Position numbers and translations under genes: made by a program. Source: Parasitella parasitica (lineage: Eukaryota; Mucoromycota; Mucoromycetes; Mucorales; Mucoraceae). From it: a stretch of DNA of 64,000 nt. The stretch is taken from contig MU619318.1 in assembly GCA_025201805.1 (NCBI GenBank), positions 88,529 to 152,528 of the forward strand. Direction: 5' to 3'. Below the pieces are notes generated by a model. It was not told the DNA's origin. It did not search any database and saw only the letters and a program-made list of their open reading frames with translations. Positions 1-64,000 of the stretch are shown one piece after another. The first letter of the stretch is position 1. Each line of letters starts with the position of its first letter.

Positions 1-341
1 TCAAATTTTCGTAAATAACAAACATTTGGCCTTAACTTTTGCCGAATGCAGCGTAGAATCGACGTATATGATAAAATTTTTCGCTAAAAATGTAGCAAAG
101 ACAAGTGAACCATATCTTAGTAGTACAACTCAGATTAAGGATTTTTGTTCTTGCGTTTATAGTCGACATGTTAATAATAAATATATGAATAATAACTCGA
201 ATATGTTGGGGAAAAAAATTATTTATTCATATAATACAAGGGAAAAGAAATCAGAAGTTAAATATAATAAAATATCTGTATGCTAATATTTTCTGTAGGT
301 CTATCATGATGGGAATTGTCTATATAAAAACTACTGTTTTG
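1..341. other. Left-edge sequence downstream of ACH1
   Basis: AT-rich DNA 3' of ACH1. An 86-codon plus-strand frame here (26-286) has no protein-like features. No gene seen. Confidence 0.4.
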
Positions 342-2152
342 TTACCAAGAATCAAGCTTCATAGTTCCATTTTCCATCAAGTTGGTATGCATTTTAAAGA
401 CTTTATCGAGCATTTGGGGTTCATGGCCTCTACCGGCAGCAAGGCACTTCTTGGTGGCAACGTCAAAGTAGTCTTGGAGTTGAGGCTTGTATTCAGGGTG
501 AGTACACTTGTCAATGATGACCTGAGCGCGCTCACGAGGAGACAAACCACGGAGATCAGCCAAACCTTGTTCAGTGACAAAAATGTCAAGATCATGCTCA
601 GTTTGGTCGACATGAGAACACATGGGGACAACGCAAGAGACACCATTAGGATCCTTCTTGGAAGGGCGAGTAGAAGGAGAGTGCATAACACTCAGCTTGG
701 AGTTACGCAAGAAATCACCAGAGCCACCCAGGCCGTTCAGCATACCAGAACCACAAACCAAGGTAGAGTTAGCATGACCATACATGTCAAATTCAACAGG
801 CGTGTTCATGGCGATACATCCAAGACGGCGGATAATTTCAGGCGAGTTGGAGACTTGTTGGGATCTCAAGAGGAATCTGTCTTTATACTTCTCCCAGTTG
901 TCGTAAAAGTGATCAAAGCCTTCAGGGGAGAAACGAATAGAGGTAGCGCTGGCAAACTTGAGCTTTTCAGAATCAAAGAATTCTAAAAAGGTATCTTGCA
1001 ATACTTCAGTAAATCTAAATGTAGCTCAGATGAGTTTTTTTCCCGCGGTTACCGATGATTTCCCGTCGACTTACACTGTGACATTTTGGAATCTGGATTT
1101 TGCCAAACCGCCGATGACAGCATTAGCGATGTTACCAATACCGGACTGCAGAGGTAGCAGATTCTCAGGAAGGCGGCCATGCTTGACTTCTTGCTCAAAG
1201 AACTCAATGAGATGACCAGCGATAGCTTCGGATTTTGCATCGGCAGGCGAGTTACCACCAGTCTTGTCTGGGCGGTTACTTTCAACAACGGCAATGACCT
1301 TGTCAGTATCAATAGGGATGGCAGTCTAGTATGTAATGCATATACGTTAATAATTTGACATTTCGTTAACCTCTTACATCACTTACTGTTCCGATCCTAT
1401 CTTCAGTATTCATAATCAAATAGGGCTTGCGATTAGGAGGTTGAGTACACATGTTGATGTCGTGGAGCCCTTCGAAAGAGGGGATACGAGTATTGACTTC
1501 GATAATAATCTTGTCAGCCATCTGGATCAGCTCGGGTGTAGCACCAACGGAAGCACCGGGAACAATCCAGCCATCTTCAGTAATGGCAGTAGCTTCAACA
1601 ACAACAATATCAAGTTTGTTATTATCAGGCTTATCCTTGGTATAAAAGCCTGTAGGAACATATGAGTGATTTGTATTGATCCAAAGGTCTGTCAGATAAC
1701 TTACCATACACGAGATCTTGAGGAAACATGGACAAATGCTTATCAGCAAAACGAATACGGCCTTCATTGATACCCTTTTTGATGTTCTTGCCAACTTGAT
1801 GAGGATAACGACGATCGATCATATCGAGCTCTGCCCATCGATCTTCGCATTCAGCACCAGAAGAGGCACCGACAAAGAGATTGAATTTCATTTTACCTTG
1901 GAGGTTATTTTTTTCAACATGGTCAGCCAATGCAACGGGGATCATTTTGGGATAGCCAACACCAGTAAAACCAGACCAGCCAAGGTATCTAATTGCTCAC
2001 CCGTTAAGTGCGTTGGACACAGATATTTAGTAAAGCCTATACACTTACTGTCCACCTTTGAAGAACTTGAGAGTCTCTTCAGGCATCATGACCTTTTCCA
2101 AGAGAGCAGGGCGACGAACTCTAGACTTTAATGCAGCACTCACAGTAGCCAT
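342..2152 (-). CDS. ACH1: Acetyl-CoA hydrolase / CoA-transferase (Ach1)
   Basis: Five exons on the minus strand: 2152-2049, 1988-1705, 1649-1387, 1325-1075 and 1014-342. They join in frame to about 524 residues, close to fungal Ach1 length. Recognisable blocks include [20 protein letters not shown] at the start, [16 protein letters not shown], the active-site-region segment [16 protein letters not shown], and the C-terminal [18 protein letters not shown] and [17 protein letters not shown]. In fungi this mitochondrial enzyme transfers CoA between acetyl-CoA/succinyl-CoA and acetate/succinate and protects against acetate build-up. The start is the only ATG giving the conserved N-terminus; a TATA box lies 76 nt upstream. 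Family assignment is very firm; mitochondrial location comes from the family, not from a clear presequence here. Confidence 0.95.
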
Positions 2153-2227
2153 ATTGTGTAATTAAATTTAAGCGAAACAGCAAAAAAAAAAGAGAAGAAA
2201 TGAGGAAAATTTAATGTCCTGAGACCC

Positions 2228-2235
2228 TTTATATA
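2228..2235 (-). promoter_or_regulatory. TATA box of ACH1
   Basis: TATATAAA on the minus strand, 75 nt upstream of the ACH1 start codon and followed by GGG. Position and motif fit a core promoter; no transcript start is visible. Confidence 0.5.
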
Positions 2236-3925
2236 CATCAATGTCGGGACAATAAGCTTGGTGCAAAGCGGGTAAAGTAATAATCACTGTGTTTACTACA
2301 TGATCATAGGGCAAGGGTGGCAATAAGGTTTTACTCCAGTTGTTCCAAAAAATCTGGGGCTCTGCCTGCTTTATTTTTTTATCCATTCATGCTTTTTATC
2401 CAGCTTTGGGTAAATTTACGTAATATCGTGTCAGATTCACATATATCAACATGCTCCCTACCATCTAAGCACCTATGTCAGTTTTTATTAAAGAGAGCTT
2501 GTGCTTATCGTTTCACTTGTATATAGAACATTTCTTCTTTTTGCCAATCATTTCATGCAAATTACAGCTTTCTCGTATTTCTAAAACCGTTGGTTGGTGG
2601 TGAGATTGTTTAAATACCAGCAGGATGTGGGGTAAATTGTTATCGCTGCTGTAAAAACATAACGAATGGCTGAGACATATATTTAAGTCCTACAGATGGT
2701 TGGTTCTAATCGATTATATCATTGCAGTTTACCCGCGTAAAACATGGAAGAAACGATAGAAAGAAAAAAAACCATGAACAAACACAAATCATTCTACGTA
2801 GTAAAAACAAGTATACGGTATCAAAATGTTGTCGAATTCAGGGTCATCCGAAATCATGTGCATATCAACCAACGGCTAAATGATGAGGAATCGGACAATA
2901 TATGACATGTCATTTTGCAATTGATAGATTGGTTGCACCATTATAAAAACCTTGCAAAAAGGTAAAGCCGGTGTAACATTACACATTACAGATCTACTTT
3001 GGCTCCAAGAATAAAAAATGTGGGGAAATGACAAAGTTTTTACAAAGTAAATATAAATATATATATATATGGGTATTGACTCTTGATTTTACCATTATCT
3101 CGGGGCCTTTTAGTTAAGATTTTTATGTGCCTGAAATGTCATGATACTATCATCTTTTTGACATCTTGATAGATTCGCGGTAAAGTCGCACACGATGGTA
3201 TCTTAATAGACCACGGATGTAAGTTTCCAAATCAATAAATGCGGTTATATATGCATACATAATATGCAAATATCTGTATTAGTATCTTTTAAAGATACAT
3301 ATTCGTTTTTTAATATAGGGGTTCGATCCTGTATCCTACAACCACTCCATCTTGATTATTGTATAGCGAATATTGGAATAACGATACGAAATTAATAGCG
3401 ATCGAATGGATTGAGCAATGTAAGGACATTACAAATACTTGAATACTACAAGCCCTGTATTGATCGACTACAGCACAGGCACCATTAAATTTGAAAGTTT
3501 GATTGGTAGTATGTAATGATATTACCCAGATGATGGCTTATTCTTTACAATATTGTATTCTTTCCGAGCATCAAAAAGTATTAATAACAAACAAGACTGC
3601 AGAATTTATTCAGAGGGACATATTCACGACATAAAAACGAGAGTATTTTGGGGTCATAAGTGTGGCTGTTCATATCGTTTATCATGTCAATCGTTACGGT
3701 GTAAGCATATGTAGAAAGGACGGTCATAGAAACTCATAAGTGGCTTTAGTGGATTGTACGGTATTTGGTATAACATTAGATATCGTCGACTGATTTTATT
3801 CATAAGTAGCATAGTATTCTTCGGAATGAACCAAGGATGTATGTTTTTAGATCAGTAGATATGGCTCTATTTGTATGATGTATGATATATGCAGCTTTTT
3901 GTATTAATTTTTTTTTACATGTATG
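2236..3925. other. Gene-free stretch between ACH1 and the permease
   Basis: About 1.7 kb with no ORF I can support. It holds an (AT)n run near 3055-3070 and diverged short repeats. The word TCATAAGT occurs at 3654, 3734 and 3800. A roughly 75-bp stretch near 3209-3282 resembles one near 3827-3905. It would contain the upstream control region of ACH1 and the 3' end of the permease gene. Confidence 0.4.
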
Positions 3926-5958
3926 TTAGATTTTCATTGCTGGGATTCTATCTGGCACTCCATCTGGCATCCAGTCGTCACTATCATTCTCTGATAGCAA
4001 GACTACTCTACGTGTTTCTTGTATCACCTGTCCGTCTTCTTCCCGGATAACAACAGTATCAATGTTACGCACTGGACCTGTAAACCATTTACGGCCCGAA
4101 ATAGCGTATACCAAAGATGCAATGCCAATCACAAATACAAATGGAATAATAGCAAAGTTCATGTTGGAGGGATTAACGGGCCATTGCTATTCATAAATCG
4201 AGTAAGTGCATGTACAAGGTACAGTAAAAAAAGTGGTAACTTACAGTAGGTAAAATGAACAAGACAGAAGTAAATGCAATCCAGGTACTCGCAATAATAC
4301 CACATGGGATGGAAAATACACCCAAATGAAAGGGTCCCTTCTGAAATCGCTTTCTTGCCATTGTAATTCGTAACCATATGGGTATAAGATAAGATATGCT
4401 TGCTGCAATGGTATTGATGGATACGATGGTTTCGAATGCAACTTCACTGAAAAGATAAGGGATACCTAAGATGGCAGCGAAAGCAATGTTGAACCATACA
4501 GCGTTGGAGGGCACCTTGGATTTGGACAATTTTGATAACCAATTTGAGCATGGCATTGCGCCATCACGCGCAAAAGCATACGTTTGGCGAGAAGAACCAA
4601 CAATGACAGCAGCACCTCTACATAGTATCAGTGATTCTGTTCTCCCCCTTTTTTTTTGATTTTATAGAAATAGACCAACTTACGCAAAATACATGGCTAC
4701 GAGGATGATGACTAAAAACCACATTGTCCAGCCAACACCAACACCATCGAGGAATACCTGTGTTATAGCCATATTATTGGTTGAATGAACAATCTGTCTA
4801 TCAAAGTCTTGAATCATGAATGCGCAGACAATCATGAGAACCGTGCCAGCAACGGCCGATGTTCCAATTGCCATAACAATTCCCATAGGAGATCCTTTCT
4901 GAGCAGATCTGGTCTCTTCACTGACATGAGCAGCCGAATCATAGCCATTTAATGTAAACTGTGCTTGCAGCAGTCCAATCAGCCAAGCATAGCCATCGCT
5001 TTTGAACCCTGAGCCATTGTACACCTGCCCCAATGCAAAAGAAGCAGATGGTTTACTAGGCGTCAGCAACAAACCGACAACAATAATGAATAATATGCCC
5101 ATCATATGCCACCAGACAGACAAATTGTTAATCATGCCAGTGTATTTTACGGGCAATGTGTTCATCCAGCCATGAATGAGCAAAATAGCAATGTACACAC
5201 CGTAATCAATAGCTGGCGTTGTGACAAAATCTGGATGTGTAACGGAAATGGCAGATGTCAAAAACCCAGCCATGCCTAAATCACCAGCACAAATAGCAAC
5301 TGTTGTGTACAAAGCTTATTTAGTAATTATGCCCAACTGTTAATTGAATTCATGCATACCTGCTAGACTAAGCCAATTGAAATACCCTGCGTAATTTGGG
5401 ATTAATATTTAATAAAATACTGCATCTAGTTATTTCATTTACCAACTATCCAGCACATGAAAGGGACCCATTCTGAATCAGATAATTGTGCTGTCCAAAA
5501 ATACAGACCTCCTGTAGTTGGAAAAGCGCTACAAACTAGAGTCGAATATTAGCCCATCGTCGTCATTAGAAGAATTCGAATATGCTTTTACTTTCTGCCA
5601 AACTGAATCCAACCGATAATGTGAGTAGAGCTACGACTAGATATCCCCAAATAGAAGCAGAAGTACCGCCGGTCAATAGCGTTGTTCCCCACATCTGACA
5701 AATAAATTAGCATAAAAGTATACGGCAAGTATAGATCAAACAACTTACAGGCAGTAATCCGCTCAAGACTGAACAGCATCCGAAAGAAATTGCGAAATTT
5801 GAGAACGTCGAAAGTTGACGATTTAAGCTTTGCTTATATCCAAGTTTGGCGAGCAATAGCTCATCCTGCGCCGCTGCTAGTTCCCTCTTTTTCTCTCTCT
5901 CATTTATTCTCTCTCGGCCAAATATTAATGCGCGATCAGGAACCTTGATCCAACCCAT
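3926..5958 (-). CDS. APC-family amino acid / GABA permease
   Basis: Seven exons, 5958-5749, 5694-5592, 5535-5443, 5387-5361, 5314-4684, 4617-4245 and 4186-3926, giving about 495 residues. The protein begins MGWIKVPDRALIFG and has many hydrophobic segments. Family landmarks are SGLLPMWG, the substrate-region block FPTTGGLYFWTAQLSD, SEWVPFMCWIVGYFNWLSLAG, NGYDSAAHVSEETRSAQKG and GSSRQTYAFARDGAMP, an order typical of the fungal Uga4/choline/GABA permease subfamily. It should be a plasma-membrane or vacuolar proton-coupled importer of GABA or related amines; the substrate cannot be read from sequence. The 27-nt fourth exon is very short. The start follows a 46-nt homopolymer in the leader. An alternative upstream ATG reading through the poly-Phe tract is implausible. 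Confidence 0.9.
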
Positions 5959-5971
5959 GGCGTGTAGAACG

Positions 5972-6017
<46 letters not shown>
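5972..6017. repeat. 46-nt poly(A) tract (poly-T on the permease strand)
   Basis: Uninterrupted A run on the plus strand, followed by a GA-rich run to about 6046. On the permease strand it is a T46 run ending about 13 nt before the start codon, so it lies in the leader or core promoter. Length may be affected by sequencing. Confidence 0.9.
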
Positions 6018-6019
<2 letters not shown>

Positions 6020-6374
6020 AAGAAAAAAAATGAGAGAGAGAGAGAGAAAACGAGGAGGTATATTGTATTTATACATTTATGATTGATTTGGGTAGTAGGG
6101 GTCACAAGAGCTGTTTTGCAGAAGTCTGTATGATAATATAGAAACATGTACCCCTTAAAATTTAATGCTCAAAATACAGTGTCTATCTAGGGTACGCAAT
6201 TTGATGATATTTTTCTAAAGGGATCAGCGTCTCCCTACGCAGTCTTTAAAATTAAGATAAGGCTCCTTTAAATTTGATTACACAGATGTGATTTGGGCTC
6301 GTTTCAACTCAACATCAACATCAAGAAACAACAAACAATCAATTTCGTCGTATATTTAATGCATAATACTCTAT

Positions 6375-7880
6375 TTATTCCTGTAATACCATATTCAACA
6401 CTTGCTCAATGCCCACGTCCGCAGGCCTGATCTCTTTCATTGCCTTTTTGACCTCATCGCTGGTGGCACGAGTTTTTTCTGCTGTTGACATGAGCTGTTT
6501 ATGGCGCAAGTGGTATGAAAGTCGAACCAAATCAACTGCTTTCTTGAAGGTACGACGGGCGTTGAAGTTACGGCAAACATTAGGCAGCAAATCTTGTTGT
6601 TCGGTCTGTCGTTTGATTTCAGCATCTGAGCTTAACCACGGATGAGATAACGCTTGATGAGCAGTGATCCGTTGCGCAGGATTGATGGTTAGACAGCATT
6701 GAATAAAGTACTTGGCTATACAATTGTATAAAAGTTAGAATATAAATCATGATCCCCGTAGATCGGCTACCTTTATCGCTAATCTCTGACCAATACTCTT
6801 CATGGAATTCGTATTCAGCCCTTGTAATGGCATTCATCTCTTCTATACTATTTTCGCCTTCAAAGGGTGTATAGCCGCATAATAAAAAGTATGTAATCAC
6901 GCCAACTGCCCACATGTCACTTGAATTTAGCGTCAGTTCTACATTATTTTAGTAAATGTATCATAAGACTTACACTGGTTTACCATGACCTGTTCTTTTG
7001 AAGATTTCAGGGGCCATATAGCCTGGAGTACCACATGTTGTTCTTAACACGTCAAACTTTTCACTATCGATAATTCTGGATAACCCGAAATCCGCTATCA
7101 ACAAGTCAGAGTCTTCATCGGCTGTACGAAAAAGGAGATTTTCAGGCTAAAAGTTGTGTACAGGTTAAAAAGAAAAGAGCTATTTTCCCTATATTTCTTT
7201 GAATAGCTAACCTTCAAATCTAGACAAAAGCAAGGATATCAGTAAGGTGATGTATTTATTTATTATGGTCATGGACAGTTCATTACCTCTGTGAACTACG
7301 CCATTATCATGGAGATATGCAACAGCATCACAGACTGTTCTGATGATATTTGCAGCATCCTGCTCTGTATAACTTCCCTTTTGACAGATACGATCAAATA
7401 ACTCGCCACCCAACGCTAAATCAGTTACCAAATACACTATTAAAAAGTCAACATAACACACTGGGATTTTGCTTGATAATAGCTCACAATTATTCAAAGT
7501 TTCAAAATAATCAACTAGAGTCAAGATATTTTTATGTCCTTCAGATATTTTGCAAAGGATACGTATCTCGTTACGTATCATGTGTTCACGACCCTCCATG
7601 AGTTTTTTACTAATGACTTTAACAGCATAGAACTTTTTCGTATCAACCTTAAGGGTTTGGAAGTTTGAGATTAAATCGTCTGTTCTGTCTATTGTGCTAT
7701 CCACAAAATAAGACTTACATGCATAGCCTCTTTGTAGAAATTTTATTATTTAGACAATAATGCATTATAATTTTATGTTTATATGTTACCCTTGACAGTT
7801 GCATAAGTACCATTACCAAGCACTTTTCCAGTTTTGTATTTGCAGGGTATAGTTGCAGATTGTTTTCTTACTGTTGTCAT
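6375..7880 (-). CDS. Ca2+/calmodulin-dependent protein kinase, CaMKI-like
   Basis: Eight coding exons: 7880-7790, 7729-7719 (11 nt), 7647-7488, 7436-7287, 7219-7212 (8 nt), 7146-6974, 6919-6771 and 6715-6375, about 360 residues. The kinase domain runs from residue about 17: glycine loop GKVLGNGTYATVK, lysine in FYAVKVISKK, hinge NLYLVTDLALGGELFDR, catalytic loop HRDLKPENLLF, DFGLSRI, activation segment TTCGTPGYMAPE and DMWAVGVITYFLLCGYTPFEG. A basic amphipathic stretch after the domain (FNARRTFKKAVDLVRLSYHL) matches the autoinhibitory/calmodulin-binding region of CaMKI/Cmk1-type kinases. It should act as a cytosolic calcium-response Ser/Thr kinase. Two microexons are needed to restore the conserved sequence, one of which encodes the DLK of the catalytic loop. 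The exon-7 acceptor is AAG. Confidence 0.93.
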
Positions 7881-9445
7881 AAAACTGGTGTTAGCTATAG
7901 AAAAGTAGCTCAATTAAAATCTACAACTTGTAAATCCTAAACATTCACTGAAATGTAAAACAAAGTTCCTTGTTTCAAATGATGTAGTATTTATACATGT
8001 ATCAAAAGACATTGATTGTTACAAAAATAATATGACAATAAGCTTGAGAGAGGTATTTTGTTATTGCTGTAGAATAACATCAGATAAAGGTTCATTAGCT
8101 TTTTTTTTTGTTATTTTCTCATGAAAGCTAACACCAATATTTCAGAGAATTTCGAAGATTTAAAACTTGGTTTCGACAATGAAACATCTGTGTGAGGCTA
8201 ATGTTATGGCTTAATTTTGTTTGCACTGTTATTTTGATTTTGAGGGTAGTCATTTTCTCTTCAATTTCTGTATTTTTTGCACTTGATATCGTAACTTACC
8301 TGCTTCTTTTAATGGGGGGGGTGTTTTTTTTGTCTCTTAAACAATTATTTTAACCATTAACTGACAAGCTGGATTACACATTAATGATATTTTCATGTGT
8401 AGCTCTATAAGTGTTGTGATTACAGCCATATCATAAGGCACAGCAAGCAATTTCCCCTAAACGTTCGATGGGTACAATGAGTATTTCTTATTCTGTGCTA
8501 AAACCCTTCAATTATTGGGCAATTGTAAACTTGATCTTTGTAGGCTGTTAACTACGTAAAAGATCTACACTTTATATGGCCCTGTTTGTTTACGTTGGTT
8601 ATTGATACTTTCATATTTTTCGTACGTTTAAATCTTTAGGCAGGAACATTTGCCCTTTAAATAAGATTATTACAATTTGAACCATCCAAAAAAATCTTTT
8701 CATTACTTGGTAGTAAAAAGTGTTATAATCGCTTGAGACAGCTATCCTCTTGTCTAGCGTATGCTTTATCAAGAACGAGTATCTCAGAGCCATATTTCAT
8801 TCGAGTCAATCTGCAAATAGAGATGCCTGAAATTGAAGAATGCATAAATGCTAAAGAAGTGAGAAACAAGCCAATTTTCAAATGCAAGTTGGTTGAGGCC
8901 AGTCAAACAATTCCCATGCTTTCAATAAAACACAATGGCCCTGGTAGCACTTGCCGATCAATACACAACATACCTACAGGGAGAAAAGTGACGGTAATGA
9001 ATTTCGCGAGAGACATACACAAGTGGATGCACCACAGTGTTTAAAAGTAGGAATAGTTTGCCCTTAATCGAAACTTTATAAATCCAAGTGCATGTTTCCC
9101 TTTTTATTCTCTTGATGCATCAAGTCATCCATACATCTTCCGAAAAGGTTGCTCTAACAGCGATATAAGGCAGCAGCCGAATGAGAATATTGTTATACGC
9201 AAAAAGAACTATGGTGCGCTTGGGAGTGCCTCAGACGGAAGCCTTATCCTACAACCTGCATAGGTACAATATCTTGATCACTTGCTTAATGCTATACACG
9301 ACTTTGCACACCACAAAAGGGTATAAATTTACAATCACATGGCACATCATTTCGACTAAACTGATGACTAGTGCTTTTTTCTTGTGTTTCTTTGAGCGCG
9401 AGCCATCCTATTCATTACTAAAAAAGAAGATTTACTACTACCAAA
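7881..9445. other. Divergent intergenic region between CaMK and eIF4G
   Basis: Roughly 1.6 kb separating divergently transcribed genes, so it should hold both promoters. There are T-rich runs and a G8 run near 8314-8321. A 74-codon open frame from 8823 to 9044 (plus strand) has an ATG but resembles nothing I recognise and has no supporting context. I do not call it a gene. Confidence 0.4.
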
Positions 9446-9667
9446 ATGGCGCCTGGAATAGCATTGGATGAAATCTGGTGGTTCAAGCAAACAGTGTATC
9501 ACATGGGCGGCTGTCCAATTGAGGGTTGGAAAATGCTGCTTACACTCTACTACTCTTTGTTTCCATCCCCGGGTTTGTCCTTGATTGTTGGATATAGAAC
9601 AGTTTTTATTTTCTTGCTTTTTTCCCTTTCTTTTTCTCGTTTCTACTCGGAATTTATATATGAATAG
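9446..9667 (+). other. Upstream ORF overlapping the eIF4G start
   Basis: A 73-codon ORF with a good fungal start context (accaaaATGGCG) ends with TAG at 9665-9667. It overlaps the eIF4G ATG at 9660 in a different frame. If the eIF4G mRNA begins upstream of 9446, this would be an overlapping uORF. Its second half is rich in Phe/Leu/Ser, as expected from pyrimidine-rich leader DNA, so it may be untranslated or partly intronic. Confidence 0.35.
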
Positions 9668-12600
9668 ATCTTCACATAGTACCGAGCAAAGGGCGAACAA
9701 GGTACCCAACTATGCTCAAGCTGCCGCAAAGTCACAGCAGCAACCACAACCACAACAAACGCGAGGCCATCAACCGCAGCAATCAGCTCCAAACGAGCTG
9801 AGACAAGCGCCTTATTCCAAGAATTTAGGTCCAACATACAGAAACACCACTAGTGGTGGTAGCAATTTACAGCAATCTTATCATGGACACCCGAACTCGT
9901 AAGCATTTGTTCTGCGCCTGTTGGGTCGGTGCAAGTATTAATTTGTTGATAAATAGGTCCAATAGCAACAAAAAGGACAACCCATATGGCAACAGAAAAG
10001 AAGCCCCTGTACAGTTGCCAATGGCACCACCTACAGACTCTGGTGAGTTATTTCCATTCACAAGCCCAATACATGATATTGATGTCGCTTGATAGCTCCT
10101 ATTCAATTTGGATCTATTAATCAACCTGCGAGTGCACCACTACCGCCAACAGCAGCGTCAACACAGCAAATATCCATAATAAAAACACCAGTAGATGCTC
10201 CAGCCGCTAGCACGCCAGCCGTGAATGATGTAAATGTAAGTGTATTTCATTGTGGAAGTGGTTTGGGGGCTCATTCTTCATGTCATAACAGCACCGTCCT
10301 CTCCCTAACAACAGCCACCAGACAAGGCAATCGCCTCAGCAGCAGCAAAAAGAGATACCCAGATCACCTCGTAACACCAGCGATGGTAGATTATTTACTC
10401 AACCTTACGCGCCTCGTCGAGATTTCAACCAAGGAGATCAGTATAGCAACAACCGTTATAATAACAATAACAGCTACAGAAATAATGGATATAGACCTCC
10501 TCCACCCCAATATTTACCCAATTCGCCCTACCATCACCAGCATCAGCATCATTATCATCAAGTAAATTACTCCCCTCAGCAACAGAACTGTCCTCCCTCT
10601 CCAATGAGTCACCAAGCCTCGCCAAACATGAGTACATACAACGCAAAGAAAAACAACAGCAACACATCTCCTCAGCAAAGCTTTCAAACAGCTAATCCGA
10701 GCTGGTCTTCTGTAAGCTTCAGTTGGGTAATTCTTTTAGAAAACCACTAACCGTGTGTAATTAGTTTTATCCTCACTACCCTGTAGCTGTTTCATCTTAC
10801 AATATGCCTGCCGCAACTCGTCCACCCATCATTACGCCTAATTCTCGCAAACCAATCGCCATCATTGATCCCAACACAGGCGCCGCGCTCAACACCAGCC
10901 CAATGTCTCTAACCTCATCGCCATCAAACCCGCCACCTAAAGAAGAAAAGCATTTGGATTTCGTGAAGCCGCCGCATGTTTCCAAGGCTGTTGTGATAGT
11001 TGATCCTGCTATCCGCGATCGAGAACTGCGTGAAAAACGGGAACGTGAAGAAGCTGAGGAGGAGGCTCTGCGAAAAGCCGAGGAAGAAAAGAAAGAGGCC
11101 GAAAGAAAAGCAATCGAGGACAAGGAGCGGGCGGAAAAGGAAAGATTAGAAACAGAACGCATGGAAAACGAGCTCAAGGAGTTGGAACGTAAAAAGGAAG
11201 CTGATCGTTTGGAAGCAGAACGTTTGGAAAATGAGCGAAAGGAGGCAGCGCGTAAGGAGGCGGAACGAGTACGCCTAGCTGAGGAAGCGTCTGCCATTGC
11301 TGCTGCTGTTTTAGATAAACAGAAACAGCAAGATGAATTGCGTCGTAGGGCTGAAGAAGAGAAGGAATCGAAGCGCGTCATCAGTGAGTTAGAGGCTGAA
11401 AGGAAGAGACAAGAAGAAGTTTCTGCTCAAAAGGTTGGACGTGTGCCTTCCAGATTGGAAATTCCTTCAAATCCCTTGACACAATCACCTGTCTCGTCTC
11501 CTGCTGATTTGAAAGATCAACAACATGTGCCTGTCAAGGTCATTGAAGACTTTAGCGCAATACAATATCCTGCTGGTATCAATCCCCCCGGAGCTCAAGA
11601 TGGTAAAAAACACTCTTATAGCATCGACTTCTTGCTTCAGTTCCAGCAACTCTGTTTGGACACAAACGAAGATTTATCTGCCATCAACTTTAAAGAAATG
11701 GAAAGCAGTTCTCGCTCAGGTTCAGTGCACCACTCATCTGACCGAGGAAGAGGAGGCCCTCGTACACCGGGCGCTTCTCATATGACAAGCGACAACATAT
11801 TCAAAATGAACTCTCGCGACGGACGTATGGAAATGGGTAAATTCAACATGGGCCGTCCATTGACAAACCGCAACAACAGCTCCCATATCGAACGCCAAGG
11901 ATCACACGGCGGAAGTCGTGGAGGTAGCACGATGCGTGGTGGAAGAGGTGGAGGAAGTGGCATGAAGATCATACGCAACCCAGCTATTCTCAATCCGCAA
12001 GGAGCGCCTACCATTCCTATGGAACAAGTGGTACCTCTTGAAAAAAGTGAAAACAGATGGGTTCCTACCGCCGGTCCACAGCTGGCACAACCTACGGCTG
12101 AAGGCGAGCTTATGTCTCAAGAATACATTACCCGTAAAGTGAATGCTTTGCTGAACAAGATCACGCTGGAAAAGTTCGATTCCATCTCTGCACAGATTTT
12201 TGAATATGCTCGTCAATCGATAAAAGAAAACGACGGCAGGTCTCTTCGCACAGTGATGAGTCTGACGTTTGAAAAAGCCTGTGACGAGCCTGCTTTCGCC
12301 AGTATGTGGGCTAAACTTTGTCGATCAATGTACGATGCCATGACAGACGATATCAAGGATACCAATATTGTGGTTGACCAAAAGCCATCTTCCGGCGCCT
12401 CTTTGTTTAGAAAATATCTTTTCAATCGTTGTCAAGTAGAATTTGAAAAGGGCTGGAAAGTTAATTTGCCTGAGGTAGACGAAGTAGACGGTTTGATGAC
12501 TGACGAGTACTATGAAGCAGCAAAGGCCAAGCGACAGGGTTTGGGTCTGATTCAATTTATCGGTGAAATGTACAAGCTGGATATGTTGTCTACAAAGATC

Positions 12601-13874
12601 ATGGTCCAGTGTATGAAGCGGCTCTGCGACGATCCCTCAAACGCAGGTGATGAAGAAATCGAATCACTTTGCAAATTAATCACAACTATTGGTAAAGTGC
12701 TGGATAAAAAGACAATAACTCAAGAGGTGTTGAACACTGTCATTGCAACTATGAAAAATCAAATGATGAATAGCCCCAATTTAACATCCCGAGTCAAATT
12801 CATGATTCAAGATGTGATTGACCTACGCAAGGACAAGTGGGTTCCCAGATTGGCAGACAAGCAAGTAGGGCCCACTACTATTGCAAAGATTCATGAAATG
12901 GCAGAGAAGGTGAAAGAAGAGAAGGAAACAGCTGCTATCAAGCGTAATAATAGCTCACGCGGACAATATATACCCAATAACAACAATCAATATAACAGCA
13001 ACCAATATAACAATAACCGTAGCGGCCCTTATCGAAATGGAAAGGAAAATAACAGCCACTATTTCAATAACAATGCCAACAGCGGTATTAGCAAAAATAA
13101 CAACAATAATAGTAGCGATGGTTGGAACACTGTAGCTAATAATGCCAACAGCAAAGGTCGTCCCGCAGATCTTTCGAACTTCGGTAGAACTGACAGAAGT
13201 CGATCAAGAACCAACATCCTTGGCCCTTCCAATAGTCCTTTCCCCAGTTTAAGTCGCGGCAAATCATCTGCCAACAGCGATACAATAACCACGGACGGCA
13301 GATCCAGCCCTGCTACCAACATGTTCAGCGCATTATTGAATGATGGTGAGAAGCAAGAAGAGTATAAGAAGTTGGATCTAAAACCCAGATCAACTGATAA
13401 ACCACCCAAACTATCGACCGAAAACGTCAAACGTAAATGTAGAAATATTATCGAGGAATATCTAAGTATTCGCGATAAAAAGGTATGCTTGCGCAAATTC
13501 CAGTTCTGCCGTTTTAATTGACATTTTGCCATTAGGAACTTTCTGAATGCGTCAAAGAGCTGGATGACCCTGATTATTTAGTTGTGTTTATCGGTGAAAT
13601 GTTAACAGCTGTAGAAAAAAAGGCACAGGATGTAGACAACATGTGCAAGACGATCGAGTACCTCGACAGTGAAAATTTACTGTCCAAGGACTTGTATATC
13701 AAAGCATTCAAGCAATTCATGGAAGGATATGATGATTTGACAATTGATGTTCCTCAAGCGCCCAAATATGTGGCCCAACTTTTATTAGCCTCTTCTGTTT
13801 CACCAAAAGAAATTGATGGAGATCATTACGATACATTGCAAAAAGCTTACAAGACTTTGGTGGAGTCCAAGTAG
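9660..13874 (+). CDS. Translation initiation factor eIF4G
   Basis: Six exons, 9660-9898, 9957-10042, 10096-10235, 10292-10711, 10765-13482 and 13536-13874, join in frame to about 1313 residues. The N-terminal third is Gln/Asn/Pro-rich and disordered, with RKPIAIIDPNTG followed by a long charged coiled coil rich in EEAER-type repeats. A canonical eIF4E-binding motif, YSIDFLLQFQ (YxxxxL-phi), lies at 11618-11647, followed by an RGG-like stretch (RGGRGGGSG). Then comes the MIF4G domain (LMSQEYITRKVNALLNKIT through RVKFMIQDVIDLRKDKWVPR), an Asn-rich linker, and a C-terminal MA3-like helical domain (ELSECVKELDDPDYLVVFI onward). It bridges the cap-binding protein to eIF4A and the 40S subunit. The start at 9660 is the first in-frame ATG of exon 1; an upstream spliced start cannot be excluded. 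Confidence 0.95.
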
Positions 13875-13933
13875 TACTCTTTTGTTAGTACTTTTGTTAT
13901 AAGAATAATGGTGATTCCATTGTGTATAGAGAA

Positions 13934-13962
13934 CCCTCCCTCCCTCCCTTCCCCCCCCCCCC
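13934..13962 (-). repeat. C-rich tract; G-quadruplex-capable on the minus strand
   Basis: The plus strand reads CCC TCCC TCCC TCCC TT followed by 12 C, then a T run. The complement therefore has five G3+ tracts separated by one or two nucleotides. It sits in the 193-bp gap between the convergent 3' ends of eIF4G and CDT1. Confidence 0.8.
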
Positions 13963-14067
13963 TTTTTTTTTTGAAGTATAATACATACAAAAAAAGCATA
14001 AAATAAAATATTCGCTTGTAATGTTATGAAAACCATTCGTTATTAATTTTATTTTTATTACTACTAT

Positions 14068-15761
14068 TTAAGCATCCTTTTTGGCAAGCTAGGATAACAT
14101 GCAAATATTAGCATATAAATACTTGGTCAACATGATTGCACTTACGCGAGCACGAAGAGCTGCCATACGATCTTTGACGCTTCCTGTGGGCTTAGGTTTT
14201 GGCTTTTCCCGTTCAATTTCAGCTTCCTTTGCTTTTTCATGAGCTTCCAATAACTTACGGACCTAACCCATTTATAAGTATTATATAGTATTATATAAGT
14301 TGTTCATGAAGGTCCACTTACACCTGGTGGTATTTTTGTTTCCTTGAGCCATTCCTTTCTGTCAACAACGAGATGTAAGCTCGGCAAACTTTTTTCAGGG
14401 ATAGAAGCATCAGGCTAAATCCCAATGATGAGTACACATACAGTCTGCCTATTTGTAGTAATACCCTCAACGTACCTCTGGATGGTTGACAAAATATTGC
14501 GTAATGGCATCCTTCAAAATATCTGCTCTCTTTTGTAGATCTTTACCAGCTAAGGGCATTGACCAATCTTTCGTAAATTGGATCAAGTAGGCCTCTGTTG
14601 CCTTCCCACCAAAATTTCTTATCTCCTTTACCTCAAGTGTGTATAATTGCGGTGTGACATACATGATTTGACATATATGTGAGAGGGTAATGGTTCTTCT
14701 AGTTGAGTTTCTTAAGACTGATTCAATTTGATGGTATAAAGTTGGCTGGTGACGAGCAGCACGATCTGTAATAACAATATCAAGAGATTTGCGAAGTTTT
14801 TCAAGTGTGCATTTCTCATATTCGATCCTCTGTTTGTCAGCTTTTGTTAGATATTCTTTGTAAGGTGCAATATACGTCTGTCGAGGTGGTGTCATGGGCT
14901 CGATGAAAGATGATGGCGGTGAAAGCGTGTCCTGGTTTGATAAAGCATCGTCTTCTTGGGCATGTGTTGGAGATGTGTTTTCAATTGCTGCACCCACTTC
15001 AATTTTTCCACTTTCAACGCTTGAATCAGGCGATCTTGTTGAAACAGGTGAGGTTGTAGGTGATTCTATTCTGCCTACATTGGTAGTTATATCAATATTT
15101 TTTGTAACAATCGTAGTCTCCACTTTTGTGATATTCTTTGTATCTTTAGTTGCAACGTCTTTTGTTTCTAGAGATATGGAGGGTGTTTCCGCAACTTTTG
15201 CGGGGTTTTCTTCAACAGCTACTTCAATTGTGGTTGTCTTCTCTTCTGTTGCGACATTTTTTGAAGATTCTACATCATGATGCTGTTTTTGTTTTTTGTT
15301 GACCTTATTAGAGGCTGAAACTTCAACTTTACGTTTGATTTTAGTCTCTTTTGCAGTTTTTGCCTCGGTATTTTTTAAATTTAACACAGTTTGCTTCAAG
15401 TCTTTAGAGGCTAAACGAGAAGATTTGCGAGCGACAGGTTTCTACCAAGGATCGTTTACATCTACTTTCAAATAAAATAGCTTTGATGAATTACCTCTAT
15501 TTTTTGTGGTTTTTGGACAATCTAAACATACAAAATATTAGTGTCCTGCCTGCCTCCTGTTTTGCTACATTGGTAGGAAATTACATGTTCAACTGGTCTG
15601 AAAGCCTTGGTTAGTTGTTTATCTTCGAGGTTTTTAACATTTGCTGTTTCATTGTGGCTGATTCTACTTTTCTAAAGTTTTCATAGGATTAGAGATATAT
15701 GAATGCAGTTTTTTAGGCAACATACTCTTGCGCGAAACTCGATACGAGATTGTCCCTTCAT
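14068..15761 (-). CDS. CDT1: DNA replication licensing factor Cdt1
   Basis: Seven exons, 15761-15726, 15671-15585, 15521-15495, 15441-14476, 14414-14322, 14262-14146 and 14088-14068, about 448 residues. The middle holds the Cdt1 winged-helix domain: YEKCTLEKLRKSLDIVITDR, ARHQPTLYHQIESVLRNS, RRTITLSHICQIMYVTPQLY and GGKATEAYLIQFTKDW. The C-terminal part (PPGVRKLLEAHEKAKEAE, GSVKDRMAALRARLAKKDA) resembles the MCM-binding helix region. The N-terminus MKGQSRIEFRAR looks like the PIP-box degron position of metazoan Cdt1. The region between is low-complexity Lys/Thr/Ser/Val, as in other Cdt1 linkers. It loads the MCM2-7 helicase at origins in G1. The first three exons are tiny (36, 87 and 27 nt) and rest on frame plus splice sites only. 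Confidence 0.88.
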
Positions 15762-18690
15762 GTTGCTTTGTATAGCTTTGTATAAACGCGTTTGTAGATA
15801 GAAAAAAAGCCCAGTTTATGTGAAGAATCGAAAAAATTATCTGGGTTAAATGTGACTCCAACACAGGTCCTTTCGAGCTGAAATTCAAGAAGCTGAACAT
15901 TGATATAGGATTTAATGAATAACTTTAATGGGTCAGAATATGACATTAACCTCCAAATTTCCTCACATCTTGCATCAAAAAGACTATGGCATTTGGTGTG
16001 CGCGCAATGCTCATTTTTCATTTTTAACATATACTTGTTACAAACGATATTTTTGCTATACCCCCATACCAATTGCTTCGAATCTACTTTTAAAATCTAA
16101 TCAAACTGTATGACTCCAAGAGAGTTTCTCTCATTCATTACATAGAGCCATTGGCTAACTGGCTGTCTGGTCAAAAGTTTTTGAAATCTATCATAATCTA
16201 TTTTGCGATATCTGGAATTTTGTGTGGCCTCCAATCTTACATTATGCCTGAGATATTTGCCATGTATTTAACTTGTTTTATGCCATCGAGGCTACAGGGG
16301 ACGACGATATTTTCAACGCTTTGGATATATTTTTTATGATATCTGTTTGATTCAAGAATAAATTCTAACCACCCTTTATCAAGCCTTGGCTCCATTCGCT
16401 ACTCACAATGATGTTCAGATGTTAGCAACCAATGAAAAGTGCTTGTTGAAATGCTCATATTACTATGAAGAAAGGTATACTTTTGGTATCAAATTACTTA
16501 CTTTATAGAGCTGTGTCAAGTACTAGAATTGGTATTGACGTGATATCATCTCCAGATAGAAATTTTTACAGCTTAAAAGCAAGAACTTTAGTTTTATGCG
16601 CCATTTTTTGACTGATTTTCATAACTAAAAATGCCTTGAAAACACCAGAAATAGTATCCATTGGGAAAAAACTATATTATATATGATTTTGGTGCAATTT
16701 GAGCATGATTTTTTTTCGATGCAAAATGACAGATTTTTTCGATTTTCTCCTTGTATCCACCCATCCAAAATCATCGATTATGCATTATCCTCGATTTTGA
16801 CCTCAAAAATACAACTTTTTACTATAGCATATATTAGAGGAAAATGATCGCAAAAGACCATTCCTTCATCTGAAAGACTGGAAATGCGCTTTGATTAAGC
16901 AAAATATTGACTTTTCCCTCTTAATCTGTTTTGAGGTTTTCTCGACATAATTCCTTCCATGAGTATATGAGAATTATGAAAAAATACCAGCGTGTAGAGC
17001 GTCCAAAAATACAGCTATTATCATAGACTGACAGCCATGGTATGCATAGTATCAGAGGATGGTATCTTATCCCAAAGGAGTAATTTTGTTTTCGAAATGT
17101 CCAAATGGAGTTTTCTGAAAGAATTTTTTCTTTCTGATTTTGGGAAATTTTTAATCTCCGCTATCAATGAAAAATGGTGTTGTTTTGAAGAAAGCATTAG
17201 CTTTGAGAAGCCACAAATTACCCAATTCAAGAGAAAACAATTTCAAACAAATTTATTTAAATATTGTGCTTTTCGGCTTTCTAATGGTAGTACTAGCATG
17301 TCAGTACCTGGCCTGACGATCTTACGCTCCGATTTTGAAAAATACTTTTCCGAAAAAAAATCAGAAAAGTCGTTACCTTCATCTGTTGTCAACTTAAAAA
17401 GTACAAAAAGTTGCTCTAAGCTATGCAAATATGTAATCAGAAGGTTTCTTGTAGTCTAATGCATTACTTTGAATTACTTGCTCTTGTGTCTGATATCGCT
17501 AAACATTGTTTTTGTACAGTTTTTGTCTTTTTTTGTTTTTACAATAGCACACTAAAGTCCGCATAGGCCAAAAAAAAACAGGCGCCTAAAATCCACGTAC
17601 TAAGCTTCGCAAAGACACACACTTTTAAACTATCCCAATATTATCAAAAATAGCACAGGCTTGACTAGCTGTTCTACTTTCCAACTGAAGATAGAGAACC
17701 CTGCTTGGTATTTGTCTGACAAGACTTTCTACATTAGAAAACACCAGATCAACTGAAGGTATAAGAAAATGCCAGAGTAAAAGAACAATCTGCCATCAGG
17801 ATAACACACTCATTCATAAAAATTAATCTGCATAGAAACTCATGAGATCTCAAGCACATAAATGTGTTTATCTTCAACTTTGCTCTCCATTTCTGAATAC
17901 AAGTGAAGGTTTTTGATCCAAAGTCAACAGACACACTATCACAGATGGCTGTTAGTTGACAACCGTAACCCTTGTTAAAGACTAACTTGGACTTGAAAAT
18001 ATGATGTAGATGGCTTTATTCATAGTACATTCTCTTGTATTTTCACTATGAATAAAGCAAAGCAATTTCTCTTCCAAATCTGACCCAGGTAGCGGATCCT
18101 TGATTTCTCATTGGATCATACTGAAATACCGCTGCTTTTCTATCGACATCATAAAGAGAATGTACAATCGTATCTAATGTGTCAGATGTAGTTCATTTAA
18201 CCTTTATACGTTCATTCACATTAGTCAATTCCATGCCGTGAGATATTATTAATTTCAGCAAGATAATTGCACGTTTATCAGTCAAAAGATTATGTTTATT
18301 GATTTGCTTAAAAATACATTAATAGTTCCATTTATGCAAAAATAAGGTAGAACTTAGTCACCACTAATATAATAGTGTAGATAATGTCTTGAAATCAAAT
18401 CCTGAAACTTTGTGTGTGTTGATTATTCAAGGTTATGATTGTTATTGCTGCTTTCTACGCCCGTGAACACGGCATTTTTAGAGGGACATTAAAGAAATTT
18501 AACCTTAAATCATAACAATATATCGCCAATAACCAATCCTTAAAATCATAAATTACTTAGCAGAGCATATCTCCTTATCGTGATATAATTACCTAAATCT
18601 TAACATTGAATAAAGTTATACAGCATCAACTTCTCTAGCTTTGTTTAAATACAACGACACTTTCTCAATGGTATACATTATTTTACAAAT
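15762..18690. other. 2.9-kb gene-poor region with hairpin and AT-rich DNA
   Basis: No ORF here has convincing coding character. The longest ATG ORF (17037-17459, plus, 140 codons) is Ser/Lys/Phe-rich, resembles no family I know and faces overlapping ORFs on the other strand. 16550-17000 is rich in runs such as TTTTTTCGATTTT. A perfect 14-bp inverted repeat lies at 18013-18058. Decayed mobile-element DNA is possible but unproven. Confidence 0.4.
18013..18058. repeat. Perfect 14-bp inverted repeat (hairpin)
   Basis: GCTTTATTCATAGT at 18013-18026 and its exact reverse complement ACTATGAATAAAGC at 18045-18058, with an 18-nt loop. The loop edge GTACATTCTCTT (18025-18036) is itself inverted at 18154-18165 (AAGAGAATGTAC), giving two interlocking inverted repeats. 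Confidence 0.9.
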
Positions 18691-19966
18691 CTAATCTCGA
18701 AATTTGAGTGTTTCCAACGGCCACTTCGGTAATGTTGTGATTGTATAGTCATCGATAAGACCAGCTTGAAATCTCTCAAGTCCAGCCCAAGCAATCATTA
18801 CACCGTTATCGGTACATAGTTGCGGAGGTGGGCATAATAACGGTAAGTTATAAGTATTTGCTAGGGCTTCTAATCTAAGTTGATTTGTTATTCAAATGAA
18901 ATTTCTCTCTTTATACTTTATGTCTGTTTTCTAACCTGGTTCTGAACAAGGTATTGCTTGCAACACCTCCACTTATTACTAATGCGGTTAATGGTTTTTT
19001 CAACTGGACGACTTCTTGCTCCAAAGCGAGAGTCAGTTTCTGCTCCAAATGTTGAATACAAGCAATCTGAAAGGCAGCAGCCACATCAGAGACATCTTGA
19101 GGGACCCCCAGATCGACCAAATTGTCTGTTTCGACTAGTCTGGCTACAGCCGTCTTTATACCAGAAAAACTGAATCCAATAACCGACTTATTCCGCTGGA
19201 GCATAGGTGTAGGCAGGCGGGACAAATAGCGTTCTGGATCACCCTGCAAGGCAGCTTTTTCGAGAGCAGCACCTGGCCCTCCTCGTCTTCCCTTGATCCA
19301 ATCTAATTTCAATAATCTCGCTGTTTTGTCAATTGCCTCTCCAACAGCATTATCAAGTGTAGTTCCTAGTTCATTATAATTTCCAACATTGTTGCATGTC
19401 AATAAAAGCGTATGGCCGCCTGATATCAACAATGTCATAAAAGGAAATGCAGGCGAAAGTTGATTGAAGTGATCTGTAGTCAACCTCACTGTCAAAGCAT
19501 GTGCTTCCTGATTACACCTGAACGTTTAAATAGTGATGCCGTAGGCTTTTAGTTAGGATACTCTTACCATATGATGAACACCAATTAGTGGCTTTTTTGA
19601 AACGGCAGCTAATGTCTTTGCTGCATTTAGTCCCACTGGCAGACAGGGCGGTAATCCAGGCCCTCTAGTAACAGCAATTGCATCCAGGTCTTCAACTGTG
19701 AGGCCAGCACTATCAAGAGTCTCACAAATAACACCCGGTAAATTGCGAGAATGGCCCTTACTAGCCAATGTAGGCACAATTCCACCCATCGGCTCGTGCA
19801 ATTCTTGTTGTCCTCGAACCACATCGGCCAAGATCTGTCTATCTGAAGTAACGATGGCCGCTGATGTATCATCGCATGAAGTTTCAATGCCAAGTACTTT
19901 GATAGGTCTAGCGTATTTTGATATTAATCGTCTTGATGAGTAACAAATGGTTCGAATTAAGCTCAT
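18691..19966 (-). CDS. QRI7: tRNA N6-threonylcarbamoyladenosine synthase, mitochondrial (Qri7/OSGEPL1 type)
   Basis: Three exons, 19966-19568, 19507-18936 and 18874-18691, give about 384 residues. TsaD/Kae1 family motifs: [31 protein letters not shown], the metal-binding HHMEAHA reconstituted across intron 1, [40 protein letters not shown] and the C-terminal [11 protein letters not shown]. The N-terminus ([20 protein letters not shown]) is basic, hydroxylated and lacks acidic residues, fitting a mitochondrial presequence and the Qri7 rather than the cytosolic Kae1 branch. It adds threonylcarbamoyl to A37 of ANN-decoding mitochondrial tRNAs. Intron 2 uses a GTTAG donor. Confidence 0.95.
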
Positions 19967-20154
19967 TTTATAAGGCAGGCTTTATGCAAAAAAAAAAGAC
20001 CCATGCTGCCCAAGAGTTTTCAAAGTAGCAGTGACTAGGGAGTTTAAAGGGCTGATCTAACTCAGACTTGAGGGAATAGCATCGCTAGACTATGGAATGG
20101 AATGTAAAATAAGGAAGGAAAGTGATATATGATGATGATTATAATGCAAGTGAG

Positions 20155-21481
20155 TCATTGAATTTCGTTCATTGCATAAGCCAATGCTAAATGACATTTG
20201 AGAGATCGCTGAACGAATGGAAAATCAGGGCTATTAGAATCAGAATGTCTCAAGAAATCTAGAAACAAATTAAAATCTAGTTTCGCCGTTCTTTACAATG
20301 AATTACCTTTAAGCAAAAGGCCATACCGCGTAATCCTTTGAATTGGAGCAATCATATAATCTGATAGCCCCATCCGATGTGTTTCCTTTTTGCGCAACGA
20401 ATCCTAATTTCAACATATTTATATATTCAGGCATTAGACAAAAATAAAGGTATATGTAGATTTGAATACAAGCGTACCTGAACTAACTGTCTGTAAACTA
20501 TAGACCTGTCCGCTTTTGCAATACATTTTTGTTGTTTTGGGAAATTAGCAGCATAGCTAATATAAACGTCAAATTGATCTTCCAAGTCGCAAAAGACCAT
20601 GCCAAAATAGCCATGAGTTTCTCCGTTTTCGGTTGTACAAATAGCTTCGTTTAGCCGGTTGACCAATGTAGAAGACAAATGTATTAATTCGGGGATGAAG
20701 GCAAAAATGGTTGTGATATTTTTAATATTAACTAGTGGACGAGGATGTGTCGTGGCGGCCAGCGTTAGCGGATCCATAAACATCTAAAACACGTAAAATT
20801 ATTGTTCAAGTTAATCACATACCAGATACCATTTATCAGGCGCAACAAACCTGCTTTATAATCGTCAGATGTTCCAAGTATGTCGTTTCAGTAGTTATCA
20901 GTTCATTTAATATAAAGTGAAGTAAATGAGGCGATTGACCATGAGGGGACTAAATGTAATTATTTCAGTCCGAATACGTTGGGTATTATTTCGTGTGAAC
21001 AAACCATTTTGGAATCTGCCAGATGCTGAGCAAATGTGCTTTTCCATATACCAATCCCTTCTCTTTCTTTTAGGCATAAAACTCTCTTGTTATTTGATGC
21101 TGAAGAACGTTTAAAGCGGAATGGTCGTGATGTGGGCTGTTGATTTTGTTGTTGCGGAGGCGTAATTAATAAAGATGGGGCAGAATCTGAATAACTTAGC
21201 GATGCTCTATCTGATTCAAGAAATCTTTCTCCGTCATTTCTGTGAAAGAGACTGGATTCGAGTAAGGATATCGATCTGCGAGGAGAGTTATTCGGTCCAA
21301 GTTTCTTGAATTTGCTATTTCTTGTAATTGGGGCTGTTTTTGTTTGAACTGGAGTAATTGATGGTCGACATTGCTCAAATGAGATAGGTAAATTATCTGA
21401 AAATAAGGAATCAATGGTTGCAGAGGCCCATTGTTTTGTTTCATATAATGATGTATCCTCGACAGGGGAATGCGGAGGCAT
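20155..21481 (-). CDS. Small RhoGEF (Dbl-homology domain) protein
   Basis: Five exons, 21481-20978, 20949-20851, 20783-20478, 20403-20307 and 20258-20155, about 369 residues. Residues 1-168 are Ser/Pro-rich and probably disordered (MPPHSPVEDTSLYETKQW onward). The DH domain follows: LLHFILNELITTETTYLEHL matches conserved region 1, and SDYMIAPIQRITRYGLLLK is a textbook conserved region 3 of Dbl GEFs. The protein stops soon after, with no room for the PH domain that usually follows. It should activate a Rho/Cdc42-type GTPase in polarity or cytokinesis; the target is unknown. The minus-strand neighbours (Qri7, PKA) are co-oriented but unrelated. The stop follows VQRSLKCHLALAYAMNEIQ; a missed further exon with a PH domain is not ruled out. 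Confidence 0.85.
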
Positions 21482-21608
21482 TGTGTATACTAATTTATAT
21501 ATATGTGTGTATAATTATTAAAAATAATTGCGTAAAAAGTATTATATACAGTAGAAAGAAATAGAAGAAGATAGGAAGGAAATTGGTGCCACTACGAAAA
21601 TGTCGCAC

Positions 21609-23030
21609 TTAAAAGTCAGAGAATAGCTCACGGAAAGGGTCGTCCTTCGGTTGTTCGCGCGAGATCTCATCTGGATATTTATCAAAATTACTGGTATCAT
21701 AGTCATTAGAATGAGCTGGTATTAAAGGCGCCTTTAAAAAGAGAAGTTAGTGACACAATGGCTTGCAATTCGTAATATATATATATATATATATAGCCTA
21801 CCCGCACTGTCTTGGTCAATAATCCGTGCCAATCTGTAGTACGAAACCATTTGTGCTTCTTTATATCGTCTGCACCGCCTTTCAGATTTCCCAACCGTTT
21901 TGTGCGATCGATAACCAATAGCTTTTTCAATAGATCTCTGGCAGAATTTTCGAAATAGCTTGGATATTGCACCTTTCCACCCAAAATATGCTCGTAGATC
22001 CCAAAATGGTTGTCATCGTAAAACGGTGGATAGCCTGCCATCATCTCAAATATCAAAATGCCCAATGACCACCAATCCACTGATTTGCTATGTCCTTTGC
22101 TTTGAATGATCTCAGGAGCCAAATATTCAGGGGTACCACATAACGTCCATGTTCTATCAATTACCTTTTTTGCAAAACCAAAATCAGTGATCTTTATATA
22201 TCCTCTATGGTCCAACAAGATGTTTTCAGGCTTCAAATCACGGTAAATGATGTCTTTCGAGTGCAGATATTCCAAAGCCAGTACAATTTCCGCAGCATAA
22301 AACCGAGCTGTATCATTTGGGAATCTGCCTGATTTTCTCAAATGTCTAAACAGTTCTCCTCCAATGACATATTCCTGCAACATGAACAAATTCTCGTAAT
22401 CTTGAAATGTGCAATACCTATGCATTTGCTGAGTAAACCCGCTCATGATCACATGTTAAAATCTGTACCTACAGTTGAACAATAAACGGAAAGTTGATTT
22501 CTGATAAAACCTGCCTCTCAGAGTTGATGTGCTCCACTTGCTTCAATTTCACAATGTTGGCCTTTTTCAGCACCTTGATGGCATAATATTTCTTGGTCTT
22601 TCTTTGCTTGGTTAGCCAGACCCTCCCAAAAGTACCAGTGCCTGTGTCTCTCTTTTCAGATATCCAAACTATCCGTTATAGTATGCGATTTTTCCTTACC
22701 AAGAGTTTCTATCAATTCGTAGTCTTGGATACCAAATGAGGGATAAGGGTCAAATATAGGAGGCTGCTGTTTCCAAAATTCAAGTTGTTCCTGGTGTGCA
22801 ATCCATTTCTCTGTCTCTGCCGTCGATTTGATTGTAGTAACGTCGCTAAGATCATCTTTTTTGTTCCAAAGTCCTTGAATTGTGATAGTTGGACTGAATG
22901 AAATGGATGCTAAGCTGCTGGATTTTTGTGAAGCCGATGTTGCTAGTATTTCTTTTGGTGTTTCGTTGCTGGTTTGATCATTCTTTTTCAAAAATGAAGA
23001 GACAAAATTGGAGATTAGCCGTAAGGGCAT
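21609..23030 (-). CDS. cAMP-dependent protein kinase catalytic subunit (PKA)
   Basis: Four exons, 23030-22700, 22641-22473, 22417-21802 and 21731-21609, about 412 residues. A Ser/Thr/Lys-rich N-terminal extension of about 110 residues precedes the AGC kinase domain. Motifs: [13 protein letters not shown] glycine loop (rebuilt across intron 1), [49 protein letters not shown], activation loop [17 protein letters not shown] and the PKA-typical [20 protein letters not shown]. The C-terminal tail has NFDKYPDE and ends ELFSDF, i.e. the terminal FxxF hydrophobic motif characteristic of PKA rather than PKC/Akt. It phosphorylates nutrient and morphogenesis targets after release from the regulatory subunit. 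Intron 3 contains an (AT)n run. Confidence 0.94.
21777..21795. repeat. (AT)n microsatellite inside a PKA intron
   Basis: About nine to ten AT dinucleotides just inside the 5' splice donor of the last PKA intron (GTAGGC then the repeat on the minus strand). Confidence 0.8.
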
Positions 23031-24157
23031 ATTTTCTTGTTTTCTATCTTTATCTAAGCAATAGATCCTCAAAAAGAAGTGAAAGAAAGAGAAAGAGAAG
23101 AAATAAACTAAGAGTTGGAATATATAAAGAGGGGAAGTGTGCAGAATTAGGACTTTTAATAATTTCGGCTCAGTGTGTGTATGGAAGTTGTTTGAGAAAA
23201 AAAAAAAGGCCATTATTAAACATCAACAACCATACATGGGCATATCGAGATATTCTCTACCATTATGCACTCCTTTTCTTTTTTGTTCAATGAGAAAAAA
23301 AAAAGTTCCCTTTTACTCGAATGGCTGCACGGGAGAGAACTCTTTTCTCGCTTAACTATGCAATGTATAAGATCGTAATCCTGTCAAATGCCAAGTAAGG
23401 GCCTTTTCTTTTTGCATGTTATATGTTACATAACTGCTTAATTTAATTTATTGAGTTCATAGTTCCATACATAGGATTGTATAAGCAAAGAATTTGGTAC
23501 ACTATTTGAAAAGTTAAATGTGATTACATAGCTTCCTCTTACGCTACAAATTTGCTTAGCAATTGGCGCAATGAACCCTTCAATGCCTATTCGTACAAAG
23601 TTTATTACTAATAATCAGATTTTGGAAATAGCAAGCAAGCGAATATAGCGCTATAAAAACTGTTGGGCTACATGCTAGTACATTTAAAAAGGGTGCATTC
23701 ATCAAAATTATGCAAGCAAATGGCCTGAGCATTTCTTTCGGCCAGAAATCTACCTTTACAAGGCATTTGTTTCATTGTATGTTACCATATGCACAACTAG
23801 TGCTCTATTATGAAAATAACGTTTAGCTATTGCCATAGTGACGTTGCTTAGGCATCAACTACACGGTGTCAGAGCATCGCCGCGCATCCATTAACAAATT
23901 CAGCATAATTTGCCTGATTTAAAAATTTATCGGCCAAGGTATCAAGTGAGATAATTCATAATCATCTGCTGCTTCATTAATTCTGCGATTAGCAATAAAA
24001 ACTAAATATATCAACCTGATTCTCAATCCCCAAATGATTCCACTACTTTGAACCATCTCCGTGTAAAGTGTTAGCTTTCCATAACGCTTGCGTATATAAC
24101 TTGTGCAGTTTATTTCCGAAAAGCATTGATACCATTCGGAAATTACACGCACAACGA
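23031..24157. other. Divergent intergenic region, PKA versus sorbosone-dehydrogenase-like gene
   Basis: About 1.1 kb upstream of both genes. The only ORFs are short and unconvincing; A-rich runs occur at 23201-23211 and 23290-23301. Both promoters are expected here. Confidence 0.4.
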
Positions 24158-24165
24158 TATATAAA
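24158..24165 (+). promoter_or_regulatory. TATA box of the secreted propeller gene
   Basis: TATATAAA followed by GGACG, 56 nt before the ATG at 24222. Spacing and motif fit a core promoter with a short leader. Confidence 0.55.
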
Positions 24166-24221
24166 GGACGCCTAGTACAATGCTTCTTTTTCTTTGTTAA
24201 CAATACCAACGGTAAAAAAAA

Positions 24222-25843
24222 ATGAGCAGACTCTTTCTTTACCTGCTGGTTATAACAGCATTATTCATAACACTGGCGTTTGCCAAAAAGCATAAAGACA
24301 TTGAAAGTGTTCTTTCCGAAGAAGATATAGCTGCTGCTGAAGAGGAAAAGATTACAGCGGATGCTCTTAAAATGGGAGCATTGAGGGTTGGTTCAGACAA
24401 CATCCTTGTGCCTGATGCTTCGGCTGAACACCCCTTGATTATTTCTAATCCAGAAGACCAGCCTTTGTGTAAACCAGATGTGGAGATTCAGCCTTCTCGC
24501 TCAATCAAAACCATGGAAGGCTATGAGGTGCTTGTGCTCACCAATGCTATCAGTAATCCGCGAAAAATGATGATTGACCCAGCCAACCATGTCCTTGTTG
24601 TATCTCCAGAAAACGGCGTGTATTCTATCCGTATGGACAAGTGTGGGAACTCTGATGTGCAGTTAATCGTCAGTAATGCTCAAATGGATCAACCTGTAGC
24701 CCAGGGTATTGCCTTGTTCGACCACAACTTGTTTGTTTCGACTGCCAATTCTGTTTATAAATTCCCATACAGTGATGGCCAGCACTCTCCTGCCGAAAAC
24801 GGTGTCAAGATCTTGACAAACATCAACCCCGAAAATGCAGGCGCCATGCCTGATGTTGCTATCGATCCTTTTGGCCATGCTTTTGTGCCCCGTTCTGTCG
24901 CAGACGTTCACAGTAAACTAGATCCTTCAAAAGCCATCATCAAGAAATTCAACCTCAAACTTATTCCCGAGAACGGTTTTGATTACGATGCAGATGGCGA
25001 AGTGCAGGCCTATGGTACTAATACTCATGGTTCTATGGGCTTCGATGCTCAAGCTCGCTTATGGGGCATTAACGGCATTCCTGCCTCAGAGATTAGGCGT
25101 TCCGATATTAGTGCTGATCACGGTAAGATAGCTTATGCTTATTTCATCAATCTATTAATTGCGCAACCAACTGCCATGAATGCATAGATCTCTCATCAGC
25201 AGGCCTCGCTGAAGAACTCAACTTGTACGAATTTGCAAAGACAAACTTTGGCTTCCCTTACTGTATGACAGAATTTGACCTCAAGGATATTTCCGCTTCA
25301 TCCAAAGGATTGGGTGCTCAATGGGCTCACCCTACATTCATGAACGAATCTGTCTCATTGGATGACTACTGCCAAGTGGAGGCAAACAACATGCGACCAT
25401 CTGTCCCGCTCAAGCCAAACTCAATTGCCACTTCTGTTCATTTTTATATGGGCGAATTTTGTTCAGTTGGCGATTCAACCACTCAAGGTTCATCTGTAGG
25501 CCTTCCATGTAATTGGACTGATACCCCTATATTGGCTAACCATGGCGTAGCTGGCCAATCCGGTGGACATAACGTTGTTCGTCTTCACTTTGATGATTTG
25601 GGCCATAAGCCTCGTTGGGATAAAGATCCTGAAATAATTTTAGAAGAAGCCGAGCCATGCAGTGACAACGGCTGCATCTCTCCATATGGCTTGACTGTTG
25701 ACAAGTATGGCCGCTTATTTGTCAGTAGCGATACGACTAATGAAGTGTTTATTGTCTCGCGCACCTATAATCAGGAGGCAGTGAAGCTATTAACTGACAG
25801 AGCTAACGCTGAAGATGATGAAGGAGGAGAAGAAGAAGAATAG
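24222..25843 (+). CDS. Secreted sorbosone/glucose dehydrogenase-like beta-propeller protein
   Basis: Two exons, 24222-25122 and 25188-25843, about 518 residues. The N-terminus MSRLFLYLLVITALFITLAFA is a clear signal peptide. The body has repeated propeller-blade patterns such as NPRKMMIDPANHVLVVSP, QGIALFDHNLFVSTA, MPDVAIDPFGHAFVP and SPYGLTVDKYGRLFVSS, plus NFGFPYCMTEF and GLGAQWAHP, which resemble fungal L-sorbosone dehydrogenase (PQQ-type propeller) proteins. Cysteines are spread as in a secreted disulphide-bonded protein, and the C-terminus is strongly acidic (DDEGGEEEE). The likely role is extracellular oxidation of a sugar or related substrate; cofactor and substrate are unknown, and a non-catalytic propeller is possible. 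A strong TATA box and short leader suggest high or regulated expression. Confidence 0.75.
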
Positions 25844-25912
25844 TTTTATTTCATAATACTAATAAAAATGAGGGAATACTGAATGTTTGGTTATATTTAC
25901 ATGGAAAACGCT

Positions 25913-27013
25913 TTAATCAAAGATGGGTCTGTAACCTAATCTTCTGCGGCTGTATACTTTGTAGCCAAAGAAGCCGACAATACTTAGAATACCGCCTGTG
26001 ATAATAATGATTGTCAATAACACGACAATTGACCACACGATAGGAAGGCCGAATAGACCTCTTCGAATTGGCAACAAGACGGTATCAATGGCAATGACGC
26101 CTCCACCACCTGACACACGCCCCAGACCAGTAACATGCGCTCTATCATTATCACCACCGTTCTTGACTTCCACAAACAGCTCTCCCTTTTCGTTTTCTCG
26201 TATGGCTACTTTATCGTCATCTGAAAGTAACGTTGAATATTCGCTCTTGTCATGTCGGCTTTTGCTGTTTTCAGACGATAATATCCATCGATCTTGCCAT
26301 GCAGTAGGAATGACATGCAGTTTTGCCACTCTTTCTAGCTGATATTGGTCGCCAAACAGTACGTCTAAATCGACATGCGCAAAGGCCTTGTCGGATGGCG
26401 CTAATACCACCATGTTATCTTGATTGATCTTATCCAGCAAATTTGCCTTTGTTAATATTTGTGTCATTGTGCTGGCCTCGATGCCCACCAGAAGATGCTG
26501 ATTGGAGATTCTTACTTGATTGGGTATTTGGACTTGAGAGATCTTGTGAACTACGCCGTTTGAGACTAACGTGTTTGCGTGTGTAACAATAGCAGCATTC
26601 TCATTCATGCCATTGCCTTCGGGTCTACCGATAACTACGGAACCTGCTTGATTTTGGCTAACACGCAAAGTAGAGTTTGCTAGTGTCGCTACCTCATGCA
26701 CCTGAGATTTGATGTCGTCATAATACAGTAATGACCTTGCAGCATGGTACCTTAATACAGTCTGTAAATCAGACTTGGCTGATGAATGCACCAAATATTT
26801 TGCAACGAGGCCCAAATTCTGAAAGGCTTCATTTGTGGGTACAAACAGCGTCAATCCTCTGGTGTTTTTGATCTCATCTGCTACTCCAGACGCATAGAGT
26901 GTAGCAAGGAACGTTGACAAATCGAGATTGACGACCAATTTTCCAAGAATGTCTCCTGGAAGCAAAAGGGGGTCTGAAATCTGGTATATTATGTCGTCAT
27001 GGATGCCAACTGA

Positions 27014-27050
<37 letters not shown>

Positions 27051-27965
27051 AGCTGCGCACTTTATAGGATACATTTGGAATACTCACTGTTATCTCCAAT
27101 GACTCTAGATTTACCAAATTGGACTGATCGACTAAAAGTAGTAATGCTATTCTCCTTTTCAACATAAACAGACAACCGTTGGTAATTGTCATCAAGATCA
27201 CTTGACTTGAATTGTGATTGGAGCAGCATGTCGTCGATTAGATTTTCTGGGGGCCAAGAACCCTGAACAATATGATAGCGTAGCCAAGACTTTGATACCA
27301 GCGATTGATTCAATTTATCAGGCGGTGGAATCAAGAAGGTATAGTTGAGTTCCTTCTGGTCGATAAAATGGCTCGAGTCATATTTATCAAACAACTCGAC
27401 CATGTGAGTGCCGTTTGAACCATACAAGTATTTTCTCGTGTTGAAGTCTATACCGTTAAACTTGAATGTATCGTCAATTTCATGAATGACTCCATTAGCA
27501 GCAATGATGTCAGTCTTAACAATTGGGATGTCGTTGACTGTGGTTAATTTTTTGTCTTTATCAGCTGCAACCACCAAGGAATCTCCCGATAAAGATTTAT
27601 CTATACAGTGAGTGTGTTGGTTACTATTACTAGAAACTACTCAGCGCAAAGATATAAAAGCAAATCCTTACAAGTCGTTTTTCCTGAATTGAATTCATCA
27701 ATGTAAATTGCTTTGTCGATGATGGCATACTTGAAAAACAGAGACAAATCATCTTTTCCATATTTTGATTCAAGATATGAAGTTTCAATCGTATTGAAAT
27801 TTTCCAGAGGGTTCTCCTTTTTTGATACTATAACTGTAAACGGTCTGTTTTCTCTCAGTAAATCAATGATGTCAGTTGAATTCATGAGGTTAAAAACAGC
27901 CTTGTTTCTATCAATCATAGAATCCCCTATAATTTTTCATGCGTCAAGGTATGACTACATAAAGG

Positions 27966-28038
<73 letters not shown>

Positions 28039-28521
28039 TAACATACCCAATGACATAGGCGGCTGCAATACTCTATCGATAACCTGAATATGTGTCTGGT
28101 TGTTTACTTGGATATCCTTTTCAATAATCTTGGCTTGGTTCACAAAGGTCTTTTTACCATCTTTTGTGATTTTCATGCGTTGACCTGTTTTGCTATCGGG
28201 GCCTAAATAGCCTGGCCTAACATACATTGTTTCCTTGAGTTGTCCATGATAAGTATTGTCGATTATCAAGTCGTTCTTCAGTAAATGGTATAACAGGATT
28301 GAACGATCAATTTCAAATTGGCATTTCTTGAACGCCTCGTTGTCAGGCGCAAATAGAGTTCCAGATTCAAGATTGTTGACAAGCGTTACTAATTCCAAAT
28401 GCTGGATATGATCCAAAAGCGTCTGGAACTTTTCATCTTCGGACAATGCATCAATAATAGTTTTCAAGGCTACTACAGCATTGAATAACAATAAAAAAGG
28501 GAATATAAATGTTTTTAGCAT
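25913..28521 (-). CDS. Multi-fasciclin (FAS1) domain type I membrane protein
   Basis: Four exons, 28521-28047, 27926-27672, 27600-27088 and 27009-25913, about 779 residues. A signal peptide (MLKTFIFPFLLLFNAVVA) is followed by about four FAS1-like modules. Diagnostic segments are LESGTLFAPDNEAFKK, TRGLTLFVPTNEAFQNLG, ANTLVSNGVVHKISQV, NMVVLAPSDKAFAHVDL and GVIHEIDDTFKFN. Near the C-terminus one long transmembrane segment (VWSIVVLLTIIIITGGILSI) precedes a short basic cytosolic tail (YSRRRLGYRPIFD). FAS1 proteins mediate adhesion at the cell surface; yeast has a related vacuolar membrane protein of this layout, so a vacuolar/endosomal site is an alternative. Intron 1 contains a 69-nt homopolymer and intron 3 a (GA)n run. 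Confidence 0.88.
27013..27048. repeat. (GA)n microsatellite in a FAS1-gene intron
   Basis: About 16-17 GA dinucleotides on the plus strand, i.e. a (CT)n pyrimidine tract immediately upstream of the 3' splice acceptor of intron 3 on the gene strand, where it probably serves as the polypyrimidine tract. Confidence 0.85.
27969..28037. repeat. 69-nt poly(T) tract inside FAS1-gene intron 1
   Basis: An unbroken T run on the plus strand (A69 on the gene strand) fills most of the roughly 120-bp first intron. The flanking splice sites (GTATG donor, TTATAG acceptor) remain intact. Confidence 0.9.
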
Positions 28522-28534
28522 GATGTTTAATTAT

Positions 28535-28571
28535 AAGAGAGAGAGAGAGAGAGAGAGAGAAAAAAAAAAAA
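28535..28571. repeat. (GA)n plus A run upstream of the FAS1 gene
   Basis: GA dinucleotides followed by 11 A, 14 to 50 nt upstream of the start codon (leader region). It resembles the GA/poly-A pair in front of the permease. Confidence 0.8.
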
Positions 28572-28591
28572 GGAAAGCGAAAAGGATGGCA

Positions 28592-28599
28592 TTTTTATA
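28592..28599 (-). promoter_or_regulatory. TATA box of the FAS1-domain gene
   Basis: TATAAAAA on the minus strand, 70 nt upstream of the start codon at 28521. Confidence 0.45.
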
Positions 28600-28639
28600 G
28601 CATAAATTCTAGTAGTCACTGTAAAATCAAATCGATTGT

Positions 28640-30125
28640 CTAATGGCATGCGCCAAAGAGAGGTCTGTCAGAAGGGATAAAGCACCAGAGTACCAGCATG
28701 ACAGCGGACATTACAATACAGGCACCAGGCATTATGAGGATACCAAATTTACCTGCAACTTGACCTGTTAAGAAGGGGAATAAAGCAGCACCACCAGCAC
28801 CCAATCTACATGTGCGCTGTTATAAATGCATGGTCAACAAAATTTCACATTTTGGTTACTTACGCAGCCATAAACCCGATGGATGTTGCATGATAACTTC
28901 TAGGGAGCGCTTTTGACGCTAATGAGATGGTGGTTGGAAACATTGGTCCCAGCAATAAGCCTAATGATACAAAAGCTATATATATATATATGTATATGAA
29001 TATAGAAGATAAGATACGTATTATATTAATATCCACGTGTGGTATTGCTGGTGTGCGTCTTACCTGTGGAATCAAGGAGAACATTGGAGGATACAGTCAT
29101 AATGAATAAACCCCCAATAATCATCATAGTAAACAAAGTTATCATTAGCTTTTCGCCAAATCTGCTGGACAAATAGCCCAATAAAATACGGCCACTGGCT
29201 AGACCAGCCCAGTAGCCGGAAACAACATTTGCCATTGCAATGCTATCTCCATGTCTACCTTCTTTCAACCAGGTATAACCCCAACCACCAAGAGTTACTT
29301 CGACACCGACATAAACCAAAATATAAGCTGCGCTGATCAATGTCACCCGATTACAGATGGCCATCTTGGTCAATTCTTTATGATTGACCTTGACGCTGTC
29401 TTGCTGCTCGTCTTCTGATTCCTCCTTGATTTCTTCCAGATTGACCTTACAGAAGCCAAACGCCATCATTGCAATGTTGAGGATAGCTACGAATGTCAAA
29501 AAGATGTACATTCCCTTCCAGCTGATGTTGTGTTTCAGTAACAACGAGGCTACTAATGGAGATATCATAGCACCAACGCCATACAAGGCTAAATAGAAGA
29601 TATTAATAAAGGCAAATTTGAATAAATGGCCAGCTTACCGTGCAAAACATTCAACATCAGGGTTGCAAGGGGTACATTTGCGGTATACACATTCATACCG
29701 GCGTCCAAAACAGCCATTCCAGCGCCTACAAATGGCATGGTACATGCCATGACGGGGAAGGGGAATCCCATGGACAGGACGATGAATGAAAACAGCATGA
29801 GGGTAGCACCAAAGTAGAGTGTATTTAGCTGGCCAATTTTATGTACAATGTAGCCGTTTAGGCCTGCGCTGATAAAGAAGCCAAACGCAGAACACAAAAA
29901 TAGCAAGGAAATTGTTTCGTTGGAGATGGCATAGTATTCCTTTAGCCTAGGAATGATCGTACCAAGACTTCCATCATTTAACCCTGCTACAATGCTGATG
30001 AAAAATGCTGAAGCTAATGGCCTGGCATAAGGCTTTAAATCTTTCAAGGTTTCTTGTTTTATTTGCTGCCTGTCTTGCTGCAATAAAGGCTGGTTTTCTT
30101 GATTTGATGATGATTGATCCGTCAT
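28640..30125 (-). CDS. MFS transporter (Bsc6/fucose-permease-like subgroup)
   Basis: Four exons, 30125-29639, 29588-29064, 28975-28864 and 28805-28640, about 429 residues. A short polar N-terminus (MTDQSSSNQENQPLLQQD) leads into about 12 hydrophobic helices: AFFISIVAGLNDGSLGTIIP (the GxNDG-type motif of this subgroup), LLFLCSAFGFFISAGLNGYI, GAGMAVLDAGMNVYTANV, SPLVASLLLKHNISWKGMYI, the central acidic loop EEIKEESEDEQQD, SGYWAGLASGRILLGYLSSR and the final MPGACIVMSAVMLVLW. The layout matches the fungal MFS family that includes yeast Bsc6 and sugar/metabolite symporters. Substrate unknown. Its neighbour is the co-oriented FAS1 gene, but 119 bp separate them and no operon logic applies in this eukaryote. 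Confidence 0.88.
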
Positions 30126-31028
30126 ATTTTTTTACTTGAAAAAAAAAAAAAAATATGAAAGAGATGCGATTAGAGCTTAAATAATTATAGAAGAAAGAAA
30201 AAGGACAAATGAAAAGCAAACAAATTTTAGACTAAAAGGCCGCGCATCTTACAGAAAGTAGCAGCAAATTAGGGACAAAGCGGGTAAATGCCGAGAGATG
30301 GATTTTCACATCCTCAAATCTTGAGACTTGGTCATTACCAAGCTTGTGCAGAATCTAAAAAAAAAAAAAAAAAATTACTCTGCATCACAAGTTTTCTTGC
30401 GACTGTATCGCACAACCATCAATTACACACTAGAGTACAAATGAATATCTAGCTATACATGTACAGCATTTTGTTTATGAATTAGATAAACCTCTTCTTG
30501 GTCATGCTGGTATCTTGTAATTGCAAAAAATATATACATTGTGCTCTGAAATATGTGTTACCGTCAATTCCTTCGTTCTTTATGGCCACAGGGGCAATAG
30601 AGGTCGGCAAACTGCACAAACAAATCCGTAAGACGTCAAGTTGGCACAATATTTGCAACCCCTGAACTGAGTTGATCTGTCCACTGTTCTGCTTCTGTGT
30701 AACCGGAATGAAGCCAAGTATTCATCACATATTTGATTTTTGAAAAGAAATTGCGAGGTCCTGATTATATCGCTTTTGACGTCTCATTCGAGTAGCTCCT
30801 CTAATACAGATAATGGGAATGTCTCTCAAACTAGTGGAAATCAATTGACATCTATCATACAACGACTCAACACACAAAACATTTTTTAGACGCCCCTATT
30901 CCATAGCAGTTGATTATTTATAAGTAAGTTATCCATCGAAAACTGGAGAGAATCATACAAAATATATTATACATCGAAAAACTATAAATAAACAAGTTAT
31001 GTTAGCACATATTGTATGAATTGCTATG
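30126..31028. other. Intergenic region between MFS gene and NSE2
   Basis: About 0.9 kb. It has A runs just upstream of the MFS start (30138-30153) and at 30357-30374. No supported ORF. Confidence 0.4.
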
Positions 31029-32010
31029 TCAACCACAAGTTACCTCCGTTGTGTCGGGTTCATCCATTCTTTGTTTAGCTCTCGCAACTCTGTCAGCCAT
31101 GACAGGGTCATCCTTTAAATCAATTCTAGCAACAGTTCTGCTACAACCAGGAATAGGACAAGGAATCGCATGAGAATGTGAAGGGAATAACGAATAAATG
31201 GCTTTCTTTGAGTAAGTGTGTTTGCATTTGTTACTAGAGATGAAAAGACATGAATAATTGTTGAAATAAATTTACGGTTTTTATACCTTGTAACTGGTTC
31301 ATCAAGCCAAACTGTTGTAATTGGACATTTGAGTGAAATTCTGGTAGGGCCCATCACTATATCATCGTCGTCGTTACTACTGACAAGGCTAGGCATCATT
31401 TCTTCAGGATGATTAACATTCTATCTAATGCATTAGCTGCTGCTATATACTGACAACGTAATGTACTAACCCAAATTTGCTGTTTAAACGCAAGGTACTT
31501 TTGGTTTGAATTAATTCTCGCTTCATCATCAACAGCTTCGTTAGCCAGTGTTTGTTGTATTTTCTCGTAATACGCTATGGGATCAGTCTAAATTGATATT
31601 TAGTCGATGAGAACAGTCTAATTGCTTGAAATGCACAGGGAAGCTTACTATCTTTTCGCCATTATTGATGCGCTGTTTCAGCAAATTCAACGTTTTGTTT
31701 CCCAAGTCCAGTCTATGCTCAAAATTTACAAATTGTTTAAAAGTGCCATCTAATGTGGATACCTCAATGAAACAAGTTAATGAGCTAGTCCTGTCATTGC
31801 AAAATATGGCATACTCACTTTATCAGGCTGGTTAGCTTCCTCACGTCCTTGAGCTGCTAATGTGATGGAATTTTGAGCTTCTTGAATCAAGTAATAGACA
31901 TCATTTACATCATTTGCCAAAGAAGGTTTGAAGTTCGTGCTTGGATCCAAGGCGAATCTATCTTGGATATTTTGAAGCGTTTGTTCTACAGATGTTTGTT
32001 CTACAGACAT
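31029..32010 (-). CDS. NSE2: SMC5/6 complex SUMO E3 ligase Nse2/Mms21
   Basis: Five exons, 32010-31819, 31762-31649, 31587-31471, 31420-31287 and 31233-31029, about 253 residues. The N-terminal half is helical (VNDVYYLIQEAQNSITLAAQ, EHRLDLGNKTLNLLKQR), as expected for the Smc5-binding part. The C-terminal SP-RING begins ISLKCPITTVWLDEPV and contains the zinc ligands CKH in NKCKHTYSKKAI and the Cys pair in IPCPIPGCSR, then ARIDLKDDPVMADRVAR. The spacing is that of Mms21/Nse2 rather than PIAS (no SAP or PINIT). It sumoylates proteins in recombinational repair. The final codons after DEPDTTE read through a possible GTAACT donor, so the extreme C-terminus could differ. Confidence 0.9.
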
Positions 32011-32816
32011 ATTCCAACAAATTTGTTAGCAAAGAAACTGCACAGCTAATTTTTTCATCGAGTCCAAACACTGCCGCGGTTGTTACCATCTGACTGGTTT
32101 TTCTGCAATTTTATGGTTAACAGCACATGCGATCAAGTTGTCCTTGCAACGGCAGACTTAAAAAGAAGCAGGAGTAGATATTGTCTGGCACCATCCACGA
32201 GCGGTTTATTATCTAGTTTATCAAGGGAGAGATGGGAATTGGATAAGAGAGACCACTAGATGAATTTGAAGCACTCTTATTAAAAAGCTCTATTCATGTA
32301 AACCATAAAAATTCCCCCCCCCCCTTCTCATTGTTTAAAAGCGATATTTGCTATAATCTGCTCTAATATCTTTGCAAACCACTAAGCGATAGAAATACAA
32401 CCTTCACCCAAAATATTGTTCTTTTGCACCATTTTACAACATATCAGAGCTTCATTTGAACCCCAAACCTCATGTTAAATTTTCAGTTTTCATCTTTAGG
32501 ACAACCTTCGGGGTCATTTGCAAATACGGACTTGAGGTCCATGAAATACATACATCCTAACACTACGGTATTGGTGAGTGGTAGATTAACGTTTGCTATG
32601 TTTTTTAATTTCTCATATCTATGTTCGCTCTCGATATTTTGACAATCTACTTGACAATAAAATGAACTAGACAACAGCTCGCGAAGAAAGTAACATGGAG
32701 GCTATTTTGAAATGTCAAGGCAGGTTTACTTGTCTTTTATTTATAGTACATTTTAATTATTTCTTTATAATTAGATAGTAGTGGTATTATATTGTAATGT
32801 ATTTTATCGAGTGTCT
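32011..32816. other. Intergenic region upstream of NSE2, downstream of the DGK gene
   Basis: About 0.8 kb with a C10 run near 32315-32324 and no credible ORF. A 63-codon minus-strand frame (32483-32674) lacks coding character and is not called. Confidence 0.4.
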
Positions 32817-34725
32817 TTAGAGAGTACTATTGGCGTTGTCAGCTTTATAGTCAAGTTCGTCTTTAACTAATCTACCCTGATTTTCCTCATCATTTCTTCC
32901 CAGAGTCCAAATTTGAGCAAACCGGTTAAAGCTAATGCTCTTGGGATTACTGATTTCATAGAATTCACCATCACACATGACACACATGATGTTTTTCTTT
33001 TCATACTTGTGTCTGAACATATCTTTTACAAAAGCCTTTGCTTTAACCCATGCAGAATTGCTATCGACTTTATCCACTTTCTTCATGTGATGTTCAGGTT
33101 CACGAAAATTGATCTCAAAGGGTGAATCAAACTGACCGATACGGGAAACGTGGTTACGAAAATTGGCAAGTTTTTTCAAATAACTAGTCATATTCTCTAG
33201 ACTCATTACTTCAAGTCTGCCATCATTAGCTCGCTGAGGTTTCCAGTTATTAGGATCACAAGGGCCAGAACGGTTCAACACTGACTCCAAACCAGATTCA
33301 GCTTCTCCCCATAAATCGACCTCTCTCCCCCTATAAAACCGTGGTTAATGTCTATATAATAATGCATCGTACTACTACTATACGACTTACCAAATATGGG
33401 GAATATTTTGGATCACCAAATCAATAGGGTCTTTACTGATCTCTGGCAAGTTGGATACGGTCCTATTTTTGGCCTTTTTTTCCTCAGGAGTTGGCCAATC
33501 AAGCAGTTTTTCTCCGTTTTGAGTAAAACTCTTGATGAAATGCGTTAGATCGGGAAATCTCCTCCAAAAGACCCACTTGGAACTCTCATGAGCATATATC
33601 ATCATATTCATTAGCCTATTTCCAGCACGGTGAGCTTCAAACCCACTACCAACAAAGCCTTGCACTCCTATCGACATGTAGTTGCTCATTTTCCTGACCA
33701 TGTCGTGTTTATTTTCGCTTTTAGGTTCTTTCACTTCGGCTACGTCATGACCATCTTTTCTTTCTTTCGGACCAGCTTCACGCACATATCCAGAGGGATA
33801 CGATGACATTTTGATCTGCCAGATATCTAATCGAGCAGCCTCTGATTTTTCCAGCCTCTCAGCAATCAATTCTTCAAGATTTTGTAGTTTTGATCCGAGA
33901 ATGTTTTTATCGGGTATTGTGCGACCCCATCCTAAAACCTGACTAAAGTCATTGCCAGTGCCAAAGGGGATACCTGTTGAGAAGAAATTTAGCATTACTT
34001 GTAACGAAATAGCGAGACAATGACCTACATGAGAAAAATACAAGGTCCAGATCGATTTTATGCGTCACCAGTAGCTCAAATACACTCATGACGGTTCCAT
34101 CGCCACCAGCGCTCCAGACATGAATTTGCCTGGTTTGCACAGCATTTGATAAAATACCTTTTTCAGAGCTATTGGCAGACAAAGTGCTCTTATTTTCAGA
34201 CGTATTCTGGGGTTCGAGTGGTGGTAATTGGCCGAAATTCAACTTTGCTTCGACCAACTGGATGTTCTTTACACCGTTCATACGATCCTCATCGTCCAAA
34301 ATATTGTGCACTTCCACTTGAACTTGAGGAAACTTGCGAAGGCGGAAATGCTGTATAGGCAGGTTGATCAGATCGCTGCCCTTTCGGTCGCCGCTCAATG
34401 GATTCACAAAGATGAACAAGTAAATGCTGGGTCTCCCTTCTGTAACTGTGTCATCCAGTTTGACAGAATTGTGAATTTTGCCCTCGGTAACATATGCTGA
34501 GGGCCTTTTGTCTGGGTCGGCGTTATTATCTTTCTCTATTGACGGAGGAGGGGTATCGAGCGCCTCATTAGCAGAAGCAATTGGAGTGGGGCTGCTGTTT
34601 CGTTCCGCAAAATCCTGGCCTGGACCGTTTGATTAGCTTCGTTCATGCTTACATGACCGATGATTATTACCTAGTATGGGTTTATCTTTATGATGATCTC
34701 CAGCTTCTTGATTTGCTGGCAGCAT
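32817..34725 (-). CDS. Diacylglycerol kinase
   Basis: Four exons, 34725-34671, 34619-34029, 33973-33391 and 33330-32817, about 580 residues. A roughly 90-residue disordered head precedes the catalytic domain: FIFVNPLSGDRKG, the nucleotide-binding loop SAGGDGTVMSVFELL, and CIPFGTGNDFSQVLGWGR rebuilt across intron 2. The accessory domain follows with MSIGVQGFVGSGFEAHR and, after intron 3, WGREVDLWG and MCVMCDGEFYEISNPKS. It converts diacylglycerol to phosphatidic acid, terminating PKC-type signalling and feeding lipid synthesis. No C1 domain is seen. The proposed ATG is 8 nt from an assembly gap, so the real N-terminus, possibly with more domains, may be missing. Confidence 0.92.
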
Positions 34726-34732
34726 GTTGTCC

Positions 34733-34747
34733 NNNNNNNNNNNNNNN
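34733..34747. other. Assembly gap (15 N)
   Basis: Fifteen undetermined bases followed by an A10 run. Such gaps often mark a collapsed homopolymer; the DGK gene 5' end abuts it. Confidence 0.99.
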
Positions 34748-34994
34748 AAAAAAAAAAGGAAAAACGACTAAACCACAATCTATTTACCATGTCTTATTTA
34801 TAGGCGCATAAAAGTTTTATGCCAAATATAGGCAGCCATGATGTAATAATGATTTTTTTTTTCGAGTAGACATATTATACTATTTGGTCTCCTTTATGTA
34901 AGAAAACACAGGAGAATGACATTTTATTTGGTAATATTGACCTTATTTAGCGACAAATTTCTTTATCGAGCAACAGTAAACATAGCGATCATGC

Positions 34995-35762
34995 TTATTT
35001 GGTATTATCCATGCTCGATGTAAGTGATGCAATCGATTCACGGCGTTCCTTTTGATGCGATGGCGGTTCAGCTTTTGTTATTATGACAGTACAAGGGCTG
35101 TTATGTACGACATAATCACTAACGCTGCCCAGCAAAGTTCTACAGGATTTCTAGCTGTGTAAATAGACATCAGGTGTCTTTTTCATACCAACGCAACAAA
35201 CCTTTTGATTGTGCCCATCTTCCTTGCTCCCATCAAGACTACGTCAGACTTGATTTCTTTGGCCTTTCGCAAGATCTCGGCCTTGGGATCTCCAACCATA
35301 GAGATAGCCTTGCATGCGACCTTGATTTTTATTACATCAGGGAAACGCATTCGCTGTCGATGGATATATAACAACATCCTACCTTTCTTCTGCTGAGTTC
35401 TTCTGCAAAGACTCTCAATAAATGATGGCTTTCTGTCCTTCTCTCTTCGCTTACATCATCTACATATCCTGTAGAGTTAATATAAGGAGCGACAGGTATA
35501 TCCATTTGACGAACATGGACTAGAACCACCTAGAGACTCACGATAAATAATGCCGTCATTACTCGCTTTCTTGATCACTTACTAAATCTTTCTTTGGTGC
35601 GATAAAATTATCGAGAGCCCAGTGAAATGTAGTATCTGCAGAATCTGGGTCTAGGCAGATAAGAACCACACGAGTCAACTCGGGACTTTCATCAGAAGTG
35701 CCAGCATATGTTTGTACGAGTGTGTCAGTTTTTTTGAGGGTTAGATCTTCGGTATTGGACAT
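34995..35762 (-). CDS. Universal stress protein (UspA-domain)
   Basis: Four exons, 35762-35583, 35529-35383, 35320-35202 and 35139-34995, about 196 residues. A single Usp fold: strand 1 VVLICLDPDSADTTFHWALD, VVLVHVRQM, the LLRVFAEELSRRK helix, the ISMVGDPKAEILRKAKE segment, the strand VVLMGARKMGTIKR, and after the last intron the nucleotide-loop-like LLGSVSDYVVHNSPCTVIIT. This matches the G-2x-G-9x-G(S/T) pattern of ATP-binding Usp proteins. In fungi these are small cytosolic stress-linked proteins of unclear biochemical role. Start chosen at MSNTEDLTLKKTD; the upstream extension in the same frame is leader. The exon-3 acceptor is AAG, slightly unusual. Confidence 0.9.
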
Positions 35763-36514
35763 GATTATTATGAGGAAGAGAAGAAAAGAAGACGATAGAC
35801 TAAAATTTTCTGGTAAAATATGCAAACGTTGAAAAAATGGGTTGATTTTTTTTTCAAGACATTTTGCATGAATTCGGATGCACTCCACACTGCAACATGG
35901 GTTACATCATACTTGAATCTGTTATTTCTTACTTACAAAGCCACTCCAACGCACATGCACATGTCTTTGCGTAGACTTGAGTGTATATAGATGCAGCAAG
36001 GATCTGTTCAATTCAAAAAGTCGACTTTCATCCATTTGGGATCAGGTAATGAATGGCGGCAGGGCAAGCCCAGGGTATTATATCATATATGGACGATATA
36101 TCGTTCACGCTCAGCAACAATGTGCCAAGTGCGAAGTTATACTAATAATTACATTACATTACTGTAAAAATCCTCCCCCCCCCTCATCCCCGCCCATCAA
36201 GTGCCAGGATCAAACAGATTACAGTTTCCAGTTTCAGATGGGGCTTTTCCTAAACATAGGATCACAATGGCTGCGTATTAGCAATTAAATCAATTAATGC
36301 ATATAAATTGACATGGCTTCATTGTCATCTCACAATCATCAAGCGGGCATGTTCATCCGGGGCAACGATGCTATTCATCCCTCTCTCTCGCTCCCAGTCA
36401 CGAGAGATGACTGTCTGGAGGATTGCAAAATGAATGAGACCCTCCCCGAATGTCTAAAATCTCTTCGACTCAAGTGGAAACACCCCAGTCTATGGCTTTT
36501 TGTTGTTAATCATC
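35763..36514. other. Divergent intergenic region, Usp versus SAP gene
   Basis: About 0.75 kb. It contains a C-rich tract at about 36174-36194 (C10 plus CCCC blocks). Frames here (35977-36288, 36313-36525) show no recognisable protein. Confidence 0.4.
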
Positions 36515-37414
36515 ATGTTTCATAGAACCATAATTCAAAAACGGGCATTTCATTACAGCTGCAGCCTTTCTGAAAAATGGACCAAGGCCGGCCTTCGCCG
36601 AATGAAGAAGACCGACCTTGCTGCTTTAGCCAAAGAGAATCACCTGGATATATCCGGAACAAAGAACGACATTATCATTCAGCTACTGAGCCATCAAACT
36701 GCCAAAATCGTAGGTAGCACAACACCTACATTGCATAGCATTCGCAAAGTTGTCGATAAATCAGACGAGACGCCTGAGGATGCTGTCGATGCCGTTAAGG
36801 CTGATAATGAGTGGATGAAAGCTTTTGAAATGAAAGTAGCTCAAAGGGGAAGCAGAAAACCAATGACTGATTCAAGAGATCATTTCACTTCGTCTGGCAG
36901 CGGTGCTAGCAAACCACACCCATTCAATGATGCAGTCAGGTCAACCGTTGTAAAACCTGCAATTGAACAAGTCCAGTCTACATTACCGCCACCCACCACA
37001 GTCGACAAGTCTCCGGCAACCAAAGAAACATACAGGCAAGCGCCTGAAATACTAAATGAATTAGAAGGTATGGATCCTGCATGGGTTGACGCATTTGACT
37101 TGAAAGTTGGATCAAGAGGAGCAAGGCATCATATGACAGACACATTGTCCCCCTCTACACCTACTTTGTCGGTGCCGATAAACGAATTATCATTTATCAA
37201 TGTCGCTAAATCAGAAAAAGAAGAACACCCGCCAGCGGCCAATGACCTCAAAAACCACACTGACGAAAAAGCTCGTAGAAGCGAAACCTCTACCAGCAAT
37301 AACAACGCCTGGATCAGCGCAGTTGTCGGAACTAGCATGTTAGCATGGTATGTCGGCGGTGAGCAAGGATTCAGCAGCGTTTGGCATTTCTTAACGGCTT
37401 CGTCTTCCTCCTAA
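36515..37414 (+). CDS. SAP-motif protein, putative mitochondrial membrane protein
   Basis: Single exon of 299 residues starting MFHRTIIQKRAFHYSCSLSE, a basic, hydroxylated, acid-free N-terminus with an RAFHYS motif typical of fungal mitochondrial presequences. Residues about 23-60 form a SAP-like helix-turn-helix (LRRMKKTDLAALAKENHLD, then GTKNDIIIQLLSHQ). A motif is duplicated: EWMKAFEMKVAQRGSRKPM (about residue 105) and AWVDAFDLKVGSRGARHHM (about residue 188). A weak transmembrane segment (AWISAVVGTSMLAWYVGG) lies near the C-terminus. The layout is reminiscent of yeast Aim34, a SAP-motif mitochondrial protein of unknown function, but I am not certain of orthology. SAP motifs bind nucleic acids, so a membrane-tethered mtDNA/RNA role is possible. 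Confidence 0.75.
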   Translation: MFHRTIIQKRAFHYSCSLSEKWTKAGLRRMKKTDLAALAKENHLDISGTKNDIIIQLLSHQTAKIVGSTTPTLHSIRKVVDKSDETPEDAVDAVKADNEWMKAFEMKVAQRGSRKPMTDSRDHFTSSGSGASKPHPFNDAVRSTVVKPAIEQVQSTLPPPTTVDKSPATKETYRQAPEILNELEGMDPAWVDAFDLKVGSRGARHHMTDTLSPSTPTLSVPINELSFINVAKSEKEEHPPAANDLKNHTDEKARRSETSTSNNNAWISAVVGTSMLAWYVGGEQGFSSVWHFLTASSSS

Positions 37415-37526
37415 TCTTGAGCAGAGGGCAGGCTTTATTTAACTAACAAACGGTTTATATATCAATAAACTCTTGGATATCTCTTATGATTGATATTTGA
37501 TCTGTGTTTTTAGAAAATAGATTTGA

Positions 37527-37527
<1 letters not shown>

Positions 37528-37580
<53 letters not shown>
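37528..37580. repeat. 53-nt poly(A) tract between convergent genes
   Basis: A unbroken on the plus strand. On the minus strand it is a T53 run that starts at the very next base after the stop codon of the hydrolase gene (stop at 37583-37581). Confidence 0.9.
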
Positions 37581-37582
<2 letters not shown>

Positions 37583-39050
37583 AAATAAAAGCCGCATGTG
37601 GTGAAGCATTGTAGTGAGGCTTACATAATACAGGCTCGCCATGTCCCATGCGTCTATACAGTCGCATTCTAACGTCCACTTCTTGTCGACGTTCTGAAGG
37701 GAACAGTTTTCCAATGGTATTGAACATATTGGCAGACTGATCCATGCCAACAGTCGTATCTTTCTGACCGTGTAAAAACAGGATTCTAGGCCATAAATCC
37801 AGCAAGTCTTCAGAGTCAGAGAAAAGATCGGCGTTTTTTTCGATCAAACGAACTGGTGAATTAGCCTTGTACCCTTCTTGGCCAAGACCCATCACTCTGG
37901 CCATTACCGATAGCTCTTCAATGCCTCGTGCTGTTTCGTGTAATAAATGTGCGGCGATATCATACACACCAGCAAACCTATATTCAAGAAATCAATACAT
38001 GCAACACATGAAACACTTTTCCCTGTCCGATCTTACAATAATAAGCCCTCCACAAGAGGCAAGAAATCATGAGGCTTATTATTGCCATTATTTTTCATGG
38101 TAGTCTTCATGGCGGGATCATGTTTCTCGCTTACGAGAGGAGAAATTGCTGTTGCTGCCGACACCGCTTCCAGGCTTTCATCATATCTTACCTGGTTTAT
38201 TATGTCTGACAAGATTACATGGGATACCAGATGAGCACCAGCACTGTGACCCTATCAAAGACAGTTATTGTAATTTTATCCATTTCTACATGTAAATAAC
38301 ATGTACATACCATGAGGTAAATTTGCTCGGCATCGCCATTGAAATTATTTGCATGCTTGTGGGTCCATTTGATTGACTCTCTAATATCCTCATATATGCC
38401 ATCAATCTTGACTTCTGGGTATTTGCGATAATCAGGCACGACTACAACATAGCCCAACTCGCGCAGTGTGTCGGCTAATGTAGAGTAGATCAGCTTGGAT
38501 CCAGAGCCCCACCCACCGCCGTAGACAAATACAATGATGCGAGACAAACTGCCATCGCGTTTCTTGTCTGGGTGATAAACATCCAATTTCATATGGTTAT
38601 GGTATGGGATATCACGACTTCAGGACTGTGAGTTCAAGCGTGACATTAGTCGATAACAAAACATACACACCTGACTATCTCTTTGAAACATTCTGATCTA
38701 ATTTTCCAATAACGCCAATGTACATAAGATACTACTAGTGGCAGATAGTTAATCCAGGCTACCAAATGGCTCAGCAAAACCATGTTGATCTTGATGACCC
38801 GACTAGGGTTGAACGGTAGTGATACTTTAGTGTCGCCTGTTGCATGGATATAGTACATGAGCCATGCACATATATAAAATGATACTGATTTAGAAATAAT
38901 TAGTTGGATGTATAATAAATGACAAGCTTCAGGTTAAATACCAATCGCAAATATGAAAAACGGTAAAAACAGCATGGCAATGACTACTATTAACGGAAGA
39001 AAAAACAGTGATAATGACACATAAAGAGTATTTGATTGAAACCAAGCCAT
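37581..39050 (-). CDS. Membrane-anchored alpha/beta hydrolase, isoprenylcysteine methylesterase-like
   Basis: Five exons, 39050-38942, 38884-38671, 38617-38311, 38251-38037 and 37977-37581, about 413 residues. Hydrophobic N-terminal helices (YVSLSLFFLPLIVVIAMLFL, then YICAWLMYYIH) precede the hydrolase domain: MKLDVYHPDKK, oxyanion region IVFVYGGGWGSGSK, VVVPDYRKYPEVKI, nucleophile GHSAGAH (Ser about residue 213), ILFLHGQKDTTVGMDQS with the acid residue, and MRLYRRMGHGEPVL with the catalytic His. This arrangement (KLDVYxP, GGGWGSG, PDYRxxP, HSAGAH) matches plant and fungal isoprenylcysteine methylesterase-like enzymes that demethylate prenylated proteins at the ER. The substrate is inferred. 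The exon-3 acceptor is AAG. Confidence 0.82.
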
Positions 39051-39660
39051 AGTTCGCTGTATATTTAATGTGGAAAAAAAAAAAAGATTTGTAATGGAAA
39101 AAAGAGAATAAAAAAAAAGTGTTAGGGTGCCTATTTTCTATATTTACAAAACACATATTTGGCTCATAAAGGGCGGCAAATAAACACAAGGAAAAACTCT
39201 GACAGTAATCGTCTACAGATAAACAACAAATGTTTCATGCAAACGCATATATAAAATGCTGTATTAGATATTGCTCCTGCATTCAATGCATTGATGTATT
39301 TTTAATGCAATGCTGGGTCTGTACTTGCTGTAATGCCAAAATCAATTCAGTGCCTCCTGAATGTGAGCATTGTCAGTGATATTTCGACGCTTTTTACTGT
39401 TTATTCAGTTGACGATCATCCTTACACGCTTGTGATCAATCGTGCTGGAATAGTTAAGCTCAAGAGATACAGCTAATACTGTAATTGGTGCAAGAGTTTT
39501 TCAAGTACTTCTCATCTTTAAAAAAAAACAGATTTTGCAGCACTAATGCAATCAGTGAAAAATGAGGCTGTCGGATAGGCAAAAATTTGCTCTCATTTCG
39601 AGCATAAAAAGTCAATCACTGGAATTTCATTTTTTTTTTTTTTTTTCAAACCTCAACGCA
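39051..39660. other. Divergent intergenic region, hydrolase versus eIF2D gene
   Basis: About 0.6 kb with A runs (39075-39085, 39110-39118) and a T17-type run just before the eIF2D ATG. No ORF supported. Confidence 0.4.
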
Positions 39661-41739
39661 ATGTTCAAGAAACCATTAGCTAATCTCAAATCATTCAGTC
39701 CATTACGTTCATCAGACCGAAGAAGATTCCAAAATGAAGCTTATGAAGCTTATCCTTCCGTAAAAGAGATTTGCACAGCTGAAGAAGGCGCGTCTCATCT
39801 GATGCCTGAGGATCTTCGTTCTGCAAAGTTTATATCACATACCGGTACAGCAGGCGTTCTATATAAACATGAGAAGCAAGCATTGTGGATTTCGTTGGAA
39901 AATCTACCACCAATTCCCAGCGGTAAGCTGTGAATCTCGCGAAATGTCAAATGGAATCTAATTTTTTTTTTTTTTCGCCATTAGTCTACACCATGTGGCA
40001 GTTTCCTGACATGTTGCCAAAATTGTATACTTGGGGTCCTGTAGTACGCAAATTGATGGATGGAGCTGGTATTTTATATGCAAAAGTCAAATATTCATCT
40101 CATGAATAACTAAATAATTGGTGATAGATCTGATGATTCCAGGCCTTGTGTTTGGCCCTGAAGGTAAACTGCCAGATCTCAATACTGGTGATTTAGTAGC
40201 AATTACAATCAAAGGATATTCGTGAGTTGACAGCATGGATACTGTTTTATTACGAGTGTTCATGTTTTGCGTCTAGTACCCCACTTGCTATCGGTACAAT
40301 GGCATTGCCTACATCAAATATTACACCACGCTCTGGAATGAAAGGGAAAGCAGTGTACATAATCCATGTATACAAGGACTTTTTATGGGCAATGGGCGAC
40401 AAATCAGGACCGCCTGAACTGGAGAGCATTTCAGATGATGAATACCAGGAAGAAGCCGATGAAGAAGAGACGACCGAGCAGACAAAAGATACGGATGTAA
40501 TTGTCGAAAAAACACAAGAGATATCCATCACGCCTGATACTACGACTAGCTCAAAGCAATTGACAACAGATGGTAAACACAAACTGGGACACAAGCATTC
40601 TGGGATTAACAACGATACCATAGAAATTGATGAATGGCTCATGAAGTCTCTACATCAAGCTCTAGTGTTCAAAATCAAGCCTGAGAATGCGTCCAACATA
40701 TTGCCTCTATCAGCATCCTCTTTTTATTCAGCCTATATTATGCCATGCAGACCATTGACTGTGGGAGCAGAGATTGATATTAAAAAATCAAGCTGGAAAA
40801 AACTTCAAAAATTCTTGAAAGTTGTTGATAAATCAGGATTGTTGAAAACAAAGGAACAGCGAGGCGAAACCATGGTGATTTCGATCAATCACTCGCATCC
40901 CAGTTTACAGGATGTACGTAGATACAAGACGATGGAGTCTGCATCAGCGCAAGCAGCCAATGCAAAAGAACTTGCCGCAAAAGAAGCTGCTACTGCTGTC
41001 AAAGATGCAGATGCTGCTAAATCTAAAAGTTCACTGCCAAATCAAATTGAAATTCAAGAAATCTTCAAGCCTCTTGGAAACAGCTTGCAAAGACTCTTTG
41101 AAGAAGCCAAGCACGATAAAGATGGTTTGTATACAGTTCCCCAAGTGCGCCAAGTGATGATGGACTATATCAAAGACCACAATTCAGTAGATCCTCAAAA
41201 CCAAAAGTAAGTGCTCCTAGGCAAACCTACCACGTACAAAGAGGCAGTGGCTGAAACGAGTGCACAGAATGATAAATATAGATCCAGTATTATGCGATGC
41301 TATTTTGACCAAGCAAGAATACAATTCAATCAACAAATTAACCAGAGACCAGATTTTGCATAGAATTTGCCAAAAGATGCAGCCATTTCACTCGATCAAG
41401 CTTCCTGGCAAAGATGCAGTGCTCAAAAAGGGGCCCTGTAAGCCTATTGACATTGTTCAGGAGGTGAGACAAGGGAGGAAAACCATCACAAAAGTAACAG
41501 GCGTAGAGGGATTCGGCCTAGATGTCGAGGAACTATGCAAAGAGCTGACTCGTTTATGCGCCAGCAGTGCAACGTATAGTCCCATTCATGGCGTCAGTCC
41601 AAAGAACCCTTTGCATGAAATCATGGTTCAAGGGCCCCAAATCAAGAACATTACACATCTTATTGTTAACAAGGGCGTTCCTGCACGCTTTATTGACACT
41701 GAGGACAAAACCGCAAAGAAAGGAAAGGGGAAAAAATAA
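39661..41739 (+). CDS. TMA64: Eukaryotic translation initiation factor 2D (ligatin/Tma64)
   Basis: Five exons, 39661-39922, 39985-40068, 40128-40221, 40277-41206 and 41268-41739, about 613 residues. It begins MFKKPLANLKSFSPLRSSDR. The N-terminal DUF1947/PUA region includes YTMWQFPDMLPKLYTWGPVV, PGLVFGPEGKLPDL and GDLVAITIKGYSTPLAIGTM. An acidic linker (SDDEYQEEADEEET) is followed by the winged-helix/SWIB region (SSWKKLQKFLKVVDKSGLLK) and a C-terminal SUI1 domain (GPCKPIDIVQEVRQGRKTIT, then KVTGVEGFGLDVEELCKELT). The basic tail is KKGKGKK. eIF2D delivers or removes tRNA on 40S subunits during recycling and reinitiation. All junctions keep frame. Its stop codon ends only 5 bp from the stop codon of the opposing gene. 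Confidence 0.95.
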
Positions 41740-41744
41740 ACGGT

Positions 41745-42598
41745 TTATTTCAAAAGTTCTTCTCGGTCTAGCACTTCTTTATCTAATTTGATCAAAATCG
41801 TTGTTCTTTGAGGAAAGCCGTCTTGAGGTACAGTGTGTGCAGTGACGCGAGCCGGCTGTTACGAGAACATATGAGTATACGAATGTGCAAGTGTTTGTGT
41901 ACAATACCCACAAACTGATATCCATCCAACACTGCTTCTACAATGCCGGCAACAAAGGCATTGCAATTGAGCTGTGAAAGCTCTTTCGGAACAGATATGT
42001 ATCTTGTGAGCACTGGCTCATTATCCGAGATCATGTCTAACCAATATTCACTGTCAAAGGCCGTCAATCACTATTGATTTTTTGCATCACATCTTACATT
42101 CATCCTCATTCTCGGTACTCTTTTCAAGCGAATCTGCCTGCTTTCCGAACAATGCCTTCCAAACTGTACTGTGAATAAAATAGAGAACGTTGAGCACTTT
42201 GATCTCTCTTTTGGCAACTTTCTCTCTCCATGCCAACAATTCCAGCACACGGAAACCAACACGATAACCAAATTCATTCAATCTGTGATTAATCATCGCA
42301 CTTAGTGATTGTGATGTAACCAGGCCAAGCTCACCTACTTTCTCTCCAGGTCCTGGATCCCGTTGACCCTTTTCTGAGCATACTGTAGCATTTCTGAAAA
42401 CAGAAACGTTTGTGCACTCAGGCTCACCTACACGGAAGTTGCAAAATATCAATGAGTGCGCGTGTAGCCTCCAGTACTACCTACTTCAGCTCCCTTGCTC
42501 TTGTTTAGATTCTTTTCCAGGATGCTATTAGTACGATTGATGCGACGATCGCTGTAAATAGAAGATTGCATGGAAGGCCTTGGTGGTAGATCACTCAT
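41745..42598 (-). CDS. TRS31: TRAPP complex subunit Trs31/TRAPPC5
   Basis: Five exons, 42598-42485, 42427-42339, 42282-42098, 42036-41912 and 41855-41745, about 207 residues, the usual Trs31 length. Once spliced it reads [100 protein letters not shown] and [20 protein letters not shown], a near-complete match to the Bet3-like fold of Trs31. It is a core subunit of the TRAPP Rab1-GEF tethering complex in ER-Golgi traffic. Without splicing the middle of the gene looks garbled, which is why the intron set matters. It faces eIF2D tail to tail. Confidence 0.95.
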
Positions 42599-42884
42599 TG
42601 TAGCTGGTTAGTATTGGCCTTGGTCTTTAAAGAAAAGAAAGAACCGTTTTTTACCAAGGAAGGTTTACCGCTCAATAAACCCACACATGCCATTTGATTG
42701 GCTACCCAGTTGCAACTATGGTTCCAATGCAATTTTAAGTTGTTGTCATAATGAAGCATGAACAGGCCCTTTGTATATTAATTTCAATAATGAGACATCA
42801 CTCCAATATTATATAAATATGAAGCCAATAATTGAGCTTGGTACCCCCACTTTTATATCAACTAGACAATAATTAACTTGTGAA
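42599..42884. promoter_or_regulatory. Shared divergent promoter region, TRS31 / allantoicase-like gene
   Basis: Only 286 bp separate the two ATGs. The sequence GGTACCCCCACTTTTATATC near 42840 supplies a possible TATA-like element about 30 nt upstream of the plus-strand ATG. No other motif stands out. Confidence 0.45.
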
Positions 42885-44781
42885 ATGAGCAGATTAACTT
42901 TTCCTAATAACATTCTGTCAGCTGCTAGTAGCTCTAGAGACTACATGGATATCAGAAATATCATAGCACGAGATGGAGAGAGTGATACTCAAAATGATAA
43001 TACTGCCATCACTAATGAGAGACAGTTTTCCAGTACCGTTTCTGGAAGTAGTAATAATCACTCTGACAACAACAGTAATCTGGACGACAATAATAATGAT
43101 GATGACGATGAAGGGGATGAGAGTAGTAGTCAACAGGAAGAATCAGATGATACCGATAATGATGATGGGACACTTGGTTTTCGACGTCTTCGTGGCCTTA
43201 CTAACCTGCGTCAAACCCCTTTTGCAAACAAGATCGATTTGGCTGCTGATTATCAAGACTCTACCATCATTTTGAGCTCTGATGACTCATTCGGTGCAGC
43301 CTCAAACTTGATTAAAACAGTGGCGACAGCGCCGCATACAAACGAACAACCAAATGAAGAAGGTAACGTATTGCACACAACTAATCTGTGTAAATTTTGC
43401 TTATTGGTGGTACATGTATCTCATTTATGTCTGTAGACGAATTTAGAGATGGCTGGCTTGTCAGACGTCATGCCAATATTGGCTAGTAAGTTGCATTTGC
43501 ACCATTTCTGAGTCTGTGTATGCAGTAGCTCATTTCAACTCGTTTATAGTGCCACTATCAGACTTGGTGCTAGGGGAATTGTTAGAGGTATTGATATTGA
43601 CCTTACTGGTTATACCCAATGCGCACCGTTGTCAGCGAGCGTCCATGGGTTTTTGGCAGGTAGCCCTGACAATGTACGTTTATAAACAAGCCATCAACGA
43701 TTGCTAGACTAAAAACTTCTACAGTGGGTTTCCTTGGTAGACGATGCCATGCTTGTAGCCAATTCTCATAATTTTTTTGAGATTAGAAACAACACTTTTG
43801 TGCACTCGTATATCAATATCACTGTTACTCCTGGTGGCGGTGTTGTAAGTATTCATGTCTATGCTTGGCGTGTTGGTTTTGACTGTTTGATAGACAAGGC
43901 TTCGTTGCTATGGTGACGTTGAGCCTATTGATGCTATGAATCGCTTGGAATTCAACTTGGCTTCCAGTAAACTTGGCGCTGAGATCTTACAGCAGCCGGC
44001 CGACATTGTTAGAGGCGAATTTCCAAATCTTATCCTTAACCGCAAGGAGTCCAAGTGAGTATATTGAGTATCGGAATAGTCGAGTATGCACATGCTGACT
44101 AATTCAATAGTCAAGATGGGTGGATTAGTCCTCGTAGAAGAATCGCATCTCCCGGTGGGTCTGAATATACTATCATAAAGTTGGCTGGTGAAAGCGCTAT
44201 TGATCGATTTATAGTGGATACTGTACATTTTGTTGGGAACGCACCACAAAGTATATGTCTGGAAGGTTGCCATATTGCTGAACAGGTATACATTCAATAC
44301 AAGATAATATGAGTCAAATAGCTAATATCATCATAGGGTGGTACGGCGGTGACCCTTCGTCGTCTGAGAAACGCTTACTGGAGAAACTTGATTTCTGCAG
44401 ACCAGAGAGATAATGCTATTTTCCCGAATACCTGCAATGTTCTTGGATGTACCTATAATGGACCAATCACACACATTAGATACCGTCCTATTCCAGGTAA
44501 AGTATGAGTCGTTTACACCAACTCGTGCAGAAACAAAGCGATTTTCATCATGTACTAAACGTTAAATGTTTCCACTCATAGACGGTGGTGTGCAACAAAT
44601 TATTGTCAAGGGATACATCTTTGATAGTAAGCCAGAGGTACCACAAAAACTACCGCAACAACCAAAAGCAAGCTTGGGTCCTCACAAGAAAAGAAAACGC
44701 AACGACGAAAACCAAGATGCTCAAGAGGAATGCAGAAGAAAATCTTCTCGAACAAAAAAACCTGTATTAAGATTTCAATAG
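42885..44781 (+). CDS. Allantoicase-like protein with acidic N-terminal and basic C-terminal tails
   Basis: Eight exons, 42885-43362, 43437-43485, 43550-43673, 43725-43844, 43894-44054, 44111-44285, 44337-44496 and 44582-44781, about 488 residues. Two allantoicase repeats are visible. The first is DGWLVRRHANIGYATIRLG, GIVRGIDIDLTGYT and VTPGGGVTRLRCYGDVE. The second is DGWISPRRRIASPGGSEYTI, DRFIVDTVHFVGN, CLEGC and ITHIRYRPIPDGGVQQIIVK. Allantoicase hydrolyses allantoate to ureidoglycolate and urea in purine catabolism. Unusually, about 160 residues of Asn/Asp/Ser-rich acidic sequence precede the fold (NNNDDDDEGDESSSQQEESD) and a basic, NLS-like tail ends it (GPHKKRKRNDE, RRKSSRTKKP). Repeat 1 departs from the usual FxGN motif (LTGYTQC), so activity is uncertain; a non-enzymatic nuclear role is possible. 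Confidence 0.8.
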
Positions 44782-44899
44782 ACTTGAGACATGAATATAT
44801 ATAATAATCGCGGTATACGGTGGTGGTAGTAAAAGTACATAATTTATTTTTTTTTAAAACTTGAAAATTAGAATTTATCTATAATAAAAATGCTATAAA

Positions 44900-45665
44900 T
44901 TAAGATGATTTGGCAGCGGCTAAAGCAGCAGCTTGAGCGCCTGCAAAAGAATCCATGATATGAGCATAAACAGGCAAACGCTTATAAAACAAAGCAGCCA
45001 TACCAGTGATGTCTTTGCGCCAATCGCGGCCTAATTCACAAGCAACACCAAACCAGTTCATGAGTTGAATACCGGCTTGTTGCATTCTTAACCATGAAGC
45101 ATCACGGACAGCCTCAGAGAAGGTACCAGAAGCATCTGTAACAACAAAGACCTCATAGCCGGCCTTCTTTGCAGAAAGAGCAACAAAAGTAACACATACA
45201 TCAGTGACAATACCTGAAATAATCAATTGCTTTCTGCCAGTGTCCTCAATAGCCTATAAAGATGCTTGTTCAATTGATGCCCTATGTGTGTTGTGTATTT
45301 AATGAACATACCTTTACAAATCTTTCATCATCCCAAGCATTGATCTGGCCAGGTCTAGCAATGTAGGCTGTGGGTTCAGGGAACAAGTTCTTGAGCTCTG
45401 GGAGCAAGACGCCGTTAGGGCCGTCTTCACGAGAGGTAGTCAAAATAGTAGGAACATTAAAGTACTTTGCAGATTCTGCAAGGCCCATGACATTGTTCAA
45501 ATAAGTGTCAGGATTGTAGTCGTTGACCAAGTTCAAGAGTCCAGTTTGATGGTCAACGAATAAAAAGACGGCATCATCGACGTTAAGACGATCATAGAAA
45601 TCGGCAGTGACGGAAGAGATCAAAGCGGCAGCACCGACAAAGGCAGTAGTGAGAGAGAAACGCAT
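44900..45665 (-). CDS. Secreted isochorismatase-fold cysteine hydrolase (YcaC-like)
   Basis: Two exons, 45665-45312 and 45253-44900, about 235 residues. The N-terminus MRFSLTTAFVGAAALISSVTA is a signal peptide with a plausible cleavage before DFYD. The isochorismatase-like core follows: AVFLFVDHQTGLLNLVND with the catalytic Asp, VPTILTTSREDGPNG, RPGQINAWDD, the nucleophile Cys in ISGIVTDVCVTFVALSAKK, and EVFVVTDASGTFSEAVRDAS. The order and the INAWDD segment match the YcaC/hydrolase subgroup. The substrate (an amide or similar) is unknown. Secretion of such an enzyme suggests nutrient scavenging or detoxification; that is inference. A TATA box precedes it. Confidence 0.87.
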
Positions 45666-45712
45666 TTTAAGAAAAGACGAACGTAAGTTGGATTTGCTTG
45701 AAATAGGATCTG

Positions 45713-45720
45713 TATTTATA
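45713..45720 (-). promoter_or_regulatory. TATA box of the isochorismatase-like gene
   Basis: TATAAATA on the minus strand, 47 nt upstream of the ATG. Confidence 0.5.
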
Positions 45721-47887
45721 CTATCCAGTAGATCGAACTTCCACCTTTTTAGTAACAATTTTTCGGCGCACTGATTAGGAAATACCGATGTAAAATTCAT
45801 ATTGATACTCGGTAAATGTCGATTTTATATCCAGTGTGTTTGTTATTGATTTTTCCCTCATATGGACCTATGTACATGAGAATTAAAAACCCACGTTTAC
45901 AAGGTTTGCCTGTTTCATATCATACGTTGACGCCTCCGCCTTTTCCTCGTTGTTTTTTTTTTTTGTTACCTGGAGACTTCGTCAAGATGTACTGTAATAA
46001 TGGATTATACATTTAAGACATATATGCTTGGTAATCCGGCAGTTGGATATGTACAATCACTAATGTAATTGACAGCATCTTCATGCTCGGATCCTGATAA
46101 GCTTTACAGGTTCTTTTAGTTATTAGTAAATTTAACTATCATGCAGTAATATGTAAAGTTTGTTTATACTAATTGCTGACAAAATATTTGTAAGTTACTC
46201 AACCGCTGCTTTATAATCTTGTCCTCAACGCCTCATTTCTTACTTTGTTCCTGAACTTCCATTTTCATCGAGCTAGGTCAAATGCGTTTGTGTGTTGATC
46301 GAAAATCTGGATTTACTTTTTATTTTTAATATAATGTAAAGAACAAATTTATAAGATACGTTTATTAAAATCTTGTCCACGAAAGTTGTTAATGTATATT
46401 TTATACCACTAAAAGCCTTTAAAAAATTTGAAAACTAACCTCTTTTTAGTTTAGGATTAGGCATCTTAATAAGTAAAAATGGACTACGTTGAGTAAATTC
46501 CTGACGAAAACTAATAATTTCATGGCTGAGGTATTGTAGAGCTTGCTGAGGTCGCTGTTGAGTTCGGGGGGGGGGCACTTTGCAATTGAGCAAGGTGCAG
46601 CGAACTTCTTTCTTTTTTTTTTTTTTCAGCTCTGAATATGCCAGTATGCAAATTTTACACATGACGAACTTACGACTTTAACAACAAAGAGATGGAGTAC
46701 AATGTTAACTTGGTTGAAGAACGATATCATAACAGCTGTACCAATATTATTCCAAATTTTTCAAAAATCAACAGCCTTGTTGATCTGTTTATTTCCCTTG
46801 ACTAAATAAACTCGTCATGTAACATTTAAGACAAGATCAATAAAAAGACATGCGGCACATAAATGCAATATTTTCAGCTAAGGTTCCTCGCGGACAAAAC
46901 ATTCGTGTTGTATTAATATTTGTATTGATCATCAAGACATGCAGAGTTATTTTTATTTTATCTTTACATCTATTGTTCAGACTGATTTCCGTTCCTGAAC
47001 GGAAAATTATATGAAATAAATTCTCCGGGACAAACGTTGTGGATTGTTTGACTATCCACACAAAATAATACACTTGAAAAGCTTTCAAGCAACTGAAAAT
47101 ATCGTGCCTGCCATTGACTAATTAAGTAGCGAAAAAAAAGTCTAGTAAATAAGGCGTTACAGTAAAATAATAATTAGCCATTAAATTATATTTTATGCAA
47201 TAAATCTCAGTATTTTTTAATTGCAACGAGCTTTTTCGACTAAAGGTACGTATTTGGCAATTTTATTATCAAGCATAGCTGTTTAACTATTTGGCTCAAA
47301 AAATCTATAAATTATGCCCTCCAAGTTGTAGGAAATAACTTACACATGAACCTTCCTGCCTTACGCTTGGTGATTGCAGACATTTATATATGCTCATTGG
47401 GCGCTTTATGGTGTTCTATTACTAATTATAGTTATTTGGAGAACTAAATGCAAGGATTTGGGTTTATTATATATGATTTTGGTACAAATTATATATGCAT
47501 TCAAACAGAAAGAGTTGTTTACAGCAATAACCGAATAATCTGTTTTTCGACTAAAAATTTGCTATATGTTTATATGACGAATCAAGTCATTGTGCCCAAT
47601 TAAAGTTATAGAATGATGTGATATAGCGATGCATGAGATATACGATGCCTTAAAATGTCATAAAGAGTCAATTCATTAAATATATTTCTTTTCAAAAGCC
47701 ATACAAATTAGGCCAATGTTTTCCGCGCTATCAAAAAATCCCCCCTTTAGATCAACAATGGGTTCTATTTTAACGCCTTGTTGGATACAATGAAATCAAA
47801 TGCTTATAAGAATACAAAGACGCTTGCTTTGATGTATCATATACCTCTTTTTTTTTTATCAGCTACTATTTTATTTAATTTAACACT
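45721..47887. other. 2.2-kb AT-rich intergenic region
   Basis: No gene supported. It contains a G9 run near 46567-46575, a T17-type run near 46610-46626, a 20-bp interrupted palindrome at 46986-47005, and a 19-nt word at 47465-47483 also found at 16675-16693. A 75-codon minus-strand frame at 46435-46662 includes a poly-Lys made by the T run and is not called. Confidence 0.4.
46986..47005. repeat. Interrupted palindrome with HSE-like core
   Basis: TTTCCGTTC, CT, GAACGGAAA: two perfect 9-bp arms with a 2-bp spacer. The centre TTCCTGAA fits the TTCnnGAA unit of heat-shock elements, but only one dyad is present. Confidence 0.7.
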
Positions 47888-49060
47888 ATGGTCTGCGTGC
47901 CTTTTTTTATGTGGACGGCAATTATTGTTGTAATAGCGCTTCTCGCCACTCCAAACAATGTTATAGTAATCTCATCTTTGCGATTCCTTGCGGAAAATAA
48001 TCCTATAACCCTCATAAAAAACCTGATTCAAACGTCTTCTTTTCAAGTTCCAACAAATTCACAGCGAAATACTATTGTAAAATCCAATTATCCTACTGCC
48101 TCTGATGCTGTTTTTGGTGATCAAAAACCTGTTTGGAAACCTGCAGAATCGGACGACGACTACAACAACGATTATAGCAGCGGTGATGACGAACAATTTG
48201 ATTCAGGACCCACTATGGATGCTCATTCTTTTCCCTATCTCGAATATTTACAAACGATGTTGGAGTCTGTTCGTTTTCTTGCATTCAATGCATGGCATGA
48301 TCCTAGGATTTTTATCCAACCTGAAGCTTCACTTGTACCTAAAGAGGATGAGTCTGCCACCAAAACTGAAGAATCCGAGAGATTGGCAAAAATTTGCGAG
48401 GTTTTACTGCTCTCTGGTATCGAATATAGTGCTTGCGACTCGTTGGTTATTCCAATTGCAGAAAATGTGATGGAAATTGTCACTTCTCCCTGGACAGAAG
48501 CTGATGAGCATGGCATCAGGTGGAAAGAGATTAAAGAAGGTACTCATCCGCATAATCTATGACATTTGTCTCTTTGCATAACAGTATCTCTCTACTCAGG
48601 CAAAGATCAAGGTTGTCTCTACTTTTTAAAGGCTAGTGCAGTCCCTCTCAAAATGTCCACATCTCCCAATGAAGATGGCAGCACAAAGTTGAGCTACTAT
48701 ACAAAGAATACAATTGGCAGTAAGTTCGAAAATCTTAAAGTCCCAACATGTACACTGACATGACACGCCTTAGAATATTGCCCAGATGGTGAAAACGACG
48801 AGGAAGCAAAGCGGTTCTTTGAAGATCTTTCGGACGAGGTCAAGCCGTCCAAGATCTCCACATTTCTCAACACAAGACTCTTTTATAACTACACAGTGTT
48901 TGATATGCTGGAGTTTCACTTATTGATGGATGCTTGTCTGATTGCTCTTTATAGACATTTTAATCACAATGGTCTTGGTCAACCTACCAGCCGATCACTC
49001 CTAGGATTTATCGTAACGTACTCATTTTGCTACTTTATTTACTTTTGGATTTTCAAGTAA
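47888..49060 (+). CDS. Unrecognised membrane protein with N- and C-terminal hydrophobic segments
   Basis: Three exons, 47888-48539, 48600-48719 and 48774-49060, close in frame to about 352 residues. I do not recognise the family. Residues about 5-22 (PFFMWTAIIVVIALLATP) form a hydrophobic anchor or signal. There follows an acidic stretch (PAESDDDYNNDYSSGDDEQF) and a soluble middle with YLQTMLESVRFLAFNAWHDP, CEVLLLSGIEYSACDS and FFEDLSDEVKPSKISTFLNT. The C-terminus is hydrophobic (LLGFIVTYSFCYFIYFWIFK) and ends at the membrane. Clean splice sites, a good start and a stop right after the TM segment argue for a real gene. The segment YNYTVFDMLEFHLLMDACLI could be a further helix. Likely an ER or Golgi membrane protein; no function is assigned. 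Confidence 0.7.
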
Positions 49061-49757
49061 AATGCAGTCGTTTATATAATGGCAACACTGATGAAACTAC
49101 TTTAATAAATAATAGACAAAAACAATAATATGTGCTAATAACGCAAAATACATGATCTGGGCTTGATGATGAATGTATTGTTTGTTATTACCAATGTTCA
49201 AATGTGTGTAAATGACTGCAATTTCCCAAGTTTTTTTTTTCTTTCGAAAATGCAGTAGATTAGGATATAGATACTTGTCTAATTTGTAGGTAAAAACGAT
49301 GATATATAACGAATTTACGTTTAAATCTTATTTTTGGGTAGTCATATCAATTGACATTGGTGTTTTATACCATTACAAGACACTACTGTGGGAAATCACG
49401 CGTGCCAGTCTAAACTAATGTGGTACAACTAGTTCTTGATGGGGTATAATAGGGTTATCAAATATGGAGTTTGGGACATTACGCAACCCGAAAATTGATG
49501 AAAAAGGCTATGCAACTGGACCTGGGGTATTTCAGATGAAGCAAAAGATCGTTCGCATGTGATTTTAGAATAAAAGGCATAATTCTGTAGTTCATTTAAC
49601 TGCCTCAACATGTGACGGAACGCTCGTTTTGTACCTATCAAGATGACAAAATTCATATGATTCGATAACTTATAAATATTTCAAATATTTTTTTCCCTGC
49701 AGAATATTATTACCCTTCTCCTTTTCATTAATAAAAAAAAAAAAACTCTAAGCAACT
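49061..49757. promoter_or_regulatory. Intergenic region with SCP2-gene promoter
   Basis: About 0.7 kb. TATAAATA at 49671-49678 lies 79 nt upstream of the SCP2 ATG, followed by a pyrimidine stretch and an A15-type run directly before the start region. Otherwise no recognisable content. Confidence 0.5.
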
Positions 49758-50147
49758 ATGTCTGATATCGTCGTCCCTGGATTCAAGAGCTCCGAGCTCA
49801 TTGCAGATTTAAGCAAGGCTTTCGATGGTTTTAGCTCTGAAGAAAGAGCCAAGTTGGTCAAACAAGTCAATGGTGTCTTCCAATTTGTCATCAAGAACAG
49901 CGAAGGAAAGGAGGAGATTTTTACTGTCGATGTCAAGAAAGAAGGAAAAGTTGTTCGCGGTAAAGGTAACGTCAAGGCTGATGCCATTTTGACCTTGAAA
50001 GATGGTGATTTTGTCGATTTGGCTACTGGCAAGTTGAATGGCCAAAAGGCTTATATGAGTGGTAAACTCAAGATCAAGGGTCAAATTATGCTCGCTATGA
50101 AACTCGATAACGTCTTCAAGGCTGTTAACCCTACTGCTAAGCTCTAA
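49758..50147 (+). CDS. Peroxisomal SCP2 sterol/lipid carrier protein
   Basis: Single exon, 129 residues. It is an entire SCP2 fold and nothing else: SSELIADLSKAFDGFSSEER, VFQFVIKNSEGKEEIFTVDV, GKGNVKADAILTLKDGDFVD, LATGKLNGQKAYMSGKLKIK and MLAMKLDNVFKAVNP. It ends in AKL, a good peroxisomal targeting signal 1. Stand-alone SCP2 proteins bind acyl-CoAs and sterols and support peroxisomal beta-oxidation. Absence of introns and a strong TATA/leader suggest abundant expression. Confidence in fold and targeting is high. Confidence 0.95.
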   Translation: MSDIVVPGFKSSELIADLSKAFDGFSSEERAKLVKQVNGVFQFVIKNSEGKEEIFTVDVKKEGKVVRGKGNVKADAILTLKDGDFVDLATGKLNGQKAYMSGKLKIKGQIMLAMKLDNVFKAVNPTAKL

Positions 50148-50931
50148 ATTGTAAAATATAATATATACATACACTACTCTTATATCTGTTTGAAAAGAGA
50201 TGAATCAACTGCTATTGTATCCATTTGATCATTCAATGCTTCAATGGTTTGGTAATTCCAAAACTACCACGACCTAATAAATGCTATTAATGTTATGAGC
50301 CAACAATCTCTAGTAAGAAAACGAAAATATAGCGCAATGCATTGGCATAATTTATGGAAGAGTTATTTCTACGCAGATCGATTCAATATTTTTATGTATT
50401 ATGCTTTAGGCTTCGGATGACCACCGATCGAGCCCGTTGATTCAAAATTATGATTATGTATAATCTCTGGTGTCGTTTGCTTGATGATGAATTCATAGCA
50501 GTGCATACGGCAGTAATAGTATAAAGTGGATAGCGATATGCAAATATTGGAATAATCAGGTGTTAAATATTTATTTGTGGAAAAGTATTTGAACATTCAT
50601 GATTGATTCACAAGTATCTGCTCAGCATTCATTTATCTTTTTATATAAAACACTAATCAGAATCCATGTCAATCAATAAACTGAACTTTTGTATCATTAT
50701 TGTCAGCAAAAACTGGAAAGTTCCAGTGAGTTCGCACCCAATGCTCCATACTTCTGGTAATGCTCTTTGCTGCTTTTTGTGACCCTTTGAATCGAAACCA
50801 GCGTCACGGTGCCGCTTCACAAATAAGAAAAAAAAGGGTATAAATTCAGTCAGTTTATCAAGACCCTCCTCTTGCTTTCCTTTCATCAAAAAACAATAGA
50901 AAATTTTTGGAAGAGAGAAAAAAAACAGAAA
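50148..50931. other. Intergenic region upstream of the SOSS-B gene
   Basis: About 0.8 kb, no supported ORF. An A-rich leader (gaaaaaaaacagaaa) directly precedes the SOSS-B start codon. Confidence 0.4.
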
Positions 50932-51733
50932 ATGGCAAACCTAGAGCAGCAGCAACAGCAACACCTAAACGCAAAGTCTCATCTTATTTCAGTAAAAGAC
51001 ATGCATCCAATGAGTCGAAATGTTGATTGCGAAGTTCTAGTTCTTCAAAAAGGTAAGCGCTGGTTTCTTTGTTGGCCATACACAAGATATTCTAATACAT
51101 GATAATTAAAGATGGTGATACCACAATCACACGTGATGGTGATCAAATTAATAGATTCTTAGTAGCTGATAGAACTGCATCGATTCTCCTGAATGTTTGG
51201 GGTGAAGCTGGCGAATACATCCAAGGTGGAGATATTTTGCGTATTACAGGAGCGTAAGTAAATTGCAAGATTTTCAGTAATTCAAAGTCTGATTTCTTTG
51301 TTTCTCTAGAGATGTTAGACTTCGAAAAGGCCAACTAATCTTGGGAACCACAAAAACCTGTAAAATTAGACGAGTCGGACAAGACACAATGGCATTTGTT
51401 GAGAAGCCCAATATGTCTGAAATATCCTTTCAAAACCACTTTAATAATAATGCTAGTAACTGGTCTAGAAATGATCAACAGCAGCAGCAGCAGCAGCACC
51501 AACACCAACAACAGCAACCCTATAAGCAATCAAATCGTATACCCAACAATAATAATAGACAAGCGAGAGGATATCAGAATCATCCATACAATAATAATTC
51601 TGTAAACAGTAGTAATAATAATCATCGAGGAGGGGGCGGAAGTGGACTAGGAGGAGGAAGAAGAGGACAGTACCATGATAATAATCGAGGAAGAGGCGGA
51701 AGATATCAACAAGGCATTGATAATCCAGTTTAA
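50932..51733 (+). CDS. SOSS complex subunit B / NABP single-strand DNA-binding OB-fold protein
   Basis: Three exons, 50932-51052, 51112-51253 and 51310-51733, about 228 residues. A short poly-Gln head is followed by one OB fold: ISVKDMHPMSRNVDCEVLVL, DQINRFLVADRTASILLNVW, GEAGEYIQGGDILRITGADV, RLRKGQLILGTTKTCKIRRV and FVEKPNMSEISF. This is the arrangement of human hSSB1/NABP2 (VADRTxSI, PGD/GGDIL and the final PNxSE). The C-terminal half is a disordered Gln/Asn/Gly/Arg tract ending with RGG-type repeats. In animals it binds ssDNA at breaks within the SOSS complex with INTS3. Budding yeast lacks it, so its presence fits an early-diverging fungus. Confidence 0.9.
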
Positions 51734-51966
51734 TGGGCCTTGTTCTGAGATTTTCTTTGTATTATGTGTGTATATATAAATAGCTGCAACAATAATGAAT
51801 TGAGTGTGTATGCGTATGTGTCTGTATATATGTGACTAAAACAACACTTATTTATACCATACTTGCTTCCCACTGTATCTTCTTGATTCATCTCTCTTTC
51901 TTCCACTCCTCCATCTTCCGTTTATATCACTTCATTATTATCATTATTACTACTACTATTACTACA

Positions 51967-53162
51967 ATGCAATTTGAATGTCCAGAAAGTATTGATGACA
52001 TTTTAAAACGTCAACATCATACATGTCAGTCTGCTGAAAACAGTTTAATGCTTCTACGAAAGTCTTTATTGACCCAAACTTGTCCACCAAAGGTAAAGAT
52101 TTAAAATATAAATAAAAATCGTGAAAAAAAAAAAATAGTAAAATTATATGTAACTGTCAGTCGAGAGGGAAGCTATGGAGGCTGTTGCTTAGAATCAATG
52201 ACATATCGGCATCTACTTATATTAACTTGATTGAAATGGGGCCTAGCTCTGTGGACGAAAAAATAAGACATGATACGTTTCGCACAATGTCCACAGACTC
52301 GGATTTTGTTGAAAATGTGTCTGAAGATATGTTGATTCGTCTCTTGAACGCTTTTGTTTGGACAAGTGATGATTCCTATACTGGTATCTCTCGAAATCAA
52401 AATCCGGTATCGTACGTTCAAGGAATGAATGTATTAGCAGCTCCTTTTCTTATGACCATGTCTGAGATGGAAGCTTTCTTTTCATATTCTAATTTCATTT
52501 ATAACTGGTGCCCACTGTATGTCGAACCTACAATGAAAGGCGTCCATTGTGGTCTTCGAGTAAGTATACTAGGAGTGTTAAGTTGACTTGCATTAATCAC
52601 TCATCGTATCATAGCTGCTAGATTTATGTCTTACATCATTAGATCCTGTCTTATATGGCTATTTACTAGGCAAGAATATATCCGCCAGTACATATGCATT
52701 TGCCTGTAAGTGGAATATTTCATAAAATTTGTTTCAAAATTAAATCATGAAGTAGCTGTAATGACATTTTCAGCATGCACTCCACCATTATCTGAATTGC
52801 TGCAGCTGTGGGATTACATGTTTGCTTTCGGCATTCATCTGAATATACTTTTCATCATCGCTCAGTTAGCTTTGATTAGAAGTGAGCTGCTGAAAAGTCC
52901 CAGTCCTGCTAATTTGCTTCGCACATTACCACCTCTCAACGCAGACAAAATAATAAATTTGACAGTGTCCTTGTGTCGAAACCTTCCAGCCGATCTCTAC
53001 GACAAGTTAGTTCGCCATTCTTACGATGAATCTGTTTCAGATAAACTTGGTATCAAGCCTACAAGCGCAAATTGGTCAGAACAGCAGAACGATGTTAATG
53101 ATTTACCAGCATACATGCGGGATGCATTGAACATGCAAAGCAGCAGATACAATAGAGGATAA
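51967..53162 (+). CDS. TBC-domain GAP of the Bub2/Cdc16 type
   Basis: Four exons, 51967-52092, 52161-52559, 52615-52705 and 52756-53162, about 340 residues, the compact size of Bub2/Cdc16. It begins MQFECPESIDDILKRQHHTC. TBC motifs: the arginine-finger block EKIRHDTFRTMSTDSDF (Arg about 83) and the glutamine-finger block NPVSYVQGMNVLAAPFL (Gln about 129). Bub2-specific signatures are FFSYSNFIYNWCPLYVEPTM, GVHCGLRLLDLCLTSLDP, YAFASVMTFSACTPPLSELL and LQLWDYMFAFGIHLNILFII. Both catalytic fingers are kept. With Byr4/Bfa1 it inactivates the Tem1/Spg1 GTPase to restrain mitotic exit and septation. Splice junctions restore conserved blocks exactly. Confidence 0.93.
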
Positions 53163-53249
53163 CAGTAGTGACTAGTATTAGCCAAGTACACTACAATGAT
53201 ATGAATTTAAAATAGACAAATAAAAAGCTTCTTTCATCAATTTAACAAA

Positions 53250-54578
53250 ATGAATGCTGAGGCGCCAGATACGTGTACTGAAATCGGCGGTATACTTGCT
53301 GGTATATCCAGAGAGCTTAGATGTAACATCTGGTAAAATGTTTTTTGTGTATATAAATCTATATATTCTTACTAACAACTCATAATATTAAGCCTTGCTA
53401 TTTTGAACGAGGCTACAACTACATTTTGTGGCCATACATTCTGTAAAGACTGCATTGGACAACAAGTTACTGAGGAAAATTGCTGTCCAACTTGCAGCGA
53501 GCAATTAAATACAAGTCAATTGCATCCTGCAGAGTCCTTACAGGGTATCGTTAGTCAGTTTACGCAAATGAAGGAAGAGTTTGAGCGTGCTAATGGCGTT
53601 TGTTTATCTACAATGAAGATATCAAACCTGCCCCAGCAACACCCAATCGATACTCCAAGTAAATAAGCCATGTTCATTTTTGGCTACGCTATAATCTTGT
53701 AGTTTTTCATCTAATCTCGAAAAAATTAGAGGCAGTAGCAACCGAAACTTATACTGAAGAAGATTATTTACCCCCGTATCGTATTTTACAATTGACTCAA
53801 AATCCTATTACTGTATGTTTGCCTTTGATCAAAATCATTTGCACAGATATTTATCGTCCCTGATCATTTTAGCCTATCAATATCCCGGGAACTCGTCTCG
53901 AAAAAAAAATATCTTCAAAGGTAACACATGTGGTAGTCAACGCTGGTATGTCAGGGAACCCATAGACCAAGCTGGATACAGGCATAATGACACTATTTCC
54001 CATTAGTCAATCATAATTTAGTCAAAAACAGCCAAAATTATCGAATGGCCGTCTTATTTGGGTGCTATATTGTCAGTGACACATGTTGGTATCATGCGCT
54101 TTTCTTATCTCAAACAAAAGGATCTAATGCTATAAACACAAATAGGGCTAAAAATAAGTGTAGAACAGGGCCATATGAGTCCCGAACAACGATTTGAGAT
54201 CTACGGCGATGAAACGTATGGGAGAACAGGTGCACCTAGCAAAGCACGATTGAGAAGAGAATCAAATGTACAATGACAAATAGCTCAACTTTTACGAACT
54301 AGAGTTAACATTTATATATATATTTGTAGAAGTCCAATAATTTGTTCAAGAAATTAAAAGTGGGCTTGATTGATGATGCTAACAATGAATATCGCAAATA
54401 CTTGACAATAGGCCGGGCGGAAATTGGGGACTTTCCTGATCTAATTGTATGCAATCTTGATGCCGATATTGAGGAATTGAAAAAGAAACATCTAGGGAAG
54501 ATTCTAATCTCATGCAAATGGATCGAAAGCAGCATCTGTCTGTTTGAACTTGAAGTCAAGGACAAATATATTCTGTAG
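53250..54578 (+). CDS. RING plus tandem-BRCT protein, BRCA1/BARD1-like
   Basis: Seven exons, 53250-53332, 53393-53658, 53730-53812, 53873-53945, 54007-54084, 54146-54267 and 54330-54578, close in frame to about 317 residues. The N-terminus is a C3HC4 RING: LRCNICLAILNEATTTFCGH, TFCKDCIGQQ, CCPTCSEQL. A short linker follows, then BRCT 1 (TRLEKKISSKVTHVVVNA, YRMAVLFGCYIVSDTWLKIS). The interdomain motif RFEIYGDETYGRTGAPSKAR resembles the BRCA1/BARD1 BRCT linker (FE-x-GD followed by NGR and GP-KAR). A second, shorter BRCT-like part is LFKKLKVGLIDD, DLIVCN and KILISCKWIESSICLFEL. RING-BRCT proteins of this order ubiquitinate H2A and act in recombination. No ankyrin repeats or long central region are present. 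The exon-5 donor (GTTGGT) is weak and chosen because it rebuilds the BRCT tryptophan motif. Confidence 0.82.
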
Positions 54579-54673
54579 CAAGTCATGATACATACACACG
54601 GTATGATGAGAGAGGGTGGTGATGGGAATCCAAAAAACTCGTAGCATATAATTCATAATTTCCTCTGTCACTG

Positions 54674-54683
54674 TATATAAATA
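54674..54683 (+). promoter_or_regulatory. TATA box of the small orphan gene
   Basis: TATATAAATA 57 nt upstream of the ATG at 54741, followed by a CT-rich leader (tttcctttgcttctttc). This is a typical strong fungal core promoter layout. Confidence 0.5.
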
Positions 54684-54740
54684 ATCCATTTTTCTTTCCT
54701 TTGCTTCTTTCTTTTCACTTTAAACATTAACATCAAAAGA

Positions 54741-54992
54741 ATGGTTCAAAGACCTGAGCAAGTTAACTATTTTTCATCTCTTTTGCAATGGATGTCCATT
54801 AGTCCTCCTCAAAATCGACAAAACTCTACCTATTCTGACAAGAATCATACGAATCCAAGACAGCATTTGATGCTTCCACGCCAATTAAAGAGACGTGGAC
54901 GAGGCGAAAAGCGCTTTGTTTTTAATTTACCTGAATGCGATAATGAAGAAATTGCTCAAAATTATATTGAATCAGATGCTACTTTGTCATGA
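54741..54992 (+). CDS. Small orphan protein (83 aa)
   Basis: Single-exon ORF starting MVQRPEQVNYFSSLLQWMSI and ending EEIAQNYIESDATLS. A basic middle (LMLPRQLKRRGRGEKRFVFN) is followed by an acidic end (LPECDNEEIAQNYIES). There is no signal peptide or TM. I do not recognise it. Support comes from context: a TATA box, a CT-rich leader, the start context atcaaaagaATGG and a following AT-rich 3' region (AATAAA near 55009 and 55043). The basic cluster KRRGRGEKR could be nuclear-targeting. It may be a lineage-specific small regulatory protein. Confidence 0.55.
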   Translation: MVQRPEQVNYFSSLLQWMSISPPQNRQNSTYSDKNHTNPRQHLMLPRQLKRRGRGEKRFVFNLPECDNEEIAQNYIESDATLS

Positions 54993-56321
54993 TGTCCCTT
55001 TTCACGCTCAAATAAAAATTCATGCACTGCGGCACACAAACAAATAAAATTTTAGTCTTGTGCCATAGTTATGTTGAGCACTTCATAAAAAAGAAACTGT
55101 TTTATAATAATAGCTCGAATTGCTGCAAAACCTGCCATATGTCCTTGTAGCTGGCAATTACAAGTATAATGTACATGTTTCCCCTAAAAAAAAGTATCAA
55201 GCCAAGGCTGCTCAAAAGCATTTGTTTTGTTATAGTTACCGACGCACTCACCATGTCATAGGCGATGCTTAAGAACTTATAGTGTTCATTTTTTGTTCTG
55301 CAACTTTGCTCAAAAAGATATACATACAAAACACAAAATATGACATGATGAGCATTATTTCATATGCCATGTACATGTACCTTGACTATTTTTTATTCCT
55401 TGGTGATTTTGATTATAAATATGTATGGTTTCAACGTCCCAGATGCCGATCAAAACAAACTTTGTCAAGTATTGCAGCTAAACAATGTAAACAAACAAGA
55501 ATCGATGTTAAACATTATTAAACTATTAATCAACGTTGCATATTGCTCGATATATCAGTTAAATATGTCTAAATAAATATGCCTTTTGATTTGTCAAAGT
55601 TGTGATTATTGTTGCATTTTATGGATTAATTATAAAAGTCTTTATCAAAGGTCTAGTACATTTCGAAAATAAGAATACCAATAGACAGACATACAACATA
55701 ATGAGTGAGGCAACCCTAAATGAGTGTTTATCATATGGACTGGATTCTAAAATCAAATACTACTGGTTTTTTTTTTTTTGCAAGTGTACCTTTGTTAGCA
55801 GTGTATACAATACATATGATATATCAAAAGCTAAATAAAACAAATCTGCCAGAGAATTTACATTATATAGGAGTGATTATTCAATACCGAGTGTACAGCA
55901 TCTAAAAATGAATAACCAAAGTTACCGAAATTTATAATTTAACGGAATAAAGGTTGTTGTTTATTTGATTTTCAATGTATTGATATAAATATGGGCTATA
56001 ATATGCGGAATAGGTAACTAGACTACTACTGGGGGCAGGTGGGATCACATTGGACGTGCGCCACCACACAACAATATAAAATGATTAACGCTGTTGGCCT
56101 AGTCAAACTAAAAGCATGTGAAAGTAAATGAATCGACGAGCACAAAGGGATGCGTGAGTGGTGGAAAAAGTCGCATTTCATCTAACAGATCATAGAACAA
56201 TGGTCATATTGAAAAGATAAATTGTTTAATACAAGAAAAAAAAAAAAAGAGATAGTGTAGATTAAAGTTATTCACAGATTGTTACGTAATTTTTTTTTAG
56301 TTTGTATGATGATGATTGACG
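54993..56321. other. 1.3-kb convergent intergenic region
   Basis: AT-rich DNA between the orphan gene and the 3' end of MOT1. It includes the 3' region of each and several short frames with no protein-like content. A T12 run near 55768 and A13 near 56235 are the only notable repeats. Confidence 0.4.
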
Positions 56322-59300
56322 CTAATTCAAGCTGCTAATAAAGCTATCAATGTTGTATTCCTCTTCGTAGTCCTTTTCATCCCACAAAGTTTCAAGATTT
56401 TCTAAAACAGCTTTGGCATTGCCCAATCCTTCTGTATCGGCATTGTTGTTCTTGGGTTTCTTTTTACTCGAAGATTCGATGTCATTACCTACATTGAATA
56501 GGTCTAATATTTGATCTGTATCCATACTGTGTAGACCCGAATTTTGCTGATTAACAATAGAATTGGCAATATTCATTTTGAATTTCTGCAGACCCATAAT
56601 CTTTTCTTCCAGTGTGCCTCGAGTAATGAGTCTATAGACGTTAACTACCTTCTTTTGACCAATACGGTGAGCGCGATCCATTGCTTGTAGATCTTTCATA
56701 GGATTCCAATCATGCTCAACGAAAATAACTGTATCCGCACCAGTTAGATTAAGACCAAGACCACCAACATGTGTTGTGAGCAGTAAAACATCAATAGACG
56801 GATCAGCATTGAATTTTTGAACCATTTCATGACGTTTGTTAGCGTCGACAGAACCATCCATTCTTAGGTAACTGACTGTAGGCATCAGGGCTTTAAACAG
56901 ATCGTTTTCAATGATATCTAACATTGGTTTCAACTGACAAAAGATTAGAGCACGATGCTGACTGACAGCGCCAATAGCCATAGCGGCAGGATCCGAATCT
57001 GATTCTGTAGTTGTAACCCCAATACCACATTCTCCCAGCAATTGCCTGGAAAACAACCACTTTTAATAAAGCGGGAAATACACAGGCCTGTCTACTTACT
57101 TTAAGGCTTGTAATTTTGGTGCGTTTGATATGCTGTGGATGTTTGTATTTGTCTTGTTCAAGAACATCCCGACCTTTTTGTAATTGGGATATTTATCGCT
57201 AACAACAAGCAAAGGATGATTACACAGTCTACGAAGATATTGGAGCGCTTGGAAGATGTGGGTTGCTCCCTTTGTTTTCTCTCCAGGTTTTGCGACAACA
57301 TCTGTTTCAAGATCCTCTTCGACTGACGATCTCGCCTGAGATTTGGCAAATTCTTCATACAGTGATTTCTATGAATTATCAGTAACAGCAACTTGGAATG
57401 TGCATTTTCGCATTATTTACCTGTAAATCACTCAATTCACAATAGTAATCTTGAATAATCTTGGGTGGAAGATCATGCAATACATCTTCTTTTAATCTAC
57501 GCAACAAAAATGGCAGCACTTGCTTATGCAAAGCCTCTAATGCAAGTGCACCTGCCTCCTGTTCTTTGGAAGAACTTTTGCTGTCTCTACTTGCCAAGAT
57601 GGGCTTACCGAATCTTTCATTAAAAATCTTTTCTGAGCCGAGGAAACCAGGCATTAAAAAATCAAACAAGGACCAGAGTTCCAAGACGTTATTCTGTTAC
57701 TGAGTTTGAGTACTATGAATTTCACTGTCTATCGAGAATACAAATGTTACCTGAATAGGTGTGCCAGAGAGAATCAAGCGATGGTTTGACTTGACTGACT
57801 TGATCGCTTTTGTGATTTTTGTTCTTCCATTTTTGATAATATGACCTTCATCCAAAATACAGTAATTCCATGTGATGGCTGACAGTTCCTCAATGTCGTT
57901 TCTAATGATATCATAAGACATGATTATAATATCATTTTTCAATATGGAAGACCGGATTCTAGTGTTTCATGGTTAAAAATCATTAGTAACAGTAATATCA
58001 AGTATTAACTTACCTCTTTCGTTCTGCGGGACCACCCGTATACAACAATGGCTTTAAATTATCACAGTAATGTTTGATTTCGTGGAACCAGTGACCTGTT
58101 AAAGTAGGAGGACAGATAACTAGTGAAGGGCTAGGCGCCCATTCAGGGGATTCTGTCTCGGCATACTTTTGGGCTCTATGATAATGATCACCAGCGAGAA
58201 TGCAGATAGACTGCAGCGTTTTTCCGAGACCCATGTCATCGCAAAGAATGCCATGCAAATGAAATTTGTTCAAGAATGCCAACCAGTTAACACCTTCCTG
58301 TTGGTATTTACGCAATTCGGCATTGATCTTTACAGGTATCTCGTAATTCTCAACCTTGGAGCTGTCTAGAAGTTGAGACAGGAAACGGCGCTCATCGTCA
58401 CGATGCGCCAGCATTTCTGCAGACATGCCGGGAGGGTCAGGAATGCCAGCTTCCAGGGGTACAAGTTTAATCAAAAGAGCAAAGCAGTTGGTACAAACGA
58501 GACGCACAGCTTCATCAGGGTCACTCATACGGCCTAAGATGGGGACAATCAAGAATATGGTGTAAGGAAGGATCTTTGTATCGAGCAGCTGGACAAGATG
58601 GTATACAAGTTCGGCGGCACCTTGACGGTGATAAGAGTTGAGAGTGTTACCTAATTGAGGCAATACGTTGTCAACGATAACTTGCATTGTTCTAGTGGTG
58701 ATGACATTGGCAATGGCAGCCAGACAGCGTGCACTGACTGAGCGAATGACGGCATAACAAGACTGCAAAGCTCTGCAAACATACGGAATGAATTCGCAAA
58801 TCTGAGGCCAAAGGCCTTCTGACAAATAAGGAACAACCATGGTTAACACAGTCAAGGAATCAATAACTTCTTGCCCTTGTTGGAATTGCTCACTGATTGC
58901 TTTATCAGCTTTTTCGATGTTGTTGGAATGACCAGAGTTTTCAGGGAATGTTTCAACCACTTTTTGGCTAATGCACTGCATCAGTTTGGGTACAATTTCA
59001 AATACACGTTCGCCAAAAGTATCGCAAAATTTGCGCAAAGAGATTTCAGCACCACGTTTCATCAGCTTAGCGTCCTTTTGCTCTTGAGTCAAAGCTTCTT
59101 TAGAATTTGCAGAAGTAGCCTTACTAGATTCTTCCTTGTGAAAGGACAGAATACCAGATTTAGTTTGATTCTCTTCCAATACTGGAGTAACAGTAGTATC
59201 CGAGCATAAAAATGTGCAAAGATTTTTGACAATCTTGTCGTTAGGATTGATGCGAGTCTGCGAACGTTCACACAAGGCGATCAAATCCGTTAGTGTTGCA

Positions 59301-62300
59301 GCAGAGCGTTCTTGCAATTCCAAGTTTTCCTCAAACTTGATGCTATTCATAACACTACGGATCACAGGGTTGAGTTTTATCGGTAGTATGCCCAACTCAA
59401 TCACTGCCCCCGCTGTACTAGCGTAGACATTGATTTCAATCTTCTGCTTCAACTCTTCGAAGTATCCTATAGAGGAAACGACGCGGCGCTGGCGCTCATC
59501 CAATGCTGTAATTATGCTTGCTTTACCCTTGATCTTTGGTATTTTGCCCATCAGCTGCTCAAAAGTATCACCTACAACACTTGTGGCCGTTTCTATAGTA
59601 AATAGCAGCCCCTGCTCCGGCAATGCCTCTCCAGGCACCATTGTAGGTAATGTGGGGATATTATTGATGGGGACTTGGGCTTCTGAATGAAAGGCATTAA
59701 CCAAGTTCTGACATTCGCCTCTGATACGTTTCAACACATGGACGAGTTCAAAGTAGAACCCAGTCGTATGGTTCGCAGCGTTGTCTAAATTGGCAATCAT
59801 GGCATCCGACAGTGTCTTTGGAAAATTATGAGTTTTTGCCAAGACGGCATTTTCGGGTGCATTACTGATACAATCAGCATTGTATCTCGTCTTCATTACA
59901 GCCTTTGCCCATTCCTCTACAGCCATAGCGCCCAACTGTCGTTTCAATGCCCACTGCGATGTCAATAGAGTCAGAATAACGTCTTGGTATGACATTTCCA
60001 TTGAATCATCAGGCCAAGTGCTCATTGCCATACCTAAAGCAGTTGTACAAGCAATACGACAGCGCATAACTTGGTTGGTTGTAATCAGAGAGAAATCCTG
60101 AGCAATCATGCCAGCATCTAGATTGTGGCCATCGTTTCTGTCTCCATTTGCTTCTCCAGGAACGACGTTTCCACTGCCCTTATTTGCAGTAGCTTTTTTG
60201 ACAATCTTTTTGCTGGTTTTATCAATTACTGGCGCAGATGTTGTAGTTGCTAGCGTGCCACCGTTACCGAATGCCCCAGGAGGCTTGTAGAAATAAGTTG
60301 CTGTATCCAACGGTTGTCCAATAGGTGTCATTGTAATTTCGAACCAGCTGCCAAGCCAGTTTTGTGTACCTTGTAAAACAAGCTGATTATCCACTTTTCC
60401 ATTGATTGTTAATCCCTTCCAAACAGCCAGAGTCTTTTCGATAATGTCTACTTTTTCTTCTACAATTAAATTTTGGAATACAAGACGGTATACGCGTTCA
60501 TCAACCCATTCAGCAGAGGTCCCGCATTCAATGAATGTCAAAAGAGTGTTCAAAACAGCCATTCTTACACCAGTGATAGTGTGTCTAAAGAACGGGTGCA
60601 ATCTAGGCACAAGTTCTGACAAACTGCAGCCTTCACGAACAATTTCCATCACGCCGGGTTGCTCAAACATCTTGGCGATAAGATCCATGACAGCTCCCGT
60701 TGAAGCGGTCAAGTCATCCTTCAAATCGATAAGACAATCCCACAGCGTTGTAATAACATCACGAATACGATCTTTGGAACTCATGCGTACAAATTCAGCA
60801 GTGATGGGTAATAGTGTTGCAGCGCTGACAGCTCGCACATCGTCGTCATGATCCCGCAAACCTAGAATAACAGCGCCTGTTGTACCATCCACGAGCATTT
60901 CGACTAGATCTTTTCTAACTGCAACAGTGTATTTTAATCCAAGTAATCCAGCATGTCTGACCTCCCAAATAGATCGACCGCCAAAAGAAGGGTCGTCTTG
61001 ATTGATTAGTTTCAGCAGATTTTCGTGTACTTTTTCGACTGAACTAGCTGTCATAAACTGCAAAACAACACCAAGTGTTTGGGAGCATGTTTCTCTGACT
61101 GGACAGACAACCTGATCTGATACAAAATCAGCGAATCGATCCAGAGCAAACACACACAGTAACCGAATAGCCGCATCCTCCAACCATGCATTGTGTGATT
61201 CGTCATTTTTTGATTTGTCGCCCACTGATTATAGAGTAAGTATTTGACATCTCACATGCGCAGCAACAAACGTTAACTCACATCTTTTACCAGCTCCATC
61301 ACCGTGCTCTTTCAAAATACTGCGTAAACCAATGCCAGCACCATGACGAATCTCCCAAGCAGGATCAAATAGATCCAGGCACAAATGTTCACATATCATC
61401 TTAAAAGGCCAATCACGCTGGACTTGGTCTACATCGTTGTCTACAGATGGTGCTGGTTTCTTTACTTCGACAACGAATTTATCTGACTGCGGTTGTGCGG
61501 TAAACTCGAATTCTGTATGCGGGTAGGAACGATTAGTTTGTTTGAAGGAGCATTTTATCAAAACGTTACCTTCTTTAGATTCGATCTTGACAGCTTTAGG
61601 CTCTGATTTGCTCTTCAAATCCATAACGCGAACTCTATATAAAGCGCATTTTAATACTGCAAAAAATAGCTACTTCCATATGCTGCGATTTACTTTTCTT
61701 TCTTGCCCTTCATCTTGGACTCTAATTTCATCTTGCGTTTCAGCATGTTGCGTTCACGAGCTGATAATCCCGCCATATTGATTTCAGCTACTGCAGGTGT
61801 AGGTGCATTTGCCGTGGAAGTAGACGGCGTTGGCGAAGGGCTTTTTGTCGCAGCTTTTGATTTGTTATTATCTAGATCAGCGTCATCGACCAAATCCACT
61901 ATTTGAAGCAACAATTGAGCATACAGCAAACGACAGCCGTTCTAAACGTACCATCCATAAACTGGCTTGCAAGGCCTAAGCGTTCTTTTAGATTGCGTCT
62001 CTGCAACTCTAAGCGTTCTTGTGGTGTCATGTCTGAAAAATCTATGTCGTATTCTTTCCCTGCAGAGCCTAATAAAAGTTTTCCGTGTTGAAGCACGGAA
62101 GCAAGATCAAACTGATTAAAACGAAGTTTGTGTGCATCCTGCTCTTGTTCAACGTCCATATCCTCATCTGGCTGAATAGATTTGGGGTCCCAAACAGGCA
62201 CGTTTGAAGCAATTGCTTCAAGAGCTTGACCTGCAGCCCAACGTGTATCCCATGCTTTGCTTTTCAAATGAACAACAACCTATCAGAACATGTAAGTCTG

Positions 62301-62521
62301 TGATACACACTTTGCCCGTTTTGAAGCCTTACTCTTGATAATAAGTTATAAAGCTCTCCAGGGTGTTGCTTTTGAATTTCACCCAGTTGCTGAGCAGCTG
62401 TTCGTCTGACTGCAGTCGTTGAGCCAGTGTCAAGTAACAATACCAACCGGTCGAGTCTAATCTCACAATAGTTAGAGTGTATTTATCAAGAGTACAAGTG
62501 GACAATTTACCTTGTTGCCAT
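56322..62521 (-). CDS. MOT1: TBP-associated Swi2/Snf2 ATPase Mot1/BTAF1
   Basis: Ten exons: 62521-62511 (11 nt), 62456-62333, 62279-61952, 61898-61694, 61634-61282, 61224-58014, 57958-57751, 57693-57421, 57368-57100 and 57045-56322. They join in frame to about 1901 residues, the Mot1 size. The N-terminus MATRLDRLVLLLDTGSTTAV and HEAT repeats (KAWDTRWAAGQALEAIASNV, HLCLDLFDPAWEIRHGAGIG, WEVRHAGLLGLKYTVAVRKD) form the TBP-binding part. The ATPase has KYQQEGVNWLAFLNKFHLHG, DDMGLGKTLQSIC (Walker A), LDEGHIIKN (the Mot1-type DEGH box), GTPIQNNVLELWSLFDFLMP, HVGGLGLNLTGADTVIFVEH and AMDRAHRIGQKKVVNVYRLI. Mot1 strips or redistributes TBP from promoters using ATP. Exon 1 carries only MAT and part of R. 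Confidence 0.96.
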
Positions 62522-64000
62522 GATATTCAAGAAACAATGGTTGTTGTTTTTTGGAAATGTGTATGAAAATAAAAGAGAAGACTATAGAATGCAGGAATAC
62601 GGTGGTTAAAGACCTTTATAAATCCAAGCTTCTGTAGAAACCAATAATTTTTGCAACGTCACTTGATGCCAACAAATATACATTAAATGTGCCAAACAAA
62701 TCAACAGGATCCTCTGTATCTAACTCTGGGTGTATTTATAGGAATTTATATACCCTCTATTTCGAAGGAATAAGACTCGTGATACTAATACGGCACAAGA
62801 GAATCTTTGATACCATTGAACATTCTGTATATTGTTACAATAAACTTTTTCGGCATAAGCTCTAATGAATTGATAAGATGGTATTTATCGCATCCAAACA
62901 ATTTTCGATAGTACTGAAGGATATATATATATTATATTTATATATTGGACGTATCCGTTTGGAAATCTCAAATATACAGAGGACGGTAGGCAAAAACTTC
63001 TTCAAGCAAACGAGCCAAGCTCTATTTGTCTATTTCTTAGTTTGTGCTCTTCTTTTAATCAATATCTATATGTTTTATGCTAAAAACTGGATATATTCGA
63101 GTTTGAACCCTCGTCTCGAACTGTAAAATAGAAACCACAATTGATAAAAGCTTGTGAAATATGATCATTTAGTTTATTTATGATTCAATCATATCGTGGA
63201 CTAACACTTTACTGATTTCATACCGTGGTATATGCGTTTTTTACAGGCAAGCCGAATCCAAGCTCTTAATGAGCTAATTTTGCATAGGTTTATTAGCATT
63301 TGATGTAGCCTTCAAGAATGAACTCTAGAAGCAAAAGATATTTTCTTTTTATTTTGCAGGCTATATCTCAAAATCATAAAGATAGTTAATGCAACTAACA
63401 ATTTAAATACCATTTGTAAATCAGTTCTACGGAAGACATGTAAGCCTGACCTAGACACTATAAGGAAAAAGATTCTTAATGTTTTTGGAGATGAAAAGAA
63501 ATAGTCAATAAAGTAAACTGAGCTAGGTTTCATAGGTATAAAATAATCCCATCTCGATCGTCAAAGTTATAAGCGAAAAACAAAAGCTACATATCAAAAT
63601 TGCATATAAAGACGTAACGATCATGGTAAATAAGAACAAAGTATGAATGAAATGTTTGCTCATAACTTCTGCTAAAATGACCGTAGAACCGAGATCTAAC
63701 TTGGAAAACTTAGCGTTGACTCACCTCTATCTAGAAACAACATTGGTATTCATGTTTTCATCGATATCTATAAAGTTATCAGATGATATCACAAATTTAC
63801 ATATCAGAATTGCATATAATCACTGATAGGCTGCGGTAAAGAGCAAATCAAAGCCTTTCTTATGCGCCATAAGTACAGGCATGATTATCGCTATATGAGC
63901 ATAACTTGCTTTCTACTGTGCCACCTTTCTATCACAAGTTATCTGCAAAACCAGTTTTATTCTTCAATATTTATCATAAATATCACACATTTGCTCATAA
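62522..64000. other. Right-hand intergenic DNA with a diverged tandem repeat
   Basis: No supported gene to the window end. A roughly 210-bp unit is duplicated: AAAGTTATAAG...ACATATCAAAATTGCATATAA near 63563-63609 recurs as AAAGTTATCAG...ACATATCAGAATTGCATATAA near 63771-63819, with further resemblance downstream (CATAACTTCTGC near 63662, CATAACTTGCTT near 63900). An 82-codon frame at 62878-63126 has a hydrophobic stretch but no recognisable relative or context and is not called. Confidence 0.45.

Follow-up and report, generated by a model that had tools for sequence, protein, structure and literature searches.

Within the window, the whole 64,000-nucleotide stretch of Parasitella parasitica DNA that was analysed, a gene on the forward strand at 53250-54578 encodes a compact RING-BRCT protein of the BRCA1/BARD1 family. 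In animals and plants, BRCA1 is an E3 ligase subunit with RING and BRCT domains, and BARD1 is its partner. The window protein is best read as a shortened family member that probably pairs, as a heterodimeric E3 ligase with divided roles, with the product of another RING-BRCT gene of this genome, located on contig C145. This second gene and the apparent loss of the phosphopeptide pocket in the window family are new here. The original prediction, made from the DNA letters, that this fungal gene encodes a compact RING-BRCT protein resembling BRCA1/BARD1 is now backed by sequence profiles and structure comparison.

The spliced model of the window gene comprised seven exons and 317 amino acids without an internal stop, in agreement with the predicted seven exons and about 317 residues. 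All six introns were GT-AG and 60-71 nt long. Use of the predicted GTTGGT donor at 54085 restored the BRCT tryptophan (SDTWL). This position was W in six of nine homologue rows, the exceptions being P0001, P0005 and P0008. Acceptor 54007 of exon 5 (317 aa) was adopted over 54022 (312 aa) because it scored better against eight of the nine homologues tested. The sole exception was P0001 from Parasitella, whose own gene model lacks part of that stretch. The 312-aa model, five BRCT1 residues short, underlay the Pfam scan, the homologue and profile searches, the 10-row alignment, the BRCT pocket alignment with C145 and the topology tests. The domain order was RING, a spacer of about 35-40 residues, BRCT1, the linker FEIYGDETYGRTGAPSKARLRRES and a compact BRCT2, with the following features.

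53250..53332, + strand: exon 1, with start codon, N-terminal helix and first RING cysteines; the N-terminus aligns with homologues
53322..53495, + strand: RING core, Cys25 to Cys62, split by intron 1 (splice model, Pfam)
53393..53658, + strand: exon 2, with the remaining RING and its C-terminal flanking helix (PF13923, E 4.5e-10)
53730..53812, + strand: exon 3, with linker and first strand of BRCT1 (splice model)
53873..53945, + strand: exon 4, BRCT1 with the KVTHVVV motif (splice model, profile search)
54007..54084, + strand: exon 5, BRCT1 with GCYIVSD (acceptor chosen by homologue scores)
54146..54267, + strand: exon 6, with the Trp and last helix of BRCT1 and the linker between the BRCTs (splice model, homologue alignment, profile search)
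54193..54264, + strand: inter-BRCT linker of BRCA1 type, FEIYGDETYGRTGAPSKARLRRES (BRCA1 chains align here in the profile search)
54330..54578, + strand: exon 7, with compact BRCT2 (KWIESSICLFE...YIL) and stop; the P0002 fold alignment extends to the last residue

Ten homologues were obtained from 649 candidates (E 7.9e-149 to 1.2e-51), a similarity that by these scores is far outside chance. Identity to the window protein was 76% in Parasitella parasitica, 47-56% in Mucor species, 36% in M. saturninus, 45% in Gilbertella and 35% in one further protein. None of the ten had BRCA1 or BARD1 as its annotated name. In P0002-P0005, P0007, P0009 and P0010, a single predicted protein carried both RING and BRCT. 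The database models of three homologues looked mis-spliced or cut short: P0001 (Parasitella) was without the end of BRCT1, P0008 (Mucor lusitanicus) without part of the RING and P0006 (Mucor circinelloides 1006PhL) without the whole RING. The 10-row alignment (A1, likewise the 317-aa re-alignment) consisted of the window protein and nine of the ten homologues, with P0006, which has no RING, left out; it held 42 invariant columns. P0006 was included in alignments A2 and A7. Alignment A3 additionally dropped P0001, P0005 and P0008, and A4 dropped P0008, all rows with gaps or insertions in their gene models. A profile search returned 15 proteins, namely the ten known ones, the fragment P0011 and four RING proteins, P0012-P0015, for which the precomputed Pfam lists contained no BRCT. 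A wider fungal search with the BRCT region of P0010, using a method that needs shared 5-residue words, recovered only P0010 itself. The known spread of the family covers Mucor, Parasitella and Gilbertella.

The RING is N-terminal and of the C3HC4 type, scored above the Pfam cut-off for PF13923 and, according to the P0002 homologue model, has helices on both sides. All eight zinc ligands were invariant in nine rows, not counting P0008 with its incomplete RING model. An Ile occupied the E2-contact position in eight of ten window-family rows and in the C145 protein; human BARD1 has Arg at this position. By itself, the window RING is not diagnostic of family, because TRIM21, COP1 and RAD18 came close to BRCA1 in the profile search (58.7 bits for BRCA1, 45.4 for RAD18) and several families scored above BRCA1 in the single-sequence search, where BRCA1 was 31st of the 60 matches listed. 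In the P0002 fold comparison, RAD18 was the best RING row, level with BRCA1 within 1 Z. RAD18 shares the RING fold with flanking helices seen in the P0002 model; to our knowledge, it has no BRCT. The RAD18 model TIGR00599 of NCBIfam gave 45-67 bits in three homologues, on the RING part only, which lies below the cut-off of 175 for full-length RAD18.

In the single-sequence Pfam scan, the window BRCTs stayed below threshold (PF12738, 17.3 versus 22 bits; PF00533, 13.3 versus 21.3), so their assignment rests on relatives. A profile of the C-terminal half matched 18 BRCA1 sequences of the PDB first (E 3e-14 to 1.3e-13) and seven BARD1 sequences second (1e-5 to 1e-4). The remaining 13 matches had E 0.046 or worse. 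This result favoured the prediction over a TRIM- or RAD18-type protein with no BRCT fold. In the same search the linker lined up with BRCA1 chains; its GRTGA and one K were invariant across the 10 aligned rows. The predicted structure of P0002 showed a tandem-BRCT fold, with BRCA1 at the top of the fold list and other tandem BRCTs close, TopBP1 lying within 1 Z of BRCA1. The profile and the P0002 structure comparison support the assignment of the C-terminal half as a BRCA1/BARD1-type tandem BRCT.

The window protein resembles BRCA1 in its N-terminal RING with flanking helices, its C-terminal tandem BRCT, the similar inter-BRCT linker, and in having BRCA1 as best sequence match of its C-terminal half. 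It differs in having no long middle region. The likeness to BARD1 lies in the RING and tandem BRCT and in the second place of BARD1 in the C-terminal profile, but RING and BRCT profile scores were lower than for BRCA1. Animal BARD1 carries ankyrin repeats between RING and BRCT, whereas Pfam gave none in the window protein, as had been predicted. The length of 317 aa contrasts with 612 to 2,942 aa for full-size BRCA1 in the available text of PMC8483008.

A minimal BRCA1/BARD1 member had been proposed, of which the family assignment stood; the protein is no plain minimal BRCA1, as its BRCT1 does not conserve the phosphoserine pocket. In BRCA1, S1655, G1656 and K1702 hold the phosphoserine in this pocket. 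The lysine was lost in most rows: three of ten window-family rows had K at the K1702 position, where the window protein had N. In the P0002 model, the first two strands of BRCT1 were not separated by a helix, in a stretch where residues 142-148 had pLDDT under 50. The P0010 model agreed on the absent helix at lower confidence (mean pLDDT 61.8). By these models, the window BRCT1 seems to be without the first helix and without the phosphoserine pocket of BRCA1. The RING residues K70 and R71 of BRCA1 hold the nucleosome. At the aligned positions, none of the ten window-family rows had a basic residue, a further difference from BRCA1, with the register taken from an alignment of P0002, P0007, P0009 and P0010 with the C145 and human sequences.

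A human BARD1 BRCT query gave a single genome match, on contig C145 (E 7.8e-5), and a human BRCA1 BRCT query matched C145 only. The suggested search for a second RING-BRCT partner hence produced a candidate gene.

C145:40383-42401, - strand: five exons, 597 aa (splice model from sequence alone; an extra upstream exon is possible)

The C145 protein was ordered as RING, long linker, RanBP2-like zinc finger and tandem BRCT. The zinc finger reached 16.6 bits for PF00641, under the cut-off of 27, and the tandem BRCT was above cut-off for PF16589 and PF00533. Pfam gave no ankyrin repeats. Among 32 matches of the BRCT half, 18 BRCA1 sequences came first (E 1.4e-19 to 4.1e-17) and seven BARD1 sequences next (5.3e-13 to 9.5e-11). 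The RING matched many families; among the 60 matches listed, BARD1 was 36th and BRCA1 absent. Searched against the genome, the BRCT half found itself and one weak match on C14 (E 0.019). The first pocket site read TG and the second RTLKY, and a K was present at the R71 position. The phosphoserine pocket of the C145 protein is apparently intact, which suggests that phosphopeptide reading may be done by this protein. The C145 protein is the likely partner of the window protein. To the question whether the window protein works as a homodimer or with a second RING partner, the finding of the second gene gives a partial answer: because the genome holds this gene, a heterodimer is the likelier state, as a prediction from sequence.

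The label BRCA1 or BARD1 could be argued both ways. The RING loop had 11 residues in the window gene, as in BRCA1, and 12 in the C145 gene, as in human BARD1. By loop length and RING profile scores, the window protein would correspond to BRCA1 and the C145 protein would be nearer to BARD1, whereas the pocket residues, the BRCT tree and the K that C145 has at the R71 position suggest the reverse. Three topologies were compared with eight rows, the outside references being human only. The pocket, RING-register and topology comparisons used four of the ten homologues (P0002, P0007, P0009 and P0010). With RING and BRCT combined, no topology was rejected (AU 0.226, 0.710 and 0.399). On BRCT alone, topology 1, which joins the window protein with BRCA1 and C145 with BARD1, was excluded by the AU test (0.039), whereas KH and SH did not exclude it (0.10). 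The topology grouping the window family with C145 was not rejected by RING (AU 0.615), BRCT (0.169) or combined data (0.399). Because the features conflict and the outside references are human only, the window protein was filed in the BRCA1/BARD1 RING-BRCT family, as neither BRCA1 nor BARD1 specifically.

In the preferred reading, the window protein would pair with the C145 protein through the helices beside the RING, and the resulting heterodimer would be an E3 ubiquitin ligase acting where DNA is broken or forks have stalled, presumably in recombination with BRCA2 and RAD51. Recognition of phosphorylated partners would fall to the C145 protein with its apparently intact BRCT pocket. The window protein would contribute a RING able to work with an E2, together with a tandem BRCT retained for structure or other contacts. 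A more specific version is put forward tentatively: Mucor-like fungi would have a pared-down working ligase, in which the 317-aa subunit no longer reads phosphopeptides or anchors to nucleosomes, and the 597-aa partner keeps the pocket and carries a RanBP2-like zinc finger in place of the ankyrins of animal BARD1. We know of no natural BRCA1/BARD1 system that would be smaller than such a redivided pair.

A homodimer of the window RING, independent of C145, the gene having arisen by fungal duplication and then become pared down, is unlikely. The grouping of the window family with C145, which survived all three data sets, and the shared Ile at the E2 contact, where human BARD1 differs, would fit it; the same genome, however, contains another RING-BRCT gene, with BRCTs that have BRCA1 and then BARD1 as their best matches, and known BRCA1/BARD1 members act in pairs. 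Fusion of a RAD18- or TRIM-like RING to a BRCA1-like tandem BRCT, which would leave only the C-terminal half in the family, is less probable again. The RING profile scored higher for BRCA1 than for RAD18, a similarity insufficient to settle ancestry, and a separate gene in the genome reads by eye as RAD18. We give very little weight to the idea that the gene has no function and is decaying under weak constraint, its BRCT1 being damaged. The missing first helix and pocket residues and the identity of only 35-37% in P0009 and P0010 point in this direction, but the frame is intact across seven exons, 42 columns are invariant in 10 sequences and eight of eight zinc ligands are invariant in nine rows (P0008 omitted).

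Other RING loci of the genome were considered as partners. A BARD1-type RING on C128 (PF14835, 38.4 bits), the only match of the human BARD1 RING query, was rejected because it reads as RAD18; exons at this locus (L023) showed RING, UBZ-like and SAP-like parts by eye. A 486-aa open frame of transposase-like appearance adjoins this gene. The best genome match of the human BRCA1 RING, at C5:125549-125773 (+, L041), was SPX plus RING by eye with no BRCT seen. The window exon ranked 12th of 16 with the same query, and the C5 case shows that RING scores alone mislead. No further RING-BRCT gene was seen by eye in open frames at 17 and then seven loci (six genes), a reading that is not exhaustive, as introns break matches, several minus-strand loci among the 17 were translated in the wrong frame and L047-L050, the C17 and C97 loci and the weaker human BRCA1 RING matches lie outside it. 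For pathway genes, the BRCA2 OB1 domain was found at C77:29291-29703 (-) with two matches (E 2.8e-24 and 1.6e-4), and BRE (BRCC45) had a weak match at C68:127632-127829 (+; 26.2 bits, cut-off 25.8). PALB2 WD40 gave no genome match in a search whose control gave no signal.

BRCA1 and BARD1 are missing from model yeasts according to the part of PMC3969565 available, and the system is therefore studied in animals and plants. Barua et al. 2024 listed fungal homologues for 32 of 40 Fanconi proteins and, among early-diverging fungi, reported BRCA1/FANCS homologues for Mucor lusitanicus, Rhizopus delemar and Lobosporangium transversale, identified by BLASTp and accompanied by expression data (PMC11061109, main text); BARD1 and BRCT do not occur as words in that main text. 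These homologues are possibly the same genes as here. In the available text of PMC10553808, BARD1 is named solely in a reference. No published description of a fungal BARD1 was found among the titles and abstract openings of the matches listed, a scope that excludes bioRxiv and most subscription papers. The finding bears on the printed claim that fungal BRCA1 is absent from databases (PMC8483008, in the text available). A small fungal pair would reveal the indispensable parts of the BRCA1/BARD1 system and would show whether the pocket for phosphopeptides, the docking to nucleosomes and the ankyrin reader were there from the start or came later. If true, it would offer a genetically tractable, simple fungal model of BRCA1/BARD1.

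Just downstream of the window gene, an open frame at 54741-54992 (+) encodes 83 aa and matched nothing in Pfam at E 0.1 or better. The gene just upstream, at 52125-53162 (+), which by eye we take to be Bub2-like, includes a frame at 52125-52586 with a RabGAP-TBC domain (PF00566, E 6.7e-15).
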